Of a DNA stretch of 64,000 bases, positions 1 through 64,000 are shown piece after piece (position 1 is the stretch's first letter; the number at the start of each line of letters is the position of its first letter). The stretch is from contig NZ_CP016616.1 in assembly GCF_002741015.1 (NCBI RefSeq), positions 4,924,501 to 4,988,500 on the forward strand, written 5' to 3'. The notes beneath the pieces were generated by a model, which ran no database searches, had not been told where the DNA came from, and worked only from the letters and a program-made list of their open reading frames with translations. A program made the translations under genes and the position numbers. The DNA comes from Microvirga ossetica. GTDB taxonomy: Bacteria > Pseudomonadota > Alphaproteobacteria > Rhizobiales > Beijerinckiaceae.

Positions 1-1
1 C

Positions 2-1129
2 CTTGGCGTCATCGCCGGCTTCCATGCGCCCGACGGCATCGTCGGCGACATGGGCGGCGGCAGCCTGGAGCTGGTCGACGTGAAGGGCGCCCAGGTCGGG
101 CAGGGGATCACCATGCCACTCGGCGGCCTTGCCCTGCAGGATGTCAGCGGTGGCTCGTTGAAGCGGGCTCAGAGGATCGTGCGCGAAGCCCTTGAACGGG
201 CACCGGAATATCTCGAAAACCTGCACGGCCGCACCTTCTATGCGGTCGGCGGGACTTGGCGCGCCCTGGCGCGGCTGCATCAGGCGGCGCGGGATTATCC
301 GCTCCACGTGATGCACGGCTACATCATCGATCCCGACGACGGCCTCGACTTCCTGCGTCTCGTGGAGGAGGCCGATTCCAAGACGCTCAAGGACATCGAG
401 AGCGTCTCCGAGGCCCGCCGTCCGCTCCTGGCCTACGGCGCCATCGTGCTTGAGGAGATCATCCGCCTCGGCGAGCCGAAGGAGGTGGCGATCTCCGCCT
501 TCGGCGTGCGCGAGGGCGTGCTCTTCGACAAGCTCGATGCGCAAACGCGGGAGCGCGATCCGCTCATCGCGGCGGCGAGCGATCTCAACCTTCTGCGCTC
601 GCGCTCGCCCCGGCATGGGGAGGAGCTGAGCCAGTGGACCGAGGCCTTCATCCGCAGCCTGAACCTGCCGGAGACGGCCTACGATACGCGCATGCGCCGC
701 GCGGCCTGCCTGCTCGCCGATATCGGCTGGCGCGCCCACCCCGATTACCGGGGCGAGCAGAGCCTCAATCTCATCGCCTATGGCGCCTTCGCGGGGCTCG
801 ATCATCCGGGCCGCGCCTATCTGGCGCTGTCGATCTTCTTCCGGCACGAGGGGCTATCGCCCGACAAGGTGAGCTCGCGCATCAAGACGCTCGCCGGCCC
901 CCGGCTGCTGGAGCGCGCCCGCCTCCTGGCGGCGCTGATGCGCGTCGCGTATCCCGTCTCGGTCGCCATGGAAGGCGTCCTGCCGCAGGCGCCGCTCCTC
1001 GCCCGGGGCAACCAGGTGGTGCTGCAATTGCCGGAGCATATGGAGCCGCTGGCCAACGAGCGCCTCTCCAGCCGCCTGAGGGCTCTCGGCAAGCTCCTCA
1101 ACATGGAACCGGTGATCGAGATCCATTGA
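2..1129 (+). CDS. ppx: Ppx/GppA exopolyphosphatase family protein, 3' part
   Basis: The reading frame is already open at the window edge, so the start lies upstream; 375 codons are visible. The visible N-terminal part carries the phosphate-binding GDMGGGSLEL loop of the actin-like ASKHA fold, followed by KGAQVGQGITMPLGG. The C-terminal half is helical, with an HD-like region around HPDYRGEQSLNLIAYG, as in long Ppx proteins. The family hydrolyses terminal phosphates of polyphosphate or the 5'-phosphate of pppGpp in the cytoplasm. Which substrate applies cannot be decided here. The family is usually near 500 residues, so roughly the first quarter is missing. RNase D lies 1.4 kb downstream on the other strand. 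Confidence 0.85.
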   Translation, partial: LGVIAGFHAPDGIVGDMGGGSLELVDVKGAQVGQGITMPLGGLALQDVSGGSLKRAQRIVREALERAPEYLENLHGRTFYAVGGTWRALARLHQAARDYPLHVMHGYIIDPDDGLDFLRLVEEADSKTLKDIESVSEARRPLLAYGAIVLEEIIRLGEPKEVAISAFGVREGVLFDKLDAQTRERDPLIAAASDLNLLRSRSPRHGEELSQWTEAFIRSLNLPETAYDTRMRRAACLLADIGWRAHPDYRGEQSLNLIAYGAFAGLDHPGRAYLALSIFFRHEGLSPDKVSSRIKTLAGPRLLERARLLAALMRVAYPVSVAMEGVLPQAPLLARGNQVVLQLPEHMEPLANERLSSRLRALGKLLNMEPVIEIH

Positions 1130-1241
1130 GAGGTCGCTGGCCGGATCGCGGGTGCGTTGAACCGCCTCGCATCTTATCATTTACAAGACATGACGTTGGG
1201 TTAACTTATCTGTCTACGGAGCTTCGCCGCGGGGAACGCCC

Positions 1242-1865
1242 ATGGAACTGGTCGATCCGAATGCCGTAAGGAACGCGGAGCGGTCGAGCGAGCCCTATGA
1301 TTATCTGCTGACGGCAAATCTTCTGAAGCGGGACATGATCGACGACCTGCGGCGCGATTTCCCCGCCATCGACAAGCCTGGCTATCTCACCGTGGACGAG
1401 GTCAAGCTTCATGGCCGGTTCAAGCAGCTCATCGCCGAGCTCGAAGGCCCTGAGCTGACGGAAGAGCTGTCGAAGAAATTCGGCATGGACCTTCATCAAT
1501 ATCCGCGCCTGACCACCATCATGAGGCGGTCACAGCCGAAATACGGCGCAATCCACACGGACGGCCCGTCCAAGGTCATGACCATGCTCGTCTACATGAA
1601 TGACGAGTGGGAGCAGGACCAGGGAGGCCGCCTGCGGGTTCTCTACGACGAGAAGAACTACGACCGCTACAAGCTGGAAGTGCCGCCGACCATGGGCACG
1701 ATGTTCGCATTCCTGCGCTCCGATCGTTCCTGGCACGGCCACCTGCCTTTCGCGGGCGAGCGGCGCGTGGTCCAGGTCGCATGGGTAAAGAGCCAGGCCG
1801 ACATCGACCGCAAGAAGAAGCACAACAAGGTGGCCCAATTCTTCAAGGGCATCTTCGGGCGCTGA
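1242..1865 (+). CDS. 2OG-Fe(II) oxygenase, prolyl-4-hydroxylase-like
   Basis: A 207-residue protein with the non-haem iron facial triad of the 2-oxoglutarate oxygenases: His105 and Asp107 in AIHTDGPSK, and a distal His at 165 or 167 in SWHGHLPF. Arg174 or Arg175 follows as the likely 2OG carboxylate ligand. GGRLRVLYDE fits the central beta strands of the jelly-roll. The C-terminus is very basic (DRKKKHNK). The family hydroxylates protein prolyl or other side chains; no substrate can be inferred. It stands alone between ppx and a Nudix gene, and the 112-base upstream gap holds no obvious promoter. Function at the reaction level is family knowledge. Confidence 0.75.
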   Translation: MELVDPNAVRNAERSSEPYDYLLTANLLKRDMIDDLRRDFPAIDKPGYLTVDEVKLHGRFKQLIAELEGPELTEELSKKFGMDLHQYPRLTTIMRRSQPKYGAIHTDGPSKVMTMLVYMNDEWEQDQGGRLRVLYDEKNYDRYKLEVPPTMGTMFAFLRSDRSWHGHLPFAGERRVVQVAWVKSQADIDRKKKHNKVAQFFKGIFGR

Positions 1866-1942
1866 TCCGCCTGGGCCTCATGGCAATCGGTGTATAAGCG
1901 GGGACGGGCTTCTGCCCGGCCACCTGCCTGTCTGGGGGATCC

Positions 1943-2485
1943 ATGGCGCCGAATATCAGAACCACCGCAAGCCGCCTCGTCTACGAGAACCGCTGGATGC
2001 GCTTGCGTGAGGACGCGATTGTCCGTCAGGACGGCTCGCCCGGCATCTACGGCGTCGTCGAAAAGGCGGATTTCGCCATCATCGCTCCCGTCGAGAACGG
2101 CATGATCCATCTGGTGGAGCAGTATCGCTACCCGGTGCAGGGCCGCTATTGGGAATTGCCGCAGGGATCGTGGGAGGATTCTCCCGAGACCGACCCGCTC
2201 GAACTGGCCCGAGCCGAATTGCGCGAGGAGACGGGGCTCATCGCGGAAACGATGCTGGCTATGGGCCATCTGTTCGAATGCTACGGTTATTCGAACCAGG
2301 GCTTCCACATCTACCTCGCCCAGGGCCTCCGGCAGGGCGAGGCGCACCGCGAGCATACCGAGCAGGACATGATCAGCCGCGCCTTTCCGGTCGACGAGGT
2401 GCTGGCGATGATCTCGGAGGGAGCGATCAAGGACGCGGCGACGGTGGCGACGCTGGGGTTGTTGCGCCTCAGAGGATTTCTTTGA
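1943..2485 (+). CDS. Nudix hydrolase, ADP-ribose pyrophosphatase-like
   Basis: A 180-residue Nudix protein. The Nudix box spans about residues 75-98, ending in LARAELREETGL, with the metal-binding Glu pair present. The Arg that usually precedes the first Glu of the motif is Ala here, a variation also known in other Nudix subfamilies. The upstream LVEQYRYPVQGRYWELPQGS is the signature arrangement of ADP-sugar pyrophosphatases, which cleave ADP-ribose or similar NDP-sugars to ribose-5-phosphate and AMP. The stop codon lies 5 bases from the convergent end of rnd, and no terminator hairpin separates them. The exact substrate is uncertain. Confidence 0.75.
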   Translation: MAPNIRTTASRLVYENRWMRLREDAIVRQDGSPGIYGVVEKADFAIIAPVENGMIHLVEQYRYPVQGRYWELPQGSWEDSPETDPLELARAELREETGLIAETMLAMGHLFECYGYSNQGFHIYLAQGLRQGEAHREHTEQDMISRAFPVDEVLAMISEGAIKDAATVATLGLLRLRGFL

Positions 2486-2489
2486 GCGT

Positions 2490-3650
2490 TCAGTCCTGAG
2501 CAATCGCCCGAAGCCGCACCCGTCCGCGCTCCAACACGAGGCCGAGCTGGCCGTTCTTGAGCGCCAGGGCCTTTTCGCCGAACAGCTTGCGCCGCCAGCC
2601 GTGGAGGGAGGGGACGTCGGCATCGTCGCTGTCGGCGATGGCTTCCAGCTCCTCGACGGTGGCGATGATCTTGGGCGCGACGCCCTCCTGCTCGGCGACC
2701 GCCTTGAGCAGGACCTTCAAAAGGTCGACCACGGAGCCGGTATTGGCGCGCCCGCGGCTGCGTTCCGGGACCGGGATCGTGGCGGGATCGCGGGCGAGCG
2801 CCCGCTCCACGGAGTCCAGGATCTCGGCACCGGTGCGGGAGCGCTCGAAGCCGTTCGGGATGGTGCGCAGGCGGCCCAGCGCCTCCACGCTGCGGGGGCC
2901 CGAGGTGGCGATGTCGATCACCGCATCGTCCTTGAGGATGCGCCCGCGCGGCACGTCGCGTGCCTGCGCCTCGCGCTCGCGCCAGGCCGCGATCTCCATC
3001 AGCACCGCGATCTCGCGCGGCTTGCGCAGGCGTCCGGCGAGCCGGCGCCAGGCATTGTCGGGATCGGCCTGATAGGTCTCCGGCGAGGTGAGGACCGCCA
3101 TCTCCTCGGTGAGCCATTCGAGCCGGCCGTTCTTTTCCAGCTCGGCCATCAGCGCCTCGTAGACCTTCACCAGATGGGTCACGTCCGAAAGGGCGTAAGT
3201 CAGCTGCGCGTCGGTGAGCGGGCGGCGAGACCAGTCGGTGAAGCGGGAGGACTTGTCGATCTTCGCCTTGGCGAGATCGTTGGTGAGCTGCTCGTAGGAC
3301 ACCGAGTCGCCGTAGCCGCAGACCATGGCGGCGACCTGGGTGTCGAAGAGCGGCGCCGGCACGATGCCGCCGAGATTCCAGACGATTTCCAGGTCCTGCC
3401 GGGCGGAGTGGAAGACCTTCACCACGCTCGGATCCGCCATGAGCGCCATGAAGGGCTCCAGGCTCATGCCTTCGGCCAAGGGGTCGATGAGATAGGCTTC
3501 GCCTGGGTCCGAGCTCGCCATCTGGATCAGGCAGAGCTTGGGGTAATAGGTGGTCTCGCGCAGAAATTCCGTGTCGACGGTCACGAACGGATGCTGGCTG
3601 AGGCGGCGGCAGGCGGCGGCCAGGGCGTCGGTGGAGGCAATCAGGTCCAT
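2490..3650 (-). CDS. rnd: ribonuclease D
   Basis: RNase D trims the 3' ends of tRNA precursors and other small RNAs. The 386-residue protein shows the DEDD exonuclease motifs: Asp26/Glu28 in TVDTEFLRE, an Asp in [10 protein letters not shown], and [14 protein letters not shown] for the DEDDy type. HRDC domains follow, for example around [17 protein letters not shown] start at ATG 3650; the frame is open upstream to 3734, but those residues do not resemble the family and the usual RNase D begins near MDLI. The length matches the bacterial family (about 380). It is divergent from the peptide gene at 3824, and their promoters share 3651-3823. Confidence 0.9.
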
Positions 3651-3734
3651 GGACCGTTCATAACCGATCCGGCCGGACGCCGCGAGTCCGGGTGCGGCCT
3701 GACCGGAAAATGTTCTGGGGTAAGGTAAAATCAA

Positions 3735-3765
3735 TTGACTCTCAGGGTTAAATTATTGTTATGAT
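3735..3765 (+). promoter_or_regulatory. putative sigma70 promoter of the peptide gene
   Basis: In an unusually AT-rich patch, TTGACT (3735-3740) and TATGAT (3760-3765) are separated by 19 bases, slightly longer than the ideal 17. The predicted start would leave a leader of about 50 bases before the ATG at 3824. No other -35/-10 pair nearby is as good. Confidence 0.45.
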
Positions 3766-3823
3766 GTTGCACTGGCCCTATGCCAGGGGATGCCTCACGG
3801 CACCAATGAGTGGGGAGGTCTTC

Positions 3824-3922
3824 ATGAAGACCAACGAAGTGATGAAGGACGACGCTCCGGTCGAGCTCAGCGAGAAGGAACTCGCAGAGGTCGGCGGCGG
3901 ACGTCGCGTCATTCTCTACTAA
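3824..3922 (+). CDS. double-glycine leader peptide, probable exported microcin or signal precursor
   Basis: A 32-codon gene preceded by GGGGAGG (3812-3818) five bases before the ATG and followed at once by a strong terminator. Residues 14-25 read ELSEKELAEVGG, the ELxxxELxxVxGG leader recognised by C39 peptidases of bacteriocin exporters. A third Gly and six residues, RRVILY, follow. Cleavage after Gly25 would release GRRVILY; cleavage after Gly26 would release RRVILY. Family bacteriocins normally have 20-60 residue cores, so this mature product is exceptionally short and resembles a pheromone more than a toxin. The C39 exporter gene is the next gene, in convergent orientation, ending 63 bases away. 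No immunity gene is recognisable. Coding potential rests on the ribosome-binding site, leader motif and context. Confidence 0.8.
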   Translation: MKTNEVMKDDAPVELSEKELAEVGGGRRVILY

Positions 3923-3951
3923 GTCCGATCCGGCCAGACCGGGATAGGACG

Positions 3952-3980
3952 GGCGCGGCTTGCACCAGCCGCGCCTTGTT
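3952..3980. terminator. intrinsic terminator between peptide gene and exporter
   Basis: Perfect 9-bp stem GGCGCGGCT / AGCCGCGCC (3952-3960 with 3967-3975) with a six-base loop, then TTGTT. It ends the peptide transcript; because the stem is symmetrical it could also end the convergent exporter transcript, though the opposite-strand U tract is poor. Confidence 0.75.
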
Positions 3981-3984
3981 CATG

Positions 3985-6159
3985 TCACGACCGGCCGGTG
4001 CTCGTAACCCCAAGCGAGCTGCGCGCCGCATCGGCGAAGGCCAGCGTCTCTCCGTCGAGAGGCGGTGAGACCCGGCCCTCGCGCAGCACCACGATCCGGT
4101 CCGCAGCCCGGATCGTCTCCGGGCGATGGGCGATCACGATGCGGGTGATCTTCAGCTCCGCCAGCGCCCGGTTGACCTCGCGCTCCTTGTCGAGGTCGAG
4201 ATGCGAGGTGCCCTCGTCCATGAACAGCATGCGCGGGCGGCGGTAGAGCGCGCGGGCCAGCAGCACCCGCTGGCGCTGGCCGCCGGAGAGCGCGGTTCCC
4301 ATATCGCCGATGAGCGTGTTGTAGTTCATCGGCATCGCCATGATCTCCTCGTCGATGCCGGCCACCCTGGCGCATGCGCGCATCCAATCGAGGTCGAGGC
4401 TCGCATCGAAAAAGCAGATGTTCTCGGCGATGGAGCCTGAGAGCAGCTGATCATCCTGCATCACCACGCCGATCTGCGAGCGGAAGGCCTGGCGACCGAA
4501 ATGCTCCAGCGGCGTGCCGTCGATCAGGACCGTCCCTTCGAGCGGCTTGAACAGGCCGAGCATGATCTTGAGAAGAGTGGTCTTGCCCCCGCCCGAGGGG
4601 CCGGTGATGGCGACGAACTCGCCGGCCGCGACCTTCAGCTCCACGCCGGACAGCACCTCCGGCTCCGTATCGGCGTAGCGGAAGCTCACATGCCGCAGCT
4701 CCACCGCTCCCCGGATCGGCCGCGCCACGAGGCTTTCCGCATGCCGGTCCTCCTCCCGCTCCGTGAGCGCGATGTCGGAGAGCCGGTCGAGGTGAAGGTC
4801 GAGCATCCGGTACTGGATGCCGGTCTCGATCAGGTTGGTGGCCTTCCCGAGGAACTGCTCCTTGTAGGCCATGAAGGCATAGAGCATGCCGATGGTGAGC
4901 TCGTTTCCCATGATGGCGCGGGCGCCGAGCCAGATCACGAGCACGTTCTCGAGGCCGTAGATCAGGTCGTTCGCGGTCTTGAAGCCGATGGTGAAGCGGC
5001 CCTGGCGGATCGAGCGGCTGATCGATTCCGCATAGCGGTTCTGCCACACGGCCTCGCGGTCGGATTCGCGGCCGAAGATCTTGATGCTCTGGATGGCGCG
5101 GGCCGTCTCGATGAAGGTGGTCTGCTCCTTGGCGGCCGCCTCGATCATCTCCTCCTGCCGCTGGCGCAGGGACCGGTAGAGGGCAAAGCGCAAGAGCGCA
5201 TAGAGCGCGAGCGCCGCAAAGACGATGGCCGACAGCTTGGGGCTGTAGATCAGGATCATCGCGAGCGTCAGCGTCGCCATCACCCCGTCGACGAAGGCGG
5301 CCACCAGCCCTTCCGAGACCAGCCGCTGGATCGGCTCCGCGGAGCGGAAGCGCGAGACGAGATCGCCGATATGCCGCTTCTCGAACCAGGCGAGCGGCAG
5401 CCGCACGAGATGGTGGAAGAGGTTCGCGCCCATCTGGAAGTTGAGCGCGCCGCTCAAGAACAGCAGCACATGGGAGCGCAGCCAGTCCGCTCCGATATGG
5501 ATGAGTGTGAGCAGGCCGAAGCCGAGGGCGAGCGCGGTCAGCAGGCCTCCGTCGCCCTTCATCACGGCCTCGTCGACGGCAAGCTGCATGTAGAAGGGCG
5601 CTGCCAGCACCGCGAGCTGCAGCACGGCGGAGAGCGCCAGCGCCTGGGCCAGCGCCCGCTTCACGCCCCGCATCCGGCCCCAGAGGGCGGTGAGATTCAG
5701 GCGGGACGTCTCCTTCTTCCGCTCGAAGCCTTCCGTCGGCGTCAGCTCCACGGCGATGCCGGTGAAATGCTTCCCGATCTCGTCGAGGGTGAGCGTGCGC
5801 ACGCCGAGCGCCGGATCGTGGATCGTCACCTTCCGGGCGCCGACCTCTTTCAGCACGACGAAGTGGTTCATGTCCCAGTGCAGGATGCAGGGCAGCTTGA
5901 TCTGCCCGAGCTGCTCCGGCTCGAGCCTCAAGCCCCGGCCCGTCATGCCGAGGCGGCGGCCCATGACGAGCACGTCCTTGAGGGTGACGCCCTTCAGCGA
6001 GATCGAGAACAGGCGGCGAAGCGCCACGAGATCGACCTCGCGCCCGTGATAGCTCGCGACCATGGCAAGGCAGGCGAGCCCGCATTCCGCCGCCTCGGAC
6101 TGGATGATCGCCGGCAGGCGCGGGGCGCCGAAATAATCGAGGGAGGCTGCGATCCTCAC
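3985..6159 (-). CDS. C39 peptidase/ABC exporter of double-glycine peptides
   Basis: A 724-residue bifunctional exporter of the CvaB/LagD type that removes the double-glycine leader and exports the peptide across the inner membrane. The N-terminal C39 domain (about 1-140) has Gln20 and Cys26 in QSEAAECGLACLAM, His99 in NHFVVL and Asp115 in IHDPALG, so the catalytic set is complete. Six membrane segments follow (about 165-440), then an ATPase with Walker A GPSGGGKTT, signature LSGGQRQR, Walker B MLFMDEGTSHLD and the IAHRPET switch. The start is GTG at 6159, overlapping the adaptor stop by four bases (GTGA), so the two are translationally coupled. The likely cargo is the peptide at 3824. The gene itself is intact. 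Confidence 0.88.
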   Translation of the reverse strand: MRIAASLDYFGAPRLPAIIQSEAAECGLACLAMVASYHGREVDLVALRRLFSISLKGVTLKDVLVMGRRLGMTGRGLRLEPEQLGQIKLPCILHWDMNHFVVLKEVGARKVTIHDPALGVRTLTLDEIGKHFTGIAVELTPTEGFERKKETSRLNLTALWGRMRGVKRALAQALALSAVLQLAVLAAPFYMQLAVDEAVMKGDGGLLTALALGFGLLTLIHIGADWLRSHVLLFLSGALNFQMGANLFHHLVRLPLAWFEKRHIGDLVSRFRSAEPIQRLVSEGLVAAFVDGVMATLTLAMILIYSPKLSAIVFAALALYALLRFALYRSLRQRQEEMIEAAAKEQTTFIETARAIQSIKIFGRESDREAVWQNRYAESISRSIRQGRFTIGFKTANDLIYGLENVLVIWLGARAIMGNELTIGMLYAFMAYKEQFLGKATNLIETGIQYRMLDLHLDRLSDIALTEREEDRHAESLVARPIRGAVELRHVSFRYADTEPEVLSGVELKVAAGEFVAITGPSGGGKTTLLKIMLGLFKPLEGTVLIDGTPLEHFGRQAFRSQIGVVMQDDQLLSGSIAENICFFDASLDLDWMRACARVAGIDEEIMAMPMNYNTLIGDMGTALSGGQRQRVLLARALYRRPRMLFMDEGTSHLDLDKEREVNRALAELKITRIVIAHRPETIRAADRIVVLREGRVSPPLDGETLAFADAARSSLGVTSTGRS

Positions 6160-7407
6160 ATCCGCCCCCTGATGCTGATCAGCGGCTCGAACAGCCAGGC
6201 GAGGAGGGAGCGGCCCTCAAGCACGATGTCGGCCTTCAGGGTCATGTCCGGCTGGAGGGCGACCTGCCGCCCGAAGGCGTCGATCACCTGCCGGTCGAGA
6301 CGCACGGTGACGCGATAGGCGGGTTCCGTCAGCGTCGTCCTCCCGATCACCTCGTTCGGCGAGAGCACCGCCTGCGAGACGGTCTCGACCGAGCCGCCGA
6401 TCGTCCCGAAGCGCTGATAGGGAAAGGCGTCGACCATCAGCCGCACCCGCTGACCCGGCTCGACGAAGCCGATGGCGCGGCTCGGCACGAAGAGCTCCGC
6501 GAGCAGGCTCGCGCCGTCGGGGAGGAGGGTGAGGAGCGGCTTGGCGGGATCGACGATCTGGCCGGGCGCCGCCTGGAGCGCCGTCACATGTCCCGCGATG
6601 GGAGCGGTGAGCACCTGCGCCTGCTGTCCTTGAGCCTCGGCCTTCTGGCGCTCCCGGTCGGCGAGGCCGAGGCGCAGCTGCGCGAGACGCTCGGCCTGCT
6701 GCACGGGAAGCTGCTCGCGCTGAAGCTGGGTCTGGCCGAGCTCCTTGTCCGCCGCCGCCAGGTCCCGGTCGATCTCGGCTAGGGCCTGCCGGCGGGCGAG
6801 CAGGGCCTCGTCCTGCTCCTGCAGGGCGGTGCGGGTGGAATGGCCCTGCTGCGTCAGGCGGGCGACGGTGCCGCGCCTGTCTTCGGTCACCTGAACGCTC
6901 GGCCATGAGGCGGCGCTGGGCGCCGAGCGCATCGCGCTCCGCCGCGACGGAGACAATCGCCGCATCGAGGCGTCGGACCTCGTTGGCGACCCGCTCCGGA
7001 TCGGCCGCGATCTGCTCCTTCAGCACCTGGATCTGCGTGTCGAGGGAGGCGAGAACCGCAGCGTCGAGGGTGCCGCCGGCCTCGAGCCCCTGGCGCGAGG
7101 CCACCGTGAAGAGCGGCTGGCCCGAAACCACCCGGTCGCCCTCCTTCACCCTTAGCTCCGTGACGACGCCCCCGCGCAGGGCGCCGACCCGCACGGCGCC
7201 GCCGGCCGCCACGAGCGCCCCGCCGGCGGTTTCCTTGCGCGCGTATTCCGCCGTGCCGAGGAAGACCACGACCGCCGCGACGCAGGCGAGGATAAAGCCA
7301 CCCAGAACCTGCCAGGACATCGGCGCAACTGGCAGCGACACGGACGAATGCTCGCCCGAGGCAGCGGTCACGGCCTGCGGCCGGAACAATGATTGCAGCG
7401 CCAACAC
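6156..7407 (-). pseudogene. HlyD-family periplasmic adaptor, frameshifted
   Basis: The membrane-fusion partner of the C39 exporter. The N-terminal part has one membrane segment (WQVLGGFILACVAAVVVFLG) and a lipoyl-like half motif (RVGALRGGVVTELRVKEGD). The second part has VLTAPIAGHVTALQAAPGQ, the beta-barrel and a C-terminal end coupled to the exporter. These halves lie in different frames: the first runs to about 6895 (LGAQRRLMAER) and the second resumes with QVTEDRRGTVARL. One surplus base in about 6892-6901, in the coiled-coil region, would explain the switch. It may be a true mutation, a sequencing error or, less likely, programmed slippage. The start is uncertain: GTG 7407 or TTG 7404 after AGGGA; the frame stays open to 7653 through a repeat. 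Confidence 0.75.
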
Positions 7408-7513
7408 GATCCCTAAACGGAACTTTATATCGATACTATGTTGCAGAACAGGCACGGCGGCGCAAGGGAAAGCGGGAAGGGCGGGCGGCCGTTGTGTCGC
7501 AGAGCGCCGCGAA

Positions 7514-7620
7514 ACCCTCCTCCCCCTTGTGGGGAGGAGTTGGAGGTGGGGGTGTGAGCGATAGCCTGTCAATGTGTGGCGGAAACACCCCCACCCCGGC
7601 CCTCCCCACAAGGGGGAGGG
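7514..7620. repeat. intergenic palindrome, type C
   Basis: Two arms (CCTCCTCCCCCTTGTGGGGA and its near inverse ending at 7620) flank a centre containing GTGAGCGATAG. The same design recurs at 36723-36821 and 60859-60968, with a partial copy at 10490-10518. It fills most of the 310-base gap between the adaptor and the WYL-like gene; the rest of that gap shows no gene. Confidence 0.8.
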
Positions 7621-7717
7621 AGAACGCACGCGCGTTCTATGGCGAGCCGCCAATGAATTATGGACCAGCCCCTCAGGATGAGGGCTCGGGGCGCAGGCCG
7701 AGTATTGGCCGGTCTTT

Positions 7718-8116
7718 TCAGACGCTAGGCTGGAATCGGGCGAGATATCTGCGCCGCTCGCGGGCCTGGCGCTCGGCGCGCTTCATGAGCCAGTCGAGGA
7801 TGTTGCGATCGACCACGAGGCCTGTTTCCGCATCTTCGAGCCGCTCGATCCTGTCGACCCGGAAGCCGCGATAGCCGTCGTCGGCCATGTCGATTCCTCC
7901 GAGCAGCATCTTGCCCGGACCGACCTTCAGCTCGCGCGCGATCAGCCAGCGCCGGCTCTGATTGCCGGCCTGGTCCACATAATCGAGCTCCAGCGCGCCT
8001 TCCAGCGGATAGACGTGCCAATTGCCCTCGACCCGCTCCTCATTGGGCGCGTTCCGGGGCGGCTTCAGCAGGGATGTCGCAAGGGTGCTAACCATAGGCA
8101 GAATATGGGTATTCAT
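7718..8116 (-). CDS. small WYL-like domain protein
   Basis: A 132-residue cytoplasmic protein. Residues 40-95 read like a stand-alone WYL fold: a strand LELDYVDQAGNQSRRW, then LIARELKVGPGKMLLGGID, and the characteristic end YRGFRVDRIERLED. WYL domains bind nucleic acids or nucleotides and often serve as sensors in transcription factors. No helix-turn-helix is present, so the role is unknown. The C-terminus is helical and very basic (RAERQARERRRYLARF). ATG 8116 is used; ATG 8092 is a possible alternative because the ribosome-binding site is weak. It lies on the same strand as the peptide exporter operon but is separated from it by a palindrome. Confidence 0.55.
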   Translation of the reverse strand: MNTHILPMVSTLATSLLKPPRNAPNEERVEGNWHVYPLEGALELDYVDQAGNQSRRWLIARELKVGPGKMLLGGIDMADDGYRGFRVDRIERLEDAETGLVVDRNILDWLMKRAERQARERRRYLARFQPSV

Positions 8117-8198
8117 GCTTTGTTCCGCAAGGGTTTTGGGCTGCCGATACAGGCTCGTCGCGTAGTTCGAGAAGCCCTATCCGGAACGGCTACGCAGC

Positions 8199-9527
8199 CT
8201 AGCGCGGCAGGGGCCAATGTCGGTGCAGATCGTCTATCGTGAAGGCGTGGGCATGGCCGGAGGCGCGATGCTGCCATAGATGCGGATGATCTGCCGGCAG
8301 TTCCGGATGGGCATGGGCGATCACCTCCGGATCGTCCGAGGGCCAGAGCAATCCAGCCAGGACGGATCCAGCCAGCGTTATCGACCCGAGCACGGCGAGC
8401 GTTGCCGGAACTCCGGCTGCAGCCCCAAGCCAGCCCGCCATGGGATAGGTCAGCAGCCAGCAGGCATGGGAGAGGGCAAACTGAGCCGCAAAGAGGGCAG
8501 GGCGATCCTCTGCCTGAGCCGAGCGCCGCAGCAGGCGGCCTGTCGGGGTCTGAACCGCCGAGTAGCCGATTCCGAGCAGAGCCCAGGCGATCAGGAGCCC
8601 CGTCCAGCTGATCGAACTGCTCCAGGTGGCTGCCGCGAACAGGAGCAGCACCGTCCCAAGCAGAACGGCAGCCGGCAGCATGACGGCCCGGTCCGGCAGC
8701 CTGTCGAGAATGCGAGGCAGGAGGAGGGCCGCGACCATCGAGCCGCCGCCGAAACAGCCTAACGCCACCGCCACATCGTCCTCCGGCAGGCCCAGCACGC
8801 CGCGCACGATGACGACGGTGTTGACGATCACCATGGCCCCGGCTGCGGCCACGGACAGGTTGAGGGCCAGAAGGCCGCGCAGGCGCGGCGTCCTGAGGTA
8901 GATGCGCAGGCCCCGCGTGGTCTTGTCGTAGATTCCGCCCTGGCGTTCCGACTGCGCCGGCTGCGGCAGCCTGACGGAGAGAACAAGGGCGGCGGAGCAG
9001 AGGAAGCCGACCACCGTGCCGCCGAACAGCCAGTGAAAGTTGACGATGGTCAGGAGAGCGGCCGCGAGTGCCGGGCTGAGCAGGCTTTCGAGGTCGTAGG
9101 CCAGGCGCGAGAGCGAGAGCGCCCGGGTATAGTCTTTCTCATCCGGCAGCACGTCGGGAATGGTGGCCTGGAAGGTGGGGGTGAAGGCTGCCGACGCCGA
9201 TTGCAGCAGGAAGATGAGCACGTAGATCTGCCAGACGTCGGTGATGAACGGCAGCAGCAGCGCGATCGCCGCCCGAACCAGGTCCATCGCCACCAGTAAG
9301 GCCCGCCGAGGCAGCCGATTGACGAAGGCCCCGACGATGGGTGCCACGCCGACATAGGCCACCATCTTGATGGCCAGTGCCGTGCCGAGAACCATTCCCG
9401 CGTCCGCGCCGGCCAGCTCATAAGCCAGGAGGCCCAGGGCTATGGTCAGCAGGCCCGTCCCCGCGAGCGCGATCAGCTGGGCAGCGAAGAGATGGCGGTA
9501 GGTGCGGCTGGCAAGGACCTCAAGCAT
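8199..9527 (-). CDS. MFS transporter with histidine-rich tail
   Basis: A 442-residue major facilitator protein with about 12 hydrophobic segments; the first (AAQLIALAGTGLLTIALGLL) and the loop GAFVNRLPRRALL are typical of the drug:H+ antiporter-like DHA3 group. The last 42 residues are cytoplasmic and contain nine histidines (for example AHAHPELPADHPH and GHAHAF), suggesting metal binding. That suggestion is inference. No regulator gene is adjacent, and the substrate is unknown. Upstream, 9528-9792 holds no clear gene; both strands have short open frames there, perhaps a decayed gene. Confidence 0.8.
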   Translation of the reverse strand: MLEVLASRTYRHLFAAQLIALAGTGLLTIALGLLAYELAGADAGMVLGTALAIKMVAYVGVAPIVGAFVNRLPRRALLVAMDLVRAAIALLLPFITDVWQIYVLIFLLQSASAAFTPTFQATIPDVLPDEKDYTRALSLSRLAYDLESLLSPALAAALLTIVNFHWLFGGTVVGFLCSAALVLSVRLPQPAQSERQGGIYDKTTRGLRIYLRTPRLRGLLALNLSVAAAGAMVIVNTVVIVRGVLGLPEDDVAVALGCFGGGSMVAALLLPRILDRLPDRAVMLPAAVLLGTVLLLFAAATWSSSISWTGLLIAWALLGIGYSAVQTPTGRLLRRSAQAEDRPALFAAQFALSHACWLLTYPMAGWLGAAAGVPATLAVLGSITLAGSVLAGLLWPSDDPEVIAHAHPELPADHPHLWQHRASGHAHAFTIDDLHRHWPLPR

Positions 9528-9792
9528 GGTGAACTCTCGCAGACGAGGGCCGGACGTGAATGACTGCCGACAGGAAACTCTTGCGGGGGCCGAATGTGGT
9601 CCCCGACCGCGACGAACTCAAGCGCCTCGTTGCGGAAGCCATGCAGCAGGAGTGCCGCTTCAATGACTTCCTCCACGTTGCGGTCGGGCTTGTCAGGGCT
9701 ATCCCATCCCGATCCGGCAAAGCTACCCACCCACGTCATCCTCGGGCTTGGAGCCGGCCATCCCCGTTCCAGAACCGCCGAAGCCGCCCTCT
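9528..9792. other. spacer with only doubtful open frames
   Basis: Both strands have an open frame over about 9560-9710, with amphipathic predicted peptides such as DELKRLVAEAMQQECR on the plus strand. Neither has a good ribosome-binding site, and each runs into repeat sequence. It may be the remnant of a gene; I cannot support an intact one. Confidence 0.3.
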
Positions 9793-9883
9793 CACGTCAT
9801 CACCGGCCTTGTGCCGGTGATCTCGATTGTTGGAGGCGCCGCGCTTGTCCGTATCGGGATGGCCGGCACAAGGCCGGCCAAGA
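9793..9883. repeat. intergenic palindrome, type A, copy 1
   Basis: A hairpin-forming pair of arms: CGTCATCACCGGCCTTGTGC... and ...GGCCGGCACAAGGCCGGCC, joined by GATTGTTGGAGGCGCCGCGC. The same unit occurs at 36000-36093 and 61555-61662, always on the promoter side of the LexA-box element. Confidence 0.75.
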
Positions 9884-9944
9884 CAGTGGGAGTGTGACGA
9901 GAGGGCGACGAGAGGGGCGAGCGGAAGAGCGCCGGCAACGTTAT

Positions 9945-9988
9945 GTTCTTACTTTGTTCTTGACAGGGATGGCAACCTCGGCTATACC
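9945..9988 (+). promoter_or_regulatory. LexA box plus sigma70 promoter, element copy 1
   Basis: GTTC-TTACTTT-GTTC (9945-9959) matches the alphaproteobacterial LexA operator GTTC-N7-GTTC. It directly abuts TTGACA (9960-9965); 17 bases later comes TATACC (9983-9988). LexA bound here would block RNA polymerase, so expression should rise on DNA damage. Confidence 0.8.
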
Positions 9989-10195
9989 CTTGCGCAAGAT
10001 CTGCTCCTGACGAGGGGCGCGCTCGCGAGGCGTCGCAGTGTGGGAGCAGGCACGGTCTCGTGCATGTACCGTACGCAGGTGCGTGTGACGGGAGGCCCAG
10101 GCTGTGTGCTGCTGAATAGGGATTGGTCCCAGGCCCCCGCTGACGTTGCGGTTCCCGCCTGGCGCAGTCACTGAGCCGGCACCGCCTGTCCGCCT

Positions 10196-10227
10196 AAAAA
10201 AGCCGTGCGCGAAGCGGCCTCCCGGCT
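10196..10227 (-). terminator. opposite-strand terminator in element copy 1
   Basis: On the minus strand, AGCCG...CGGCT closes a GC-rich hairpin (alternatively GCCG/CGGC) followed by a run of six T. The same hairpin occurs in all three copies, so antisense transcripts entering the element would end here. Confidence 0.6.
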
Positions 10228-10358
10228 CTTCCATTTCACACCATGCATCAGCGAGCCGGGCCGCCCTTCGCGCCACCCTCGCTCTCCACAAGGCTCGGAG
10301 CCCAACGGCTCCGGGCCCCACGGTGCTGGCTGTTTGACATCGACCGATCGCCCCCCTC

Positions 10359-10518
10359 GACGTCATGGCCGGACTGGGTCCGGCCACCCACGTCTTAGGA
10401 CCCACCGCGCTGCCAAGACGTGGATCCCCGGATCAAGTCCGGGGATGACGGCGAGGGGCTAGAGAGTGCTCGACGATAAGGGCGCAGGTACCCTCTCCCC
10501 CCTAGTGGGGGAGGGGAA
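10359..10518. repeat. intergenic palindrome B and partial C, copy 1
   Basis: Type B: CGTCATGGCCGGACTGGGTC... with GGCCGGAC/GTCCGGCC, then CCGGATCAAGTCCGGGGATG (to about 10456). A short remnant of type C (CCTCTCCCCCCTAGTGGGGG) lies at 10490-10518. The remaining bases up to aspS hold another small palindrome (CCCGGATCGGCTTCGCCGTC) and no gene. Confidence 0.7.
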
Positions 10519-10693
10519 TAGCACCACACTGGTACGCGATCCCGGATCGGCTTCGCCGTCCGGGATGCCGCGGAAGGGTCGTCGGCCCTCCCAGGATTGG
10601 AGCTCCTCGCGCGGCCTCATTTCGTCCTTCCGCCTTGACTTCCCCCGCCTCCCATGGATGTTGCCCTGAAAACCGAACCAGCAGGCTTGTTTC

Positions 10694-12514
10694 ATGTCCG
10701 CCTCCATGCACCGTTACCGTTCCCACACCTGCGGCGCGCTCCGCGAATCCGATGTCGGCCAGGTCGCCCGCCTCTCGGGCTGGTGCCACCGCATCCGCGA
10801 CCATGGCGGCGTGCTGTTCATCGACCTGCGCGACCATTACGGCATGACGCAATGCGTGATCGATCCGGATTCCCCGGCCTTCAGGCAGGCCGAGGCGGCA
10901 CGGTCGGAATGGGTGATCAGGGTCGACGGCAAGGTCCGCAAGCGCCCGGCCGGCACCGAGAACCCGGAGCTGCCGACCGGCATGGTCGAGGTCTACATCA
11001 CCGATATCGAGGTGCTGGGGCCTGCGGCCGAGCTGCCGATGCCGGTCTTCGGCGACCAGGAGTACCCGGAGGAGACCCGTCTCACCTACCGCTACCTGGA
11101 TCTGCGCCGCGAGAAGCTGCACGCCAACATCATGAAGCGCGGCGCGATCGTCAACAGCTTGCGCACCCGCATGCAGACGAGCGGCTTCTTCGAGTTCACC
11201 ACGCCGATCCTGACCGCCTCCTCGCCGGAAGGCGCGCGCGACTTCCTGGTGCCGTCCCGCATCCACCCCGGCAAGTTCTATGCGCTGCCGCAGGCGCCGC
11301 AGCAGTTCAAGCAGCTGATCATGATCTCCGGCTTCGACCGGTACTTCCAGCTCGCCCCCTGCTTCCGCGACGAGGACCCGCGCGCCGACCGCCTGCCGGG
11401 CGAGTTCTACCAGCTCGACGTGGAGATGAGCTTCGTCACCCAGGAGGACGTGTTCCAGACAATGGAGCCGGTGATCCGCGACACCTTCAAGGAATTCGCC
11501 GACGGCAAGCCGGTCACCGACGTGTTCCCGCGCATTCCGTATTTCGAGTCCATGCTGAAATACGGCAACGACAAGCCGGACCTGCGCAACCCCCTCGTCA
11601 TCGCCGACGTGTCGGAGGTCTTCACCCGCGAGGACGTGACCTTCAACGCGTTCAAGAACGTGATCAAGTCCGGCGGCGTGGTGCGTGCGATCCCGGCGAC
11701 GGGGGCAGCTTCCCAGCCGCGCTCGTTCTTCGACAAGCTCAACGACTGGGCCCGCACGGAAGGCGCGCCCGGCCTTGGCTACATCGTGTTCGAGGAAGAG
11801 GGCGGTCAGATCACCGGCAAAGGCCCGATCGCCAAGTTCATCCCGGAAGCGGCTCAAGCCGCTATCCGCGAGAAGGCTGGCATCAAGGCGGGCGACGCGG
11901 TGTTCTTCTCCGCGGGCGCCGAAGACAAGGCGGCGTCGCTTGCCGGCAAGGCGCGTACCCGCATCGGTGACGAGCTCGGCCTCATCGACAAGGACCGCTT
12001 CGAGTTCTGCTGGATCGTCGACTTCCCGCAATACGAGTGGAACGAGGACGAGAAGAAGATCGACTTCTCGCACAACCCGTTCTCCATGGCGAATTTCGAC
12101 CATGACGCCTTCATGGCGCTCGACCCGTCGGACAAGGACACGATCCTCAAGATCACGGCCTTCCAGTACGACATGGTCTGCAACGGCTACGAGATGGCCT
12201 CGGGCTCGATCCGCAACCACCGTCCCGACCGGATGGTGAAGGCCTTCGAGATCGCGGGCTACGGCGAGAAGGAGGTCATGGAGCAGTTCGGCGGCATGTA
12301 CCGCGCATTCCAGTACGGCGCGCCGCCCCACGGCGGCATGGCGGCGGGCGTCGACCGCATCGTGATGCTGCTCTGCGGCGCGCAGAACCTGCGCGAGATC
12401 ACGCTCTTCCCGATGAACCAGAAGGCGGAAGACCTGCTCCTCGGCGCGCCCTCCGAGGTGACGCCCAAGCAGCTGCGCGAGCTGCACATCCGGCTGAACC
12501 TGCAGGAGAAATGA
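10694..12514 (+). CDS. aspS: aspartyl-tRNA synthetase
   Basis: A 606-residue class IIb synthetase charging tRNA-Asp. An N-terminal OB-fold (about 1-110, [20 protein letters not shown]) is followed by the catalytic core with motif 2 ([19 protein letters not shown]), an inserted GAD domain of the bacterial type (about 290-420) and motif 3 ([14 protein letters not shown]). The length matches bacterial AspRS. ATG 10694 is used; a second ATG at 10706 is possible. Whether it also charges tRNA-Asn cannot be told. The stop overlaps the next start (ATGA), coupling it to the glycosyltransferase gene. Its upstream region is the repeat composite; no T-box-like leader is visible. Confidence 0.95.
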
Positions 12515-13383
12515 CAAGCGGCAGCGTCACCGCCATCATCGTGACCTTCGATAGCGCTCATGCGCTGCCGGAGTGTCTCGGCGCATTGCAGGCGGACGGC
12601 GTCCCGGCGCTCGTCGTCGACAACGCTTCGACGGATGAGACCGTCGCGATCGCCGAAGGGCAGGGCGCGACGGTGATCCGCAACGCCCGCAACGAGGGCT
12701 ATGGCCGCGCCAACAATATCGGCGCCCGGGCGGCGGACACCGAGTTCGTGCTCATCGCCAATCCGGACTGCGTCGTCGACCCAGGCGCGGTCCCAGCGCT
12801 CGTCGATGCGGCGCGGCGCTATCCCGATGCGGCGTTGTTCGCACCGCAGATCGTCGAGCCGAGCGGACGCGTGTTCTACCAGCCGCGCTCGCTGCTCGCG
12901 ACCTCGCTCACCAATCCTGGCGGCAAGCTCGTGCTGCCCGAGGGCGAGGCCTGCGCTCCGTTCTTCTCCGGCGCTTGCTTTCTCATCCGCCGCGACGTTT
13001 TTCTGAAACTCGGCGGCTTCGACCAAAACATCTTCCTGTTCTACGAGGACGACGATCTCTGCCGCCGCATCGCGGATTCGGGCGCGGCGCTGATCTATGT
13101 GCCGCAGGCTTTGGTGCGCCACGGACGCGGACGGTCGAGCGGCGAAAAGCCCGGCCGCATCTTCGCCTCCCGCTGGCACCAGGCCTGGTCGCGGGCCTAT
13201 GTGAGCCGCAAATACGGCCTGCCGAATCCGGCGCCCGGCATGTTCGCGATCAATGCGCTGAAGGCGGCGGGTGCGCGCCTGACCTTCCGGCGCAAGCTCA
13301 TCGAACGCTACGGCGGCTCGGCCGCCGGCGCCCTGGCTTTCCTGAAGGGCGAGAAGGCCCTGGAGCGCGAAAGAGTGCCATGA
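12511..13383 (+). CDS. family 2 glycosyltransferase, rhamnosyltransferase-like
   Basis: A 290-residue GT-A enzyme. [20 protein letters not shown] begins the nucleotide-sugar binding fold, with [10 protein letters not shown], the metal site [10 protein letters not shown] and the acceptor-side motif [13 protein letters not shown]. This arrangement is that of the WbbL/rhamnosyltransferase group, which adds a sugar to a lipid-linked surface glycan at the inner membrane. It overlaps aspS by four bases upstream and the acyltransferase gene downstream in the same ATGA fashion, so all three are translationally coupled. The donor sugar is not determinable. Confidence 0.8.
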
Positions 13384-14477
13384 GCGTATTCTCATTTTGG
13401 AATAACGCGCCCAGCGTCTCGTCAGCCCTGGCACGGGACAGGAACAACTTCGCCCCGATCCGGCTCGCTCTCGCGCTCGCCGTCGTCGTGTCCCATGCCT
13501 TCAGCGTGACGACAGGCGTCATCACGGACGAGCCGCTGACTATCTCCACGGGCTTCACCCTGGGCGAGCATGCGGTGAACGGCTTCTTCGCCATCTCCGG
13601 CTTCCTCGTCACCATGAGCTTCGACCGGCGCGGCTGGCGCGATTACGCCATCGCCCGGACCCTTCGTATCGCACCGGGGCTGATCGTGGCGGTGCTCGCT
13701 GTGTCGCTCCTCCTCGGCGCCGCCATGACCGCTCTGCCTCTCGACGAATACCTGCAGAGCCCGGGCTTGCGCCGGTTCGTCACGGCAACGCTCACGAGCT
13801 TCAAGAGCAATATCGCGCTGCCGGGCGTGTTCGCCGACAACCCCTTCACATTTCCCATGGGCACGGTCTGGACCCTGAAATACGAGGTCATGTGCTACGC
13901 GGGCGTTTTCCTCATCGGCCTCGTCGGGCTGCTGCGGTCCCGCCTGGCCGCGCTCGTCCTCGTGGCCGGGCTGGCGCTCGGTCTCGTCGGCTTGGATCTC
14001 CTGCGGCCCGATGCGCCCAAGAGCATGGAAACGGCGCTTCGCCTGCCGCTGATCTTCGCCTTCGGCGGTGCGCTCTATGTCTGGCGCGATCGTGCCCGTC
14101 TTTCGGGATTCGTCCTGCTGACCCTCATCCTTGCCACGTGGCTGAGCAGCGGAACGTTCCTCTACAAAACGCTGCTTTTCACCGGAACGGCCTACGGCAT
14201 CCTGTGGCTTTCGCTGGCGCTGGCGGTCACGCGCTTTTCCTACGAGCCCAAGGCTGACCTGTCCTACGGCACCTATCTCTATGGCTGGCCGATCCAGCAG
14301 AGCCTGCATGCGCTCTGGCCGGGCATCGCCGCCGGCGTGCTGCTGGTGCCGTCGCTCGCGATCACGCTGCTGATCGCGGCCGTCTCCTGGACTCTGATCG
14401 AGAAGCCGGCGCTCGGCCTGAAGGCCAGGGCCCTCGGCCGCCGGACGCTCAAGACGATTGAGCCCGCAGCACCTTGA
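13380..14477 (+). CDS. acyltransferase 3 family membrane protein
   Basis: A 365-residue multi-pass protein of the acyltransferase-3 family (OafA/ExoZ-like) that O-acetylates or succinylates surface glycans. The conserved His lies in AVVVSHAFSV near residue 39; about ten hydrophobic segments follow, and a typical ending motif LSYGTYLYGWPIQQ precedes the last helices. It starts at the ATG overlapping the glycosyltransferase stop. A much longer frame is open upstream but runs through the glycosyltransferase in another frame and is not real. Its 3' end overlaps the convergent gene by 29 bases. Confidence 0.82.
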   Translation: MSVFSFWNNAPSVSSALARDRNNFAPIRLALALAVVVSHAFSVTTGVITDEPLTISTGFTLGEHAVNGFFAISGFLVTMSFDRRGWRDYAIARTLRIAPGLIVAVLAVSLLLGAAMTALPLDEYLQSPGLRRFVTATLTSFKSNIALPGVFADNPFTFPMGTVWTLKYEVMCYAGVFLIGLVGLLRSRLAALVLVAGLALGLVGLDLLRPDAPKSMETALRLPLIFAFGGALYVWRDRARLSGFVLLTLILATWLSSGTFLYKTLLFTGTAYGILWLSLALAVTRFSYEPKADLSYGTYLYGWPIQQSLHALWPGIAAGVLLVPSLAITLLIAAVSWTLIEKPALGLKARALGRRTLKTIEPAAP

Positions 14478-15069
14478 CGGCAGCGACCAGCTCGCGGACC
14501 CGGTCGCTCTGCAGGAGCGGGATGAGGGTCGCAATCTTGTCCCGCGGCAGGTCCCACCATTGCGCATCGAGCAGGGCCGCGACCGTCTCCTCGTCGAAGC
14601 GGTAGCGGATCACCTTGGCGGGGTTGCCGCCGACGATGGCGTAGGGCGGCACGTCCCTGGTCACGATGGCATGGGCCGCGACCACCGCGCCGTGCCCGAC
14701 CGTCACGCCCGACATGACGATCGCGCCGGAGCCGAGCCACACGTCGTGGCCGATGGTCACGTCGCCGCGGGAGGTATGATAAGCCTCGCTCTGTGGCGCC
14801 GAGGGCCAGAGTTCCGGAAAGGCGGAAAACGGATAGGTCGTGCCCCATTCGGTGCGGTGGTTGCCGCCGAGCAGGATCTCGACCTTGTCGGCGATGGAGC
14901 CGTAGCGGCCGATGGTGAGCTTTTTCCCCGACTCGGGAAAGCGCACCTTGGGCTTGCCGTAAGTATACTCGCCGATCTCGTAGCCGTACCGGCCGGCGAT
15001 GCGGGCGAGATGGACACGGGTCTGGTTGTGCGGGTTACGCCAGTTCTTAAGGCGGTGCCGGAGCTTCAT
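14449..15069 (-). CDS. CatB-like hexapeptide-repeat acetyltransferase
   Basis: A 206-residue left-handed beta-helix acetyltransferase of the xenobiotic acyltransferase group, which transfers acetyl from acetyl-CoA to hydroxyl groups of small molecules or sugars. Repeats such as IGRYGSIADKVEILLGG and IGHDVWLGSGAIVMSGVTVG form the helix; the catalytic-type His lies in LLGGNHRTEW, and VGGNPAKVIRYRF is the usual ending. Start ATG 15069 was chosen because the frame upstream (to 15213) runs through a palindrome. Despite the family name, drug resistance should not be assumed; the neighbouring glycan genes suggest a sugar substrate. Confidence 0.8.
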   Translation of the reverse strand: MKLRHRLKNWRNPHNQTRVHLARIAGRYGYEIGEYTYGKPKVRFPESGKKLTIGRYGSIADKVEILLGGNHRTEWGTTYPFSAFPELWPSAPQSEAYHTSRGDVTIGHDVWLGSGAIVMSGVTVGHGAVVAAHAIVTRDVPPYAIVGGNPAKVIRYRFDEETVAALLDAQWWDLPRDKIATLIPLLQSDRVRELVAAVKVLRAQSS

Positions 15070-15088
15070 TGCAGGGCCCCAACGGCCA

Positions 15089-15200
15089 GCGCATCGTGCG
15101 GAAAAGTGGTCCCGGTTTTCCGCGCCCAACGATGCGCCGGCCAAGAGAAGGAGCATCGGATGGATCCCAAAAGTGGGGTCCACTTTTGGGTCCGATGCTC
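15089..15200. repeat. two tandem rhizobial-type palindromes
   Basis: First palindrome 15089-15137: GCGCATCGTGCGGAAAAGTG... ending ...GATGCGC, with GGAAAA/TTTTCC arms. Second palindrome 15151-15200: GAGCATCGGA... CAAAAGTGG/CCACTTTTG ...TCCGATGCTC, a near-perfect inverted repeat. Both share a GCATCG boundary and an AAAAGTGG core, the pattern of widespread rhizobial intergenic repeats. Confidence 0.8.
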
Positions 15201-15282
15201 TAGAGAAGAACATTGACGGCAGGGGGGCAGCACGCGCACAAGGGCCTCCGGATTGGTTCGGTCAGAGCAAGGAGCGTCGGGG

Positions 15283-17586
15283 ATGGGAGACAACATCTCG
15301 CAGGATCTGAAATCGGGTGCGATGTTCTACCATCAGTATCCGCGCCCCGGAAAGCTTGAGATCCAGCCGACCAAGCCCCTCGGCAACCAGCGCGACCTGG
15401 CGCTGGCCTATTCCCCGGGCGTCGCCGCCCCCTGCGAGGCCATCGCCGCCGACCCGGCCCAGGCCGCCAACCTCACCTCCCGCCAGAACCTGGTGGCGGT
15501 GATCTCCAACGGCACGGCGGTGCTGGGCCTCGGCGATATCGGCCCGCTCGCCTCCAAGCCCGTGATGGAGGGCAAGGCGGTCCTGTTCAAGAAGTTCTCC
15601 GGCATCGACGTCTTCGACATCGAGGTCGCCGAGAACAACGTCGACAAGCTGGTCGAGGTGATCGCGGCGCTCGAGCCGACCTTCGGCGGCATCAATCTCG
15701 AGGACATCAAGGCGCCGGAATGCTTCGAGGTCGAGGAGCGGTTGAAGGCCCGCATGGGCATCCCGGTTTTCCACGACGACCAGCACGGTACGGCGATCAT
15801 TGTCGGCGCTGCGGTGACGAACGCGCTGGAACTCGCCGGCAAGCGCATCGAGGACGTGAAGATCGTCACCTCGGGTGCCGGCGCCGCGGCGCTCGCCTGC
15901 CTCAACCTCCTCGTGTCGCTCGGCGCCAAGCGCGAGAACATCTGGGTCACCGACATCAAGGGCGTGGTCCACGAGGGCCGCAACGAGCTCATGGACCGCT
16001 GGAAATCGGTCTATGCGCAGGACACCGACGCGCGCACGCTGGCGGACGTCATCCCGGATGCCGACGTGTTCCTCGGCCTCTCGGCCGGCGGCGTTCTGAA
16101 ACCCGAGCTGCTCGCCCAGATGGCGCCGCGCCCGCTGATCATGGCGCTCGCCAATCCTTATCCGGAGATCATGCCGGAAGAAGCCGAGGCCGCGCGGCCC
16201 GACGCGATGATCTGCACCGGCCGCTCGGATTATCCGAACCAGGTCAACAACGTCCTGTGCTTTCCCTACATCTTCCGCGGCGCCCTCGATGTCGGCGCGA
16301 CCACGATCAATGAGGAGATGAAGGCCGCCGCCGTGAAGGCCATCGCCGGTCTTGCCCGCGAGGCGCCCTCCGAGGTGGTGGCGCGCGCCTATGGCGGCGA
16401 GGCGCATCCTTTCGGCGCGAAGTCCCTGATCCCGAGCCCGTTCGATCCGCGCCTGATCCTGCGCATCGCGCCGGCGGTGGCGAAGGCCGCGATGGATTCC
16501 GGCGTCGCCACGCGGCCGCTCGAGGATCTCGAGGCTTACGCGGAATCCCTCGGCCGCTTCGTGTTCCGCTCCGGCTTCATCATGAAGCCGCTGTTCTCGC
16601 AGGCGAAGGCCGATCCGAAGCGCGTGATCTATGCCGAGGGCGAGGACGAGCGGGTTCTGCGCGCCGTGCAGGTCATCGTCGAGGAAGGGATCGCCAAGCC
16701 GATCCTGATCGGCCGTCCGAGCGTCGTCGAAGCGCGCATCAAGCGCTTCGGCCTGTCGATGGAGATCGGCCGGCATTTCGAGCTGGTGAACCCGGAGGAC
16801 GATCCGCGTTACCGCGACTATGTCGCGACCTATGTGGAGGCGGCGGGCCGCAAGGGCATCACGCCGGATGCGGCCAAGACCCTGGTGCGCACCAATTCCA
16901 CCGTCATCGGCGCGCTCGCCGTGCGGCGAGGGGATGCGGATGCCCTGATCTGCGGCATGGAAGGTCGCTTCCAGTCACGCGTCAAGCACATCAAGGACAT
17001 CATCGGGCTGGCTCCCGGCGTGCACGAGATGGCGGCCCTGTCGCTCGTCATCACCTCGAAGGGCGCGTATTTCCTCGCCGACACGCATGTGCAGTTCGAT
17101 CCGACGGCGGAACAGATTGCGGACATGACGATCGCCTGCGCCAGCCACGTGCGCCGCTTCGGCATCGAGCCCAAGATCGCGCTGCTCTCGCACGCGGATT
17201 TCGGCGCCGCGGACACCCGCTCGGCGGTGAAGATGCGCAAGGCGCTCGCCTGCATCAACGAGCGCGCGCCGGAACTCGAGGTCGACGGCGAAATGCAGGC
17301 CGATGCGGCCCTGTCCCAGATGATCCGCGACCGCATCTATCCGGGATCGCGCCTGACGGGCGAAGCCAATGTGCTGATCATGCCGAACCTGGACGCCGCC
17401 AACATCGCGTTCCAGTTCACCAAGGTGCTCGCGGATTCGTTGCCCGTCGGCCCGATCCTTATCGGACCGGCCAAGCCAGCGCACATCCTGACCCCGTCGG
17501 TGACGGCGCGCGGCATCGTCAACCTCACGGCCATCGCGGTCGTCGAGGCGCAGGCCGCGGAAGAGGATCAGCCGACGCTGATTTGA
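15283..17586 (+). CDS. maeB: NADP-dependent malic enzyme with phosphotransacetylase-like domain
   Basis: A 767-residue protein that decarboxylates malate to pyruvate, supplying NADPH and pyruvate in the cytoplasm. Domains: malic N-terminal (about 1-155, with [13 protein letters not shown]), NAD(P)-binding (about 160-400, with [20 protein letters not shown]) and a C-terminal PTA-like domain (about 430-760) that is regulatory and usually not catalytic in MaeB. ATG 15283 follows AAGGAG; an upstream in-frame start at 15253 is less likely. The length equals typical MaeB. It stands as a single gene between repeats. Confidence 0.93.
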
Positions 17587-17607
17587 GGGCAGGTTTTCAG
17601 GAACCCG

Positions 17608-17718
17608 CCGTCATCCCGGGGCCGCGCAAGCGGAGCCCGGGATCCATAACGGCTAACGACGCAGAACTGCGTGCGAGGCCGATCGTCTCTTCTTGAAACG
17701 TCGTGGTTATGGATCCGC
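17608..17718. repeat. intergenic repeat D, left part, interrupted by IS30 element
   Basis: CCGTCATCCCGGGGCCGCGC... GAGCCCGGGATCCATAAC... GAAACGTCGTGGTTATGGATCC matches 42208-42345 closely. There the repeat continues with CCGCCTGCGCGGGGA; here that right end is found only after the insertion sequence (about 18778-18797). Confidence 0.75.
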
Positions 17719-17736
17719 TGAGTTCACGCTGGAAGT

Positions 17737-17758
17737 GCAACACCTGCTAAGGTGTTGC
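17737..17758 (+). promoter_or_regulatory. hairpin masking the transposase ribosome-binding site
   Basis: GCAACACCT (17737-17745) pairs perfectly with AGGTGTTGC (17750-17758) around a four-base loop. The only Shine-Dalgarno candidate (AAGG, 17749-17752) for the ATG at 17763 lies in the loop edge and 3' arm, so read-through transcripts would be poorly translated. Such protection is known for other insertion sequences; here it is inferred. Confidence 0.55.
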
Positions 17759-17762
17759 TGCG

Positions 17763-18767
17763 ATGGGACAGACTTATGCTCACTTGAGCCTGCGCGAGCG
17801 GGTTGAGATTGAACTTCTGCGCGCGGCCGGTCACTCGGTGCGCTGGATCGGCCGGGCCCTGGGACGCTCGGCGGCGACGATCAGCCGGGAATTGAGGCGT
17901 AACGCCAAACCCACCAAGCAATGGCGCGGCTCCTATGACGGCGAGCGAGCCCATGCTCTGGCCCTGCGCCGCCGCCGCTGGGATGCCCGCTTCAAGCTGG
18001 CGCGCCAGCCGGACCTGCGTGCCCTGGTCGGACAACGCCTTGCGATGGGACACTCGCCCGAGCAGATCGCGGGCCGGCTGGCGCACGATCAAGGTAGACC
18101 CGTTATCAGCCACGAGTCCATCTACCGCTATGTCTATCACCGCTCCAGCCTCAAGGATCACTGGCACCGCCTTCTGCCCCGGCGCAAGAACCGGCGCGGC
18201 CGTCTGGGCCGGCGCGGCGGCTCTCCGGCCAGCTTCATCAAGCATCGCCTGGCCGTGGCCCACCGGCCGCGGGAGGCGGAGAGCCGCACCGTCGCGGGCC
18301 ATTGGGAGGCGGATCTCATGGCCTTTTCCCGTTACGGCCAGTACGTGCTGGTCATCCATGAGCGCCGCTCCCGCCTGCTCCTGGTCGACCGGCTGCCCAA
18401 CAAGACGGCGGGGGCCGTTCTGGAGCGGCTGCATCGCTGCCTGAGCCCCCTGCCGGCGCCGATGCGCCGGTCGCTGACCTTCGACAACGGCACCGAGTTT
18501 GCCTTGCACTATCGGCTCACCGAGCGGTTGGGTCTGGCAACCTTCTTCTGCGATCCGCATGCTCCCTGGCAAAAGGGCGGGATCGAGAATGCCATCGGCC
18601 GTCTGCGGCGGCGCTTGCCGCGCAAGGCCGATCTGGCCACCCTGTCGCAGCCGGAGCTGTCGGCTCTGGTCGAGATCTACAACACGACGCCGCGAAAGTG
18701 CCTTGCCTTTCGCACCCCGCACGAGATCTTCTCAAAGGCCATCAACCGTGTTGCACCTCAACCGTGA
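17763..18767 (+). CDS. IS30-family transposase
   Basis: A 334-residue DDE transposase. The N-terminal helix-turn-helix (about 8-45) contains HLSLRERVEIELLRAAGHS and ALGRSAATISRELRRN, the IS30 signature. The catalytic acids appear in GHWEADLM, LTFDNGTEF and GGIENAIGRLRRRLP. Length and motif spacing are complete, so the element may be active. IS30 enzymes form circular intermediates and cut at defined targets. No passenger gene accompanies it. Confidence 0.93.
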   Translation: MGQTYAHLSLRERVEIELLRAAGHSVRWIGRALGRSAATISRELRRNAKPTKQWRGSYDGERAHALALRRRRWDARFKLARQPDLRALVGQRLAMGHSPEQIAGRLAHDQGRPVISHESIYRYVYHRSSLKDHWHRLLPRRKNRRGRLGRRGGSPASFIKHRLAVAHRPREAESRTVAGHWEADLMAFSRYGQYVLVIHERRSRLLLVDRLPNKTAGAVLERLHRCLSPLPAPMRRSLTFDNGTEFALHYRLTERLGLATFFCDPHAPWQKGGIENAIGRLRRRLPRKADLATLSQPELSALVEIYNTTPRKCLAFRTPHEIFSKAINRVAPQP

Positions 18768-18825
18768 ATTCACCTTCCCGCCTGCGCGGGGATGACAGTG
18801 GAGAAGTCGCACGAAACGGCAGACG

Positions 18826-20685
18826 CTACTCCGCCTTCGCGCTTACGTTCAGCTTGTCGAGGATGGCCTTGGGGTCGGGCAGGAGCACCGCTTCCACGAT
18901 GCCGAAGCCCGACGGATCCTTGGGCGTGGCGTTGATCGTGAGCTTGCCGGGCTTGGCAATGAAGCGGGCGATGGCCTGGCTCAAGGTCCGGGCCTGCTCG
19001 GAGCTGCCGATCATCGCCGGCACGACGAAGGCGGCACCGGCCGCATAGGCCCGGCGCAGGGATTCCGGCTTGGTCTTCTGCTCCTTGGCCGCCTTGTCGA
19101 GATAGCGCTCGAACAATCCCTTGTTCTCGATCGTGACGTCGAGGGCCTTCGCCCGCGCTCCGGCAAGCGCCACGGCGGCGATGGCGGTGTCGGCATCGAA
19201 GAGATCCTTGCCGACATTGCCGATGATGCCGGTCACGGCGACATTGCCCATGTCCTGGCCCTGGAACGAGACCTCGCTAAGGGCGACTTCGTTTGCCGCC
19301 GCGTTCCAGGTGGCGGCCGCGAGAAGCGAGACGTCGATAGTCTTGTAGCCGAGGGCCACGAGTTCCTTGATGCCGTCGTCGGAGCTTTTCGGCGGCAAGA
19401 CCATTGCGAAGTTCTGCAGCTCGATCCGGATATTGGTCGGAATGGCGTTCACCGGCTTGTCGGCCGTGAGTTCGAAGCCCTTGAAAGATGCCTGGACCTT
19501 GACCTTCCTGCCCTCGTCGTCGGCGGTGCCGTCGAGAGAGAGACCTGACAGGCGCAAAGTTCCGAGTGTCGGGATCAGGCTGCGCGCCGTTGCAGGGTCG
19601 ATATCATCGAGAGACTTGCCCCCAAGCTTTCTGAGGCCATCGAAGGTTTGCTTGAACGAAAAGCCCGTGAAGCTTACGCCATCAAGCTTGAAACGGTTGT
19701 CCTTGTCGGAAAACGCGAGGCCTTCCCACCGTACATCCGCCGGCCGGGTTTCCGTGCCGCCCGTATAGGCGATCCGGGCAACGCGAAACTGCCCCGGAGA
19801 ATCCTTCGCCTTGGAGATCATCTCGATGTCCGTGGCTTCCACGGCGCCGATCTGGAATGAATCGGCAAGGTCGGCGATGGCGGGCAGAAGGCGCGCCTGA
19901 TCCTCGGAGGAAAGCTCCGGTCGGTCGGCCATCTCGGTGATGAGGCCTAGGGTGCCATTCCAGGAATCCTTGGTCGGACGCGCCATGAAATCCTGGCCGC
20001 CAAGACGGGCCACCTTGAGCGTGATGCCAGCCTGGTTGTCGGCGAGCTCGACGTTCTCGATCGAGAAGGCGCCGTAGATCTTTGCATGTGGTGTCGAGCC
20101 GGTGTCTGATTTGGATTCGAAGAGATGCGCCATGGCCGGCAGATCCAAGTCGCTCATGCTCGTGCGACCCGTACTGACCAGCGCGTTGTCCTTGGCCCCA
20201 CTCACCTCCATCGCGCTCGTCTCGATCAGTGCCGAGGCGATCCTTCCCTGCGAGATGTCGTTCAGGGCGATGTTTTTGTAGGTGGTTGTCTGGGTATCCT
20301 TGCCCAAGGTCTGCCTAATCCGCGCTTCGGGGATCGTGACCTGCTTCGCATTGACACGTTTCAGGCGGCTCTCCATCGGCTCCGCCGATCCGGCGGAGAA
20401 CAGGGCCTCGATCTCGGCCCGGGTCGAGGAGACGCCCGACAACGCGATGCTCTTCGCCTCGTAGGTCGCTGATCCGGAGGTGAAGCTGACATTTTCCAGG
20501 GTCAAGCTGTCGGCGGATTGCGCGAAAGCCGCGCTCCAGAGCGGCACCCTCACGGCTCCAACGACGATACGGCGGCCATCCTTGTCGATGGCGAGGTCGC
20601 GAAGAACGGCCGGTTCGAACGACATGGCGGCCGAGCCTGCGATCAGGGCAAGCGTGCAGATGCCTGCGCGGTAACGAAGTCTCAT
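18826..20685 (-). CDS. large exported protein of unknown function
   Basis: A 619-residue protein starting at ATG 20685, with a signal peptide (RYRAGICTLALIAGSAAMSF). The rest is rich in short beta-like segments with a recurring pattern 'LSGVSS / LENVSF / LDGVSFTGF / LSGLSLDG' (for example LSGVSSTRAEIEAL and LRLSGLSLDGTADD), suggesting a repetitive beta fold in the periplasm or outer membrane. AsmA-like architecture is possible but not demonstrated. I do not recognise a named family. Nothing downstream is co-transcribed; the IS30 element lies just beyond its 3' end, and erpA upstream is on the same strand, 89 bases away. Confidence 0.7.
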   Translation of the reverse strand: MRLRYRAGICTLALIAGSAAMSFEPAVLRDLAIDKDGRRIVVGAVRVPLWSAAFAQSADSLTLENVSFTSGSATYEAKSIALSGVSSTRAEIEALFSAGSAEPMESRLKRVNAKQVTIPEARIRQTLGKDTQTTTYKNIALNDISQGRIASALIETSAMEVSGAKDNALVSTGRTSMSDLDLPAMAHLFESKSDTGSTPHAKIYGAFSIENVELADNQAGITLKVARLGGQDFMARPTKDSWNGTLGLITEMADRPELSSEDQARLLPAIADLADSFQIGAVEATDIEMISKAKDSPGQFRVARIAYTGGTETRPADVRWEGLAFSDKDNRFKLDGVSFTGFSFKQTFDGLRKLGGKSLDDIDPATARSLIPTLGTLRLSGLSLDGTADDEGRKVKVQASFKGFELTADKPVNAIPTNIRIELQNFAMVLPPKSSDDGIKELVALGYKTIDVSLLAAATWNAAANEVALSEVSFQGQDMGNVAVTGIIGNVGKDLFDADTAIAAVALAGARAKALDVTIENKGLFERYLDKAAKEQKTKPESLRRAYAAGAAFVVPAMIGSSEQARTLSQAIARFIAKPGKLTINATPKDPSGFGIVEAVLLPDPKAILDKLNVSAKAE

Positions 20686-20773
20686 AGGTTCCCCCAAAGC
20701 CGGACCAGCCCGGTGCCAGCGTTCCTTAAACGAAAAGGGCTCGGGGAGGGAGATTAGGGCGCATGTAACTTTT

Positions 20774-21100
20774 TTACAGCGAGAACGAGGTGCCGCAGCC
20801 GCAGGACGCGGTGGCGTGAGGGTTCTCGATCTTGAACGACTGGCCGATCAAATCGTCCACGAAATCGATGACGGAGCCGTCCATGTACTGGATCGAAACC
20901 TCGTCCACGACCACGGTGGCGCCGTCCTTCTCGATCACGAGGTCGTCGTTCTGCCGGGTCCGGTCCACGTCGAAGGCGTATTGGAACCCGGAGCAGCCGC
21001 CTCCATTGACGCTGATTCTCAGGTGCGAACCGTCAGGCTCGGCGGCCATGATCTCGTTGATGCGGCGGGCGGCGCGTTCTGTCAGGGTGATACCGGTCAT
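20774..21100 (-). CDS. erpA: A-type iron-sulfur cluster carrier ErpA
   Basis: A 108-residue HesB/IscA-type protein that delivers Fe-S clusters to apoproteins. The three ligand cysteines are present: one in GGGCSGFQYAFD and two in the C-terminal CGCGTSFSL. ATG 21100 gives the usual length; an upstream extension to 21181 is not family-like. It is divergent from dgt with about 90 bases between starts, a pairing common in alphaproteobacteria. IscA and ErpA are hard to separate by motif, and the symbol follows the neighbourhood. Confidence 0.88.
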   Translation of the reverse strand: MTGITLTERAARRINEIMAAEPDGSHLRISVNGGGCSGFQYAFDVDRTRQNDDLVIEKDGATVVVDEVSIQYMDGSVIDFVDDLIGQSFKIENPHATASCGCGTSFSL

Positions 21101-21188
21101 GGGCACTTCCAGTCCTCGTGAGGACGTAATTCTTGCGCAAACTGTTATGAGCAAGGTAAGTGCGCTCTGACAAGGCTTCAACCCGGTG

Positions 21189-22403
21189 ATGATCGTGCGG
21201 CCCTTCGGCGAGAGATGGCGAGCATCCTACGCCTGCGATCCTTGGGACAGCCGCGGGCGCCTTTTCCCCGAGGCCGTCTCGCCGACCCGCAGCGAGTTCC
21301 AGCGCGACCGCGACCGGATCATCCATTCCTCCGCCTTCCGCCGGCTCAAGCATAAGACTCAGGTCTTCGTCTATCACGAGGGCGACCATTTCCGGACCCG
21401 GCTGACCCACACCATCGAGGTGAGCCAGATCGCCCGGGCGCTGGCCCGCTCCCTCGGGCTCGACGAGGACCTTGCCGAGGCGCTGGCGCTCTCGCACGAC
21501 CTCGGCCATACGCCCTTCGGCCATACCGGCGAGGACACCCTCGACGAATGCATGGCCGGGTTCGGGGGCTTCGATCACAACGCCCAGGCTCTGCGCGTCG
21601 TCACGCGCCTCGAGCGCCGCTATGCGGAATACGATGGCCTGAACCTGACCTGGGAAACTCTGGAGGGCCTGGTCAAGCATAACGGGCCGCTCCTCGATGG
21701 GGAGGGCAAGCCGACCCTGCGCTACGCCGCCCGCGGCGTCCCCCTGGCGATCCTCGAATACAACGCCCAGCAGGACCTGGAACTCGCCACCCATGCCGGC
21801 GGCGAGGCCCAGGCCGCGGCCATCGCCGACGACATCGCCTATGACGCCCATGACCTCGACGACGGCTTGCGGGCCGGGCTGTTCCGGATCGAGGATCTGT
21901 GCGAGGTGCCGTTCCTGGCGACGCTGCTGCAGGAGATCGAGACCCGCTATCCGAATCTTGATCTCTCCCGGCGCATCCACGAGCTGACCCGGCGGGTCAT
22001 CACCCGCTTCGTCGAGGATGTGGTGGCGGAAGGGGAGCGCCGAATCTCAGGCCTCGCTCCGCAAAAGGCCGAGGACATCCGGCAGGCCGGCGACACCATG
22101 GTCTGCTTCTCGGCGGCGATGAAGGAGGCCGATGCCGCGATCAAGCGGTTCCTCTACGCCCGCATGTACCGCCATCCCAACGTGATGAGGGTCCGGGCCC
22201 AGGCCGACGACGTGCTGCGCGACCTGTTTCGGCGCTTCAAGGCCGAGCCGGAGCTGATGCCGGAGGAGTGGCAGGCCGACCTGCCGAGGGAGGACGAGCC
22301 CAGCCTCGCCCGAAGGGTGGCGGATTACATCGCCGGCATGACGGACCGCTATGCGATCCTCGAACACCGACGCCTGTTTGACGTGACGCCGGACTTGCGT
22401 TAG
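21189..22403 (+). CDS. dgt: deoxyguanosinetriphosphate triphosphohydrolase-like protein
   Basis: A 404-residue HD-domain protein that hydrolyses dNTPs to deoxynucleoside and triphosphate. Metal ligands are visible: [31 protein letters not shown] and the later Asp in [33 protein letters not shown] is the signature of the short (type 2) Dgt proteins. ATG 21189 is preceded by an in-frame GTG at 21186. It is divergent from erpA. Substrate preference in this type is broader than dGTP in studied members. Confidence 0.9.
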
Positions 22404-22437
22404 GCGCGGCCACGTCCTTCGAGTTTCCAACCCGCAG

Positions 22438-22544
22438 CCCTCATCCTGAGGAGCCGCGAAGCGGGATCTCGAAGGAGGATCCAGAGAGCACTGGAGATGC
22501 CCTCGTCCTTCGAGACGGCCTGACGGCCTCCTCAGGATGAGGGC
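22438..22544. repeat. intergenic palindrome, type E
   Basis: CCCTCATCCTGAGGAGCCGC... at the left and ...GCCTCCTCAGGATGAGGGC at the right form a long inverted repeat, with inner arms around GGATCTCGAAGGAGGATCC. It occupies most of the 200-base gap between dgt and argS. Confidence 0.8.
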
Positions 22545-22601
22545 CTAAGTGAGCGTTGGTTGGCTGCGATCAGGGCCAGTTGCCCATTGAGATGAAGTAC
22601 C

Positions 22602-24362
22602 ATGAATATTTTCGGGCTGTTTGAGAAGCGGGTTGCGGATGCGCTCGGCCGGCTGGCCGAGGCGGGGAAGATTCCATCGGGGCTGGATATCAGCCGCGTC
22701 GTGGTCGAACCGCCGCGCGATCCCTCCCATGGCGATCTCGCCACCAACGCCGCCATGGTGCTGGCCAAGGAGGCGCGCATGAATCCGCGCGCCCTGGCCG
22801 AGATTCTCGTCGCCGACCTGCAGGACGACCCGCGCGTCACCAAGGTCGAGATCGCCGGCCCCGGCTTCATCAACATCCGGCTTGCGCCTGCGGTCCTGCA
22901 CGAGGTTCTGCGCGCCGTCGTGGTCGACAGCAACGGGTACGGACGGACCGGACAGGGCGCGGGCGCTCCCGTGAACGTGGAATATGTCTCGGCCAATCCC
23001 ACCGGCCCGATGCATGTGGGCCATTGCCGCGGCGCCGTCTTCGGCGATGCGCTTGCCGGGCTGCTCGATTTTGCCGGCTACGCGGTCACCCGCGAGTACT
23101 ACATCAACGATGCCGGCGCGCAGGTCGACGTTCTCGCCCGCTCGGCCTACCTCCGCTACAGGGAGGCCCTGGGCCAGGAGATCGGCACGATCCCGGAGGG
23201 CCTCTATCCGGGCGACTACCTGAAGCCCGTCGGCGAGCGGCTGGCCAAGGAATATGGCCCGGGCCTGCTGGACAAGCCCGAAGACGAGTGGCTGCCGCTC
23301 GTGCGGGAGACCTCCATCGACGCCATGATGGACATGATCCGCGACGACCTTGCTGCCCTCAACATCCATCACGAAGTGTTCTACTCCGAACGCTCCCTGC
23401 AGCTTGGTCCGGTGGATCAGGTCAAGGAGCTCATCACGGAGCTTCGCGGTCGCGACCTTGTCTATATGGGCCGTCTGCACCCGCCCAAGGGCCAGAAGGA
23501 CGAGGATTGGGAGGACCGGGAGCAGCTTCTGTTCCGCGCGACGGCCTTCGGCGACGAGGTCGACCGCCCGCTTCTGAAATCGGACGGCTCCTACACCTAT
23601 TTCGCCTCCGACATCGCCTATCACCGCTCGAAGTTCGAGCGTGGCTTTGCCTCCATGATCGACGTCTGGGGTGCGGACCATGGCGGCTACGTGAAGCGCA
23701 TGCAGGCGGCCGTGAAAGCCGTGTCCGACAGCAAGGCCGATCTCGACGTGAAGCTCTGCCAGCTCGTGAAGCTGCTGCGCGGCGGCGAGCCGGTGAAGAT
23801 GTCCAAGCGCTCCGGCGACTTCGTTACCCTGCGCGAGGTGGTCGACGAGGTCGGCCGGGATGCCGCCCGCTTCATGATGATCTTCCGCAAGAACGACGCG
23901 ACCCTGGATTTCGACCTCGCCAAGGTGGTCGAGCAGTCCAAGGACAACCCGGTCTTCTACGTCCAGTACGCCCATGCCCGCTGCGCCTCCGTGTTCCGGC
24001 AGGCGGGCGAGGCGTTCCCGGGCGCCGACTTCTCGGCCGGCGAGCTGGCCAAGGCCGATCTGTCGATTCTGAGTGACGAAGCGGAAATGGACCTTGTCCA
24101 CCGCATCGCCCAGTTTCCCCGGACCATCGAGGCGGCGGCGGAGGCCCACGAGCCGCACCGGGTCGCATTTTACCTTTACGATCTGGCCAGCGCCTTCCAT
24201 AGCTTATGGAATAAGGGCAAAGACTTGCCGCAATTACGCTTTGTTAATCTAACTGATAAAGATTCAACACAGGCGAGACTCGCTCTCGTGCATGCCCTGA
24301 AGGGCGTGCTCGCATCTGGTCTCGCAATCCTGGGCGTTACGGCACCCGACGAAATGCGATAG
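22602..24362 (+). CDS. argS: arginyl-tRNA synthetase
   Basis: A 586-residue class I synthetase. The HIGH-type motif is in [14 protein letters not shown], the KMSKS-type motif in [13 protein letters not shown]. The N-terminal Add1 domain (about 1-110) recognises the tRNA D-loop and the C-terminal DALR anticodon domain includes [13 protein letters not shown]. The length matches bacterial ArgRS. The 3' end (about 24190-24270) is distinctly AT-richer than the rest, without a break in the frame. It is followed by the SPOR-domain gene after 108 bases. Confidence 0.95.
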
Positions 24363-24470
24363 TGTTCCCTCAGGCGATTCAAGCGCTTAGGGAGAGTCCT
24401 CGTCGGGTCCTGTGAACGTCGTGCCGGCGGAGCACCGGGTGCTCCTGTCGCGTAACTGGAGATCCGGTGC

Positions 24471-25889
24471 ATGAGCGAATCAGTGAAGCCCCGTTTTGCC
24501 ATCGACCTCAACGAGATCGAGCGGCAACTCGCCCAGGCGGGCAACCCGCACCCTCAGCAGGCCCCCGTCGGGCGGAGCGATCCGCTGGCGGAATTGGCCC
24601 GTATTGTGGGGCAGGACGATCCTTTTCAGTCGATTCTGGCCAATGACGGCTCCGCCCGTCCGCGCCAGCAGGGGGCTTCCATCGACGATCTTTTCGCCGT
24701 CCGCGACACTATGACGCCAAACCCGCGCGAGGTGCCGGTCCGGGCTCCGCAGGCCCTTCATGCCGTGCCGTCCTACGGCCATGACGCCTATCCTCAGGGC
24801 GCCGTTCGGCATCATGAGCAATATGCCCAGGAGCCCGCGCCCCAGCACCAGGACGCCTACGGCAACGAGGCCTATGCGCAGGATTACTATGCCGATCAGG
24901 CCGCGCAGTATCCCGACCAGGATTACGATCGGGATCAGGATTACGTGCCGGTCGAGAAGCCTCGGTCCCGCAAGGGCGTGATCACCATCGCGGCCGTCAT
25001 CGGCGCCGTGGTGCTGGGCGGCGGCGGGGCCTATCTCGCCTCCGGCTCGGCGGCGATCACGGGGGGCGAGCCGCCTCTGATCAAGGCCAACAACGAGCCC
25101 ACCAAGGTCCAGCCCCAGAATCCGGGCGGGGTCGAGATCCCGAACCAGAACAAGCAGATCTATGAGCGCGCCAACCAGAGCGGAGCGACCAAGGTGGTCA
25201 ACCGCGAGGAGCAGCCGGTCGATGTCCAGCAGGCCGTGCGCATGAACGGCAACGCCGTGGCCGACGCCACCGGCGGCACGGTTCCGGGCGTCTCAGTCAA
25301 GCCGCAGCAGACCGCGAGCCTGAACCTCGGCGAGCCGCGCAAAGTCCGCACCGTCACCATTCGTCCCGACGGCACCGTCGCCGGCGCCGAGCCTCCGGCC
25401 GCCCAGCCGGTCGCCACGGCATCCGCGGGGGCGATGACCCTGCCGCCGCAGGCGCAGGCCGCCCATCCGGCTCCGGTCGCGTCCGCACAGCCCCGCGCTG
25501 CGGCGAGCACGCCCGTCGCGGCGGCGTCCACCCCGGCTTCGACCCCGAAGCCAGCTCCTGCGGCCGCGACGCCTGCCAGCCCGCCTGCACCGCAGCAGAT
25601 GGCCTCCGTGCAGCCGGCCGCACCCGTCGCAGCCGAGACGACCTCGACCGGCGGCTTCGCCGTGCAGCTGGGTCTGGCCAATTCGGAAGCCGCCGCCCAG
25701 ACGGCCTTCGCCTCGTATCAGCGCAAGTATCCCGACCTGCAGGGCAAGCCGGCGATGATCCGCAAGGCCGAGGTGAACGGCAACACCATCTTCCGCGTCC
25801 GCGTCGGACCGCTGCCGAAGGAGGAGGCCTCGTCCCTCTGCTCCAAGCTGCAGGGGCAGGGCGGTCAGTGCTTCGTCACCAAGAACTGA
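24471..25889 (+). CDS. SPOR-domain membrane protein
   Basis: A 472-residue bitopic protein. The N-terminal 160 residues are cytoplasmic, rich in Gln, Tyr and Asp (for example YAQDYYADQAAQYPDQDYD). One membrane segment follows (about 168-188, KGVITIAAVIGAVVLGGG), then a long Pro/Ala-rich periplasmic linker and a C-terminal SPOR domain (about 392-472, FAVQLGLANSEAAAQTAFAS). SPOR domains bind denuded septal peptidoglycan, so a role in division is likely. In alphaproteobacteria such a gene commonly lies between argS and nagZ, as here. The family is FtsN-like in design, but I do not assign ftsN. Confidence 0.85.
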   Translation: MSESVKPRFAIDLNEIERQLAQAGNPHPQQAPVGRSDPLAELARIVGQDDPFQSILANDGSARPRQQGASIDDLFAVRDTMTPNPREVPVRAPQALHAVPSYGHDAYPQGAVRHHEQYAQEPAPQHQDAYGNEAYAQDYYADQAAQYPDQDYDRDQDYVPVEKPRSRKGVITIAAVIGAVVLGGGGAYLASGSAAITGGEPPLIKANNEPTKVQPQNPGGVEIPNQNKQIYERANQSGATKVVNREEQPVDVQQAVRMNGNAVADATGGTVPGVSVKPQQTASLNLGEPRKVRTVTIRPDGTVAGAEPPAAQPVATASAGAMTLPPQAQAAHPAPVASAQPRAAASTPVAAASTPASTPKPAPAAATPASPPAPQQMASVQPAAPVAAETTSTGGFAVQLGLANSEAAAQTAFASYQRKYPDLQGKPAMIRKAEVNGNTIFRVRVGPLPKEEASSLCSKLQGQGGQCFVTKN

Positions 25890-25903
25890 TTGCTTGAACC
25901 GGA

Positions 25904-25926
25904 TCAGCTTAGCGGCTGAGTTTTCT
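25904..25926 (+). terminator. weak terminator after SPOR gene
   Basis: TCAGC/GCTGA short stem followed by GTTTTCTT. Only five base pairs, so termination is probably partial and nagZ may be read through. Confidence 0.35.
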
Positions 25927-25960
25927 TGACCCTGCCGAGCAGGGGACGTAAGGCGCGGGT

Positions 25961-26980
25961 ATGACAACTCGCGCCTTTATTGCTGGATGCTCCGGCTTCG
26001 AGCTCACCCCCGACGAGGTCGCTTTCTTTAGGGAAGCGAAGCCTTGGGGCTTCATCCTGTTCCGCCGCAATGTGGATCACCCGGAGCAGGTGAGGGCGCT
26101 CTGCGACTCCCTGCGGGACATTGTCGGGCGCTCCGATGCTCCGATCCTGATCGATCAGGAAGGCGGCCGGGTCCAGCGCATGGGGCCGCCGCACTGGCCG
26201 AAATACCCCTCCGGCGCCACCTATGGCCGGCTCCACGCCAACGACCCGCTGGTCCGGCGCGAGATCACGCGCCTCGGGGCGCGGCTGATCGCCCACGATC
26301 TGCGCGCGGTCGGCATCACCGTGGATTGCCTGCCGGTGCTCGACGTTCCCTCGCCCGGCGCCCATGACGTGATCGGCGACAGGGCCTACGGCAGGACGCC
26401 CGGCGAGGTGGGGATCCTGGGCCGGGCCGCCGCCGAGGGGCTTCTGGCTGGCGGCGTCCTGCCGGTCGTCAAGCACATGCCGGGCCATGGCCGGGCCGGC
26501 GCCGACAGCCATCTGGCGCTGCCCGTGGTCGAGGCGTCGCGGGAGGAGCTGGAGCGGCACGATTTCGCGCCCTTCCGCATGCTGACCGACATGCCCCTCG
26601 CGATGACCGCACACGTGGTCTACACGGCGCTCGATCCCGAGCAGCCCGCGACCACCTCCCGCGTCGTCATGGAGGAGATCGTCCGCGGCCATATCGGCTA
26701 TGACGGGCTGGTGATGACGGACGACCTGTCCATGCATGCCCTTTCCGGGTCCTTCCGGGAGAGGACGGAGGCTGCCTTCGCCGCCGGCTGCGACATGGCG
26801 CTCCACTGCAACGGCCGGATGGAGGAAATGGGTGCGGTCGCCGAGGCTGCCCCGCTCCTGGACGGCGATCCCCTGCGTCGCGCTAACGCTGCGTTAGCTC
26901 GGATCGCTCACGATCCGGAACCCCTGGATCCTGTGGATGCCCGATCCAGGCTCGATTCCGCTCTTGCGATGATCGCCTAA
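25961..26980 (+). CDS. nagZ: beta-N-acetylhexosaminidase NagZ
   Basis: A 339-residue cytoplasmic glycoside hydrolase of family 3 that removes GlcNAc from recycled muropeptides. The signature KHMPGHGRAGADSH carries the catalytic His, and the Asp nucleophile lies in DGLVMTDDLSMHAL. ILIDQEGGRVQRMGPP is the substrate-binding loop near residue 70. There is no signal peptide, as expected. The length agrees with the family. It sits between the SPOR gene and scpA, the usual alphaproteobacterial order. Confidence 0.93.
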   Translation: MTTRAFIAGCSGFELTPDEVAFFREAKPWGFILFRRNVDHPEQVRALCDSLRDIVGRSDAPILIDQEGGRVQRMGPPHWPKYPSGATYGRLHANDPLVRREITRLGARLIAHDLRAVGITVDCLPVLDVPSPGAHDVIGDRAYGRTPGEVGILGRAAAEGLLAGGVLPVVKHMPGHGRAGADSHLALPVVEASREELERHDFAPFRMLTDMPLAMTAHVVYTALDPEQPATTSRVVMEEIVRGHIGYDGLVMTDDLSMHALSGSFRERTEAAFAAGCDMALHCNGRMEEMGAVAEAAPLLDGDPLRRANAALARIAHDPEPLDPVDARSRLDSALAMIA

Positions 26981-27013
26981 AGCTTATGAAGCTCGAAATT
27001 CGATGAGTTGAGT

Positions 27014-27820
27014 ATGTCGATGGCAAAGCCCTTACCCTTCGAAGATGTCGAGATGACCGAGCGGGCCGAGAGCGAGCCCGCTCTGCTCGTCGACGTGGAC
27101 GGGTTCGAAGGGCCGCTCGACCTCCTGCTCGAACTGGCTCGCCGCCAGAAGGTGGATCTCCACCGCATCTCGATCCTGGCTCTCGCCGAGCAATACATCA
27201 CCTTCATCGAGGCGGCGCGCCGCATGCGGCTGGAGCTCGCCGCCGATTACCTCGTGATGGCCGCATGGCTCGCTTACCTCAAGTCGCGCCTGCTCCTGCC
27301 CGAGCCGCCGAAGGGTGAGGAGCCGAGCGCCGAGGATCTGGCATCCGCCCTGGCCCTGCGCCTGCGCCGCCTGGAGGCCATCCGCGAGGCGGCCAAGAAG
27401 ATGGGCGAGCGCGCCTGGCTCGGCCGCGACGTCTTCGCCCGCGGGGCGCCGGAGCCCGTGATCGTCAACCGGGACTCCCGCTACGAGGCGAGCCTCTACG
27501 ACCTCCTCAAGGCCTATGCCCAGCAGCGGCAGATCCGGTTCAATGCCAGGGTTTCCTTTCACAAGCGGAATGTCTGGTCGCTGGTCGATGCGCGAGAGGC
27601 CCTGGAGCGCCTGGTCGGGCACCTCAGCGACTGGGTGACCCTGGACACCTATCTGATGGAATACATGGTCGAGCCATCCATGCGCTCGACCGTTATGGCC
27701 TCGGCCCTGTCCGCCACCCTGGAAATGGTGCGCGAGGGCAAGCTCACGCTCCGGCAGGACGAAGCTTTCGCTCCGCTCTGGGTCAAGTCAGTCGCCGATC
27801 CGGCGGAGGCAGGAGTTTAA
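27014..27820 (+). CDS. scpA: segregation and condensation protein A
   Basis: A 268-residue kleisin subunit of the SMC-ScpAB condensin that organises and separates chromosomes. The N-terminal signature VDGFEGPLDLLLELARRQKV (about 27-46) binds the SMC neck; the C-terminal winged-helix part (about 200-250) binds the other SMC head. Start: TTG 27008, ATG 27014 and ATG 27020 are all in frame; 27014 is my choice. The stop lies one base before the scpB GTG, so the two are co-transcribed. Confidence 0.92.
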   Translation: MSMAKPLPFEDVEMTERAESEPALLVDVDGFEGPLDLLLELARRQKVDLHRISILALAEQYITFIEAARRMRLELAADYLVMAAWLAYLKSRLLLPEPPKGEEPSAEDLASALALRLRRLEAIREAAKKMGERAWLGRDVFARGAPEPVIVNRDSRYEASLYDLLKAYAQQRQIRFNARVSFHKRNVWSLVDAREALERLVGHLSDWVTLDTYLMEYMVEPSMRSTVMASALSATLEMVREGKLTLRQDEAFAPLWVKSVADPAEAGV

Positions 27821-27821
27821 G

Positions 27822-28541
27822 GTGCTGCCCGACATGCAGGAAGATTCAGTCGATACACCCGAGGCCGATGAGCCCGAGGTCAGCCACGTTCCAGACCATG
27901 GCGAAGCCATGCGAATCGCCGAGGCGCTGCTGTTTGCCGCCGCCGTGCCCCTGAGCGTCGAGGAGCTTATCGGCCGTCTGCCGGAAGGCGCGGATGTGGA
28001 GAAGATCCTGCAGGACCTGAGCGAGCTTTATGCTCTGCGGGGCGTCAATCTCGTCCGGGTGGCCGGGAAGTGGACCTTCCGCACCGCCAGCGATCTGTCC
28101 TTCGTGCTCGCCCGCGACGTGGTCGAGCAGCGCAGGCTCTCCCGCGCTGCCATGGAGACGCTCGCCATCATCGCCTATCACCAGCCGGTGACCCGTGCAG
28201 AGATCGAGGAGATCCGCGGCGTCGCCACGTCGAAGGGCACGGTCGACCTTCTCCTGGAGACGGGCTGGGTCCGCCTGCGCGGCCGCCGGAAGGCTCCGGG
28301 CCGCCCCGTCACCTACGGCACCACCTCCGGCTTCCTGGAGCATTTCGGCCTCGATGCGATCGAGGACCTTCCGGGCCTCGAGGAGCTGAAAGGGGCGGGC
28401 TTCCTGGAAGGCCGCGTTCCCTCCGATTTCTCAGTGCCCACGCCCTCCGACGCGGATGCCCTTCGCGAGGACGAGGATCCACTCGAGGACGATCTGGTGC
28501 AGCCCCTGGACATGCACCGGACCGAGGCGGGAGAAGAATGA
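27822..28541 (+). CDS. scpB: segregation and condensation protein B
   Basis: A 239-residue ScpB with two winged-helix domains (about 28-105 and 108-190), including METLAIIAYHQPVTRAEIEE and the conserved RGRRKAPGRPVTYGTTSGFL. It forms a dimer that binds the middle of ScpA. The start is GTG 27822, directly after scpA. The C-terminal tail is acidic (DADALREDEDPLEDDLVQ). The stop overlaps the ATG of the ABC ATPase gene (ATGA). Confidence 0.92.
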   Translation: MLPDMQEDSVDTPEADEPEVSHVPDHGEAMRIAEALLFAAAVPLSVEELIGRLPEGADVEKILQDLSELYALRGVNLVRVAGKWTFRTASDLSFVLARDVVEQRRLSRAAMETLAIIAYHQPVTRAEIEEIRGVATSKGTVDLLLETGWVRLRGRRKAPGRPVTYGTTSGFLEHFGLDAIEDLPGLEELKGAGFLEGRVPSDFSVPTPSDADALREDEDPLEDDLVQPLDMHRTEAGEE

Positions 28542-29662
28542 CCTCAACCCCCGCCGGCTCCGCCCGCGACCGGTTTCGGCTGCCCCGATGGGGGCAACGC
28601 GGCACGGCGGGCGCCTCGATCCCGGCCCAGCTCGCCTTCGAGAGCCTCGTTCAGGTCTATGACAGCATGCGCGCGCTCGATGGCGTCTCGCTGACCATCG
28701 AGCCGGGGGAAATCGTCTGCCTGCTCGGCCATTCGGGCTGCGGAAAGACCACGCTGCTGCGCATCGCCGCAGGGGTCGAAGCGCCGACCTCCGGCCGGGT
28801 GCTGATGGATGGGCGCGAGGTCAGCGGGCCGCGGACCTTCCTGGAGCCCGAGCGGCGGGGCATCGGCCTGATGTTCCAGGACTACGCCCTGTTCCCGCAC
28901 ATGACGATCCTGCAGAACATCATGTTCGGGCTCAAGGATCTGTCCTCCGCCGAGGCCGGCGTCGCCGCGCGCCGCGCCCTGTCCCGCGTCGGCCTCGAGC
29001 ACTACGCCAACGAATACCCGCATACCCTGTCCGGCGGCGAGCAGCAGCGGGTCGCGCTCGCGCGCTCCATCGCGCCGCGTCCTGGCGTATTGCTGATGGA
29101 CGAGCCGTTCTCCAACCTCGACCGGCGCATGCGCGATGCCATCCGCGACGAGACCGTCGCCATCCTGCGGGAGACCGGGGCTACGACCATCGTCGTGACG
29201 CACGATCCCGAGGAGGCGATGCGCATCGCCGACCGGATCGTGCTTATGCGCGCCGGCGCGATCATCCAGCAGGGCGAGGCCGAGGAGATCTACCGGCGCC
29301 CGGCCAATCTCTTCGCCGCGCGCTTCTTCTGCGACTTCAACGAGCTTGAGGGCACGGTGCGCAACGGTCAGGTTTCCTGCCCCGTCGGCGTCTTTCCGGC
29401 GCCGCATCTCGCGGATGGACCCGCCGTCGTCTGCGTGCGGCCGCAGGGGCTGAAGCTGAAGCCGGCGGGTTTCTGCCTGCCGGGCCGTGTGGTGTCTCGC
29501 CGCTTCCTCGGCGAGGTCGATCTCGTGCATATAGACGTGCAGGGAATCGACCGTCCTCTCCAGGCCCGTGTTCACGATCCCGTTGGCGCGGTCGAGGGAC
29601 AGGATGTCGGGGTGGAGGTCGATACTAAGGATGTCCTTGTTTTCGCCGCGTCCGACGCATAG
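28538..29662 (+). CDS. ABC transporter ATP-binding protein, Fe3+/polyamine-type, orphan
   Basis: A 374-residue ATPase with Walker A LLGHSGCGKTTLLR, Q-loop GLMFQDYALFPHMT, signature TLSGGEQQRVALARS, Walker B GVLLMDEPFSNLD and switch VVTHDPEEAM. A C-terminal TOBE-like regulatory domain begins near residue 270. This is the FbpC/PotA group that powers import of iron or small organic ions. No permease or binding-protein gene is nearby, so its partner is elsewhere. It starts at ATG 28538 overlapping the scpB stop; a longer open frame upstream lies in the scpB region and is not used. Placement between scpB and tatA is a known alphaproteobacterial oddity in my judgement, not verified. Confidence 0.85.
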   Translation: MTSTPAGSARDRFRLPRWGQRGTAGASIPAQLAFESLVQVYDSMRALDGVSLTIEPGEIVCLLGHSGCGKTTLLRIAAGVEAPTSGRVLMDGREVSGPRTFLEPERRGIGLMFQDYALFPHMTILQNIMFGLKDLSSAEAGVAARRALSRVGLEHYANEYPHTLSGGEQQRVALARSIAPRPGVLLMDEPFSNLDRRMRDAIRDETVAILRETGATTIVVTHDPEEAMRIADRIVLMRAGAIIQQGEAEEIYRRPANLFAARFFCDFNELEGTVRNGQVSCPVGVFPAPHLADGPAVVCVRPQGLKLKPAGFCLPGRVVSRRFLGEVDLVHIDVQGIDRPLQARVHDPVGAVEGQDVGVEVDTKDVLVFAASDA

Positions 29663-29719
29663 GTTGGCGGCGAGTTCATATCGATAAGCCGCGCCTTTTC
29701 AGGCGCAGGAGGAATTGCC

Positions 29720-29965
29720 ATGGGTGGCACGAGTATTTGGCACTGGATCGTTGTCGGTCTGATCGTCGTCCTGCTGTTCGGACGCGGCAAGATCTCCGAC
29801 ATGATGGGCGATGTCGCAAAGGGCATCAAAGCCTTCAAGAAGGGCATGTCCGAGGACGAAACCACGCCGGCAAAGCCTGCGCAGCCGGCCGAGCCCGTCC
29901 GGACCATCGACCATCAAAACGGTACGACGACGACCACCGTCACGACCGATCACAAGGTCGGCTAA
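29720..29965 (+). CDS. tatA: twin-arginine translocase subunit TatA
   Basis: An 81-residue pore-forming Tat subunit. One N-terminal membrane helix ([13 protein letters not shown]) ends in the conserved FGRGKI hinge, followed by the amphipathic helix [16 protein letters not shown] and a polar tail rich in Thr. AGGAGG lies just before the ATG. It is the first gene of tatABC, which exports folded proteins across the inner membrane. Confidence 0.95.
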
Positions 29966-30038
29966 GCTTCGTGTGCAGCCGCTTATCGTGGCGTGTCAGT
30001 ATGCGTGAGTACCCAAGGGGCAGGTTCGAGGCCGCGTC

Positions 30039-30632
30039 ATGTTGGACATGAGCTGGGGTGAGATCATGGTGATCGGCGCCGTTGCGCTGATCGTGATCGG
30101 CCCGAAGGATCTGCCTAAAGCGCTGCGGACGGTCGGGCAGGTGACCGGCAAGCTTCGCCGCATGGCGGCCGAGTTCCAGGGCCAGTTCAACGAGGCCATG
30201 CGCGAAGCCGAGCTCGACGAGGTCAAGAAGCAGCTTCAGGGCGTGAACGATTCCGTCTCCTCGCTCGGCAACACCGACTTCAACCCGATCCAGACGATCC
30301 GGGATGAGCTGAAGACCTCGATCGAGGCACCCATGCCGGGTCCTGCGGCAATCGCCTCTCAGGATGCCGCGGACATCTCTTCCGTGGAGACCGCTTCGAC
30401 GGAGATCCAGGAGGTTGCGAACGCGTCCGACGCGACGGTGCAGGCCGTTGTGGAGGGGCGGGCGCCGGCTCCGGAGGATCCGTTGATCGAGCTGCCGCCG
30501 CCACCGAGCGTCGATCCGGCCAAGGAGATCGCCGAATCCCTGCGGCGTGAGGCCGAATACGAAGCCCAGCAGGCCGCCCTCGCCGAACACCTCTCCGAAA
30601 AACCAGAACAATCGGACGCGAAAGTCGGATGA
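30039..30632 (+). CDS. tatB: Sec-independent translocase subunit TatB
   Basis: A 197-residue protein with N-terminal helix SWGEIMVIGAVALIVIGP and the conserved GPKDLPKALRTVGQ hinge. A long amphipathic helix (about 30-75) and an acidic, Pro-rich tail follow. TatB binds TatC and the twin-arginine signal. Its stop overlaps the tatC start by four bases. The tail is longer than in enterobacteria, as is usual in rhizobia. Confidence 0.93.
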   Translation: MLDMSWGEIMVIGAVALIVIGPKDLPKALRTVGQVTGKLRRMAAEFQGQFNEAMREAELDEVKKQLQGVNDSVSSLGNTDFNPIQTIRDELKTSIEAPMPGPAAIASQDAADISSVETASTEIQEVANASDATVQAVVEGRAPAPEDPLIELPPPPSVDPAKEIAESLRREAEYEAQQAALAEHLSEKPEQSDAKVG

Positions 30633-31432
30633 CCACCGCCGTTGAAGACGATGAGGTCGAGGCTTCGCGCGCGCCTCTGATCGAGCACCTGACCGAGCTT
30701 CGCTCGCGCCTGATCAAGGCGCTGGTCGCCTTCGTGCTGATGTTCTTCATCTGCTTCGCCGGCGCGAAGTACATCTACAACGCGCTTGTCTGGCCCTACG
30801 TGCTGGCAGTAGGCTCGCCGGAGAGGGCGCATCTCGTCTATACGCACGGCCTGGAATACCTGTTCACGCAGATCCAGGTCGCCGCCTTCGGGGCCGGCTT
30901 CCTCGCCTTCCCGATCATCGCCATCCAGATCTACAAGTTCGTGGCGCCGGGCCTCTACAAGAACGAGCGCCGGGCCTTCGTGCCTTATCTCGTCGCGACG
31001 CCGGTGCTCTTCGTCATCGGCGCGTCCTGCGTCTATTTCATCGCCATGCCGCTGCTCATGCGCTTCTCGGTCGGCATGCAGCAGCTCGCGACGGATTCCA
31101 GCCCCGCCATCGAATTCCTGCCCAAGGTCAGCGAATACCTGTCGCTGATCATGACCCTGATCTTCGCCTTCGGCATCTGCTTTCAGCTGCCCGTGGTCCT
31201 GACCCTGCTCGCCCGCGCCGGGATCATCGATTCGCAGTTCCTCAAGGACAAGCGGCGCTACGCCATCGTCATCGTCTTCGTGCTCGCTGCCGTGCTTACC
31301 CCGCCGGACGTGATCAGCCAGTTCGCCCTTGCGGTCCCCACCTTGCTTCTTTACGAGGCATCCATCTTCTCCGTCCGCATGGTCGAGAGGAAGCGTGCGG
31401 AAGCCGAGGCCGCGCGCGCGGCAGAGGAGTAG
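30629..31432 (+). CDS. tatC: twin-arginine translocase subunit TatC
   Basis: A 267-residue integral membrane protein with six membrane segments. The N-terminal APLIEHLTELRSRLIKALVA and the loop FVAPGLYKNERRAFVPYL are the TatC signatures that bind the signal peptide. It is translationally coupled to tatB. The C-terminus is basic then acidic and ends in AARAAEE. serS follows after 100 bases. Confidence 0.95.
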   Translation: MTTAVEDDEVEASRAPLIEHLTELRSRLIKALVAFVLMFFICFAGAKYIYNALVWPYVLAVGSPERAHLVYTHGLEYLFTQIQVAAFGAGFLAFPIIAIQIYKFVAPGLYKNERRAFVPYLVATPVLFVIGASCVYFIAMPLLMRFSVGMQQLATDSSPAIEFLPKVSEYLSLIMTLIFAFGICFQLPVVLTLLARAGIIDSQFLKDKRRYAIVIVFVLAAVLTPPDVISQFALAVPTLLLYEASIFSVRMVERKRAEAEAARAAEE

Positions 31433-31450
31433 GAGACCGAAACGGTCTCC
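31432..31450 (+). other. hairpin after tatC without T tract
   Basis: GGAGACCG and CGGTCTCC form a perfect 8-bp stem around AAA directly at the tatC stop. No U run follows, so it may stabilise the tat mRNA 3' end or act as a Rho-dependent element. Confidence 0.35.
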
Positions 31451-31532
31451 CCATCGGCCGCCTTCCTTGGCAGAAGTTTAAGGGCGGTCGTGTCGACGGA
31501 CAGGGCCTCCTGACGAAGCAGGTCCTCATCCC

Positions 31533-32894
31533 ATGCACGACATCCGTTCCATCCGCGACAATCCCGCGGCGTTCGATCAAGGCCTCCGGAACCGGGGCAT
31601 GGAGCCCCTGTCCGCTGAGCTGATCGGCCTCGACGACAAGCGCAAGAGCGCCATCTCCGCTCTGCAGACCGCCACCGAGCGCCGCAATGCCCTCTCCAAG
31701 GAGATCGGCCAGGCCAAGGCGAAGAAGGACGAGGCGCGGGCGCAGGAGCTGATGGCCGACGTTGCGCGGATCAAGGAAACGATGCCGGAGCTGGAAGAGG
31801 CCGAGCGCGTCGCCGAGAAGGCTCTGTTCGAGGCTCTTGCCGCCATCCCCAATATTCCCAAGGAGGACGTGCCGGTCGGCGCAGACGAGCACGGCAACGT
31901 GGAGCGTCACCGTTCCGGAAAGCCGCCGACACTCAACAGCGCCAAGCAGCATTTCGAGCTCGGCGAGGCTTTGGGGCTCATGGATTTCGAGACGGCGGCG
32001 AAGCTCTCGGGCTCGCGCTTCGTGGTGCTCAAAGGCGGCCTCGCGCGGCTGGAGCGCGCGCTCGGTCAGTTCATGATCGACCTGCACACGAACGAGCACG
32101 GCTACACGGAAGTGAACCCGCCGCTGCTCGTTCGCGACGACGCCATGTTCGGCACGGCGCAGTTGCCGAAATTCGAGGACGACCAGTTCTGGGCCTTCCC
32201 CGGCAACGCGCTAGAGCAGGTCGTCGCCGCAGCGCTCGAAGGCCAGCCGCGCGATGCCATCGGCAAGATGATCAAGGACGCCCGCTACGGCATGATTCCG
32301 ACGGCGGAGGTGACGCTCACCAATCTCGTGCGTGAGCAGATCCTGTCCGAGGAGGAATTGCCCCTGCGCTTCACCGCGCTGACGCCGAGCTTCCGCGCAG
32401 AAGCCGGCTCCGCCGGTCGTGACACGCGCGGCATGATCCGCCAGCATCAGTTCGTGAAATGCGAGCTCGTCTCGATCACGACGCCCGAGACGTCCGCCGA
32501 CGAACACGAGCGCATGCTCACGAGCGCCGAGAACGTGCTGAAGAGGCTGGAGCTGCCGTTCCGCACCATGACGCTGTGCACCGGAGACATGGGATTCTCC
32601 TCGACCAAGACCTACGACATCGAGGTGTGGTTGCCGGGGCAGGGGATGTATCGCGAGATTTCGAGCTGCTCGGTCTGCTCGGATTTCCAGGCGCGGCGCA
32701 TGAATGCGCGCTATCGCGCAGCCGGCGAGAAGCAGCCGCGCTTCGTGCACACGCTCAACGGTTCGGGACTTGCGGTCGGCCGCACGCTCGTCGCGGTTCT
32801 GGAGAATTATCAGAACGAGGACGGCAGCGTCACAATCCCGTCGGTGCTGCAGCCTTATATGGGCGGCATGACCCGCATCGAGCGCCAGGCCTGA
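31533..32894 (+). CDS. serS: seryl-tRNA synthetase
   Basis: A 453-residue class IIa synthetase that charges tRNA-Ser and tRNA-Sec. The N-terminal coiled coil (about 30-105) reaches the long variable arm of tRNA-Ser. Motif 2 is in [20 protein letters not shown]; motif 3 in [20 protein letters not shown]. The length is slightly above the bacterial average of 425-430. It is followed by surE after one base, so serS, surE and pcm form one unit. Confidence 0.95.
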
Positions 32895-32895
32895 C

Positions 32896-33660
32896 ATGCG
32901 CATTCTCTGCACCAACGACGATGGCATCCACGCGCCGGGGCTGAAGACCCTGGAAGCGATCGCACGCAGCCTGTCGGACGATGTGTGGGTGGTTGCGCCC
33001 GAGACCGATCAGAGCGGCGTCGCGCATTCTTTGTCGCTCAACGATCCCTTGCGCCTGCGCGAGATCTCCGACCGGCATTTCGCCGTCAAGGGCACGCCGA
33101 CCGATTGCGTGATCATGGGCGTGCGCCACCTCATGAAGGAGGCCAGGCCCGACCTCGTTCTCTCCGGCGTCAACCGGGGCCAGAACGTGGCGGAGGACGT
33201 GACCTATTCCGGTACGGTGGCCGGCGCCATCGAAGGCACGATCCTTGGCATTCCCTCGATCGCGCTCTCCCAGGCCTACGGCCCGGAGACGCGCAACGCG
33301 CCGCGCTGGCAATGCGCCGAGCATCACGGCCCCGAAGTGATCCGCAAGATCCGCGAGGCCGGAATGGACAGGGGCATCCTCGTCAACGTGAATTTCCCCG
33401 ATTGCGAGCCGGACGAGGTCGAGGGAACGGCGCTTGTCAACCAGGGCCAGCGCACGCAGGAGCTCTTACGCCTCGACGAACGCCGGGACGGGCGTGGCAA
33501 CCCTTACTTCTGGATCGCCTTCGAGCGCCGACCCTTCACGCCGGGCAACGGCACCGACCTCTGGGCCATCGCCAACCGGCGCATCGCCGTCACGCCGCTG
33601 CGCGTCGACATGACCGACGAGCCGACCCTGACGCGCTATGCGCAGGCCTTCGGCGGCTGA
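32896..33660 (+). CDS. surE: 5'/3'-nucleotidase SurE
   Basis: A 254-residue metal-dependent survival nucleotidase. The metal site is in [14 protein letters not shown], with further ligands in [11 protein letters not shown] and [10 protein letters not shown]. SurE removes phosphate from nucleoside monophosphates and short polyphosphate. The serS-surE-pcm order is conserved in alphaproteobacteria and the surE-pcm pairing reaches into gammaproteobacteria, where it is tied to stress survival. Confidence 0.94.
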
Positions 33661-33674
33661 GAGTGTCGGACGCC

Positions 33675-34358
33675 ATGAACCAGGATCTGCCATTCCTGCC
33701 CGAAGCGGAGAACCGCGGCGAGCGGGAGGCGATCGGGGCCGCGTCCTTCATCCTGTCCCTGCGCGCGAAAGGCATCCGCGACACGGCGCTTTTGCGCGCC
33801 ATGGAGCTCGTCCCGCGCGAGGTTTTCGCCCCGCGCCGCTTCACCGATCTCGCCCGCACCGAGGTTGCCCTGCCGTTGCCCTGCGGCCAGACCATGACCG
33901 GGCCGGCGACGGTCGCTGCCATGCTCCTCGCGCTCGGCGTGCAGCCCGGCCAGCGGGTGCTGGAAGTGGGCACCGGCAGCGGCTACGTGACCGCGCTCCT
34001 GGCGAGGCTCGGGGCGGACGTGACCTCCGTCGAGCGCTTCAACACCCTGGCGGAAAGCGCGGCCCAGCATCTCAAGATCGTCGAGGCGGGCAAGGTCCGC
34101 CTCGAGGTCGGGGACGGCCTTGCGGTTCGCGTGCGCGAGCGGTTCGACCGCATCCTGCTCAACGGAGCCTGCCAGGAGATCCCGGAAACGGTGACGGCTC
34201 TGCTCGCGCCGGGCTCCCGCCTCGTCGGCGCGCTCACGGTCGACGGCATGCCGCATCTCATGCGGATCGAACGGGATGCAGAAGGCGAGCTGAAGCAGAA
34301 TCTCGGCGCGTCGCTGCGGATTTCGCCGCTCGTGACGGGCATCGCGGCGACGCTCTGA
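33675..34358 (+). CDS. pcm: protein-L-isoaspartate O-methyltransferase
   Basis: A 227-residue repair enzyme that methylates L-isoaspartyl residues of aged proteins with SAM. The SAM site is RVLEVGTGSGYVTALLARLG; the active-site region LPLPCGQTMTGPATVAAML precedes it. Start ATG 33675; GTG 33663 is also possible. A far longer frame is open upstream but runs through surE in another frame. The C-terminal strand region is shorter than in some members, but the catalytic domain is complete. Confidence 0.9.
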   Translation: MNQDLPFLPEAENRGEREAIGAASFILSLRAKGIRDTALLRAMELVPREVFAPRRFTDLARTEVALPLPCGQTMTGPATVAAMLLALGVQPGQRVLEVGTGSGYVTALLARLGADVTSVERFNTLAESAAQHLKIVEAGKVRLEVGDGLAVRVRERFDRILLNGACQEIPETVTALLAPGSRLVGALTVDGMPHLMRIERDAEGELKQNLGASLRISPLVTGIAATL

Positions 34359-34473
34359 ATCGCGCGAAAAAAATCTCGGACAAGGTTACGAAAAAGTGCG
34401 CATCATCAACCGTTGCTTAACCTGAACAGGCTTTTAATGGCTTCATCGAGTTGCGTTCGGTTGGGGTTCAGTG

Positions 34474-35532
34474 ATGCGGTTGCGTGTGGGTTCTGGGCAT
34501 TGGGTGGCGGTGTCGCGAATCGCTCTGGTGGGATTGATCGGCAGTGCGGCTGCCGCATGCAGCACCGATAGCGCGCGGTTTGCGGAGAATCCGTTCTCCA
34601 ACCCCTTCGCCGCCAGCGAGCGGATGGAGACGACTGCCTCGACCGCGTCACAGCCCCAGAGTCAGCCGTCCTATTCCGCGGCTCCGATGGCGACGCCTTC
34701 GGTCCATGCGCAGGCCCTGCCGCCCGTGCAGTCCCAGCCCCTGTCGCAGCCGACCCGCATCGCTTCCGCTCCGGCCCCGATTCAGCCCCGCCCCGTGCCG
34801 GTGGCTCAGACCGCTCCGGCCCAGCCCAAGTTCCGCCTCGTCGACACCTCGAAGGTGCCGGCCGCCACGACCCCCGTCGCAGCCGCCGAGCCGGTAAAGC
34901 GCGTCCGTCCCGGCATGACCTCGACGGCCCAGGCGCCCGCTCCCGCGAAATCCGCGCCGATGCAGGTCGCCTCCGCCACGAACGAGCCGCTCGTGTCCGC
35001 TCCCAAGCCCCTCGTGTCGGCCCCGAAGCCGGTCGTCGAGCAGCCCAAGGTGGCCGCACTCACCCAGCCTGAGCCGATGAAGCCGGCCGTGGCGGTGCAG
35101 CCGACCGCTCCGCAGCCCGAGGCCAAAGCGCCCGCGCCGGAGCCTGAGGCGACTGCCAGCGTGTCCGGCGACTTCCGCTGGCCTGCCCGTGGCCGCGTCA
35201 TCGCCGGCTTCGGCGCCAATGGCGGCAATGAGGGCATCAACATCGCCGTTCCCGAGGGCACGCCGGTCAAGGCCACAGAGGCCGGCACGGTGACCTACGC
35301 GGGCAGCGAGGTGAAGGGCTACGGCAACCTCGTCCTTATCCGGCACGAGAACGGCTACGTCTCGGCCTATGCCCATAACGGCGCGCTCAGCGTCAAGCGC
35401 GGTGAGCAGGTGAAGCGCGGCCAGGTAATCGCGACCTCCGGCCAGTCCGGCAACGTGACCTCGCCGCAACTCCACTTCGAGATCCGCAAGGGTGCGCAGC
35501 CCGTCGACCCGATGAAGTATCTCGGCGGCTAA
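34474..35532 (+). CDS. NlpD-like LytM/M23 factor, degenerate active site
   Basis: A 352-residue envelope protein with an N-terminal hydrophobic export signal (ALVGLIGSAAAACSTDS, a possible but weak lipobox). A Pro/Ala-rich linker of about 180 residues without a recognisable LysM domain precedes a C-terminal M23/LytM domain (about 235-352). In that domain the usual metal ligands HxxxD are replaced (GGNEGINIAVPEG), while the later His in YAHNGAL and LHFEIRKG remain. Such degenerate LytM domains do not cut peptidoglycan but activate amidases at the septum. Its place behind surE-pcm matches nlpD in other proteobacteria. GTG 34471 is an alternative start. Confidence 0.85.
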   Translation: MRLRVGSGHWVAVSRIALVGLIGSAAAACSTDSARFAENPFSNPFAASERMETTASTASQPQSQPSYSAAPMATPSVHAQALPPVQSQPLSQPTRIASAPAPIQPRPVPVAQTAPAQPKFRLVDTSKVPAATTPVAAAEPVKRVRPGMTSTAQAPAPAKSAPMQVASATNEPLVSAPKPLVSAPKPVVEQPKVAALTQPEPMKPAVAVQPTAPQPEAKAPAPEPEATASVSGDFRWPARGRVIAGFGANGGNEGINIAVPEGTPVKATEAGTVTYAGSEVKGYGNLVLIRHENGYVSAYAHNGALSVKRGEQVKRGQVIATSGQSGNVTSPQLHFEIRKGAQPVDPMKYLGG

Positions 35533-35581
35533 ACCTGAAGCAGTTTCGGTCGGCGCCCGACCTTTGGAGCTGACCCAATGA

Positions 35582-35620
35582 GGGGACGGTGGAGCTCAGC
35601 CACCGTCCCTTTGTCGTTTT
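35582..35620 (+). terminator. strong terminator after nlpD-like gene
   Basis: Perfect 10-bp stem GGGACGGTGG / CCACCGTCCC (35583-35592 with 35600-35609), seven-base loop, then TTTGTCGTTTT. It closes the serS-surE-pcm-nlpD unit. Confidence 0.85.
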
Positions 35621-35705
35621 CGGCTTTATGGCCGCATGGCTGCAACACGAGCGGCCGCGGCAGCTCCGGTGTCGTCCCCGGCGGTCCGCGGATGACAAGC
35701 GAGCG

Positions 35706-35985
35706 ACACTCCCTCTCCCGTGCGGGAGAGGGTTGGGGTGAGGGCAGGCCGATGGTCGGTGGAGCGCTGCGGTCGACGCCTTCGATGGCAGAGGCGGGGG
35801 ATGCCCTGTCCTGAAACCGCACGCCTTCACCCATGCCCCTGTCTCGCCTCGGAGAGAAGAGACCCGCGTGTCATCCCCGGCGGCCGCAGGCCGGGAAGGG
35901 GATCCATCCGCGCCCTCAGCGGTTTGATGGATTCCCTTCCCTTCCGCTGGCTGCGCCATCTCCGGCCGGGAATGACACTGTCCTT
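35706..35985. repeat. intergenic palindromes in a gene-free stretch
   Basis: A small inverted repeat at 35706-35744 (CCCTCTCCCGTGCGGGAGAG) and a larger one at about 35870-35985 (GTCATCCCCGGCGGCCGCAG... to ...CCGGCCGGGAATGACAC, with GGGGATCCATC/GATGGATTCCC inside). The gene-free stretch runs from 35533 to 36909. It holds these, then palindrome A, the LexA-box element, B and C; no coding gene is supported. Confidence 0.7.
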
Positions 35986-35999
35986 CATAACACCCACTC

Positions 36000-36093
36000 A
36001 CGTCATGGCCGGCCTTGTGCCGGCCATCCCGATGCGGACAAGCGCGGCGCCTCTAACAATCGGGATCACCGGCACGAGGCCGGTGATGACGTG
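36000..36093. repeat. intergenic palindrome, type A, copy 2
   Basis: CGTCATGGCCGGCCTTGTGC...GGCGCCTCTAACAATCGGGA...CACCGGCACGAGGCCGGTGA. Compared with copy 1 the two arms are swapped in order, that is, the palindrome is inverted relative to the core. Confidence 0.7.
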
Positions 36094-36135
36094 AGAGGGT
36101 CAACGGGAGGCAAGCGGATGCGAGAGCAACGTTAT

Positions 36136-36179
36136 GTTCTCACTTTGTTCTTGACAGAGATGGCAACCTCGGCTATACA
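36136..36179 (+). promoter_or_regulatory. LexA box plus sigma70 promoter, element copy 2
   Basis: GTTC-TCACTTT-GTTC (36136-36150) directly followed by TTGACA (36151-36156), a 17-base spacer and TATACA (36174-36179). Spacing is identical to the other two copies. Confidence 0.8.
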
Positions 36180-36383
36180 CTTGCGCAAGATCTGCTCCTG
36201 CACGAGGGGCGCGCTCGCGAGGCGTCGCAGTGTGGGAGCAGGCACGGTCCCGTGACAGGTCTCGCACCCCTGTCGACGGGAGGCCCAGGCTGTGTGCTGC
36301 TGAATAGGGATTGGTCCCAGGCCGCCGCTGACGTTGCGGTTCCCGCCTCGGGCAGTCACCGAACCGGCACCGCCTGTCCGCCT

Positions 36384-36415
36384 AAAAAAGCCGTGCGCGA
36401 AGCGGCCTCCCGGCT
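36384..36415 (-). terminator. opposite-strand terminator in element copy 2
   Basis: Minus-strand AGCCG...CGGCT hairpin followed by six T, identical to copies 1 and 3. Confidence 0.6.
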
Positions 36416-36566
36416 CTTCCATCAAACGCATGCATCCTCGAGCCGGGCTGCCGATCGCGCCACCCTCGATCTCACCACAGGCTCGGAGCCCAAAGCTCCG
36501 GGCCCACAGGTGCTGGCTGTTTGACATCGCCTGAACAATACCTCTCCGCGTCAGGGCCATACCCGC

Positions 36567-36821
36567 GACGTCATGGCCGGACTGGGTCCGGCCACCCACG
36601 TCTTAGGACCCTCTGCGCCGTCAAGACGTGGCTCCCCGGGACGAGCTCGGGGATGACGGTAAGGCGCCTGGAATCGCCGCAGTGGAGATCCGGCATTGTT
36701 CAACGAGTGAAGCGCCACAAGCTCTCTCCCCCTTGTGGGGGAGAGGGGGTGTGAGCGATAGCCGATCAAGCTCCGGCGTCAGCACCCCCCTCCCTGGCCC
36801 TCCCCCACAAGGAGAGAGGGG
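36567..36821. repeat. intergenic palindromes B and C, copy 2
   Basis: Type B at 36567-36660 (CGACGTCATGGCCGGACTGG... AAGACGTGG) and type C at 36723-36821 (CTCTCCCCCTTGTGGGGGAG... CCTCCCCCACAAGGAGAG, centre with GTGAGCGATAGCCGATCAAG). They lie in the same order behind the core as in copies 1 and 3. Confidence 0.75.
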
Positions 36822-36909
36822 AACAGCGCGTTATCCTGCACCCGATTCCGGATCGTCACTTACGCTGCGTCCGGAATGACAGTGAGAGCATGATCCCGGC
36901 TGCGACCGT

Positions 36910-37800
36910 TCAGATCGCCTTGCCCAGGCGGCCGGCCAGATCCTGGATGAATTGCCAGGCCGTGCGGCCGGAGCGGGCGCCGCGGGTCGTCGCCCATTCG
37001 AGCGCCTCGGCGCGGATTGCGTCGCGGTCGGCCTCGAGGCCGAGATGGTCGACATAGGCGAAGACCATGTCGAGATACTCGTCCTGGCTGCATTTGTGGA
37101 AGCCGAGCCAGAGGCCGAAGCGGTCCGACAGGGAGACCTTCTCCTCCACCGCCTCGCCCGGATTGATGGCGGTCGAGCGCTCGTTCTCCATCATGTCGCG
37201 AGGCAGGAGGTGGCGGCGGTTCGACGTGGCATAGAAGATCACGTTGTCTGGCCGCCCCTCGATCCCGCCTTCGAGCACAGCCTTGAGGGATTTGTAGGAG
37301 GTGTCGTCCCCATCGAAGGACAGGTCGTCGCAGAAGACGACGAAGCGGTGCGGATCGGGGCGCAGGAGGCCCATGAGGTCGGGCAAGGTCTCGATGTCCT
37401 CGCGGTGGATCTCGATCAGCTTGAGCGGACGGGCGCCCGCAGCCCTGGTGTGGTTGATCTCCGCATGCACCGCCTTGACCAGGGAGGACTTGCCCATGCC
37501 GCGGGCGCCCCAGAGCAAGGCGTTGTTGGCCGGCAGGCCCTTGGCGAAGCGCTGGGTGTTCTCGGCGAGCAGGTCGCGGACCCGGTCGATTCCCCGCAGC
37601 AGGCTCATCTCGACCCGGTTCACCTTAGGCACGGGGGAAAGCCGGCGCCCGGCTGCCTGCCACACGAAGGCATCTGCCGCTGCGAAATCGGCCTGAGGCA
37701 CGGAAGAGGGGGCGAGGCGCTCCAGCGCATCGGCGATGCGCGTCATAAGAGCCAGGGACTCGGGTGAATTCAGGTCTGCGGGCATCGTTGATCGGGCCAT
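36910..37800 (-). CDS. DUF815 P-loop ATPase
   Basis: A 296-residue AAA-like ATPase of the DUF815 family. Walker A is LLWGARGMGKSSLVKAV, Walker B FVVFCDDLSFDGDD; the sensor region YATSNRRHLLPRDM and the DRFGLWLGFHKCSQDEYL box are family hallmarks. Biochemical function is not established to my knowledge. It is divergent from yajC, and DUF815 beside yajC-secDF is a recurrent alphaproteobacterial arrangement, hinting at a link to secretion. ATG 37800 is used; ATG 37785 is an alternative. Confidence 0.85.
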   Translation of the reverse strand: MARSTMPADLNSPESLALMTRIADALERLAPSSVPQADFAAADAFVWQAAGRRLSPVPKVNRVEMSLLRGIDRVRDLLAENTQRFAKGLPANNALLWGARGMGKSSLVKAVHAEINHTRAAGARPLKLIEIHREDIETLPDLMGLLRPDPHRFVVFCDDLSFDGDDTSYKSLKAVLEGGIEGRPDNVIFYATSNRRHLLPRDMMENERSTAINPGEAVEEKVSLSDRFGLWLGFHKCSQDEYLDMVFAYVDHLGLEADRDAIRAEALEWATTRGARSGRTAWQFIQDLAGRLGKAI

Positions 37801-37962
37801 CCGGGTGAGGAAAGGGACTGCTTAGCGCGAAAAGCGTCAAAGGGTCCATGGACGGGCCCGCAACTTCATTGATTTCGTGGAGTCGATGAGTATAGTCCGC
37901 CACGCTTTGAATCCCGTCTGGCGCGGGTGGGCCCGAAATGCGCCCGCCACGCGCCTTTATCC

Positions 37963-38307
37963 ATGGAGAGCCGCTTGTTCATCACACCTGCCTTCGCACA
38001 AGGGGCCCCCGCGGGGGGCGGAATGGAGATGATCCTTCAATTCGTCCCGTTCATCCTCATATTCGTCATCATGTGGTTCCTGATCATCCGGCCCCAGCAG
38101 CGCCGGGTGAAGACCCATCAGGAGATGATCAAGAACGTGCGCCGCGGCGACACGGTCGTCACCTCCGGCGGCATCATCGGCAAGGTGACGAAGGTGACCG
38201 AGGATTCTGCGGACATCGAGGTCGAGATCGCCGAAGGCGTGAAGGTGAAGGTGGCCCGGGCCATGATTTCCGACGTTCGTTCCAAGAGCGAGCCGGTCAA
38301 GGCCTGA
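37963..38307 (+). CDS. yajC: preprotein translocase subunit YajC
   Basis: A 114-residue small membrane protein of the SecDF-YajC complex. One membrane helix (ILQFVPFILIFVIMWFLIIR) is followed by the conserved RPQQRRVKTHQEMI and a soluble beta domain GDTVVTSGGIIGKV. ATG 37963 gives a family-like N-terminus (LFITPAFAQG); an upstream in-frame start at 37927 is less likely. secD follows after 89 bases. Confidence 0.92.
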   Translation: MESRLFITPAFAQGAPAGGGMEMILQFVPFILIFVIMWFLIIRPQQRRVKTHQEMIKNVRRGDTVVTSGGIIGKVTKVTEDSADIEVEIAEGVKVKVARAMISDVRSKSEPVKA

Positions 38308-38396
38308 TTGATGAAGAGGCCGGCCCCCGCCTGCGGATGGGCCGGTTCGCCGCTTTAAAGCAAGCGGCCCGATGTGTGAGAAAGGTTGAGCCGACG

Positions 38397-40004
38397 ATGC
38401 TACGCTTCTCGAGGTCGAAGATCATCGCCACCGTGGCGATCATTGTAATCGGCCTGCTTCTTGCGGTTCCGAGCACCATGAATCGCGAGCAGCGTCAGGC
38501 CTACCTGAACGCCATTCCGAGCTGGGTTCCGTCCTGGCTCGTTCCGTCCCGCGCCATCGTGCTCGGCCTCGACCTGCAGGGCGGCTCGCACGTCCTGCTC
38601 GAGGTCGACGGGCAGGACCTGATGCGCGCCCAGATCACGACCCTGCGCGACGACGTCCGCCGCATCCTGCGCGACACCCGCGTTTCGTCCCAGAACGGCA
38701 TCCAGACCGTTCCGCGCGGCGTCCAGATCCGCGTGCCGGACGCTGCCGACCGCGACCGGCTGATGCCGCGCCTGCGGGAGCTGGTCCAGCCTATCGGCAA
38801 CGCCGTCCTCGGCCAGGGCGGCAACAATGCCATCGAGATCAACACCACGCCGGACGGCGTGATCACGCTGACCTATACTGAAGCAGGCATCAACGAGCGC
38901 GTTCGCCGCGCCGTCGACCAGTCCATCGAAGTCATCCGCCGCCGCGTCGACGCCACCGGCACGACGGAGCCAAGCATCCAGCGCCAGGGCGCCGACCGCG
39001 TCCTCGTCCAGGTGCCCGGCCTGCAGGATCCGCAGCAGCTCAAGGCGCTTCTCGGCGAGACCGGCAACCTCGAGTTCCGCCTGCTGGCACAGCCCGGCGC
39101 CACGGATGTGGACATGCTTCCCATGGAGGACCAAGGCGGCCAGCGCGTGCCCGTGGAGCGCCGCGTGATCGCCGAGGGCGGCGATCTGACCGACGCCCAG
39201 CCCGCTTTCGACAGCCAGACTCACCAGCCCATCGTCAATTTCCGCTTCAACATCCGCGGCGCCCAGCGCTTCGGTCAGGCAACGACGGAAAATCTCGGGC
39301 GTAGTCTCGCCATCGTCCTCGATAACAAAGTGATCTCCGCGCCGACGATCCAGTCTCCCATCACCGGCGGCGCGGGCCAGATCTCCGGCAGCTTCACGGT
39401 CGAGCAGGTGAACAACCTGGCGGTTCTGCTCCGCTCCGGCGCGCTTCCCGCCAAGCTCACCATCGTCGAGGAGCGCACCGTCGGCCCGGGCCTCGGACGC
39501 GACTCCATCGAGGCCGGCAAGCTGGCCACCTACGTGGCCGGCATCTTCGTGATCATCTTCATGTTCGCCACCTATGGTCTCTTCGGCCTGTTCGCGAACA
39601 TCGCGCTCCTCGTCCATGTGGGCCTGATCTTCGGCCTCATGTCGGTGCTTGAGGCCACGCTCACTCTGCCGGGCATCGCGGGCATCGTGCTCACCATCGG
39701 CACGGCGGTGGATTCGAACGTGCTGATCTACGAGCGTATCCGCGAGGAAGCGCATGCCGGTCGGTCGATCGTATCCGCGATCCAGGCCGGGTTCGACCGG
39801 GCCTTTGCGACCATCGTCGATTCGAACAGCACCATGGCCATCGCGGCGGTGATCCTGTTCTTCCTCGGCTCCGGCCCCGTGCGCGGCTTCGCCGTCGTGT
39901 TCATTCTCGGCATCCTGACGACGGTTCTCACCGCCGTGACCCTGACGCGCATGATGATTGCGCTCTGGTATCACTGGATGCGTCCCAAAGCTCTTCCGTT
40001 CTAA
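38397..40004 (+). CDS. secD: protein translocase subunit SecD
   Basis: A 535-residue RND-type membrane protein that uses the proton gradient to help Sec-exported proteins leave the channel on the periplasmic side. GLDLQGGSHVLLEV follows the first membrane segment; a large periplasmic domain (about 60-360) and five C-terminal membrane segments with ERTVGPGLGRDSIEAG and the conserved TIGTAVDSNVLIYERIREE complete it. The start is ATG 38397; a longer frame upstream overlaps yajC in another frame and is not used. Confidence 0.95.
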   Translation: MLRFSRSKIIATVAIIVIGLLLAVPSTMNREQRQAYLNAIPSWVPSWLVPSRAIVLGLDLQGGSHVLLEVDGQDLMRAQITTLRDDVRRILRDTRVSSQNGIQTVPRGVQIRVPDAADRDRLMPRLRELVQPIGNAVLGQGGNNAIEINTTPDGVITLTYTEAGINERVRRAVDQSIEVIRRRVDATGTTEPSIQRQGADRVLVQVPGLQDPQQLKALLGETGNLEFRLLAQPGATDVDMLPMEDQGGQRVPVERRVIAEGGDLTDAQPAFDSQTHQPIVNFRFNIRGAQRFGQATTENLGRSLAIVLDNKVISAPTIQSPITGGAGQISGSFTVEQVNNLAVLLRSGALPAKLTIVEERTVGPGLGRDSIEAGKLATYVAGIFVIIFMFATYGLFGLFANIALLVHVGLIFGLMSVLEATLTLPGIAGIVLTIGTAVDSNVLIYERIREEAHAGRSIVSAIQAGFDRAFATIVDSNSTMAIAAVILFFLGSGPVRGFAVVFILGILTTVLTAVTLTRMMIALWYHWMRPKALPF

Positions 40005-40016
40005 GGAGTGCGTATC

Positions 40017-40955
40017 GTGCGCCTCGTTCGCCTCTGGCCCGAAAACTCACACTTCGACTTCATGCGCTTTCGGCGCTTCTCGTTCCCGCTGTCGGCAGTC
40101 ATCTCTGTGCTGACGGGGTTGATGCTCCTGATGGGCGGCCTCAATTTCGGCATCGATTTCCGGGGCGGCACGCTCATGGAGATCCAGGCCAAATCGGGCC
40201 AGGCCAATGTGGGCCAGATCCGTCAAACCGCCGAAGGCTTCGGCTTCGGCGACGTGGAGGTGCAGGAATTCGGCACCGCAGGCGAGGTCTCGCTGCGCTT
40301 TCCGATCCAGTCCGGCGGCGAGGCCGCGCAGACGGCCGTGGTGCAGAAGACACGCGATACCTTCGGCAACGACTATGAATTCCGCCGCGTGGAAACGGTG
40401 GGTCCGCGCGTCTCGGGCGAGCTTGTCCAGTCCGGCACCATCGGCGTCGTGCTCTCGGTCATCGCGGTGCTGTTCTATCTCTGGTTCCGCTTCGAGCGGG
40501 AACTGGCCATCGCCTCGATCATCGGCACCCTGCACGACATCGTTCTCACCATCGGCTTCTTCGTGATCACGCGGCACGAGTTCAACATGACCTCGATCGC
40601 GGCGATCCTGACCATCGTCGGCTATTCGCTCAACGAGACCGTCGTTGTGTTCGACCGAACCCGCGAGTTGATGCGGCGCTACAAGACGATGCCGGCCGAG
40701 GAGCTGTTGAACCTGTCGATCAACCACACCATGTCCCGTACGGTGATGACGGCGGCGACGACGGCGCTCTCGCTCCTGGCGCTGGTGCTGTTCGGCGGGC
40801 AGGCGATCCAGGGCTTCGCGCAGGTCATGCTCTACGGCGTCGTCATCTGCACGTATTCGGCCATCTGCATTTCGTCCCCCATGCTGATCTATATCGGCCT
40901 GCGCGGGTCTGAGACCGTCAAGGTGCCGGAGGGCAGGGCCGCCGCAGCGGAGTAG
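40017..40955 (+). CDS. secF: protein translocase subunit SecF
   Basis: A 312-residue partner of SecD with six membrane segments, the N-terminal motif FGIDFRGGTLMEIQA and GYSLNETVVVFDRTRELMR near the end. GTG 40017 stands eight bases behind AAGGAG; GTG 40008 is the alternative. It is separated from secD by 12 bases and followed by the Mth938-like gene after four bases, so yajC-secD-secF and the next two genes are probably one operon. Confidence 0.94.
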   Translation: MRLVRLWPENSHFDFMRFRRFSFPLSAVISVLTGLMLLMGGLNFGIDFRGGTLMEIQAKSGQANVGQIRQTAEGFGFGDVEVQEFGTAGEVSLRFPIQSGGEAAQTAVVQKTRDTFGNDYEFRRVETVGPRVSGELVQSGTIGVVLSVIAVLFYLWFRFERELAIASIIGTLHDIVLTIGFFVITRHEFNMTSIAAILTIVGYSLNETVVVFDRTRELMRRYKTMPAEELLNLSINHTMSRTVMTAATTALSLLALVLFGGQAIQGFAQVMLYGVVICTYSAICISSPMLIYIGLRGSETVKVPEGRAAAAE

Positions 40956-40959
40956 GGCC

Positions 40960-41346
40960 ATGAGCGATGGTCGCCTCTACGATGGCTTCCTGCCCGGGCG
41001 CTATCCGTTCGATGCCTATGGCAATGGCGGGTTTCGCTTTGCCGACATGTCCCATCGCGGCTCCCTGCTGGCTCTCCCGTCGGGGATCAGGGCGTGGCCG
41101 GTGAACGCCGTCTCCGAACTCACGGACGAGGCCCTCGATCCGATTTTCGCCGAAGGTGATGCCATCGACCTTCTGCTCCTCGGCACAGGCGCTGACATCG
41201 CGGCCATTCCAGCCGCGTTCCGCACGCGCTTTCGCGAAGCGGGGATCGGCCTCGATGTGATGCAGACGGGAGCAGCCGCGCGCACCTACAACATCCTGCT
41301 CGCCGAGAACCGCAAGGTCGGTGCGGCTCTGATCGCCGTTCCCTGA
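40960..41346 (+). CDS. Mth938-like domain protein (NDUFAF3 homologue)
   Basis: A 128-residue protein of the Mth938-like (DUF498) fold: YGNGGFRFADMSHRGSLLAL, DLLLLGTGADIAAIP and GLDVMQTGAAARTYNILLAE match the family. The human member NDUFAF3 is a complex I assembly factor, and its bacterial relatives often lie beside secDF. The bacterial protein's own role is not known to me. It is one base from the next gene, whose family is also linked to complex I assembly. Confidence 0.8.
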   Translation: MSDGRLYDGFLPGRYPFDAYGNGGFRFADMSHRGSLLALPSGIRAWPVNAVSELTDEALDPIFAEGDAIDLLLLGTGADIAAIPAAFRTRFREAGIGLDVMQTGAAARTYNILLAENRKVGAALIAVP

Positions 41347-41347
41347 C

Positions 41348-42193
41348 ATGGAACCCCAGGCCATCTCCAACTTCGCGCATTGCGAAGCCCTCGTGCGTGA
41401 GGCCGATCCGGATCGATACTGGGCAAGCCTCTTCGCGCCTGCAGACAAGCGTCCGTATCTTCACGCGCTTTATGCCTTCAACTTCGAAATCGCCCGCGTC
41501 CGCGAATCCGTGCGCGAGGCGCTTGTCGGCGAGATCCGTCTGCAATGGTGGCGCGATGCCTTGCAGGGCGAGGCGCGGGGCGACGTGCGGTCCAATCCGA
41601 TCGCGGCAGCGCTCGACGACACCATCGTCCAGTTCCGCCTGCCGCGGCAGTCGCTTGTCGATCTGATCGACGCCCGGATCTTCGATCTCTACGACGATCC
41701 GATGCCGAACCTGAACGACCTGGAAGGCTATTGCGGCGAAACCGCGTCGAGCCTGATCCAGATCTCGAGCGTCATTCTCGCCAACGGCTCCAATCCCGGC
41801 ACGGCAGATGCCGCCGGTCATGCGGGCGTGGCTTATGCGATCACGGGGCTGCTGCGCGCCTTCCCGCATCATGCGCGACAGGGGCAGGTCTACGTTCCCG
41901 CCGATATTCTGGCCCGTCATGGCGTCGTGCGCGAAGATATCGTCACCGGGCGCGGCGGGCCGGGCCTCAAAGGCGCCCTTGCCGATCTGCGTGCTGTCGC
42001 CCGTCGGCATCTGGAGCAGGTGCGCACGCTGCGGGCTACGATTCCCGATGCAGCGAAGCCGGCGTTCCGGCCGCTCGCGCTGATGGAGCCTTATCTCAAG
42101 GCCATGGAACGGCGGGACTACGACCCGTTCCACACGGTTGTCGACATCCCGCAATGGCGGCGGGTCGGGGCGCTCTGGCGCGGGCCGTTTTAG
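41348..42193 (+). CDS. squalene/phytoene synthase-like protein without catalytic Asp motifs (NDUFAF6-like)
   Basis: A 281-residue all-helical protein of the squalene/phytoene synthase fold. Where active synthases have the first Asp-rich motif after LYAF, this one reads LYAFNFEIARVRESV. Where they have the second motif (RDxxED before the RG.iYLP segment), it reads LLRAFPHHARQGQVYVP. Both metal-binding Asp clusters are thus absent. This is the pattern of the NDUFAF6 complex I assembly factor rather than of a terpene enzyme. It follows the NDUFAF3-like gene after one base. The function is inferred from the family and the pairing. Confidence 0.75.
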   Translation: MEPQAISNFAHCEALVREADPDRYWASLFAPADKRPYLHALYAFNFEIARVRESVREALVGEIRLQWWRDALQGEARGDVRSNPIAAALDDTIVQFRLPRQSLVDLIDARIFDLYDDPMPNLNDLEGYCGETASSLIQISSVILANGSNPGTADAAGHAGVAYAITGLLRAFPHHARQGQVYVPADILARHGVVREDIVTGRGGPGLKGALADLRAVARRHLEQVRTLRATIPDAAKPAFRPLALMEPYLKAMERRDYDPFHTVVDIPQWRRVGALWRGPF

Positions 42194-42207
42194 GAAGATT
42201 CATGCTC

Positions 42208-42345
42208 TCGGCGTCATCCCGGGGCCGCGTAAGCGGAGCCCGGGATCCATAACCGCTGACGGTACAGAAAAGCGCGCAACGCTGGTCATCTCTGTCTGAA
42301 ACGTCGTGTTTATGGATCCCCGCCTGCGCGGGGACGACATGTCGA
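42208..42345. repeat. intergenic repeat D, uninterrupted copy
   Basis: GCGTCATCCCGGGGCCGCGT...GAGCCCGGGATCCATAACC...GAAACGTCGTGTTTATGGATCCC and then CCGCCTGCGCGGGGACGAC. It is the intact counterpart of the copy split by the IS30 element. A small CCCGGATCGCCTGCGGCGTC palindrome follows to about 42405. Confidence 0.75.
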
Positions 42346-42409
42346 GGTTCTGGCGCTTATCCTAGCCCCGATCCCGGATCGCCTGCGGCGTCCGGGATGA
42401 CAGCGGCTA

Positions 42410-43828
42410 TTACTCCGCTGCTACCGGCAGCTTGCCGCCCGACAGCCACGCGGCCAGATCGGCCCGCGCCCGGTCGGTCAGCGCCTTCTTCCTGGCAACA
42501 GCCTTGGCAGGGCCGCGCAGGCGCTTGCCGTCTTCGGATTTCGGAGCGTAGTCCAGCGGCGGGAAGAGTCCGAAATTGACGTTCATGGGCTGGAAGGAGC
42601 GCGGTCCCTCGTCGATGGTCTCGATATGCCCACCCGTGATGTGGTTGACGAGCGCGCCGAGCGCCGTGGTGTGGGGCAGGGGCTGGATCGGATGGCCCAG
42701 GCGCTCGGCGGCGGCGAAGCGGCCGGTCATGAGGCCCACGGCCGCGCTCTCGACATAGCCCTCGCAGCCGGTGATCTGGCCGGCGAAGCGCAGGCGCGGC
42801 ATCGCCTTCAGGCGAAGCGTCGGATCGAGGAGCTTGGGCGAGTTGAGATAGGTGTTGCGGTGAATGCCGCCGAGGCGCGCGAACTCGGCATTCTCGAGAC
42901 CGGGGATCATGCGGAGAATCCCGGTCTGCGCCCCGTATTTCAGCTTCGTCTGGAAGCCGACCATGTTGAAAAGGGTGCCGAGCGCATTGTCCTGGCGCAG
43001 CTGGACGATGGCGTAGGGCTTTTTATCGGGATTGCGCGGATCGGTCAGGCCAACCGGCTTCATCGGTCCGTGGCGCAGGGTTTCGCGTCCGCGCTCGGCC
43101 ATCACCTCGATCGGCAGGCAGCCGTCGAAATAGGGGGTGTTGGCCTCCCATTCCTTGAACTCGGTCTTGTCGCCGGCGATCAGCGCGTCGATGAAGGCTT
43201 CGTACTGCTCCCTGGTCATGGGGCAGTTGATGTAGTCCTTGCCCGTCCCGCCCGGTCCGACCTTGTCGTAGCGCGACTGGAACCAGGCGATGTCCATGTT
43301 GATGGACTCACGATAAACGATCGGCGCGATGGCATCGAAGAAGGCGAGCGACGTCTCGCCCGTGAGGTCGAGGATGGCCTGTGCCAGAGCCGGCGAGGTG
43401 AGGGGACCGGTGGCGACGATCACGGAGGACCATTTCTCCGGCGGCAGGCCGGCGATCTCGCCACGCTCGATGGTGACGAGCGGATGCGCTTCGAGCGCCG
43501 CCGTGACCGCATCGGAGAAGCCGTCGCGGTCGACTGCCAGCGCGCCGCCCGCCGGCACCTGATTGGCGTCGCCTTTTGCCATGATCAACGAGCCCAGCGT
43601 GCGCATCTCCTGATGCAGCAGGCCGACCGCGTTGGTTTCGGCATCATCCGACCGGAAAGAGTTGGAACAGACGAGCTCGGCAAGGCCTTGTGACTTGTGG
43701 GCGTCGGTGCCGCGAACCGGGCGCATCTCATGCAACACGACCGGAACCCCGGCCTGAGCGATCTGCCAGGCTGCTTCGGAGCCGGCGAGGCCGCCGCCGA
43801 TGACATGGATGGGTTCGATTTTGCTCAT
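42410..43828 (-). CDS. trmFO: methylenetetrahydrofolate-tRNA-(uracil-5-)-methyltransferase TrmFO
   Basis: A 472-residue flavoprotein that makes m5U54 in the tRNA T-loop using methylenetetrahydrofolate and FADH2. The FAD motif [17 protein letters not shown] opens the protein; [12 protein letters not shown] holds a conserved Cys, and [12 protein letters not shown] is a family block. Start ATG 43828 has GGGAG eight bases upstream; ATG 43834 is too close to it. It is divergent from the SDR gene. Confidence 0.93.
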
Positions 43829-43914
43829 GGTCATTCTCCCGAGCGGTTTTGTTGACTCCCTCGGGAGCCCTGGTCAAGCTGAGCCGCTCTATATTCGGAA
43901 AGGCTTTGAACGCC

Positions 43915-44673
43915 ATGCAGTCCAGGCGCCCCGTCGTCCTTATTACAGGTGGAAGCCGCGGCATAGGGGCCGCGGTGGCACAACTCGCAGCGGCGCGCGG
44001 CTACGATGTCGCCATCACCTACAGGTCGGAGCGCGAGGCCGCAGAAAGAGTCCTGGAGCGATGCCGCGCCGCCGGCGCCAACGCCTTTGCATGCCAGGGC
44101 GATGTGGCGGAGGAGGCCGAGGTGGTGCGCCTGTTCGACGAGGCGGAGGCCGCGTTGGGCCCTCTTTCGCATGTGGTCAACAATGCGGGTGTCACGGGCA
44201 AGTCCGGCAGGCTGGCGGAAGCCTCCGTCGAGACGATCCGCACGTGCATCGATATCAATGTTCTTGGCGCCCTGTGGGTGGCGCGGGAGGCCGCTCGGCG
44301 GCTACCGGGAAGTCCTGGCAACAGCGCGCGGAGTATCGTCAACATCTCATCCGTGGCCGCCTCCCTCGGCAGCCCCAACGAATATGTCTGGTATGCCGCT
44401 TCGAAGGGAGCCGTCGACTCGCTGACGATCGGGCTGGCGAGGGAACTGGCCCCGCACGGGATCCGCGTCAACGCCGTCTCGCCGGGCATGACGAAGACGG
44501 ATATTCACGAGCGCAGCACCCAGGATGCCGGACGCATGGAGCGGCTGCGACCCCATATTCCTCTCAACCGGATCGGAGAGCCTGAGGAGATCGCCGAGGC
44601 TGTGCTGTTCCTGATGTCGGACGCGGCTTCCTATATCACCGGCGCTAATATCTCGGTCTCGGGTGGCCGCTGA
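43915..44673 (+). CDS. SDR family oxidoreductase
   Basis: A 252-residue classical short-chain dehydrogenase. TGGSRGIGAA binds the cofactor, with an Arg after the second strand (TYRSERE) favouring NADP. NNAG, the catalytic Ser in NISSVAA and YxxxK in WYAASKGAV are all present, and it ends with the usual ITGANISVSGGR. The substrate is not inferable. ATG 43915 is chosen; the frame is open to 43849, but that stretch lies in the shared promoter region with trmFO. Confidence 0.85.
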   Translation: MQSRRPVVLITGGSRGIGAAVAQLAAARGYDVAITYRSEREAAERVLERCRAAGANAFACQGDVAEEAEVVRLFDEAEAALGPLSHVVNNAGVTGKSGRLAEASVETIRTCIDINVLGALWVAREAARRLPGSPGNSARSIVNISSVAASLGSPNEYVWYAASKGAVDSLTIGLARELAPHGIRVNAVSPGMTKTDIHERSTQDAGRMERLRPHIPLNRIGEPEEIAEAVLFLMSDAASYITGANISVSGGR

Positions 44674-44706
44674 GGTTTCGCACGACGACCCTCCGGACAA
44701 GCGAAC

Positions 44707-44740
44707 GCCCGCCTGCGAGGGGCGGGCGAGGGCCTTTTGC
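44707..44740 (+). terminator. terminator after SDR gene
   Basis: GCCCGCC / GGCGGGC (44707-44713 with 44721-44727), then GAGGGCCTTTTGC. The T tract is short and starts late, so moderate strength. Confidence 0.5.
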
Positions 44741-44757
44741 TGCAATGCAGCGAATTT

Positions 44758-44913
44758 TTATGCGAAAGCGTTCTGACGGGCGACGTTCTCAATCTGGAAC
44801 CGAGAGATGCCGAGATCGTCGAGCTCGCGGTCGGAGAGCAGGGAAAGCTCACGGACGGTTTCGCGATAACGCATGTAAGAGCGAACTTTAGAGAGGATGT
44901 AGGAAACGAACAT
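44758..44913 (-). CDS. DUF1127 small protein
   Basis: A 51-residue DUF1127 protein: RYRETVRELSLLSDRELDDL, then GISRFQIENVAR, the standard LGI-R ending helix. The start ATG 44913 is preceded by AGGAG. Small DUF1127 proteins in alphaproteobacteria have been tied to phosphate/carbon metabolism and RNA turnover; which applies here is unknown. The frame is open upstream to 45045 but without homology. The upstream region to 45106 is AT-rich and likely holds its promoter. Confidence 0.88.
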   Translation of the reverse strand: MFVSYILSKVRSYMRYRETVRELSLLSDRELDDLGISRFQIENVARQNAFA

Positions 44914-45106
44914 TAGGAACTCCTGTTTAGTTGCCGGCCCGTTTTGACCGGTGCCTTTGTTCTTGCGTTTGCAGTGCGGTATATACGTCTGTGCGATGCC
45001 GAAGAGGAGTGGTAATAGTGTAGGTCTGTTATGCTTTGGTAGCATGACGTCCTAATGCCACGTTAACCGTGTTGCGGGTCGGGCATGGCTTGTCGCACCC
45101 CGAACG

Positions 45107-45131
45107 CAAAACGGCCCCGGTTGCGGGGCCG
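45107..45131 (-). terminator. terminator of RTX gene
   Basis: Read on the minus strand: CGGCCCCG-CAAC-CGGGGCCG followed by TTTT. An 8-bp perfect stem 26 bases behind the RTX stop codon. Confidence 0.85.
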
Positions 45132-45157
45132 CCTCGCCGATCGGGGATAAGGCCGGG

Positions 45158-46042
45158 CTAAAGCACGAAGAAGTCGTTCTTCGTCAGTGTCAGGCCGGAA
45201 CTCAGCTGCGCGAACTTGACGGCGGCAATCCCGCCGGCCCCATCGGCGTCGTAGAGCAGGGCGCCGCTCTTCCTGTCGTAGATGATGTGGTCGGAGGAAT
45301 CCCTCGCCTTGGTGCCCGTGGTGAAGGCGCTACCCGAGAGCCAGCCATCCCGCCCGACCCGGGTAAACACCGCATTGTCGAGCATGATCGTATCGTCGAC
45401 CGGGCGGAAATCCACGATCCGGTCGATATTGGTCAGGGAGGGGCGCGCGTCGAAAACGAAGTAATCCTGGCCGCTGCCTCCGGTCAGGTGGTCATTCTCT
45501 GCACCACCGCTCAGATAATCGCTGCCTGACCCACCATTCAGGGTGTCTCGGCCCGTGCCGCCATAAAGATCGTCGTCTCCGCGCAGGCCGTAAAGCCTGT
45601 CATTCCCGGCGTCTCCCCTGACGATGTCGTCGCCATCATAGGCGTAGACCACGTCGTTGCCAAAGCCGGCGCGGATGATGTCGTCGTAATCATTGCCATG
45701 GAAGGTGTCATGGCCTCTGTTCAGGGTCACATACCAGGCATAGCCCTGCATCTCGTCCACATTGGTGTGGAGATCGAGGCCCTTGATGGTGAGAACGGTC
45801 GCGCCGTTGTTCTCGTAGAACAGATCGTCGATGATGACGGTGTAATCATCAGACCAGTAACTGGCCGTGAAGTAATCCACCAGAGGACTGCCGAAGATCT
45901 CGTACTCGGCGGTTTCTCCATCGTCGAAGACGAGGTCGGTGGTGACGTGAGGGTTGGCTCCGATGAAAGCCCAGCCTGAGCTGCTGGTGCTGGACATGTT
46001 GAAGCCCACGCCCGCTGCATTGAACGCCTCGAAAACTGCCAT
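45158..46042 (-). CDS. RTX calcium-binding protein, probably type I secreted
   Basis: A 294-residue protein. Residues 1-120 form a beta-rich unique domain. About 120-195 is a calcium-binding beta-roll of nonapeptide repeats: GHDTFHGNDYDDIIRAGFGN, GDAGNDRLYG, GGTGRDTLNGGSGSDYLSGG. The C-terminal part (VDFRPVDDTIML...) is the usual block behind RTX repeats and ends in LTKNDFFVL, like a type I secretion signal. No N-terminal signal and no type I transporter gene is near, so the exporter must be elsewhere. ATG 46042 is used. Its target or activity is unknown. Confidence 0.8.
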   Translation of the reverse strand: MAVFEAFNAAGVGFNMSSTSSSGWAFIGANPHVTTDLVFDDGETAEYEIFGSPLVDYFTASYWSDDYTVIIDDLFYENNGATVLTIKGLDLHTNVDEMQGYAWYVTLNRGHDTFHGNDYDDIIRAGFGNDVVYAYDGDDIVRGDAGNDRLYGLRGDDDLYGGTGRDTLNGGSGSDYLSGGAENDHLTGGSGQDYFVFDARPSLTNIDRIVDFRPVDDTIMLDNAVFTRVGRDGWLSGSAFTTGTKARDSSDHIIYDRKSGALLYDADGAGGIAAVKFAQLSSGLTLTKNDFFVL

Positions 46043-46312
46043 GACTGCGCCGATCCCCAATAAAGACGGTAGCGCTAAGCTAGAACGATGAATGTGAACT
46101 TAATCTGTATGCGGCGCATGATAGATGTTCAGGTGCATGGTAAAGACTCGGTTGAAAAACCCCGCTTCGGCTCAATTCTACATCGAGAATCTTGAACAAA
46201 CGTTCATCTTCGAAATCTGAGGCGCTTATAGAATCCGTTACTTAAAGTTATTTGGAACAGTCCGCATGGGTCCGCGTTCACTCCCCACCTTTACTGTGAT
46301 GGAGATGGATTC

Positions 46313-47119
46313 GTGAAGACAGTTGCTCTTGGAGCTGCGCTTCTCTTGTTGAGCAGCGCGGCCTATGCCCAGACATCGACCCAGACCAATTCCGGTGCGA
46401 CAACCCAGTCGCAGTCGTCCTCGGATTCGAACAGGCTGCTGCGCACTCAGTCAGGCGCTGGCAGCCAGACCGACACCACCGGCTCTACGCAACGCGAGTC
46501 CTCCGGTACGCAAACCAATGTGCGCACCCGCCAGGAGAGCGGTACACGCATCGGCGTGGGTATCGAGACTCGCGAGCGTTCCGGTGTGTCGCTCCGCTCG
46601 CGCACGGTTCGTGAGGTCAATGAGCCAAGCGTGTCCGTCACGCGCCGTCGGAGCGTCACGACCTATGAGGAGCCCGATACCGAGATCCACCGCACGGTCG
46701 TGAAAAAGAAGCCCACCAAGAAGGTTGCGGTGAAAAAGACCAAGCGCACCAACAAGGTCGTGTCGAAGAAGCGTCGCTATCAGGTGGTCGAGCAGCCGGT
46801 GGAAGTGCGCCGTCGGACCGTGCGCCGCTACGAGGAGGTCAATGAGCCGAGCGTGTCGGTGAGAAGCCGCACGACGATACGCCGGACGCAGGACACCTCG
46901 CCGAGCGTCGGCGTGTCGGTGGAGCAGCGCCGTTTGAACAACGTCAATATCTCAACGAGCCCGTCTCGCTCGTCGTCACCAGAGACGACAGGCACGGTCT
47001 CGACCCGCAGCCGTACGGACGTGAATGGAGGCACCTCGAATTCCGGAAGCAACCCGACCAATAAGCGCTTGCCGCAGCAGGGCGGTTCCTCCGAGGGCGG
47101 CAGCAACGGCATGAACTAG
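46313..47119 (+). CDS. exported, highly basic low-complexity protein
   Basis: A 268-residue protein starting at GTG 46313 (GGAG ten bases before). A clear signal peptide (VALGAALLLLSSAAYA) is followed by a Ser/Thr/Gln-rich segment, then a Lys/Arg-rich centre (VVKKKPTKKVAVKKTKRTNK) and a Ser/Asn/Gly-rich end. The phrase VNEPSVSV occurs twice (about residues 102-109 and 181-188), each followed by an Arg-rich stretch, indicating internal duplication. No enzyme domain is visible. A cationic periplasmic or surface protein that could bind anionic polymers is a guess. Confidence 0.7.
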   Translation: MKTVALGAALLLLSSAAYAQTSTQTNSGATTQSQSSSDSNRLLRTQSGAGSQTDTTGSTQRESSGTQTNVRTRQESGTRIGVGIETRERSGVSLRSRTVREVNEPSVSVTRRRSVTTYEEPDTEIHRTVVKKKPTKKVAVKKTKRTNKVVSKKRRYQVVEQPVEVRRRTVRRYEEVNEPSVSVRSRTTIRRTQDTSPSVGVSVEQRRLNNVNISTSPSRSSSPETTGTVSTRSRTDVNGGTSNSGSNPTNKRLPQQGGSSEGGSNGMN

Positions 47120-47216
47120 TAAAGTCGAGCCAGTCGTGGCGAGGGAGAGGCCGGGCCGCCGACCTCTTCGCTCTCTGCCAGGTTCACCGTCGCAATTCAC
47201 CAAAGGAGTATGGACG

Positions 47217-47537
47217 ATGAAAAAGATCTTAGTCGCGATCAGTGTCGCCCTCCTCGCCGCCTCGTCGTTCGGCGGTGAGGTGGAGGCCCGTCCCGGTAAG
47301 GGAAAGGGCCATGCCTATGGACATTACAAAAACCATAATGCCCAGCGCTACGTCGTCCAACGACGGGGCAACAACAATGCGGCGATTGCGGCCGGCGTAA
47401 CGGGTGCCATCATTGGCGGTGCGCTCGCCGCATCCGCACGGCCGGCTTATCGAACTTACGATCGGCCTTACTATCGGACATATGAGGCGCCCAGGCGTAG
47501 CTACTACCAGGACGAATATTACGATTACGGTTATTGA
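47217..47537 (+). CDS. small exported Gly/Tyr-rich protein
   Basis: A 106-residue protein with AAAGGAG seven bases before ATG 47217. The signal peptide is KKILVAISVALLAASSFGGE. A His/Lys/Gly segment (GKGKGHAYGHYKNHNAQRY) is followed by a glycine-zipper-like membrane-prone helix (AAIAAGVTGAIIGGALAASA) and a Tyr/Arg-rich tail (RSYYQDEYYDYGY). The design recalls small outer-membrane-associated proteins with glycine zippers. The function is unknown. The gene stands 97 bases behind the basic exported protein gene and ends at a strong terminator. Confidence 0.75.
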   Translation: MKKILVAISVALLAASSFGGEVEARPGKGKGHAYGHYKNHNAQRYVVQRRGNNNAAIAAGVTGAIIGGALAASARPAYRTYDRPYYRTYEAPRRSYYQDEYYDYGY

Positions 47538-47545
47538 CCTTTGCA

Positions 47546-47569
47546 AGGGCGCCTAAGGCGCCCTTTCTC
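47546..47569. terminator. terminator between convergent small genes
   Basis: AGGGCGCC-TAA-GGCGCCCT followed by TTCTC; an 8-bp perfect stem nine bases behind the plus-strand stop. It can also act on the minus-strand gene because the 5' side has AAGGTC only, a weak U tract. Confidence 0.75.
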
Positions 47570-47570
47570 A

Positions 47571-47855
47571 TCAGCGGCCCATGTTCCCGACAGAAATCAC
47601 TGCTCGAAAGGGGCCGTACTCCGTCTGCTTTCGCAGATCGAGCCTTACACGTCCGCTTACCTGCGTTCCGTAAGAGGCCTGAGACCGGGTTCGGGATGAG
47701 CCTGCGAGCGCGTCGGCGCGCACCCGGCCGCTGATCCGCACGCAGGTATCGGAAGCCTGAAGCATGGCGAAGCCTGGCGGACACGAGCCGGCCTGTGCCT
47801 GGGCTGTCGCCGCGAGGCCGGAGAGAACGAGGGCGAGAGCAAAGCACCGCTTCAT
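47571..47855 (-). CDS. porin-like mini protein
   Basis: A 94-residue exported protein (signal FALALVLSGLAATAQAQ). The mature part CPPGFAMLQASDTCVRISGR, then VRADALAG and VSGRVRLDLRKQTEYGPFRAV, reads like the plug-proximal N-terminus of alphaproteobacterial Omp2b-type porins, which carry 'GTDTC(L/V)R(V/I)GGRVRADY' and 'ARTRTEYGTLR'. A real porin needs about 16 strands; only two to three are present. It is either a relic cut down from a porin or a small family of its own. The two Cys suggest a disulfide. Confidence 0.6.
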   Translation of the reverse strand: MKRCFALALVLSGLAATAQAQAGSCPPGFAMLQASDTCVRISGRVRADALAGSSRTRSQASYGTQVSGRVRLDLRKQTEYGPFRAVISVGNMGR

Positions 47856-48087
47856 GACGAGCTTGAGTTTAGCTGCTCCGATGCGTCACTGGCAAGATAA
47901 CGGCCTCTGGCACGGGCAAGCGCTACCCGAGCCGGCGCCTTGGTTTTTGTCGACTGCCCCGATCCGCCGCATGGCGGAGTTCTGGACATCGGGAAAAGGA
48001 TAGGGGATAGCCTGGGTATCATTTCCGTAACGGTATGATCGTAGATTGCCTGCGGTCATCCGCTTCGAATCCACATCACCTGCCTCG

Positions 48088-49212
48088 ATGGTCCTCGATC
48101 CTGTCACCCTCACGGTCACCTTCGTCCTTCTGTCGGCGGTGCTCGGCACATTGCTCCTGTTCTCCTAGGCATTGAACCGGAATGTGACGGCCCTTGCCTG
48201 GTGGGGCGGCGCGTTCTGGCTCATCGCCGTCGGGATCGGATCTGCAAATCTGGGGCGCGGTCAGCCGGTATATGCAGTTCTGCTCGGAGCGAATGCTCTG
48301 GCTTTGCTAAGCTATGGCGCGCTCTACACCGGCTGCAGGGTCTTCAATGGCCGCTCAGCGCCCATGCGGGTCACTCTCACCGGGGTGGCGGTCTGGCTCG
48401 CGGCTTTTCCGTTCATCGCTTCCTCGCAGGGCTACAGGCTGATCCTGGCCTCGCTGGTCGCCTGCGCCTATTCTCTTCTTTCCGCTTGGGAATTGGGAAG
48501 GCATGCCAAGTGACCGCTGGCCTCACCGCGTGTGGCGGTCGTGCTCCTGCTGGGGCTTGCAGCCTTCAATCTGTCGCGCGCTGGGCTTGGGGTCACCTTG
48601 ACCTCCATTTCCTGGATCGACGCTTTCGCCAGCCGTTGGTCTCCCGCCATGGCGCTCCTCCTGGTGGTCTTCGGACCCACCCTGGCCTTCATGCTGCTGT
48701 CGATGGCCAAGGAGAGCATCGAGTTCGAATACAAGCAGGCTGCTTTCATCGATCCTCTGACCGGTGCTCCGAACCGGCGCGCGTTCATGCGGAACGCTTC
48801 TCGGCTCCTTACCGGGCTCGAGGGCAGGCCGGCGAGCTGCCTCCTGTTCGACCTCGATAATTTCAAGTCGATCAACGACTGCCATGGGCACGATGCCGGT
48901 GACCGCGTTCTCACGATCTTCGGAGAAGTGCTGGCAAGCCATCTGCCGGAGCGGAGTTTCGGCCGGCTGGGCGGCGAAGAATTCGGAGCGATCCTTCCGC
49001 TCGATTCCCGTGCTGCCGCCAGTCTGGCCGAACGAATCCGCCATGCTTTCGCCGTAGCCGGAAATGAAAGTCTCGGCGGAACTGCTAAGGCGACCGTCAG
49101 CGTGGGCTGCGCCACCGGTGCCGGTCTCGATGCGAATGCCATGCTCCAGCGCGCCGACGCGGCGCTTTATCGGGCCAAGCGCGGAGGGCGCAACACGGTC
49201 ATCGCGGCCTGA
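48088..49212 (+). pseudogene. membrane GGDEF diguanylate cyclase with two in-frame stops
   Basis: One frame of 375 codons encodes an N-terminal membrane region of about six helices and a C-terminal GGDEF domain, but it is broken by TAG at 48166-48168 and TGA at 48511-48513. Sense sequence continues in the same frame after both. The GGDEF domain (about 48730-49212) is itself complete: FIDPLTGAPNRRAF, LLFDLDNFKSINDCHGHDAG and active site GRLGGEEFGAI. The RxxD inhibitory site is absent. A protein from GTG 48532 could still be made. Loss by mutation is the simplest reading; the ATG start is approximate. Confidence 0.8.
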
Positions 49213-49453
49213 CGGCTTCCCTGACGAAATCGGCATCGGAACTGGTATGAGCGCGCCTCTAGCCGACGAAAGCCGAGTCTTCTCCGAAAGCGGTATCCAC
49301 TTTCCCGTCTGTCGCGCTAGATTTCAACAACTCAAGGTAAGGAAACTGCCGGGTGCCAAGAATAAACTTTTGCATTCCTCAGCGTTAATTTCTCGTAAGG
49401 CAGAATGTGCAATGGTTCCTAGAGTATGGCAGCCGCGTCCGGGGGGGTCAGGC

Positions 49454-49885
49454 GTGACAGACGAAGAGATTGAAGTTGTCGCTGAAGAACTGGCGAAGGC
49501 CGGAGGCGTTTCATGGTATCCGGGACGGACGCGTGGCGCCCTCTTGCGGCCCGTAAGCGAGCGCTACCGAGACCGGGCAAGGCTCGCGATCGCCGCCCTC
49601 GACCGCCTGAGGGCGGTCAACGGCCCGTCCGACCTGCAGGAACCGGCCTTGGAGGCCCTATCGGCGTCGAAAGAGCAGTCTGCGGAGCACCCGGAAGACA
49701 TTCGGCCGGGCGCAACCGTGGTATACCGCCCGCCGGGCGACCAGCGGGCCATCACCTGCCGCGTCGAGCGCGTCGAGGAGGGGCGCGCCTATCTGGTGCC
49801 CGCTCCGCGGGCAGATGTTGGCTGGGTGTCCCTGGACAACCTTATGCCATTCAAGACCGAGACGCAGGCGAAAGACGAGAAGTGA
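49454..49885 (+). CDS. hypothetical protein, 143 residues
   Basis: Unrecognised. GTG 49454 is chosen because the sequence becomes protein-like there (TDEEIEVVAEELAKAGG); the frame is open much further upstream through the GGDEF gene in another phase. The N-terminal half is helical (VSERYRDRARLAIAALDRLR). The C-terminal half looks like a small SH3-like beta barrel: IRPGATVVYRPPGDQRA, CRVERVEEGRAYLVPAP and VGWVSLDNLMPF. No signal peptide. The 240-base gap before it includes a rhizobial-type palindrome remnant (CCGAAAGCGGTATCCACTTT). Confidence 0.55.
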   Translation: MTDEEIEVVAEELAKAGGVSWYPGRTRGALLRPVSERYRDRARLAIAALDRLRAVNGPSDLQEPALEALSASKEQSAEHPEDIRPGATVVYRPPGDQRAITCRVERVEEGRAYLVPAPRADVGWVSLDNLMPFKTETQAKDEK

Positions 49886-49965
49886 CCGGATCCGCGGGAT
49901 CTTCACTTTCGCTCCAAAAAGCGTTAGCAGATTCCGTCCCGTCGGAGTGGGTGGTCAATCCCGAA

Positions 49966-50193
49966 ATGCGTTGCTTCTTCCACCTTGTGAACGATCACGA
50001 AGAGATCGTGGACAATACAGGAATCGAAGTCCACGATTTGGAGAGCGCCAAAGATCAGGCCCAGCTCGCCATCACCGAGTTGCGGCATGAGATCGGTGCG
50101 GATATCGACAATTGGTCCGGTTGGCGGCTCGATATCGTCTGCTCCCAAGGGACGCTCCTGCACTCCATGTCGCTGAACAACACCGTGCACTGA
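49966..50193 (+). CDS. DUF6894-like small protein, copy 1
   Basis: A 75-residue protein beginning MRCFFHLVNDHEEIVDNTGI, then EVHDLESAKDQAQLAI and WSGWRLDIVCSQGTLLHSM. The same pattern is found in the 75-residue protein at 57266, including the conserved F-H-L, D-x-G-I-E-V and W-x-G-W blocks. These small proteins are abundant in Methylobacteriaceae and Bradyrhizobium; function unknown. In-frame GTG 49951 is an alternative start. Confidence 0.65.
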   Translation: MRCFFHLVNDHEEIVDNTGIEVHDLESAKDQAQLAITELRHEIGADIDNWSGWRLDIVCSQGTLLHSMSLNNTVH

Positions 50194-50460
50194 GCATCTG
50201 TCTACTGGTGCCAATACTGTTGGCCGAGTCATCGTGCATGGAATCAGCGCTTCGACGAGCTGATCTTTTCGAGCTTCCGATCTTAACGCTATAGCATTAA
50301 GTGGACGAATCCTATGCTATATGAGTTTATGTTGTAGCGTAGTATAAAATGAATTGTTGGCGTTTACTGCGATATTAATCAGGGGTTGTGGAACTTATTT
50401 CCTGTAAACTGAGTCTTTTCACGCGAGAGCCCGTCCGGGTTAACTCCAAAGGAGTAAGTC

Positions 50461-51351
50461 ATGGATTCGCGTGGACGTTCGGTGAACCTGGGCCGTCAGG
50501 CCTTTCTCTATGGTGCGGCTGTTCTTCTGGTGTCGGGTTTGATGAGTGAGCCGGCATCGGCTCGAGACCGCGGTGGGCGGTCGGACGGAGCTGGGGCCGG
50601 TCTCGGTGCCAGCATCGGTGGCGATAACGGGATTTCGGCCGGCGTCGGACTGGGGCTTGGCGGTGACAGCGGTCTATCGGCCGGCCTCGGTGCGAGCGTT
50701 GGCGGCGCGGGCGGAACCAATGCAGGCCTCGGTGCCAATGTCGGCGGATCGAATGGCATCTCTGCAGGCGCCGGGGCGAATGTCGGAGGTTCAAGCGGTG
50801 TTAGCGCGGGTGTTGCAGCGAACGTCGGCGGCTCCTCTGGCATCAACGCTGGCGGGGGCGCCAGCATAGGGGGCTCGAACGGCGTGAATGCCGGGCTCGG
50901 GGCAAGCGTCGGAGGCTCGAACGGCGTAACGACCGGGCTGGGTACCAGCATCGGAGGGTCCGGTGGCGTGACTGCCGGTGTCGGTGCAGGGATCGGCGGC
51001 TCGAACGGCGTCGATCTGGGTATCGGGGTCGGGATCGGAGGCAGCGGAACCTCCGGAGGCGGATCGGTCGGTGGCGGAACTGGAGGGACAGGCGGCATCG
51101 GCAGCACTGGCGGCCTCAGCAATCCCCGCTCCCCTGTAACGGGAGGTGTGCGTAATCCGCCGACCACAGGCACCGTCAATCCGGGTCAGCCCGGACAGAA
51201 CGACCGCCTCAGGGCAGAGCTGCGCAACATGTCAGAGGACGAGCGTCTTAAGCTGCGGCGCAGCTGCGCCATGGTCTCGGCCTCTCCGGACGGCTTCGAT
51301 TCAGATATGCAAGCGCTCTGCCGACTGATGAGCCGGATATCCTCTCGTTAA
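50461..51351 (+). CDS. exported glycine-rich 14-residue-repeat protein
   Basis: A 296-residue protein with AAAGGAG before ATG 50461 and a signal peptide (FLYGAAVLLVSGLMSEPASA). From about residue 46 to 199 it consists of eleven tandem units of exactly 14 residues, consensus AGLGASVGGSNGVS. A Gly/Pro linker follows, then a conserved helical C-terminal domain (about 245-296) with LRAELRNMSEDERLKLRRSC and a second Cys in LCRLMSRI. The alternating small residues suggest a stacked beta structure or flexible fibre outside the cell. The upstream 267 bases are unusually AT-rich. Function unknown. Confidence 0.75.
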   Translation: MDSRGRSVNLGRQAFLYGAAVLLVSGLMSEPASARDRGGRSDGAGAGLGASIGGDNGISAGVGLGLGGDSGLSAGLGASVGGAGGTNAGLGANVGGSNGISAGAGANVGGSSGVSAGVAANVGGSSGINAGGGASIGGSNGVNAGLGASVGGSNGVTTGLGTSIGGSGGVTAGVGAGIGGSNGVDLGIGVGIGGSGTSGGGSVGGGTGGTGGIGSTGGLSNPRSPVTGGVRNPPTTGTVNPGQPGQNDRLRAELRNMSEDERLKLRRSCAMVSASPDGFDSDMQALCRLMSRISSR

Positions 51352-51427
51352 ACGAGCAGTGTTTTCAGCAGGGGTGCGACGGCCATGTCGCGCCCTTTGC
51401 TTGACCGATGTAGGACAAACCGAAAAC

Positions 51428-52237
51428 TTATCGCCAGGCCGTCACCACAAGCGCGCTCATTCGGTTCTCGACCGGTCCGGCGCCGAAACGTGCTGCGAGA
51501 GCATCCGCGACTTGGGCCGTAACGTCATCGAGGCGATCCGGACCGCGAGCCTCGATCTCTGCGCGAAGCGGCGAGCCCTGGCAGAGTCCCATCGCCGGTT
51601 CTCGCGCCGAAGGAGAGGTGCTGACCTTCTCAACGACGTCGATCTCCACATTCTCGAAGCCCGCCTGCTCGACCTCGCCTCGGATCCGATCCGGGTCGAA
51701 ATAGCCGAAGGGGACGCGCTCGACGAACTTGGGCGGATCGTTCGGGAACGCCTTGCCTGCAGCCTCGGAAACGATGCAACTGACCTCGTTGCGGTCGAGG
51801 GAGTCCCAGACGTTGAAGAGGAAACGGCATCCGGGCTTCAGCACTCGCAGCGCTTCACGATAGCCGGCCTGCTTGTCGGGAAAGAACATGACGCCGAACT
51901 GGCACACGACCGCATCGAAGGAGGCATCGTCGAAGGGAAGGGCCTGGGCGTCGGCCTGCTGCCATCGCACGTTGGGGGCCTGGAGCTTTCCCGACGCAAG
52001 ATCCAGCATGGCCTGGTTCAGATCGGTGGCAACGATCTCCACCTCTCGCGGCAGGGCCTTCGCCAGGGCGCGGGTCACGATGCCCGTTCCCGCGGCCGTC
52101 TCGAGTACGCGGCCCTGCGTCAAGTCATTCAGCCGCGAGGCCATGACCTCGGCATAGGGCTGGAAGAGCAGGGAACCGAGATATTGCTCGTAGAGAGCCG
52201 GAATCGAGCCCGCAAAGGCAGCATCGGTGGCGCTCAT
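51428..52237 (-). CDS. class I SAM-dependent methyltransferase
   Basis: A 269-residue methyltransferase. SAM-binding motif I is VLETAAGTGIVTRALAKALP; the acidic loop VEIVATDLNQAMLD and motif II-like DASFDAVVCQFGVMFFPD complete the UbiE/Methyltransf_11 pattern. ATG 52237 has GGAGGAG directly upstream. No neighbour suggests a substrate; the group includes quinone, sterol and small-molecule methylases. Confidence 0.8.
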   Translation of the reverse strand: MSATDAAFAGSIPALYEQYLGSLLFQPYAEVMASRLNDLTQGRVLETAAGTGIVTRALAKALPREVEIVATDLNQAMLDLASGKLQAPNVRWQQADAQALPFDDASFDAVVCQFGVMFFPDKQAGYREALRVLKPGCRFLFNVWDSLDRNEVSCIVSEAAGKAFPNDPPKFVERVPFGYFDPDRIRGEVEQAGFENVEIDVVEKVSTSPSAREPAMGLCQGSPLRAEIEARGPDRLDDVTAQVADALAARFGAGPVENRMSALVVTAWR

Positions 52238-52381
52238 CGTCTCCTCCACCGTGAAAGAATGGGATGATCGCGCCGATGGGTCAGGCGAGCAAGAGGGTCA
52301 CAGCGCCTCTTTGGCGGTAGGCAATAGTCTAGATCTATCTTGAACCGCCACCCGCTGCCGCTTCGATAAGAGGCGACGCGG

Positions 52382-55378
<2,997 letters not shown>

Positions 55379-55495
55379 CGCCAGCTTAAGCCTTCGAAAG
55401 GGGGAGATTCTGCCTCGTCAGGCGGAAACCGCATATATGTGAGCAGACGCCTGGTGACACAACCCGGAGGTCCGACTCAAGTTGGTCTCATCCTA

Positions 55496-55510
55496 GAACA
55501 AAGAGAGTAC
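55496..55510 (-). promoter_or_regulatory. near-consensus LexA box upstream of uvrA
   Basis: GAAC-AAAGAGA-GTAC on the plus strand (GTAC-N7-GTTC towards uvrA) has one mismatch to the alphaproteobacterial GTTC-N7-GTTC operator. uvrA is a classical SOS gene in this class, so control by LexA is likely. The N7 sequence resembles that of the perfect boxes in the dispersed element. Confidence 0.6.
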
Positions 55511-55583
55511 GCGAAGCAAGGTGACAGAGAGGGAGAATAAGCCTAGCAATATGAAATCGTAACTTTATCCGAGCGAGGCTCGC

Positions 55584-56258
55584 ATGCCCTTCGTCCGGCT
55601 TGCCGCCCTTTGTCTTGCCCTCTCACTGACCGGTTGCGTCGCTACGACCGAACGGGTGACGCTCGTTCCTGACGCACGGCAGGAGATCGTGCCTTCGAAG
55701 GGGCACGACTGGCTGGCCTCGCGTCAAAAAGTCACCCAGGTTGGCCTCATGCATCCGGTTGGGTTCGCCAAAACGGGAACATGGGTGCCCTTCGCCCTTG
55801 AAATGCGAAACCGCGGTCGCACCCCGATCGAATTCCGGATGCAGGACGCCGATGTGCTCTACATGGGCAAGGGTGGCGACCTCATTCTGCCCGTCAAGAC
55901 GATCGAGCAGATCGAACAGGAAGAGCGAAGGCGGCATGCCATGGAAGAGCTTGTCGTCGGCAGTCTCGCTTCTGCCGATGTTTCCCTGGCCATGCAGATG
56001 CGGGCAGGGGTCGGGCAGGCACGTCGGGAGCGGCGAGAAACCATGGAGGCGCTCGAGCGGGAGCACCTTCAAAACCTCGAGGCCTTCCGCCAATATGCTT
56101 TGAAGGACCATACCCTTCAGCCTGGAGCCCTTTCTCAGGCCTTGCTTCTCGTGGAGTTGCCCGAGGCCCATGAGGGAGACAAGCACTACGCCGTCCGGAT
56201 CAAGCTCGGCGACGAGCTGCACGAGTTTAAGGTGGTTCAGTCCACACCGAAATCATGA
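55584..56258 (+). CDS. lipoprotein of unknown function
   Basis: A 224-residue protein with a type II signal peptide and lipobox LTGC (Cys18). Residues 60-105 read like an immunoglobulin-type beta domain (TWVPFALEMRNRGRTPIEFR). A long charged helix (about 110-170, EQIEQEERRRHAMEELV and RRERRETMEALEREHLQ) follows, then a short beta end. No family is recognised. It is probably anchored in the outer membrane. It lies between uvrA (divergent) and ssb; co-regulation with them is possible but not shown. Confidence 0.7.
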   Translation: MPFVRLAALCLALSLTGCVATTERVTLVPDARQEIVPSKGHDWLASRQKVTQVGLMHPVGFAKTGTWVPFALEMRNRGRTPIEFRMQDADVLYMGKGGDLILPVKTIEQIEQEERRRHAMEELVVGSLASADVSLAMQMRAGVGQARRERRETMEALEREHLQNLEAFRQYALKDHTLQPGALSQALLLVELPEAHEGDKHYAVRIKLGDELHEFKVVQSTPKS

Positions 56259-56392
56259 GGCTATGAGGCCTTGGGCTCATAGGGCACGAAGCCCTATTAT
56301 TGGGGACAGGCCTGTGCAGAACCTCCTGCCCGTCTTGCCCCCGGGGCGCCGGGGCCCCAAAACAGCCTCACATAGGCAAGGAGAGCGCCCCA

Positions 56393-56932
56393 ATGGCTGG
56401 CAGCGTGAACAAGGTGATATTGGTCGGCAATCTGGGGCGGGACCCTGAGGTGCGCCGGCTGTCGAACGGGGAGCCGGTGGTGAACCTGCGCATTGCCACG
56501 TCCGAGACCTGGAAGGACAAGGGCACGGGCGAGCGCAAGGAGAAGACTGAGTGGCACTCGGTGGTGATCTTCAACGAGAACCTCGGGCGTGTGGCGGAGC
56601 AGTATCTGAAGAAGGGCTCGAAGGTGTACATCGAGGGCCAGCTGCAGACGCGCAAGTGGCAGGACCAGAGCGGGGTCGAGAAGTATTCGACCGAGGTGGT
56701 GCTGCAGCGTTTCCGCGGCGAGCTGACGATCCTGGACAGCCGCGGCGGCGGTGGCGGCGCGTCGGAGTACGGCGACGAGGAGCAAGGCCAGATCGCCCGC
56801 GGCGGCGATTTCGGACGCTCCCCCTCCCAGGACCGCCGTCCGGCGCCGTCCTCCGGTGGCGGCAATAGCGCGGGTGGAAATAGCGGAGGAGGCTCCCGCT
56901 ACAGCGATATCGACGACGATATCCCGTTTTAA
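56393..56932 (+). CDS. ssb: single-stranded DNA-binding protein
   Basis: A 179-residue SSB. The OB-fold (about 1-112) begins [20 protein letters not shown] and includes [21 protein letters not shown] Gly-rich linker follows and the acidic tip DIDDDIPF, which recruits repair proteins, ends it. ATG 56393 has AAGGAG eight bases upstream; the frame is open to 56300 without homology. It lies near uvrA, as often in alphaproteobacteria. Confidence 0.96.
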
Positions 56933-56956
56933 AAGCTGCGATTTCCAGATCTCGAC

Positions 56957-56984
56957 AAGGCCGCCGGAACCGGCGGCCTTTTTT
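56957..56984 (+). terminator. strong terminator after ssb
   Basis: GGCCGCCGG-AA-CCGGCGGCC (9-bp perfect stem) followed by six T. Confidence 0.9.
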
Positions 56985-57265
56985 GTTGGCTTCACCACGC
57001 CATCATTCTGTCAGAACCGGAGGCCAGATCGCGACAGGACAAAATCACGAGAGGATGATCGGTCTATGGCGAGGCCAAGGTCATACAGCCTCCTGGGGCA
57101 ATGCACCGAATACTGTTCTTTCCGCCACTCTACGAGGCACGCTGTTATTGTCGGCAAAGCCCAAAACCTGCCTTGCGTGGGTGCGGAGAACCTGCTCATG
57201 TACGAACCTGCCGCGGGATCAGTCGAATCCGGGCGTTTGGATGACGTTTGTTAAGGCTGTCTTGC

Positions 57266-57493
57266 GTGCATTGCTACTTTCATCTTGTACATACGCATGA
57301 ACGTATCCTGGATGAGACGGGCATCGAGGTGTCGGACGTAGAGGCAGCCCATTACCAGGCGCTCAAGGCCATTCAGGAACTGCGGCAGGACGGCGAATCC
57401 GACGAGATCGATTGGCGCGGCTGGCAGCTTGAAGTGGTGGACGAGGCCGGGAAGATCCTGCTGTCCATTCCCCTCGATACGTCGCAGCATTGA
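57266..57493 (+). CDS. DUF6894-like small protein, copy 2
   Basis: A 75-residue protein from GTG 57266: HCYFHLVHTHERILDETGIE, then VSDVEAAHYQALKAIQEL and DWRGWQLEVVDEAGKILLS. It is a paralogue of the protein at 49966, of identical length. TTG 57248 is an alternative start. A terminator follows. Function unknown. The 281-base gap before it has no supported gene. Confidence 0.65.
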   Translation: MHCYFHLVHTHERILDETGIEVSDVEAAHYQALKAIQELRQDGESDEIDWRGWQLEVVDEAGKILLSIPLDTSQH

Positions 57494-57515
57494 CGCTGAC
57501 CACGGCCGGACCGTG

Positions 57516-57546
57516 AGGGCCCGAATACCTCCGGGCCCTTTCTCGT
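57516..57546 (+). terminator. terminator after DUF6894-like copy 2
   Basis: AGGGCCCG / CGGGCCCT (57516-57523 with 57532-57539), then TTCTCGTT; it lies directly before the convergent end of the RTX gene. Confidence 0.75.
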
Positions 57547-58977
57547 TCATAGGATGAAATCGGCAGCCGAGAGCTGCGCCTTCAGCACGTTCTCGAGCTT
57601 TATGTAGTGACTAGACCCGGAGAAATAGACGAGCGAATAGCCAATCCTGTCCGCGATGCTGAGATCGGCGAAGGAGGAGAAGCGCCACGCCCTCAGGTCG
57701 ATCTGGTCCTCCCCGGGACGGAAATATTGAATCGTGTCCTTGTCGGAGGAGAGATCGAAGGCGAAGAGGTCGCGGCCTCCGCCGCCGTCCATCGTATCGT
57801 TTCCGCTGCCGCCGTTCAGGTAATCGGCACCGGTGCCGCCATAGGCGGAATCGCCGATCAGGCGGTCATTGCCGGAGCCGCCGAGCAGCGTGTCGTTGCC
57901 GTAGCCCGCATTGGCGCTCGTGACCTGCGCATCGCCGTACAGCACGTCGTTGCCGGAACTGCCATTGAGATAATCGTGCCCGCCGCGGCTCTGGTCGTTC
58001 AGGGAGACGGCATCGCCGTAGAGCGTGTCGGTGCCGGTGCTGCCATGAAGGCTGTCGCTGCCGCCGGCGGACGAGCCCCACATGAAGTAGGCATCGCCAT
58101 ACAGGATATTGTTTCCGCTTTCTCCTGCCAGGTAGTCGGCTCCTCCGACCGCAGAATCATAGAGCGCATAGGCATCGCCAAAAAGCCGGTCGCTGCCGGA
58201 GCCACCATAGAGGCTGTCGCTGCCGCCGAGGCTGGAATGGCGCATCTCGTACCCGTCGCCATAGAGAATGTCCTCAGAGGCGCCGCCCTTCAGGATATCG
58301 TGTCCGCCCGAGGTCGAATGGAAGAGATTGCGTCCATCGCCGAAAAGCGTGTCCCGTCCGCTGTCGCCGCTCAGCGTATCCGATCCGCCGACGGCCCTGC
58401 TGCTCAGGCTATAGCTGTCGCCGTAAAGCCTGTCGTCGTCGTTACCGCCATACAGGTAATCCCCGCCGCCCTTCGCCGAGCCCGTCATCGAATACGCATC
58501 GCCGTAGAGGGTATCGCTGTCGTTGTCGCCGTAGAGCCAGTCCGCGCCGCCGGTCGTTGTTGCCGACATGGAATAGGCATCGCCGAACAGACTGTCGTTG
58601 TCGTAGCCGCCATAGATCCTGTCGGCGCCGCCCCGTGCGGAGCCCGACATGCTGCGCGCATCGCCATAGAGCCTGTCGTAGCCGTATTCACCCCAGATCT
58701 TGTCCGCGCCGCCGGTCGAGGAGTAGCTCATCGTGTAGGAATCGCCATAGACGGTGTCGCCATCGAAGCCGGCCCAGATCGAATCAGCGCCGCCTCGCGC
58801 CGAAAGCCGTAAGCTCCTCGCATCGCCATAAAGGTAATCGGCTCCATTGTAGCCGTGGAGCGCATCGCCGCCGGCTGTGCGTGCCTGGAGCGTGCCGTCG
58901 CTGTCGCCGTAAAGGGTATCGGAGACGCTGCCGCCTTCCAGAAAATTCCTGCCCAATGAGCCGATCTTATGTGCCAT
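57547..58977 (-). CDS. RTX-like protein built of 27-residue repeats
   Basis: A 476-residue protein made of about 13 tandem units of 27 residues, for example DTLYGDAYSMTGSAKGGGDY followed by LYGGNDD. Each unit holds two calcium-type turns (LYGD and GGaDyLyGg) separated by a nine-residue stretch such as AYSMTGSAK, so one of three nonapeptides of a normal beta-roll has lost its glycines. After the repeats come GGSGNDTMDGGGGRDLFAFD, a TIQYFRPGEDQIDL block and the ending LSAADFIL, as in type I secreted proteins. No transporter gene is near. ATG 58977 is used. A calcium-dependent extracellular scaffold is the likely role. Confidence 0.75.
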   Translation of the reverse strand: MAHKIGSLGRNFLEGGSVSDTLYGDSDGTLQARTAGGDALHGYNGADYLYGDARSLRLSARGGADSIWAGFDGDTVYGDSYTMSYSSTGGADKIWGEYGYDRLYGDARSMSGSARGGADRIYGGYDNDSLFGDAYSMSATTTGGADWLYGDNDSDTLYGDAYSMTGSAKGGGDYLYGGNDDDRLYGDSYSLSSRAVGGSDTLSGDSGRDTLFGDGRNLFHSTSGGHDILKGGASEDILYGDGYEMRHSSLGGSDSLYGGSGSDRLFGDAYALYDSAVGGADYLAGESGNNILYGDAYFMWGSSAGGSDSLHGSTGTDTLYGDAVSLNDQSRGGHDYLNGSSGNDVLYGDAQVTSANAGYGNDTLLGGSGNDRLIGDSAYGGTGADYLNGGSGNDTMDGGGGRDLFAFDLSSDKDTIQYFRPGEDQIDLRAWRFSSFADLSIADRIGYSLVYFSGSSHYIKLENVLKAQLSAADFIL

Positions 58978-59174
58978 CTTTTGCAATGCCTGAAGTAAGG
59001 ATGTTACCTTAGAGCACGTAACTTATTTTCCTGTTACGGGATATCGTAAATGCGCTACTGCGTCATAAGGACGTATCCTTGTATCGTCCTGCGCTGCCGG
59101 AATACCGGTGCAGGCTTGATGTTTCAGGCCAGGAATGGTTAGCCATCGGCACCCTCCGTCCGAATGAAGCGATC

Positions 59175-60290
59175 ATGACCTCATCCTCACCAGATCTCGA
59201 CGCGCTGCTCACCTGGATACGCACTGAGAGCCCGACCCATGACCGGGCCGGGGTCAACCTGATGATGGACCTCGTGGCCGCGCAGATGCAGGACGCGCCG
59301 GTGGCGGTCGAGCGCATCCCCGGCACCGACGGACTCGGCGATGTGCTGGTCCTGCGGGCGGGGCCTCGGACCGACGAGCCCGGCATTCTGGTGATGTCGC
59401 ATCTCGATACGGTCCATCCCGTCGGCACCGTCGATAGCGACCTGCCGCTGCGGATCGAGGGCGACAGGCTCTACGGGCCCGGCGTTTACGACATGAAGGG
59501 CGGCGCCTGGTTCTGCCTCGAGGCCTTCAAGGACGTGGCGCGCAAAGGCACGGCGGCGCGGCCGCTCGTCTTCCTGGTGACGCCGGACGAGGAGATCGGC
59601 TCGCCGATCACCCGGCCGATGATCGAGGATTTCGGCCGTCGCTCGGCCTGCGTCCTCGTCACCGAGCCGGCCCGCGACGGCGGCCAGATCGTCACCGCCC
59701 GCAAGGGGGTGGGGCGCTTCGAGGTGCATGTGGAAGGACGGCCGGCCCATGCGGGCTCGCGCCACAAGGATGGGCGCAACGCCGTCTACGAGGCCGCCCG
59801 CCAGATCCTCGCCATCGAGGCGATGACGGATTATTCGCGCGGGATCACCACGAGCGTCGGCCTGATCGCCGGCGGCACGGCGGTGAACACCGTTCCTCAG
59901 CATTGCCGCTTCCCCGTGGATCTGCGGGTCGAGACGGTGGCCGATGGCAAGGCCTTGACGGCGGCACTCCTCGGGCTCAAGCCGAGCCACCCGGATTTCA
60001 AGGTCACCGTCACCGGCGGCATGAACCGGCCGCCCTATGAGCGCACAGAGGCCACCTCGAAACTCTTCGATCATGCCCGCTCGCTCGCCGCCGAGATCGG
60101 TTTCGACCTCGTCTCTGCGCCCCGCGTGGGCGGCGGCTCGGACGGCAATTTCACGGCGGCGCTCGGCATCCCGACCCTCGACGGCCTCGGCATCGACGGC
60201 GACGGCGCCCACACGCTCCAGGAATACGGCCTGATCTCCTCCATCGCCCCGCGCCAAAAGCTCATGACGCGGCTGCTGGAGACGCTTTGA
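59175..60290 (+). CDS. M20 family metallopeptidase, carboxypeptidase G2-like
   Basis: A 371-residue dinuclear zinc peptidase. Metal ligands are visible in VMSHLDTVHPVG, GPGVYDMKGG, TPDEEIGSP and the final HTLQEYG; the dimerisation domain (about 175-285) contains RFEVHVEGRPAHAGSRH. This matches the glutamate carboxypeptidase/CPG2 group, which cleaves C-terminal glutamate or similar amides. No signal peptide. ATG 59175 is chosen over an open frame to 59079. Its stop overlaps the TTG start of rppH. Confidence 0.85.
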   Translation: MTSSSPDLDALLTWIRTESPTHDRAGVNLMMDLVAAQMQDAPVAVERIPGTDGLGDVLVLRAGPRTDEPGILVMSHLDTVHPVGTVDSDLPLRIEGDRLYGPGVYDMKGGAWFCLEAFKDVARKGTAARPLVFLVTPDEEIGSPITRPMIEDFGRRSACVLVTEPARDGGQIVTARKGVGRFEVHVEGRPAHAGSRHKDGRNAVYEAARQILAIEAMTDYSRGITTSVGLIAGGTAVNTVPQHCRFPVDLRVETVADGKALTAALLGLKPSHPDFKVTVTGGMNRPPYERTEATSKLFDHARSLAAEIGFDLVSAPRVGGGSDGNFTAALGIPTLDGLGIDGDGAHTLQEYGLISSIAPRQKLMTRLLETL

Positions 60291-60799
60291 CCGCCGCGCC
60301 GGAGCCCCGCTACCGCCCCAATGTCGGCATCGCGCTGTTCAACCGGGGTGGCCTGGCCCTGATCGCCCGGCGCCTGCGCGACGACGGTCCCGAGATCGTA
60401 CTGCGTGGGCACGAATGGCAGATGCCCCAGGGCGGCGTTGACGAGGGCGAGGACCTCCTGACGGCGGCACGGCGCGAGCTGTGGGAGGAGACGAACGTCA
60501 CGAGCGCCGAGATTCTCGGGCAGACCTCGGAGCGGATCGCCTACGATTTCCCGCCCTATGACAGCCCGCCGCACCGGCTGTCGCCCTTCCGCGGCCAGCG
60601 CCAGCAATGGGTCGCATTCCGCTTCACCGGCGAGGATAGCGAGATCGACGTCGCAGGCACTCGCGGCGGGGCGGTGCCCGAATTCGGCGAGTGGCGCTGG
60701 GAGCGGATCGAGCGCCTGCCGGAGCTGGTGGTTCCCTTCAAACGCGCCGTCTACGAGCACGTGGTGCACGCGTTCCGGCCCTTCGCCGTGGCGGGGTGA
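60287..60799 (+). CDS. rppH: RNA pyrophosphohydrolase RppH
   Basis: A 170-residue Nudix enzyme that removes pyrophosphate from 5'-triphosphate RNA and starts mRNA decay. The Nudix box ends in ARRELWEETNV after WQMPQGGVDEGED, and YRPNVGIALFNRGG opens the protein, both typical of RppH. The start is TTG 60287 overlapping the peptidase stop, giving a family-like N-terminus. Diadenosine-polyphosphate hydrolysis is an alternative activity of the group. Confidence 0.9.
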   Translation: MTAAPEPRYRPNVGIALFNRGGLALIARRLRDDGPEIVLRGHEWQMPQGGVDEGEDLLTAARRELWEETNVTSAEILGQTSERIAYDFPPYDSPPHRLSPFRGQRQQWVAFRFTGEDSEIDVAGTRGGAVPEFGEWRWERIERLPELVVPFKRAVYEHVVHAFRPFAVAG

Positions 60800-60858
60800 G
60801 CGCTCCGACCGAGGGCGGAGCGAGGCCACCCGATATCGGGTTCGGGATGAGGCGCTAT

Positions 60859-60968
60859 TCCCCTCCCTCCTTGTGGGGGAGGGCCAGGGAGGGGGTGCTG
60901 GCGCCGGAGCTTGATCGGCTATCGCTCACACCCCCCTCTCCAACTCTCCCCCACAAGGGGGGAGAGGG
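60859..60968. repeat. intergenic palindrome, type C, copy 3
   Basis: CCCTCCCTCCTTGTGGGGGA... centre with GCTTGATCGGCTATCGCTCA ...CTCTCCCCCACAAGGGGGGA. The stretch from 60800 to 61675 has no gene; it holds palindromes C, B, the LexA-box element and palindrome A. Confidence 0.75.
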
Positions 60969-61010
60969 CTTCCGGCGCTTTTCTCGTCGAACTCGCAAGC
61001 CCAGCCCCTC

Positions 61011-61104
61011 GCCGTCATCCCCGGACTTGATCCGGGGAGCCACGTCTTGACGGCGCAGAGGGTCCTAAGACGTGGGTGGCCGGACCCAGTCCGGCCATGA
61101 CGGC
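61011..61104. repeat. intergenic palindrome, type B, copy 3
   Basis: GCCGTCATCCCCGGACTTGA...CACGTCTTGACGGCGCAGAG...CCGGACCCAGTCCGGCCATG, the inverse of 10359-10456. Confidence 0.75.
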
Positions 61105-61238
61105 GGAGATGTGTTGTTCAATCGATGTCAAACAGCCAGCACCTGTGGGCCCGGAGCCGTTTGGCTCCGAGCCTTTTGGTGCGATCGAGGGTGGCGCGAA
61201 GGGCGGCCCGGCTCGATGATGCATGGTGATGATGGAAG

Positions 61239-61270
61239 AGCCGGGAGGCCGCTTCGCGCACGGCTTTTTT
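61239..61270 (+). terminator. opposite-strand terminator in element copy 3
   Basis: AGCCG (61239-61243) pairs with CGGCT (61261-61265), followed by six T. It is antisense to the LexA-controlled promoter, as in the other copies. Confidence 0.6.
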
Positions 61271-61473
61271 AGGCGGACAGGCGGTGCCGGTTCGGTGACT
61301 GCGCCAGGCGGGAACCGCAACGTCAGCGGGGGCCTGGGACCAATCCCTATTCAGCGGCACGCAGCCTGGGCCTCCCGTCGACAGGGGTGCGAGACCTGTC
61401 ACGGGACCGTGCCTGCTCCCACACTGCGACGCCTCGCGAGCGCGCCCCTCGTCAGGAGCAGATCTTAGGCAAG

Positions 61474-61517
61474 GGTATAGCCGAGGTTGGGACTATTGTC
61501 AAGAACAAAGTGAGAAC
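61474..61517 (-). promoter_or_regulatory. LexA box plus sigma70 promoter, element copy 3
   Basis: On the plus strand GAAC-AAAGTGA-GAAC (61503-61517), the perfect LexA box; reading the minus strand, TTGACA (61502-61497), 17-base spacer, TATACC (61479-61474). Confidence 0.8.
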
Positions 61518-61554
61518 ATAACGTTGCCGTCACCCCCTCCTGTCACCCTCCCAC

Positions 61555-61662
61555 GTCATCACCTCCCCGGACTTGATCCGGGGACCCGTGCCGGTGATCC
61601 CGATTGTCAGAGGCGCCATACTTCACAGGATCGGGATAGCCGGCACAAGGCCGGCCATGACG
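61555..61662. repeat. intergenic palindrome, type A, copy 3
   Basis: CCCCGGACTTGATCCGGGGA followed by CCGTGCCGGTGATCCCGATT and ...GCCGGCACAAGGCCGGCCAT. It lies on the promoter side of the core, as for copies 1 and 2. Confidence 0.7.
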
Positions 61663-61675
61663 TTGATCGTATCGA

Positions 61676-62155
61676 TCAAAGGCAAGTATGGACGCCCGAC
61701 TTCACGAGGTCCTGCCATTCCGCGCCGAGGGCCTGGCGCGCGTCGATGGCGTTCTCGGCACCCGGCTCGCCGGTGCGGAACATCACCACGCCGAGCGAGC
61801 GGTCATGGCTGCCGGCGACGATGGTGGGGCCGGGCACATAGGTCGTCGTCGCGTTGTAGGTGCCGTAGCCGCCTCCGTAGGTCGCCCTGCCTGACGTCTG
61901 GAACTGGCCCGGCATCTGCGTGACGGAGACGTTGTTCTGCGCCTGCCCGCCGGTGATGATGTAGCGGTCGTAGCCGGCGCGGATCGTCTCCACGGCGGCG
62001 CTCTTCTGCGCGACCTTCGCCGCCCCCATGGAGCCGCAGGCGGGCGCCGCGCCCGCATCGATGATCATGGTATTGGCCGACGTTCTCGTCGCCTGTGCAC
62101 CGGCACAGGCGGACAGGGCTCCCGCAAGCGGAAGCAGGATGAAAAGCTGTTTCAC
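61676..62155 (-). CDS. small lipoprotein of unknown function
   Basis: A 159-residue protein with lipobox LSAC (Cys17) after FILLPLAGA. The middle AAVETIRAGYDRYIITGGQA and the end VMFRTGEPGAENAIDARQAL suggest a small alpha/beta domain. Two further cysteines (one in APACGSMG, one in GVHTCL) could form a disulfide. It resembles small conserved lipoproteins of Rhizobiales without known function. It stands alone. Confidence 0.75.
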   Translation of the reverse strand: MKQLFILLPLAGALSACAGAQATRTSANTMIIDAGAAPACGSMGAAKVAQKSAAVETIRAGYDRYIITGGQAQNNVSVTQMPGQFQTSGRATYGGGYGTYNATTTYVPGPTIVAGSHDRSLGVVMFRTGEPGAENAIDARQALGAEWQDLVKSGVHTCL

Positions 62156-62310
62156 GATAGTCCCCCAGGTGTCTTTACGCTGCGGAATGCATAGCCGTGC
62201 TCATGGGGAAGTCGAGTGAGACGAAAGGTGCGAACGGGCCGATCCGGCGCGATCCTCCGAGAGTGTGTCTTGGAGGTTACGCGGCGGGCGAGGGACGGGC
62301 GCGCGTCCGC

Positions 62311-63348
62311 TCACTCCGCCTGTGCGCGAAGCGGGTCGGCCAGAAGCGCCGCCTCTTTCTCCGGCGGCATGCCGGCTTTCAGGGGCGTGCCGCGGCGGGT
62401 TCGGTCCCAGGCGAGGATTTGCCGAAGGGTCTCGTCGAGCGGACGCGGCTTAAACCCGTGCGCAAAGGCCTTCTCGACGTCGATCTCCAAAAAGTGCCGG
62501 AAGGCTTCGTCCGCGTGGGGCAGCCAGAGGGGAACCTCGGTCCAGGGTTCCAACCCTGCGGCGAGCACCGCCTCGTCGGAGCGCCAGACGAGGCGCGCAT
62601 CGGAACCAGTGACGCGGCGGATGGCCTCCAGGAGGTCGGCGAACGGGAAGGGGCGGCCCGTGAGGTTAAAGAGGCCGCCCATATTCCGCTCCGCCGCCTC
62701 GACGATGAAGCGCGCGGCATCGCGCACGTCGACGAGCTGGACGAGGCGCTGCGGATCGCCGGGCGCCGGGATCGCGCCGCCTTGGTCGACCCGGCGCACC
62801 CAGGAGGTCAGGCGGTCGGTGTAATCGCCCGCGCCGACGAGAAGGCCCGAGCGGAGGATGAGCGCGCGCTCCCCCAAGCGCTCCAGCGCCACGAGCTCGC
62901 ATTCGCGCTTCAGCGGCCCATAGGCCTTGTCGTAGGAGGCGGCGGAGGAGCGCTGCTCCGGGGGAAGGGCGCGTGCCATCTCCAGCTGCTCCGGCGTCGC
63001 GCGGCTCGCGGGCGAATCCTCCGAGACGCCCGGCGCCTTGAAATCCGCATAGACGCTCACGCTCGTCACGAGCGCATAGCGGCCGATGGCGGGGGAGAGC
63101 GCATCGAGGAGCGAGGTCACCGCCTCGGGTGCGAAGGCGCAGGTATCGACCACAAGGTCGAACGCGCGGTCTTTCAGCGCCGAGAGATCGCCGTGCCGGT
63201 CGCCGGTCAGAACCTCGATCCCCTCCGGCCCCGCATCCGTCGCATTATGCCCGCGGGTGAAGATCGCCACTCGATGCCCCCGCGCCAGCGCCTCGCGCGC
63301 GACCGCGCCGCCCAGAAACCCCGTTCCCCCCACGACAAGCACGTTCAT
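62311..63348 (-). CDS. NAD-dependent epimerase/reductase family protein
   Basis: A 345-residue extended SDR. VLVVGGTGFLGGAVAREALA binds the dinucleotide; VVDTCAFAPEAVTSLLDAL and a Ser/Tyr region TSVSVYADF follow, with SYDKAYGPLKRECE offering the YxxxK-like site (Tyr then Lys six residues on, atypical). The domain behind it (FNLTGRPFPFADLLEAIRRV) is substrate-binding. Such proteins are often annotated as reductases; the substrate is unknown. ATG 63348 is chosen over the frame open to 63411. Confidence 0.78.
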   Translation of the reverse strand: MNVLVVGGTGFLGGAVAREALARGHRVAIFTRGHNATDAGPEGIEVLTGDRHGDLSALKDRAFDLVVDTCAFAPEAVTSLLDALSPAIGRYALVTSVSVYADFKAPGVSEDSPASRATPEQLEMARALPPEQRSSAASYDKAYGPLKRECELVALERLGERALILRSGLLVGAGDYTDRLTSWVRRVDQGGAIPAPGDPQRLVQLVDVRDAARFIVEAAERNMGGLFNLTGRPFPFADLLEAIRRVTGSDARLVWRSDEAVLAAGLEPWTEVPLWLPHADEAFRHFLEIDVEKAFAHGFKPRPLDETLRQILAWDRTRRGTPLKAGMPPEKEAALLADPLRAQAE

Positions 63349-63578
63349 CTTAGCGCCCCTTTGAATCCGCGCTGGAGCCGCGCAACGCGATTCTCCGGCA
63401 GGATCATGCATTTGTGTTGCATGGAGGGTGGGGAGGCAAGGTGGGGCGTGAGGGGCCGATGCCGAGGCGCCCTACCTCGTGTCGTGAGCGCCTTGCGTTG
63501 AAGCCTTCACGCAGGCTAGCCAGAGAGCGTTCATGTATCGGCATTTATGATGCAGCCTCTAGGCTCGACTTTGGCCAA

Positions 63579-63998
63579 TCAGGCGGCTTGGCAGAGCGCG
63601 TAAACCAAGCCTCGTTGAAGGGCGTGTGAGGGTTTCGACATTTTGTGTCGGTAGCGTGATGTGAATAAACCCATCTCGCTCCAGATCTGACGCCGCACGG
63701 CCGCCAGGGCATCCGCGAAAGTCGGATGAGACTTGCGATACCAGCTGTCGATCCAAACAGCGGTTCGGGAGCGCTGACCGAGTTGCGCGGCCAGCAGAGT
63801 CACGATTGAGAACAGTCCGAGCAAGCAGGGCGTGGTGCGGGCGACGGCCTGATCCGACCATTGCCGCTGGGTCTCTACGCCCAGATGTGCACGCGCCTCC
63901 TGGAAGGTGACCTCGATCTGCCAGCGCAGGATGAACCAGCGGATGATCTGCAGCGGATCGCGCGTGGGATCGGTGCACAGCAGGGCTTGGGGCGAGAA
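63579..63998 (-). CDS. transposase, C-terminal part (IS4/IS701-like)
   Basis: The frame is open at the window end; 139 codons are visible. FILRWQIEVTFQEARAHLG contains the Glu of the DDE triad in the R-x3-E-like context of IS4-related elements, followed by VETQRQWSDQAVARTTPCLL and a helical tail ending ALCQAA. The catalytic Asp residues lie outside. The terminal repeat of the element should be found between about 63500 and 63578, but I could not define it. The gap 63349-63578 otherwise shows no gene. Confidence 0.75.
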   Translation of the reverse strand, partial: FSPQALLCTDPTRDPLQIIRWFILRWQIEVTFQEARAHLGVETQRQWSDQAVARTTPCLLGLFSIVTLLAAQLGQRSRTAVWIDSWYRKSHPTFADALAAVRRQIWSEMGLFTSRYRHKMSKPSHALQRGLVYALCQAA

Positions 63999-64000
63999 CC

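Follow-up and report, generated by a model that had tools for sequence, protein, structure and literature searches.

To our knowledge, few RNA effectors have been described for the SOS response. OLE, GOLLD and HEARO are large structured RNAs of unknown role with a complex conserved fold. The element described here appears similar to them in such a fold; unlike them, it has no Rfam match at the gathering score, is dispersed, and reaches up to dozens of matches per genome. SymE/SymR and DinQ with AgrA/AgrB of E. coli are LexA-controlled small RNA/toxin loci (PMC1891008 and PMC3567139, available excerpts), and the element resembles them as a predicted SOS-controlled locus with a small RNA. In these excerpts they are single loci with a small protein, whereas the element consists of many putative structured-RNA copies with no coding signal. 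A second point of comparison is boxA, an RNA site bound by NusB/NusE (excerpts of PMC6614801 and PMC4807359) and known, as far as the available text goes, as a cis signal close to the transcript start (PMC10250234, PMC6614801). Its gamma-proteobacterial consensus is given as GYTCTTTAANA in the accessible part of PMC5725501. The element's boxA-like sequence has the same form as that of local rrn leaders; unlike rrn leaders and lambda nut sites (boxA, NusB-NusE), it lies at the 3′ edge of a unit of ~340 nt, with a LexA-type promoter and no 16S motif in 343 loci. CRISPR leaders also carry boxA on a non-ribosomal non-coding transcript (PMC7862264, citing Stringer et al., excerpt), and in that text boxA is upstream of the RNA served, unlike the 3′-edge boxA of the element. 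Finally, the REP, BIME and MITE repeats, for example Br-REP1 and Br-REP2 of Bradyrhizobium (PMC5082802, excerpt), are dispersed and intergenic like the element. As described there, Br-REP1 and Br-REP2 are short palindromes, whereas the element has its own promoter, operator and predicted multi-helix RNA. The same excerpt mentions, with data not shown, that Br-REP2 in Bradyrhizobiaceae is surrounded by a larger repetitive element. Among the titles and abstract openings listed for the openly accessible literature on Microvirga and Bradyrhizobium RNAs, SOS RNAs and boxA, none describes the element, and the remark on Br-REP2 is the nearest mention that we saw.

The window analyzed here is the whole stretch of 64,000 nucleotides of Microvirga DNA, part of contig C1 of the host genome (G000). 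Three near-identical copies of ~405 bp each, defined by pairwise alignment, lie at 9935-10343 (+), 36127-36529 (+) and 61123-61526 (-), where the first-pass annotation had placed them. Their pairwise identities are 92.5, 92.5 and 93.5% over 399, 400 and 402 positions, with 14, 13 and 3 gap columns. Each copy opens with a perfect GTTC-N7-GTTC (9945-9959, 36136-36150 and 61503-61517 (-)), followed by TTGACA, N17 and TATAC. The complete 43-base string GTTCN7GTTCTTGACAN17TATAC, also claimed beforehand for all three copies, occurs exactly three times in the window and in none of 100 shuffles. The 15-base box by itself is not rare (5 in the window against 1.24 expected), so it is the combination of operator and promoter that is not due to chance. 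The features are listed below; R1 is a covariance model of the 5′ domain, and A1 and A2 are the alignments of the 5′ and 3′ domains.

9945-9959, plus strand: copy 1, LexA-type operator GTTCTTACTTTGTTC (pattern scan, alignment)
9960-9988, plus strand: copy 1, promoter TTGACA-N17-TATACC (pattern scan, alignment)
9995-10339, plus strand: copy 1, predicted RNA body, its start set by promoter spacing and its end at the boxA-like tail
9982-10107, plus strand: copy 1, R1 match (G000:C1:4934482-4934607; R1 search)
10328-10339, plus strand: copy 1, boxA-like tail GGCTGTTTGACA (copy alignment, comparison with rrn boxA)
36002-36099, no strand assigned: REP-like palindromic flank upstream of copy 2 (kin at 9787-9884 and 61564-61661)
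36136-36150, plus strand: copy 2, LexA-type operator GTTCTCACTTTGTTC (pattern scan; same type at recA and lexA)
36151-36179, plus strand: copy 2, promoter TTGACA-N17-TATACA (pattern scan, conservation profile)
36186-36526, plus strand: copy 2, predicted RNA body of ~340 nt, its ends set by promoter spacing and the boxA-like tail
36177-36298, plus strand: copy 2, 5′ domain, made up of P1 (a hairpin containing the near-invariant GAGGGGCGCGCTCGCGAGGCGTCG) followed by P2/P3 (A1 row L001:1573-1694)
36365-36528, plus strand: copy 2, 3′ domain, AAAAAAGCCGTGCGCG then a long hairpin, a terminal G+C hairpin and the tail (A2 row L001:1761-1924)
36480-36506, plus strand: copy 2, terminal G+C-rich hairpin (A2, copy alignment)
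36515-36526, plus strand: copy 2, boxA-like tail GGCTGTTTGACA (copy alignment; rrn boxA of Microvirga, Methylobacterium and Bosea)
36562-36667, no strand assigned: REP-like flank downstream of copy 2 (kin at 10354-10459 and 61006-61111)
61503-61517, minus strand: copy 3, LexA-type operator GTTCTCACTTTGTTC (pattern scan, alignment)
61474-61502, minus strand: copy 3, promoter TTGACA-N17-TATACC (pattern scan, alignment)
61126-61467, minus strand: copy 3, predicted RNA body, both ends putative
61359-61480, minus strand: copy 3, R1 match (G000:C1:4985859-4985980; R1 search)
61126-61137, minus strand: copy 3, boxA-like tail GGCTGTTTGACA (copy alignment)

Copy 2 has an nlpD-like gene (34471-35532, +) on one side and an ATPase/DUF815-like gene (36910-37800, -) on the other, names that are our own reading of the ORF sequences. 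REP-like palindromes stand ~10-55 bp away on both sides of all three copies; the initial statement that the repeats are unlike REP palindromes is correct for the element itself but not for its surroundings. The window also contains another dispersed repeat (beginning GGGGGTGTGAGCGATAGCC) at 7511-7610, 36745-36851 and 60830-60972, which is near element copies 2 and 3 but over 2 kb away from copy 1. Away from the element, 17596-17716 and 42199-42319 form a direct repeat of 121 nt with 81% identity. An array of imperfect 81-bp (27-codon) repeats at 57847-58799 resembles, we presume, proteins with repeated calcium-binding motifs.

The promoter was compared across Microvirga using 161 of 163 copies aligned on the -35 box; L084 and L143 were left out as they had no usable -35. 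GTTC-N7-GTTC was present in 158 of the 161 copies, a count of sequences and not of independent events, because some genomes are included twice and the copies are related. The operator, which adjoins TTGACA, is among the best-conserved parts of the promoter. Its eight arm positions carry 1.90-2.00 bits; in the seven-position spacer the first carries 1.14, three carry 0.64-0.66 and the last three (TTT) carry 1.56-2.00 bits. TTGAC reaches 1.77-2.00 bits and CTATA of the -10 box 1.64-1.90 bits. We take GTTC-N7-GTTC to be the alphaproteobacterial type of LexA box, and the promoter fits the alphaproteobacterial form CTTGAC-N17-CTATAT. A simple promoter scan did not call the copy 2 promoter because it demands T at position 6 of the -10 box.

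Boxes of the same type were located at the SOS genes of the host genome. Its lexA has GAACACAGCGAGAAC (reverse box) at -75 from the ATG on the gene strand, and all three recA genes are boxed, with GAACAAAAAAAGAAC at -102, GTTCTTGCTTTGTTC at -74 and GTTCTGTCTTTGTTC at -73. Of these recA loci (L250, L251 and L252), two are on contig C2; every one of the three has a LexA-type box of its own, and the two C2 boxes have the CTTTGTTC half in common with the element's GTTCTCACTTTGTTC. We also observed five equal-scoring matches in this genome (L169-L171 and two places on C3), which are 115-aa frames with a LexA-type DNA-binding domain and perhaps belong to a repeated mobile element. The SOS control proposed in the first-pass annotation is well supported for Microvirga by these promoter sequences, and we regard an RNA gene under LexA as highly probable.

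The proposal of a small-RNA family was evaluated by covariation. A1 consists of 53 sequences with 31 pairs, selected from 162 candidates after removal of similar ones, and 88.9% of its cells are paired compared with 80.8% after shuffling, a value that none of 500 shuffles reached. Both sides of a pair changed in 153 cells, compared with 68.2 ± 6.6 in the shuffled alignments (again 0 of 500). The number of pairs with a double change (17) was reached by 103 of 500 shuffles, so this one of five measures is not unusual. A2 comprises 31 rows (a 32nd was dropped for its large gap), drawn from the 70 of 166 copies with a [CG]T[CG]TTTGA tail. Since its rows were selected by the tail, tail conservation in A2 was not counted as evidence. 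A2 has 41 cells changed on both sides compared with 15.9 ± 3.6, above all 500 shuffles. In both alignments all slid versions scored lower than the real pairing, a comparison that favors the real structures, as they were derived from the same alignments. The paired 5′ domain is the most conserved part, and a middle region of ~90 nt is absent from some members. The covariation of the hairpins could also come from palindromes at the DNA level.

No coding signal was detected, in agreement with the earlier remark that no protein fits all three copies. Among the 18 host-genome copies, variable columns were distributed over the codon phases as 50/44/39, and 127 of 150 gap runs were not multiples of 3. 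The mean longest ORF over 159 copies was 60.8 aa in sense, 58.2 aa in antisense and 55.9 aa after shuffling. A protein-coding element was rejected on the grounds that there is no codon-phase bias and the longest ORFs are barely above shuffled. When the 155-aa antisense ORF of copy 2 was used as a query, 47 predicted proteins covering 30-88% of it were obtained, called "hypothetical protein" or nameless, with one carrying Pfam PF05673; we read these as spurious ORFs. The Rfam search proposed at the outset gave no match at the gathering score in the window, in 20 loci or in 9 loci, sets that cover relatives and the divergent member (L178, in both sets). With relaxed thresholds, copy 2 and this divergent member gave matches only far below the gathering score, the two best of which sit on the REP flank. 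A known RNA family was rejected on this basis. Because of the covariation, the absent coding signal and the absence of an Rfam match, the transcribed part looks like a structured non-coding RNA.

Two alternatives bear on this result. The copies might be an SOS-induced family of ordinary base-pairing sRNAs with many paralogues, which would suit elements that are multicopy, promoter-driven and intergenic (4 of 96 overlap a gene call). However, conservation is highest in the paired 5′ domain, and copies so alike within a genome are ill-suited to diverging seeds, so we find this highly improbable. An inert, functionless repeat in which promoter and operator merely hitch-hike is barely credible. 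It would explain why 7 of 48 Microvirga genomes do without the element, but not the near-invariant box arms beside three variable middle positions, the compensatory changes in A1 and A2, or the promoter-like sequence that relatives in other genera retain in place with lineage-specific motifs.

The 3′ end of the unit, a subject beyond the first-pass annotation, was compared with rrn leaders. Many Microvirga copies close with a boxA-like sequence (GGCTSTTTGACA) of the kind present in the rrn leaders of Microvirga, Methylobacterium and Bosea; all three window copies end in GGCTGTTTGACA. The rrn leaders compared are plasmid-borne, with one record per species: Microvirga lotononidis has TGTTCTTTGACA 198 nt before 16S, Methylobacterium radiotolerans has CGCTCTTTGACA at -200 from 16S, and Bosea sp. 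F3-2 has CGCTGTTTGAAAATTGAA at -209 from 16S. When the best 12-mer was scored against TGCTCTTTRACA, 86 of 154 Microvirga copies reached at least 10, and none of 154 antisense or 154 shuffled sequences did. The other 68 copies remained below 10 of 12 and are not clearly above the controls, which peak at 9. The commonest form among genus tails scoring at least 9 is GGCTCTTTGACA. Outside the genus, a boxA-like tail was found in 9 of the 66 sequences that extend far enough, at 8 places, all in genomes of family f36 (G411, G434, G283 and G423); none was found in antisense among all 69 sequences examined. The G411 copies end in GCTGTTTGAAAATTGAA or GCTGTTTGAAAATTGAAT, similar to the Bosea sequence. 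The tail is absent from the three divergent Microvirga members examined (L178, L287 and L291). Relatives without it may differ in their rrn boxA, make a longer RNA or lack a boxA altogether. A duplicate of the rrn leader itself was rejected, because the 343 loci contain no 16S motif and, with the wider covariance model R2, the best hit at the three rrn leaders has an E of 1.1, which is not credible.

The position of the tail is relevant to how it might act. That the boxA-like sequence closes the conserved unit instead of lying near its start counts against a boxA function. A cis device would make use of this position: the LexA-controlled promoter and boxA-ended leader would send Nus-modified, Rho-resistant RNA polymerase into downstream DNA. 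In line with this, the unit carries at its 3′ edge a boxA-like sequence such as rrn leaders have, and a terminator scan called no terminator-like site after copy 2. Against it, the next gene is in sense orientation at 45 and in antisense at 51 of the 96 loci with both neighbors called, and a structured leader of ~340 nt would be superfluous. We consider such a device very unlikely.

The prediction that the genome holds many copies was borne out. BLAST detected 18 copies in the host genome (9.63 Mb, 6 contigs), and GTTCN7GTTCTTGAC was found at 19 places, compared with 1 for the reversed control pattern. These 19 are the 18 BLAST copies and one place heading a divergent relative, and R1 also gave 19 matches. 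With 3 of the 18 copies, the window is richer than the genome average. The divergent single member (L178, G000:C1:3091097) has its own LexA box, with genes on either side that we read from their sequences as metX-like and chorismate-mutase-like. Two similar divergent members with boxes present (L287 and L291) were seen in G023, and L286 of G009 looks decayed, its box being damaged and its RNA region containing a REP palindrome. All 19 matches in the host genome are on C1 (5.84 Mb), and in four other Microvirga genomes with several contigs (G017, G020, G036 and G069) every one of the 34, 19, 29 and 27 matches is on C1. As a sign of function this confinement is weakened, since an exact REP 17-mer is equally confined to C1 in the host genome (15 of 15). 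R1 matched 41 of 48 Microvirga genomes, with up to 34 copies; the other 7 had no copy, also on re-search at higher depth, so the RNA is dispensable.

Relatives were also detected beyond the genus. The 22-base core motif was found in at least 120 stretches of named genomes, which are a sample of the copies; the matches listed come from Microvirga, apart from three (L061, L151 and L164) in Rhizobiales bacterium YIM 77505, where TTGACA is kept and the LexA box is absent. Across the order, 19 of 397 genomes, the host genome included, had an R1 match, and they represent 11 of 142 genera, with several matches weak (E up to 0.008), the E-values of R1 and R2 rough, and relatives undercounted because 8 candidates were scored per genome. 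R2 gave 1 to 57 matches in the 18 non-Microvirga genomes positive for R1, and at least 5 in 16 of them; these genomes were chosen for matching R1, and R2 was partly built from their loci. Profile relatives therefore occur in 10 genera of the order besides Microvirga, and R1 had no match in the 19 listed genomes from other genera of Microvirga's own family. Several draft contigs of relatives (L305, L306, L308, L309, L330 and L333) stop ~50-75 bases past the matched RNA domain, so the repeats probably break assemblies and copy counts from drafts may be too low. A search with copy 2 at E 1e-5 matched none of 72,556 plasmid and 50,697 phage records, a set from which records near the host genome may be left out, and the exact core motif was not found on viral contigs. 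A plasmid or phage origin was rejected on this basis.

The relatives outside the genus have different promoter regions. None of 49 inspected copies has a LexA box, so as far as seen the box appears to be specific to the Microvirga branch and to have been added to an older or more widespread RNA. Copies of one genome tend toward their own common promoter region, which is promoter-like and in the same place. The copies of G398 (L330-L333) have a common inverted repeat ATAATCCTTG...CAAGGATTAT over the -35 box and spacer, perhaps the operator of another regulator of the same RNA. Most copies of G411 (L311-L316, with L317 a variant) have GGGGATACNAATCCCC upstream of the RNA, a lineage-specific inverted repeat, most copies of G434 have GATTTTCCGAAATC in the promoter region, and G110 and G187 have TTATCCCCGC-like motifs. 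Several f36 copies (G411 and G283) follow a (CC)CCGGAATGA or CCCCGGAATGA that also occurs in the Br-REP2 consensus printed in the available part of PMC5082802, so these copies and Br-REP2 may touch. An identity with the Bradyrhizobium REPs was rejected, as the kinship to Br-REP2 is partial and limited to the flanks.

The sites of the copies were compared using 138 loci from 30 genomes (named records including YIM 77505, and the host genome). Sixty of the 138 loci fell into 21 groups with both flanks common across species. All 72 shared pairs with both flanks were in the same orientation and none was inverted; 8 further pairs with a single shared flank had an inverted arrangement. Such co-oriented sites indicate that many element sites are old. 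Over ~180 nt at the element start, mean identity was 80.5% in the 72 shared pairs, 86.5% within a genome and 77.8% when unrelated sites of two species were compared. Of 66 pairs that could be tested, 62 had an orthologue below the mean paralogue likeness on at least one side, and in none of the 66 was the orthologue more alike than the best paralogue of both. Because copies are more alike within a genome although sites are shared between species, the pattern is one of concerted evolution, presumably by gene conversion or a similar process.

The site of copy 2 behaves differently from these shared sites. Among the best 30 nlpD loci of 48 genomes, the element follows nlpD only in G000, G025 and G066, the top three by nlpD score, and always in the same orientation. 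No element motif was found at the other 27 loci, where the DUF815-like end lies 91-476 bp past nlpD, at several directly after the nlpD terminator. The filled sites contain an insert of ~1 kb made of REPs and the element. For G025, no DUF815-like gene appears in the 1,500 bases read, and sameness of the site is therefore established for its left flank alone. Copy 2 appears to have been gained recently. The G066 copy is without the middle region present in G000 and G025, which is in line with replacement by a sister copy.

These data bear on the main rival, a selfish non-autonomous dispersed element with REP-type palindromes and its own regulated promoter, in which RNA structure serves spread and SOS control would time spread to repair and recombination. 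It fits the REP and element insert after the nlpD terminator in three genomes with 27 of the best 30 loci motif-less, the REPs beside the window copies, the confinement of both element (19 of 19) and REP 17-mer to C1, and a copy number of 0-34 in the genus with none in 7 of 48 genomes. It fits poorly with the 21 cross-species site groups and their 72 co-oriented pairs with none inverted, the 8 single-flank inversions aside, and the conserved promoter, operator and boxA point to transcription. We regard this rival as doubtful. The earlier idea of a mobile non-coding cassette is partly right: it fits the site of copy 2, filled in 3 of those 30 genomes, and fits less well with the many sites that are shared in fixed orientation.

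We tentatively favor, at slightly less than even confidence, a LexA-repressed multicopy structured RNA that engages NusB-S10 and perhaps curbs rRNA synthesis under DNA damage. Each copy would be a gene for a structured non-coding RNA of ~340 nt, kept silent in growth by a LexA operator that overlaps the sigma-70 promoter, and DNA damage would derepress all ~19 copies together. The RNA would end in a usable boxA and might bind the NusB-S10 (NusE) pair; in bulk it could titrate the pair from the rRNA operons, so that less rRNA would be made during DNA repair. Given an RNA gene under LexA, the case for Nus-factor engagement is evenly balanced, and titration in trans as the main effect is unlikely overall. 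Several results weigh against the favored reading: 68 of 154 Microvirga copies score below 10 for boxA, the tail is uncommon outside the genus and missing from the divergent members, 7 of 48 Microvirga genomes do without the RNA, copy 2 has no terminator-like site behind it, and one covariation measure on A1 is ordinary. According to the available excerpt of PMC4807359, citing its ref. 24, massive transcription of nutL titrates Nus factors and lowers rRNA, a precedent that makes a trans effect of the element RNA conceivable.

In summary, these observations point beyond the three repeats first noticed to a boxA-like 3′ end, box-less relatives in other genera and the within-genome likeness of the copies. 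The element RNA genes exceed recA (3) and lexA (1) several-fold in the same genome and have the same type of operator. The predicted RNA family occurs in 11 of 142 sampled genera of the order, reaches as many as 57 profile matches in a single genome and matches no Rfam family. Differing promoter motifs on one RNA across lineages would represent regulatory rewiring of a multicopy RNA. The favored reading in its widest form, an order-wide structured RNA class put under LexA in Microvirga and acting as a boxA-bearing NusB-S10 sponge that throttles rRNA synthesis on damage, is distinctly unlikely at present. The boxA-like end nevertheless predicts NusB-S10 binding and lower rRNA output on DNA damage, and such a sponge, an idea that we advance with marked reserve, would be an RNA arm of the SOS response without a known counterpart.
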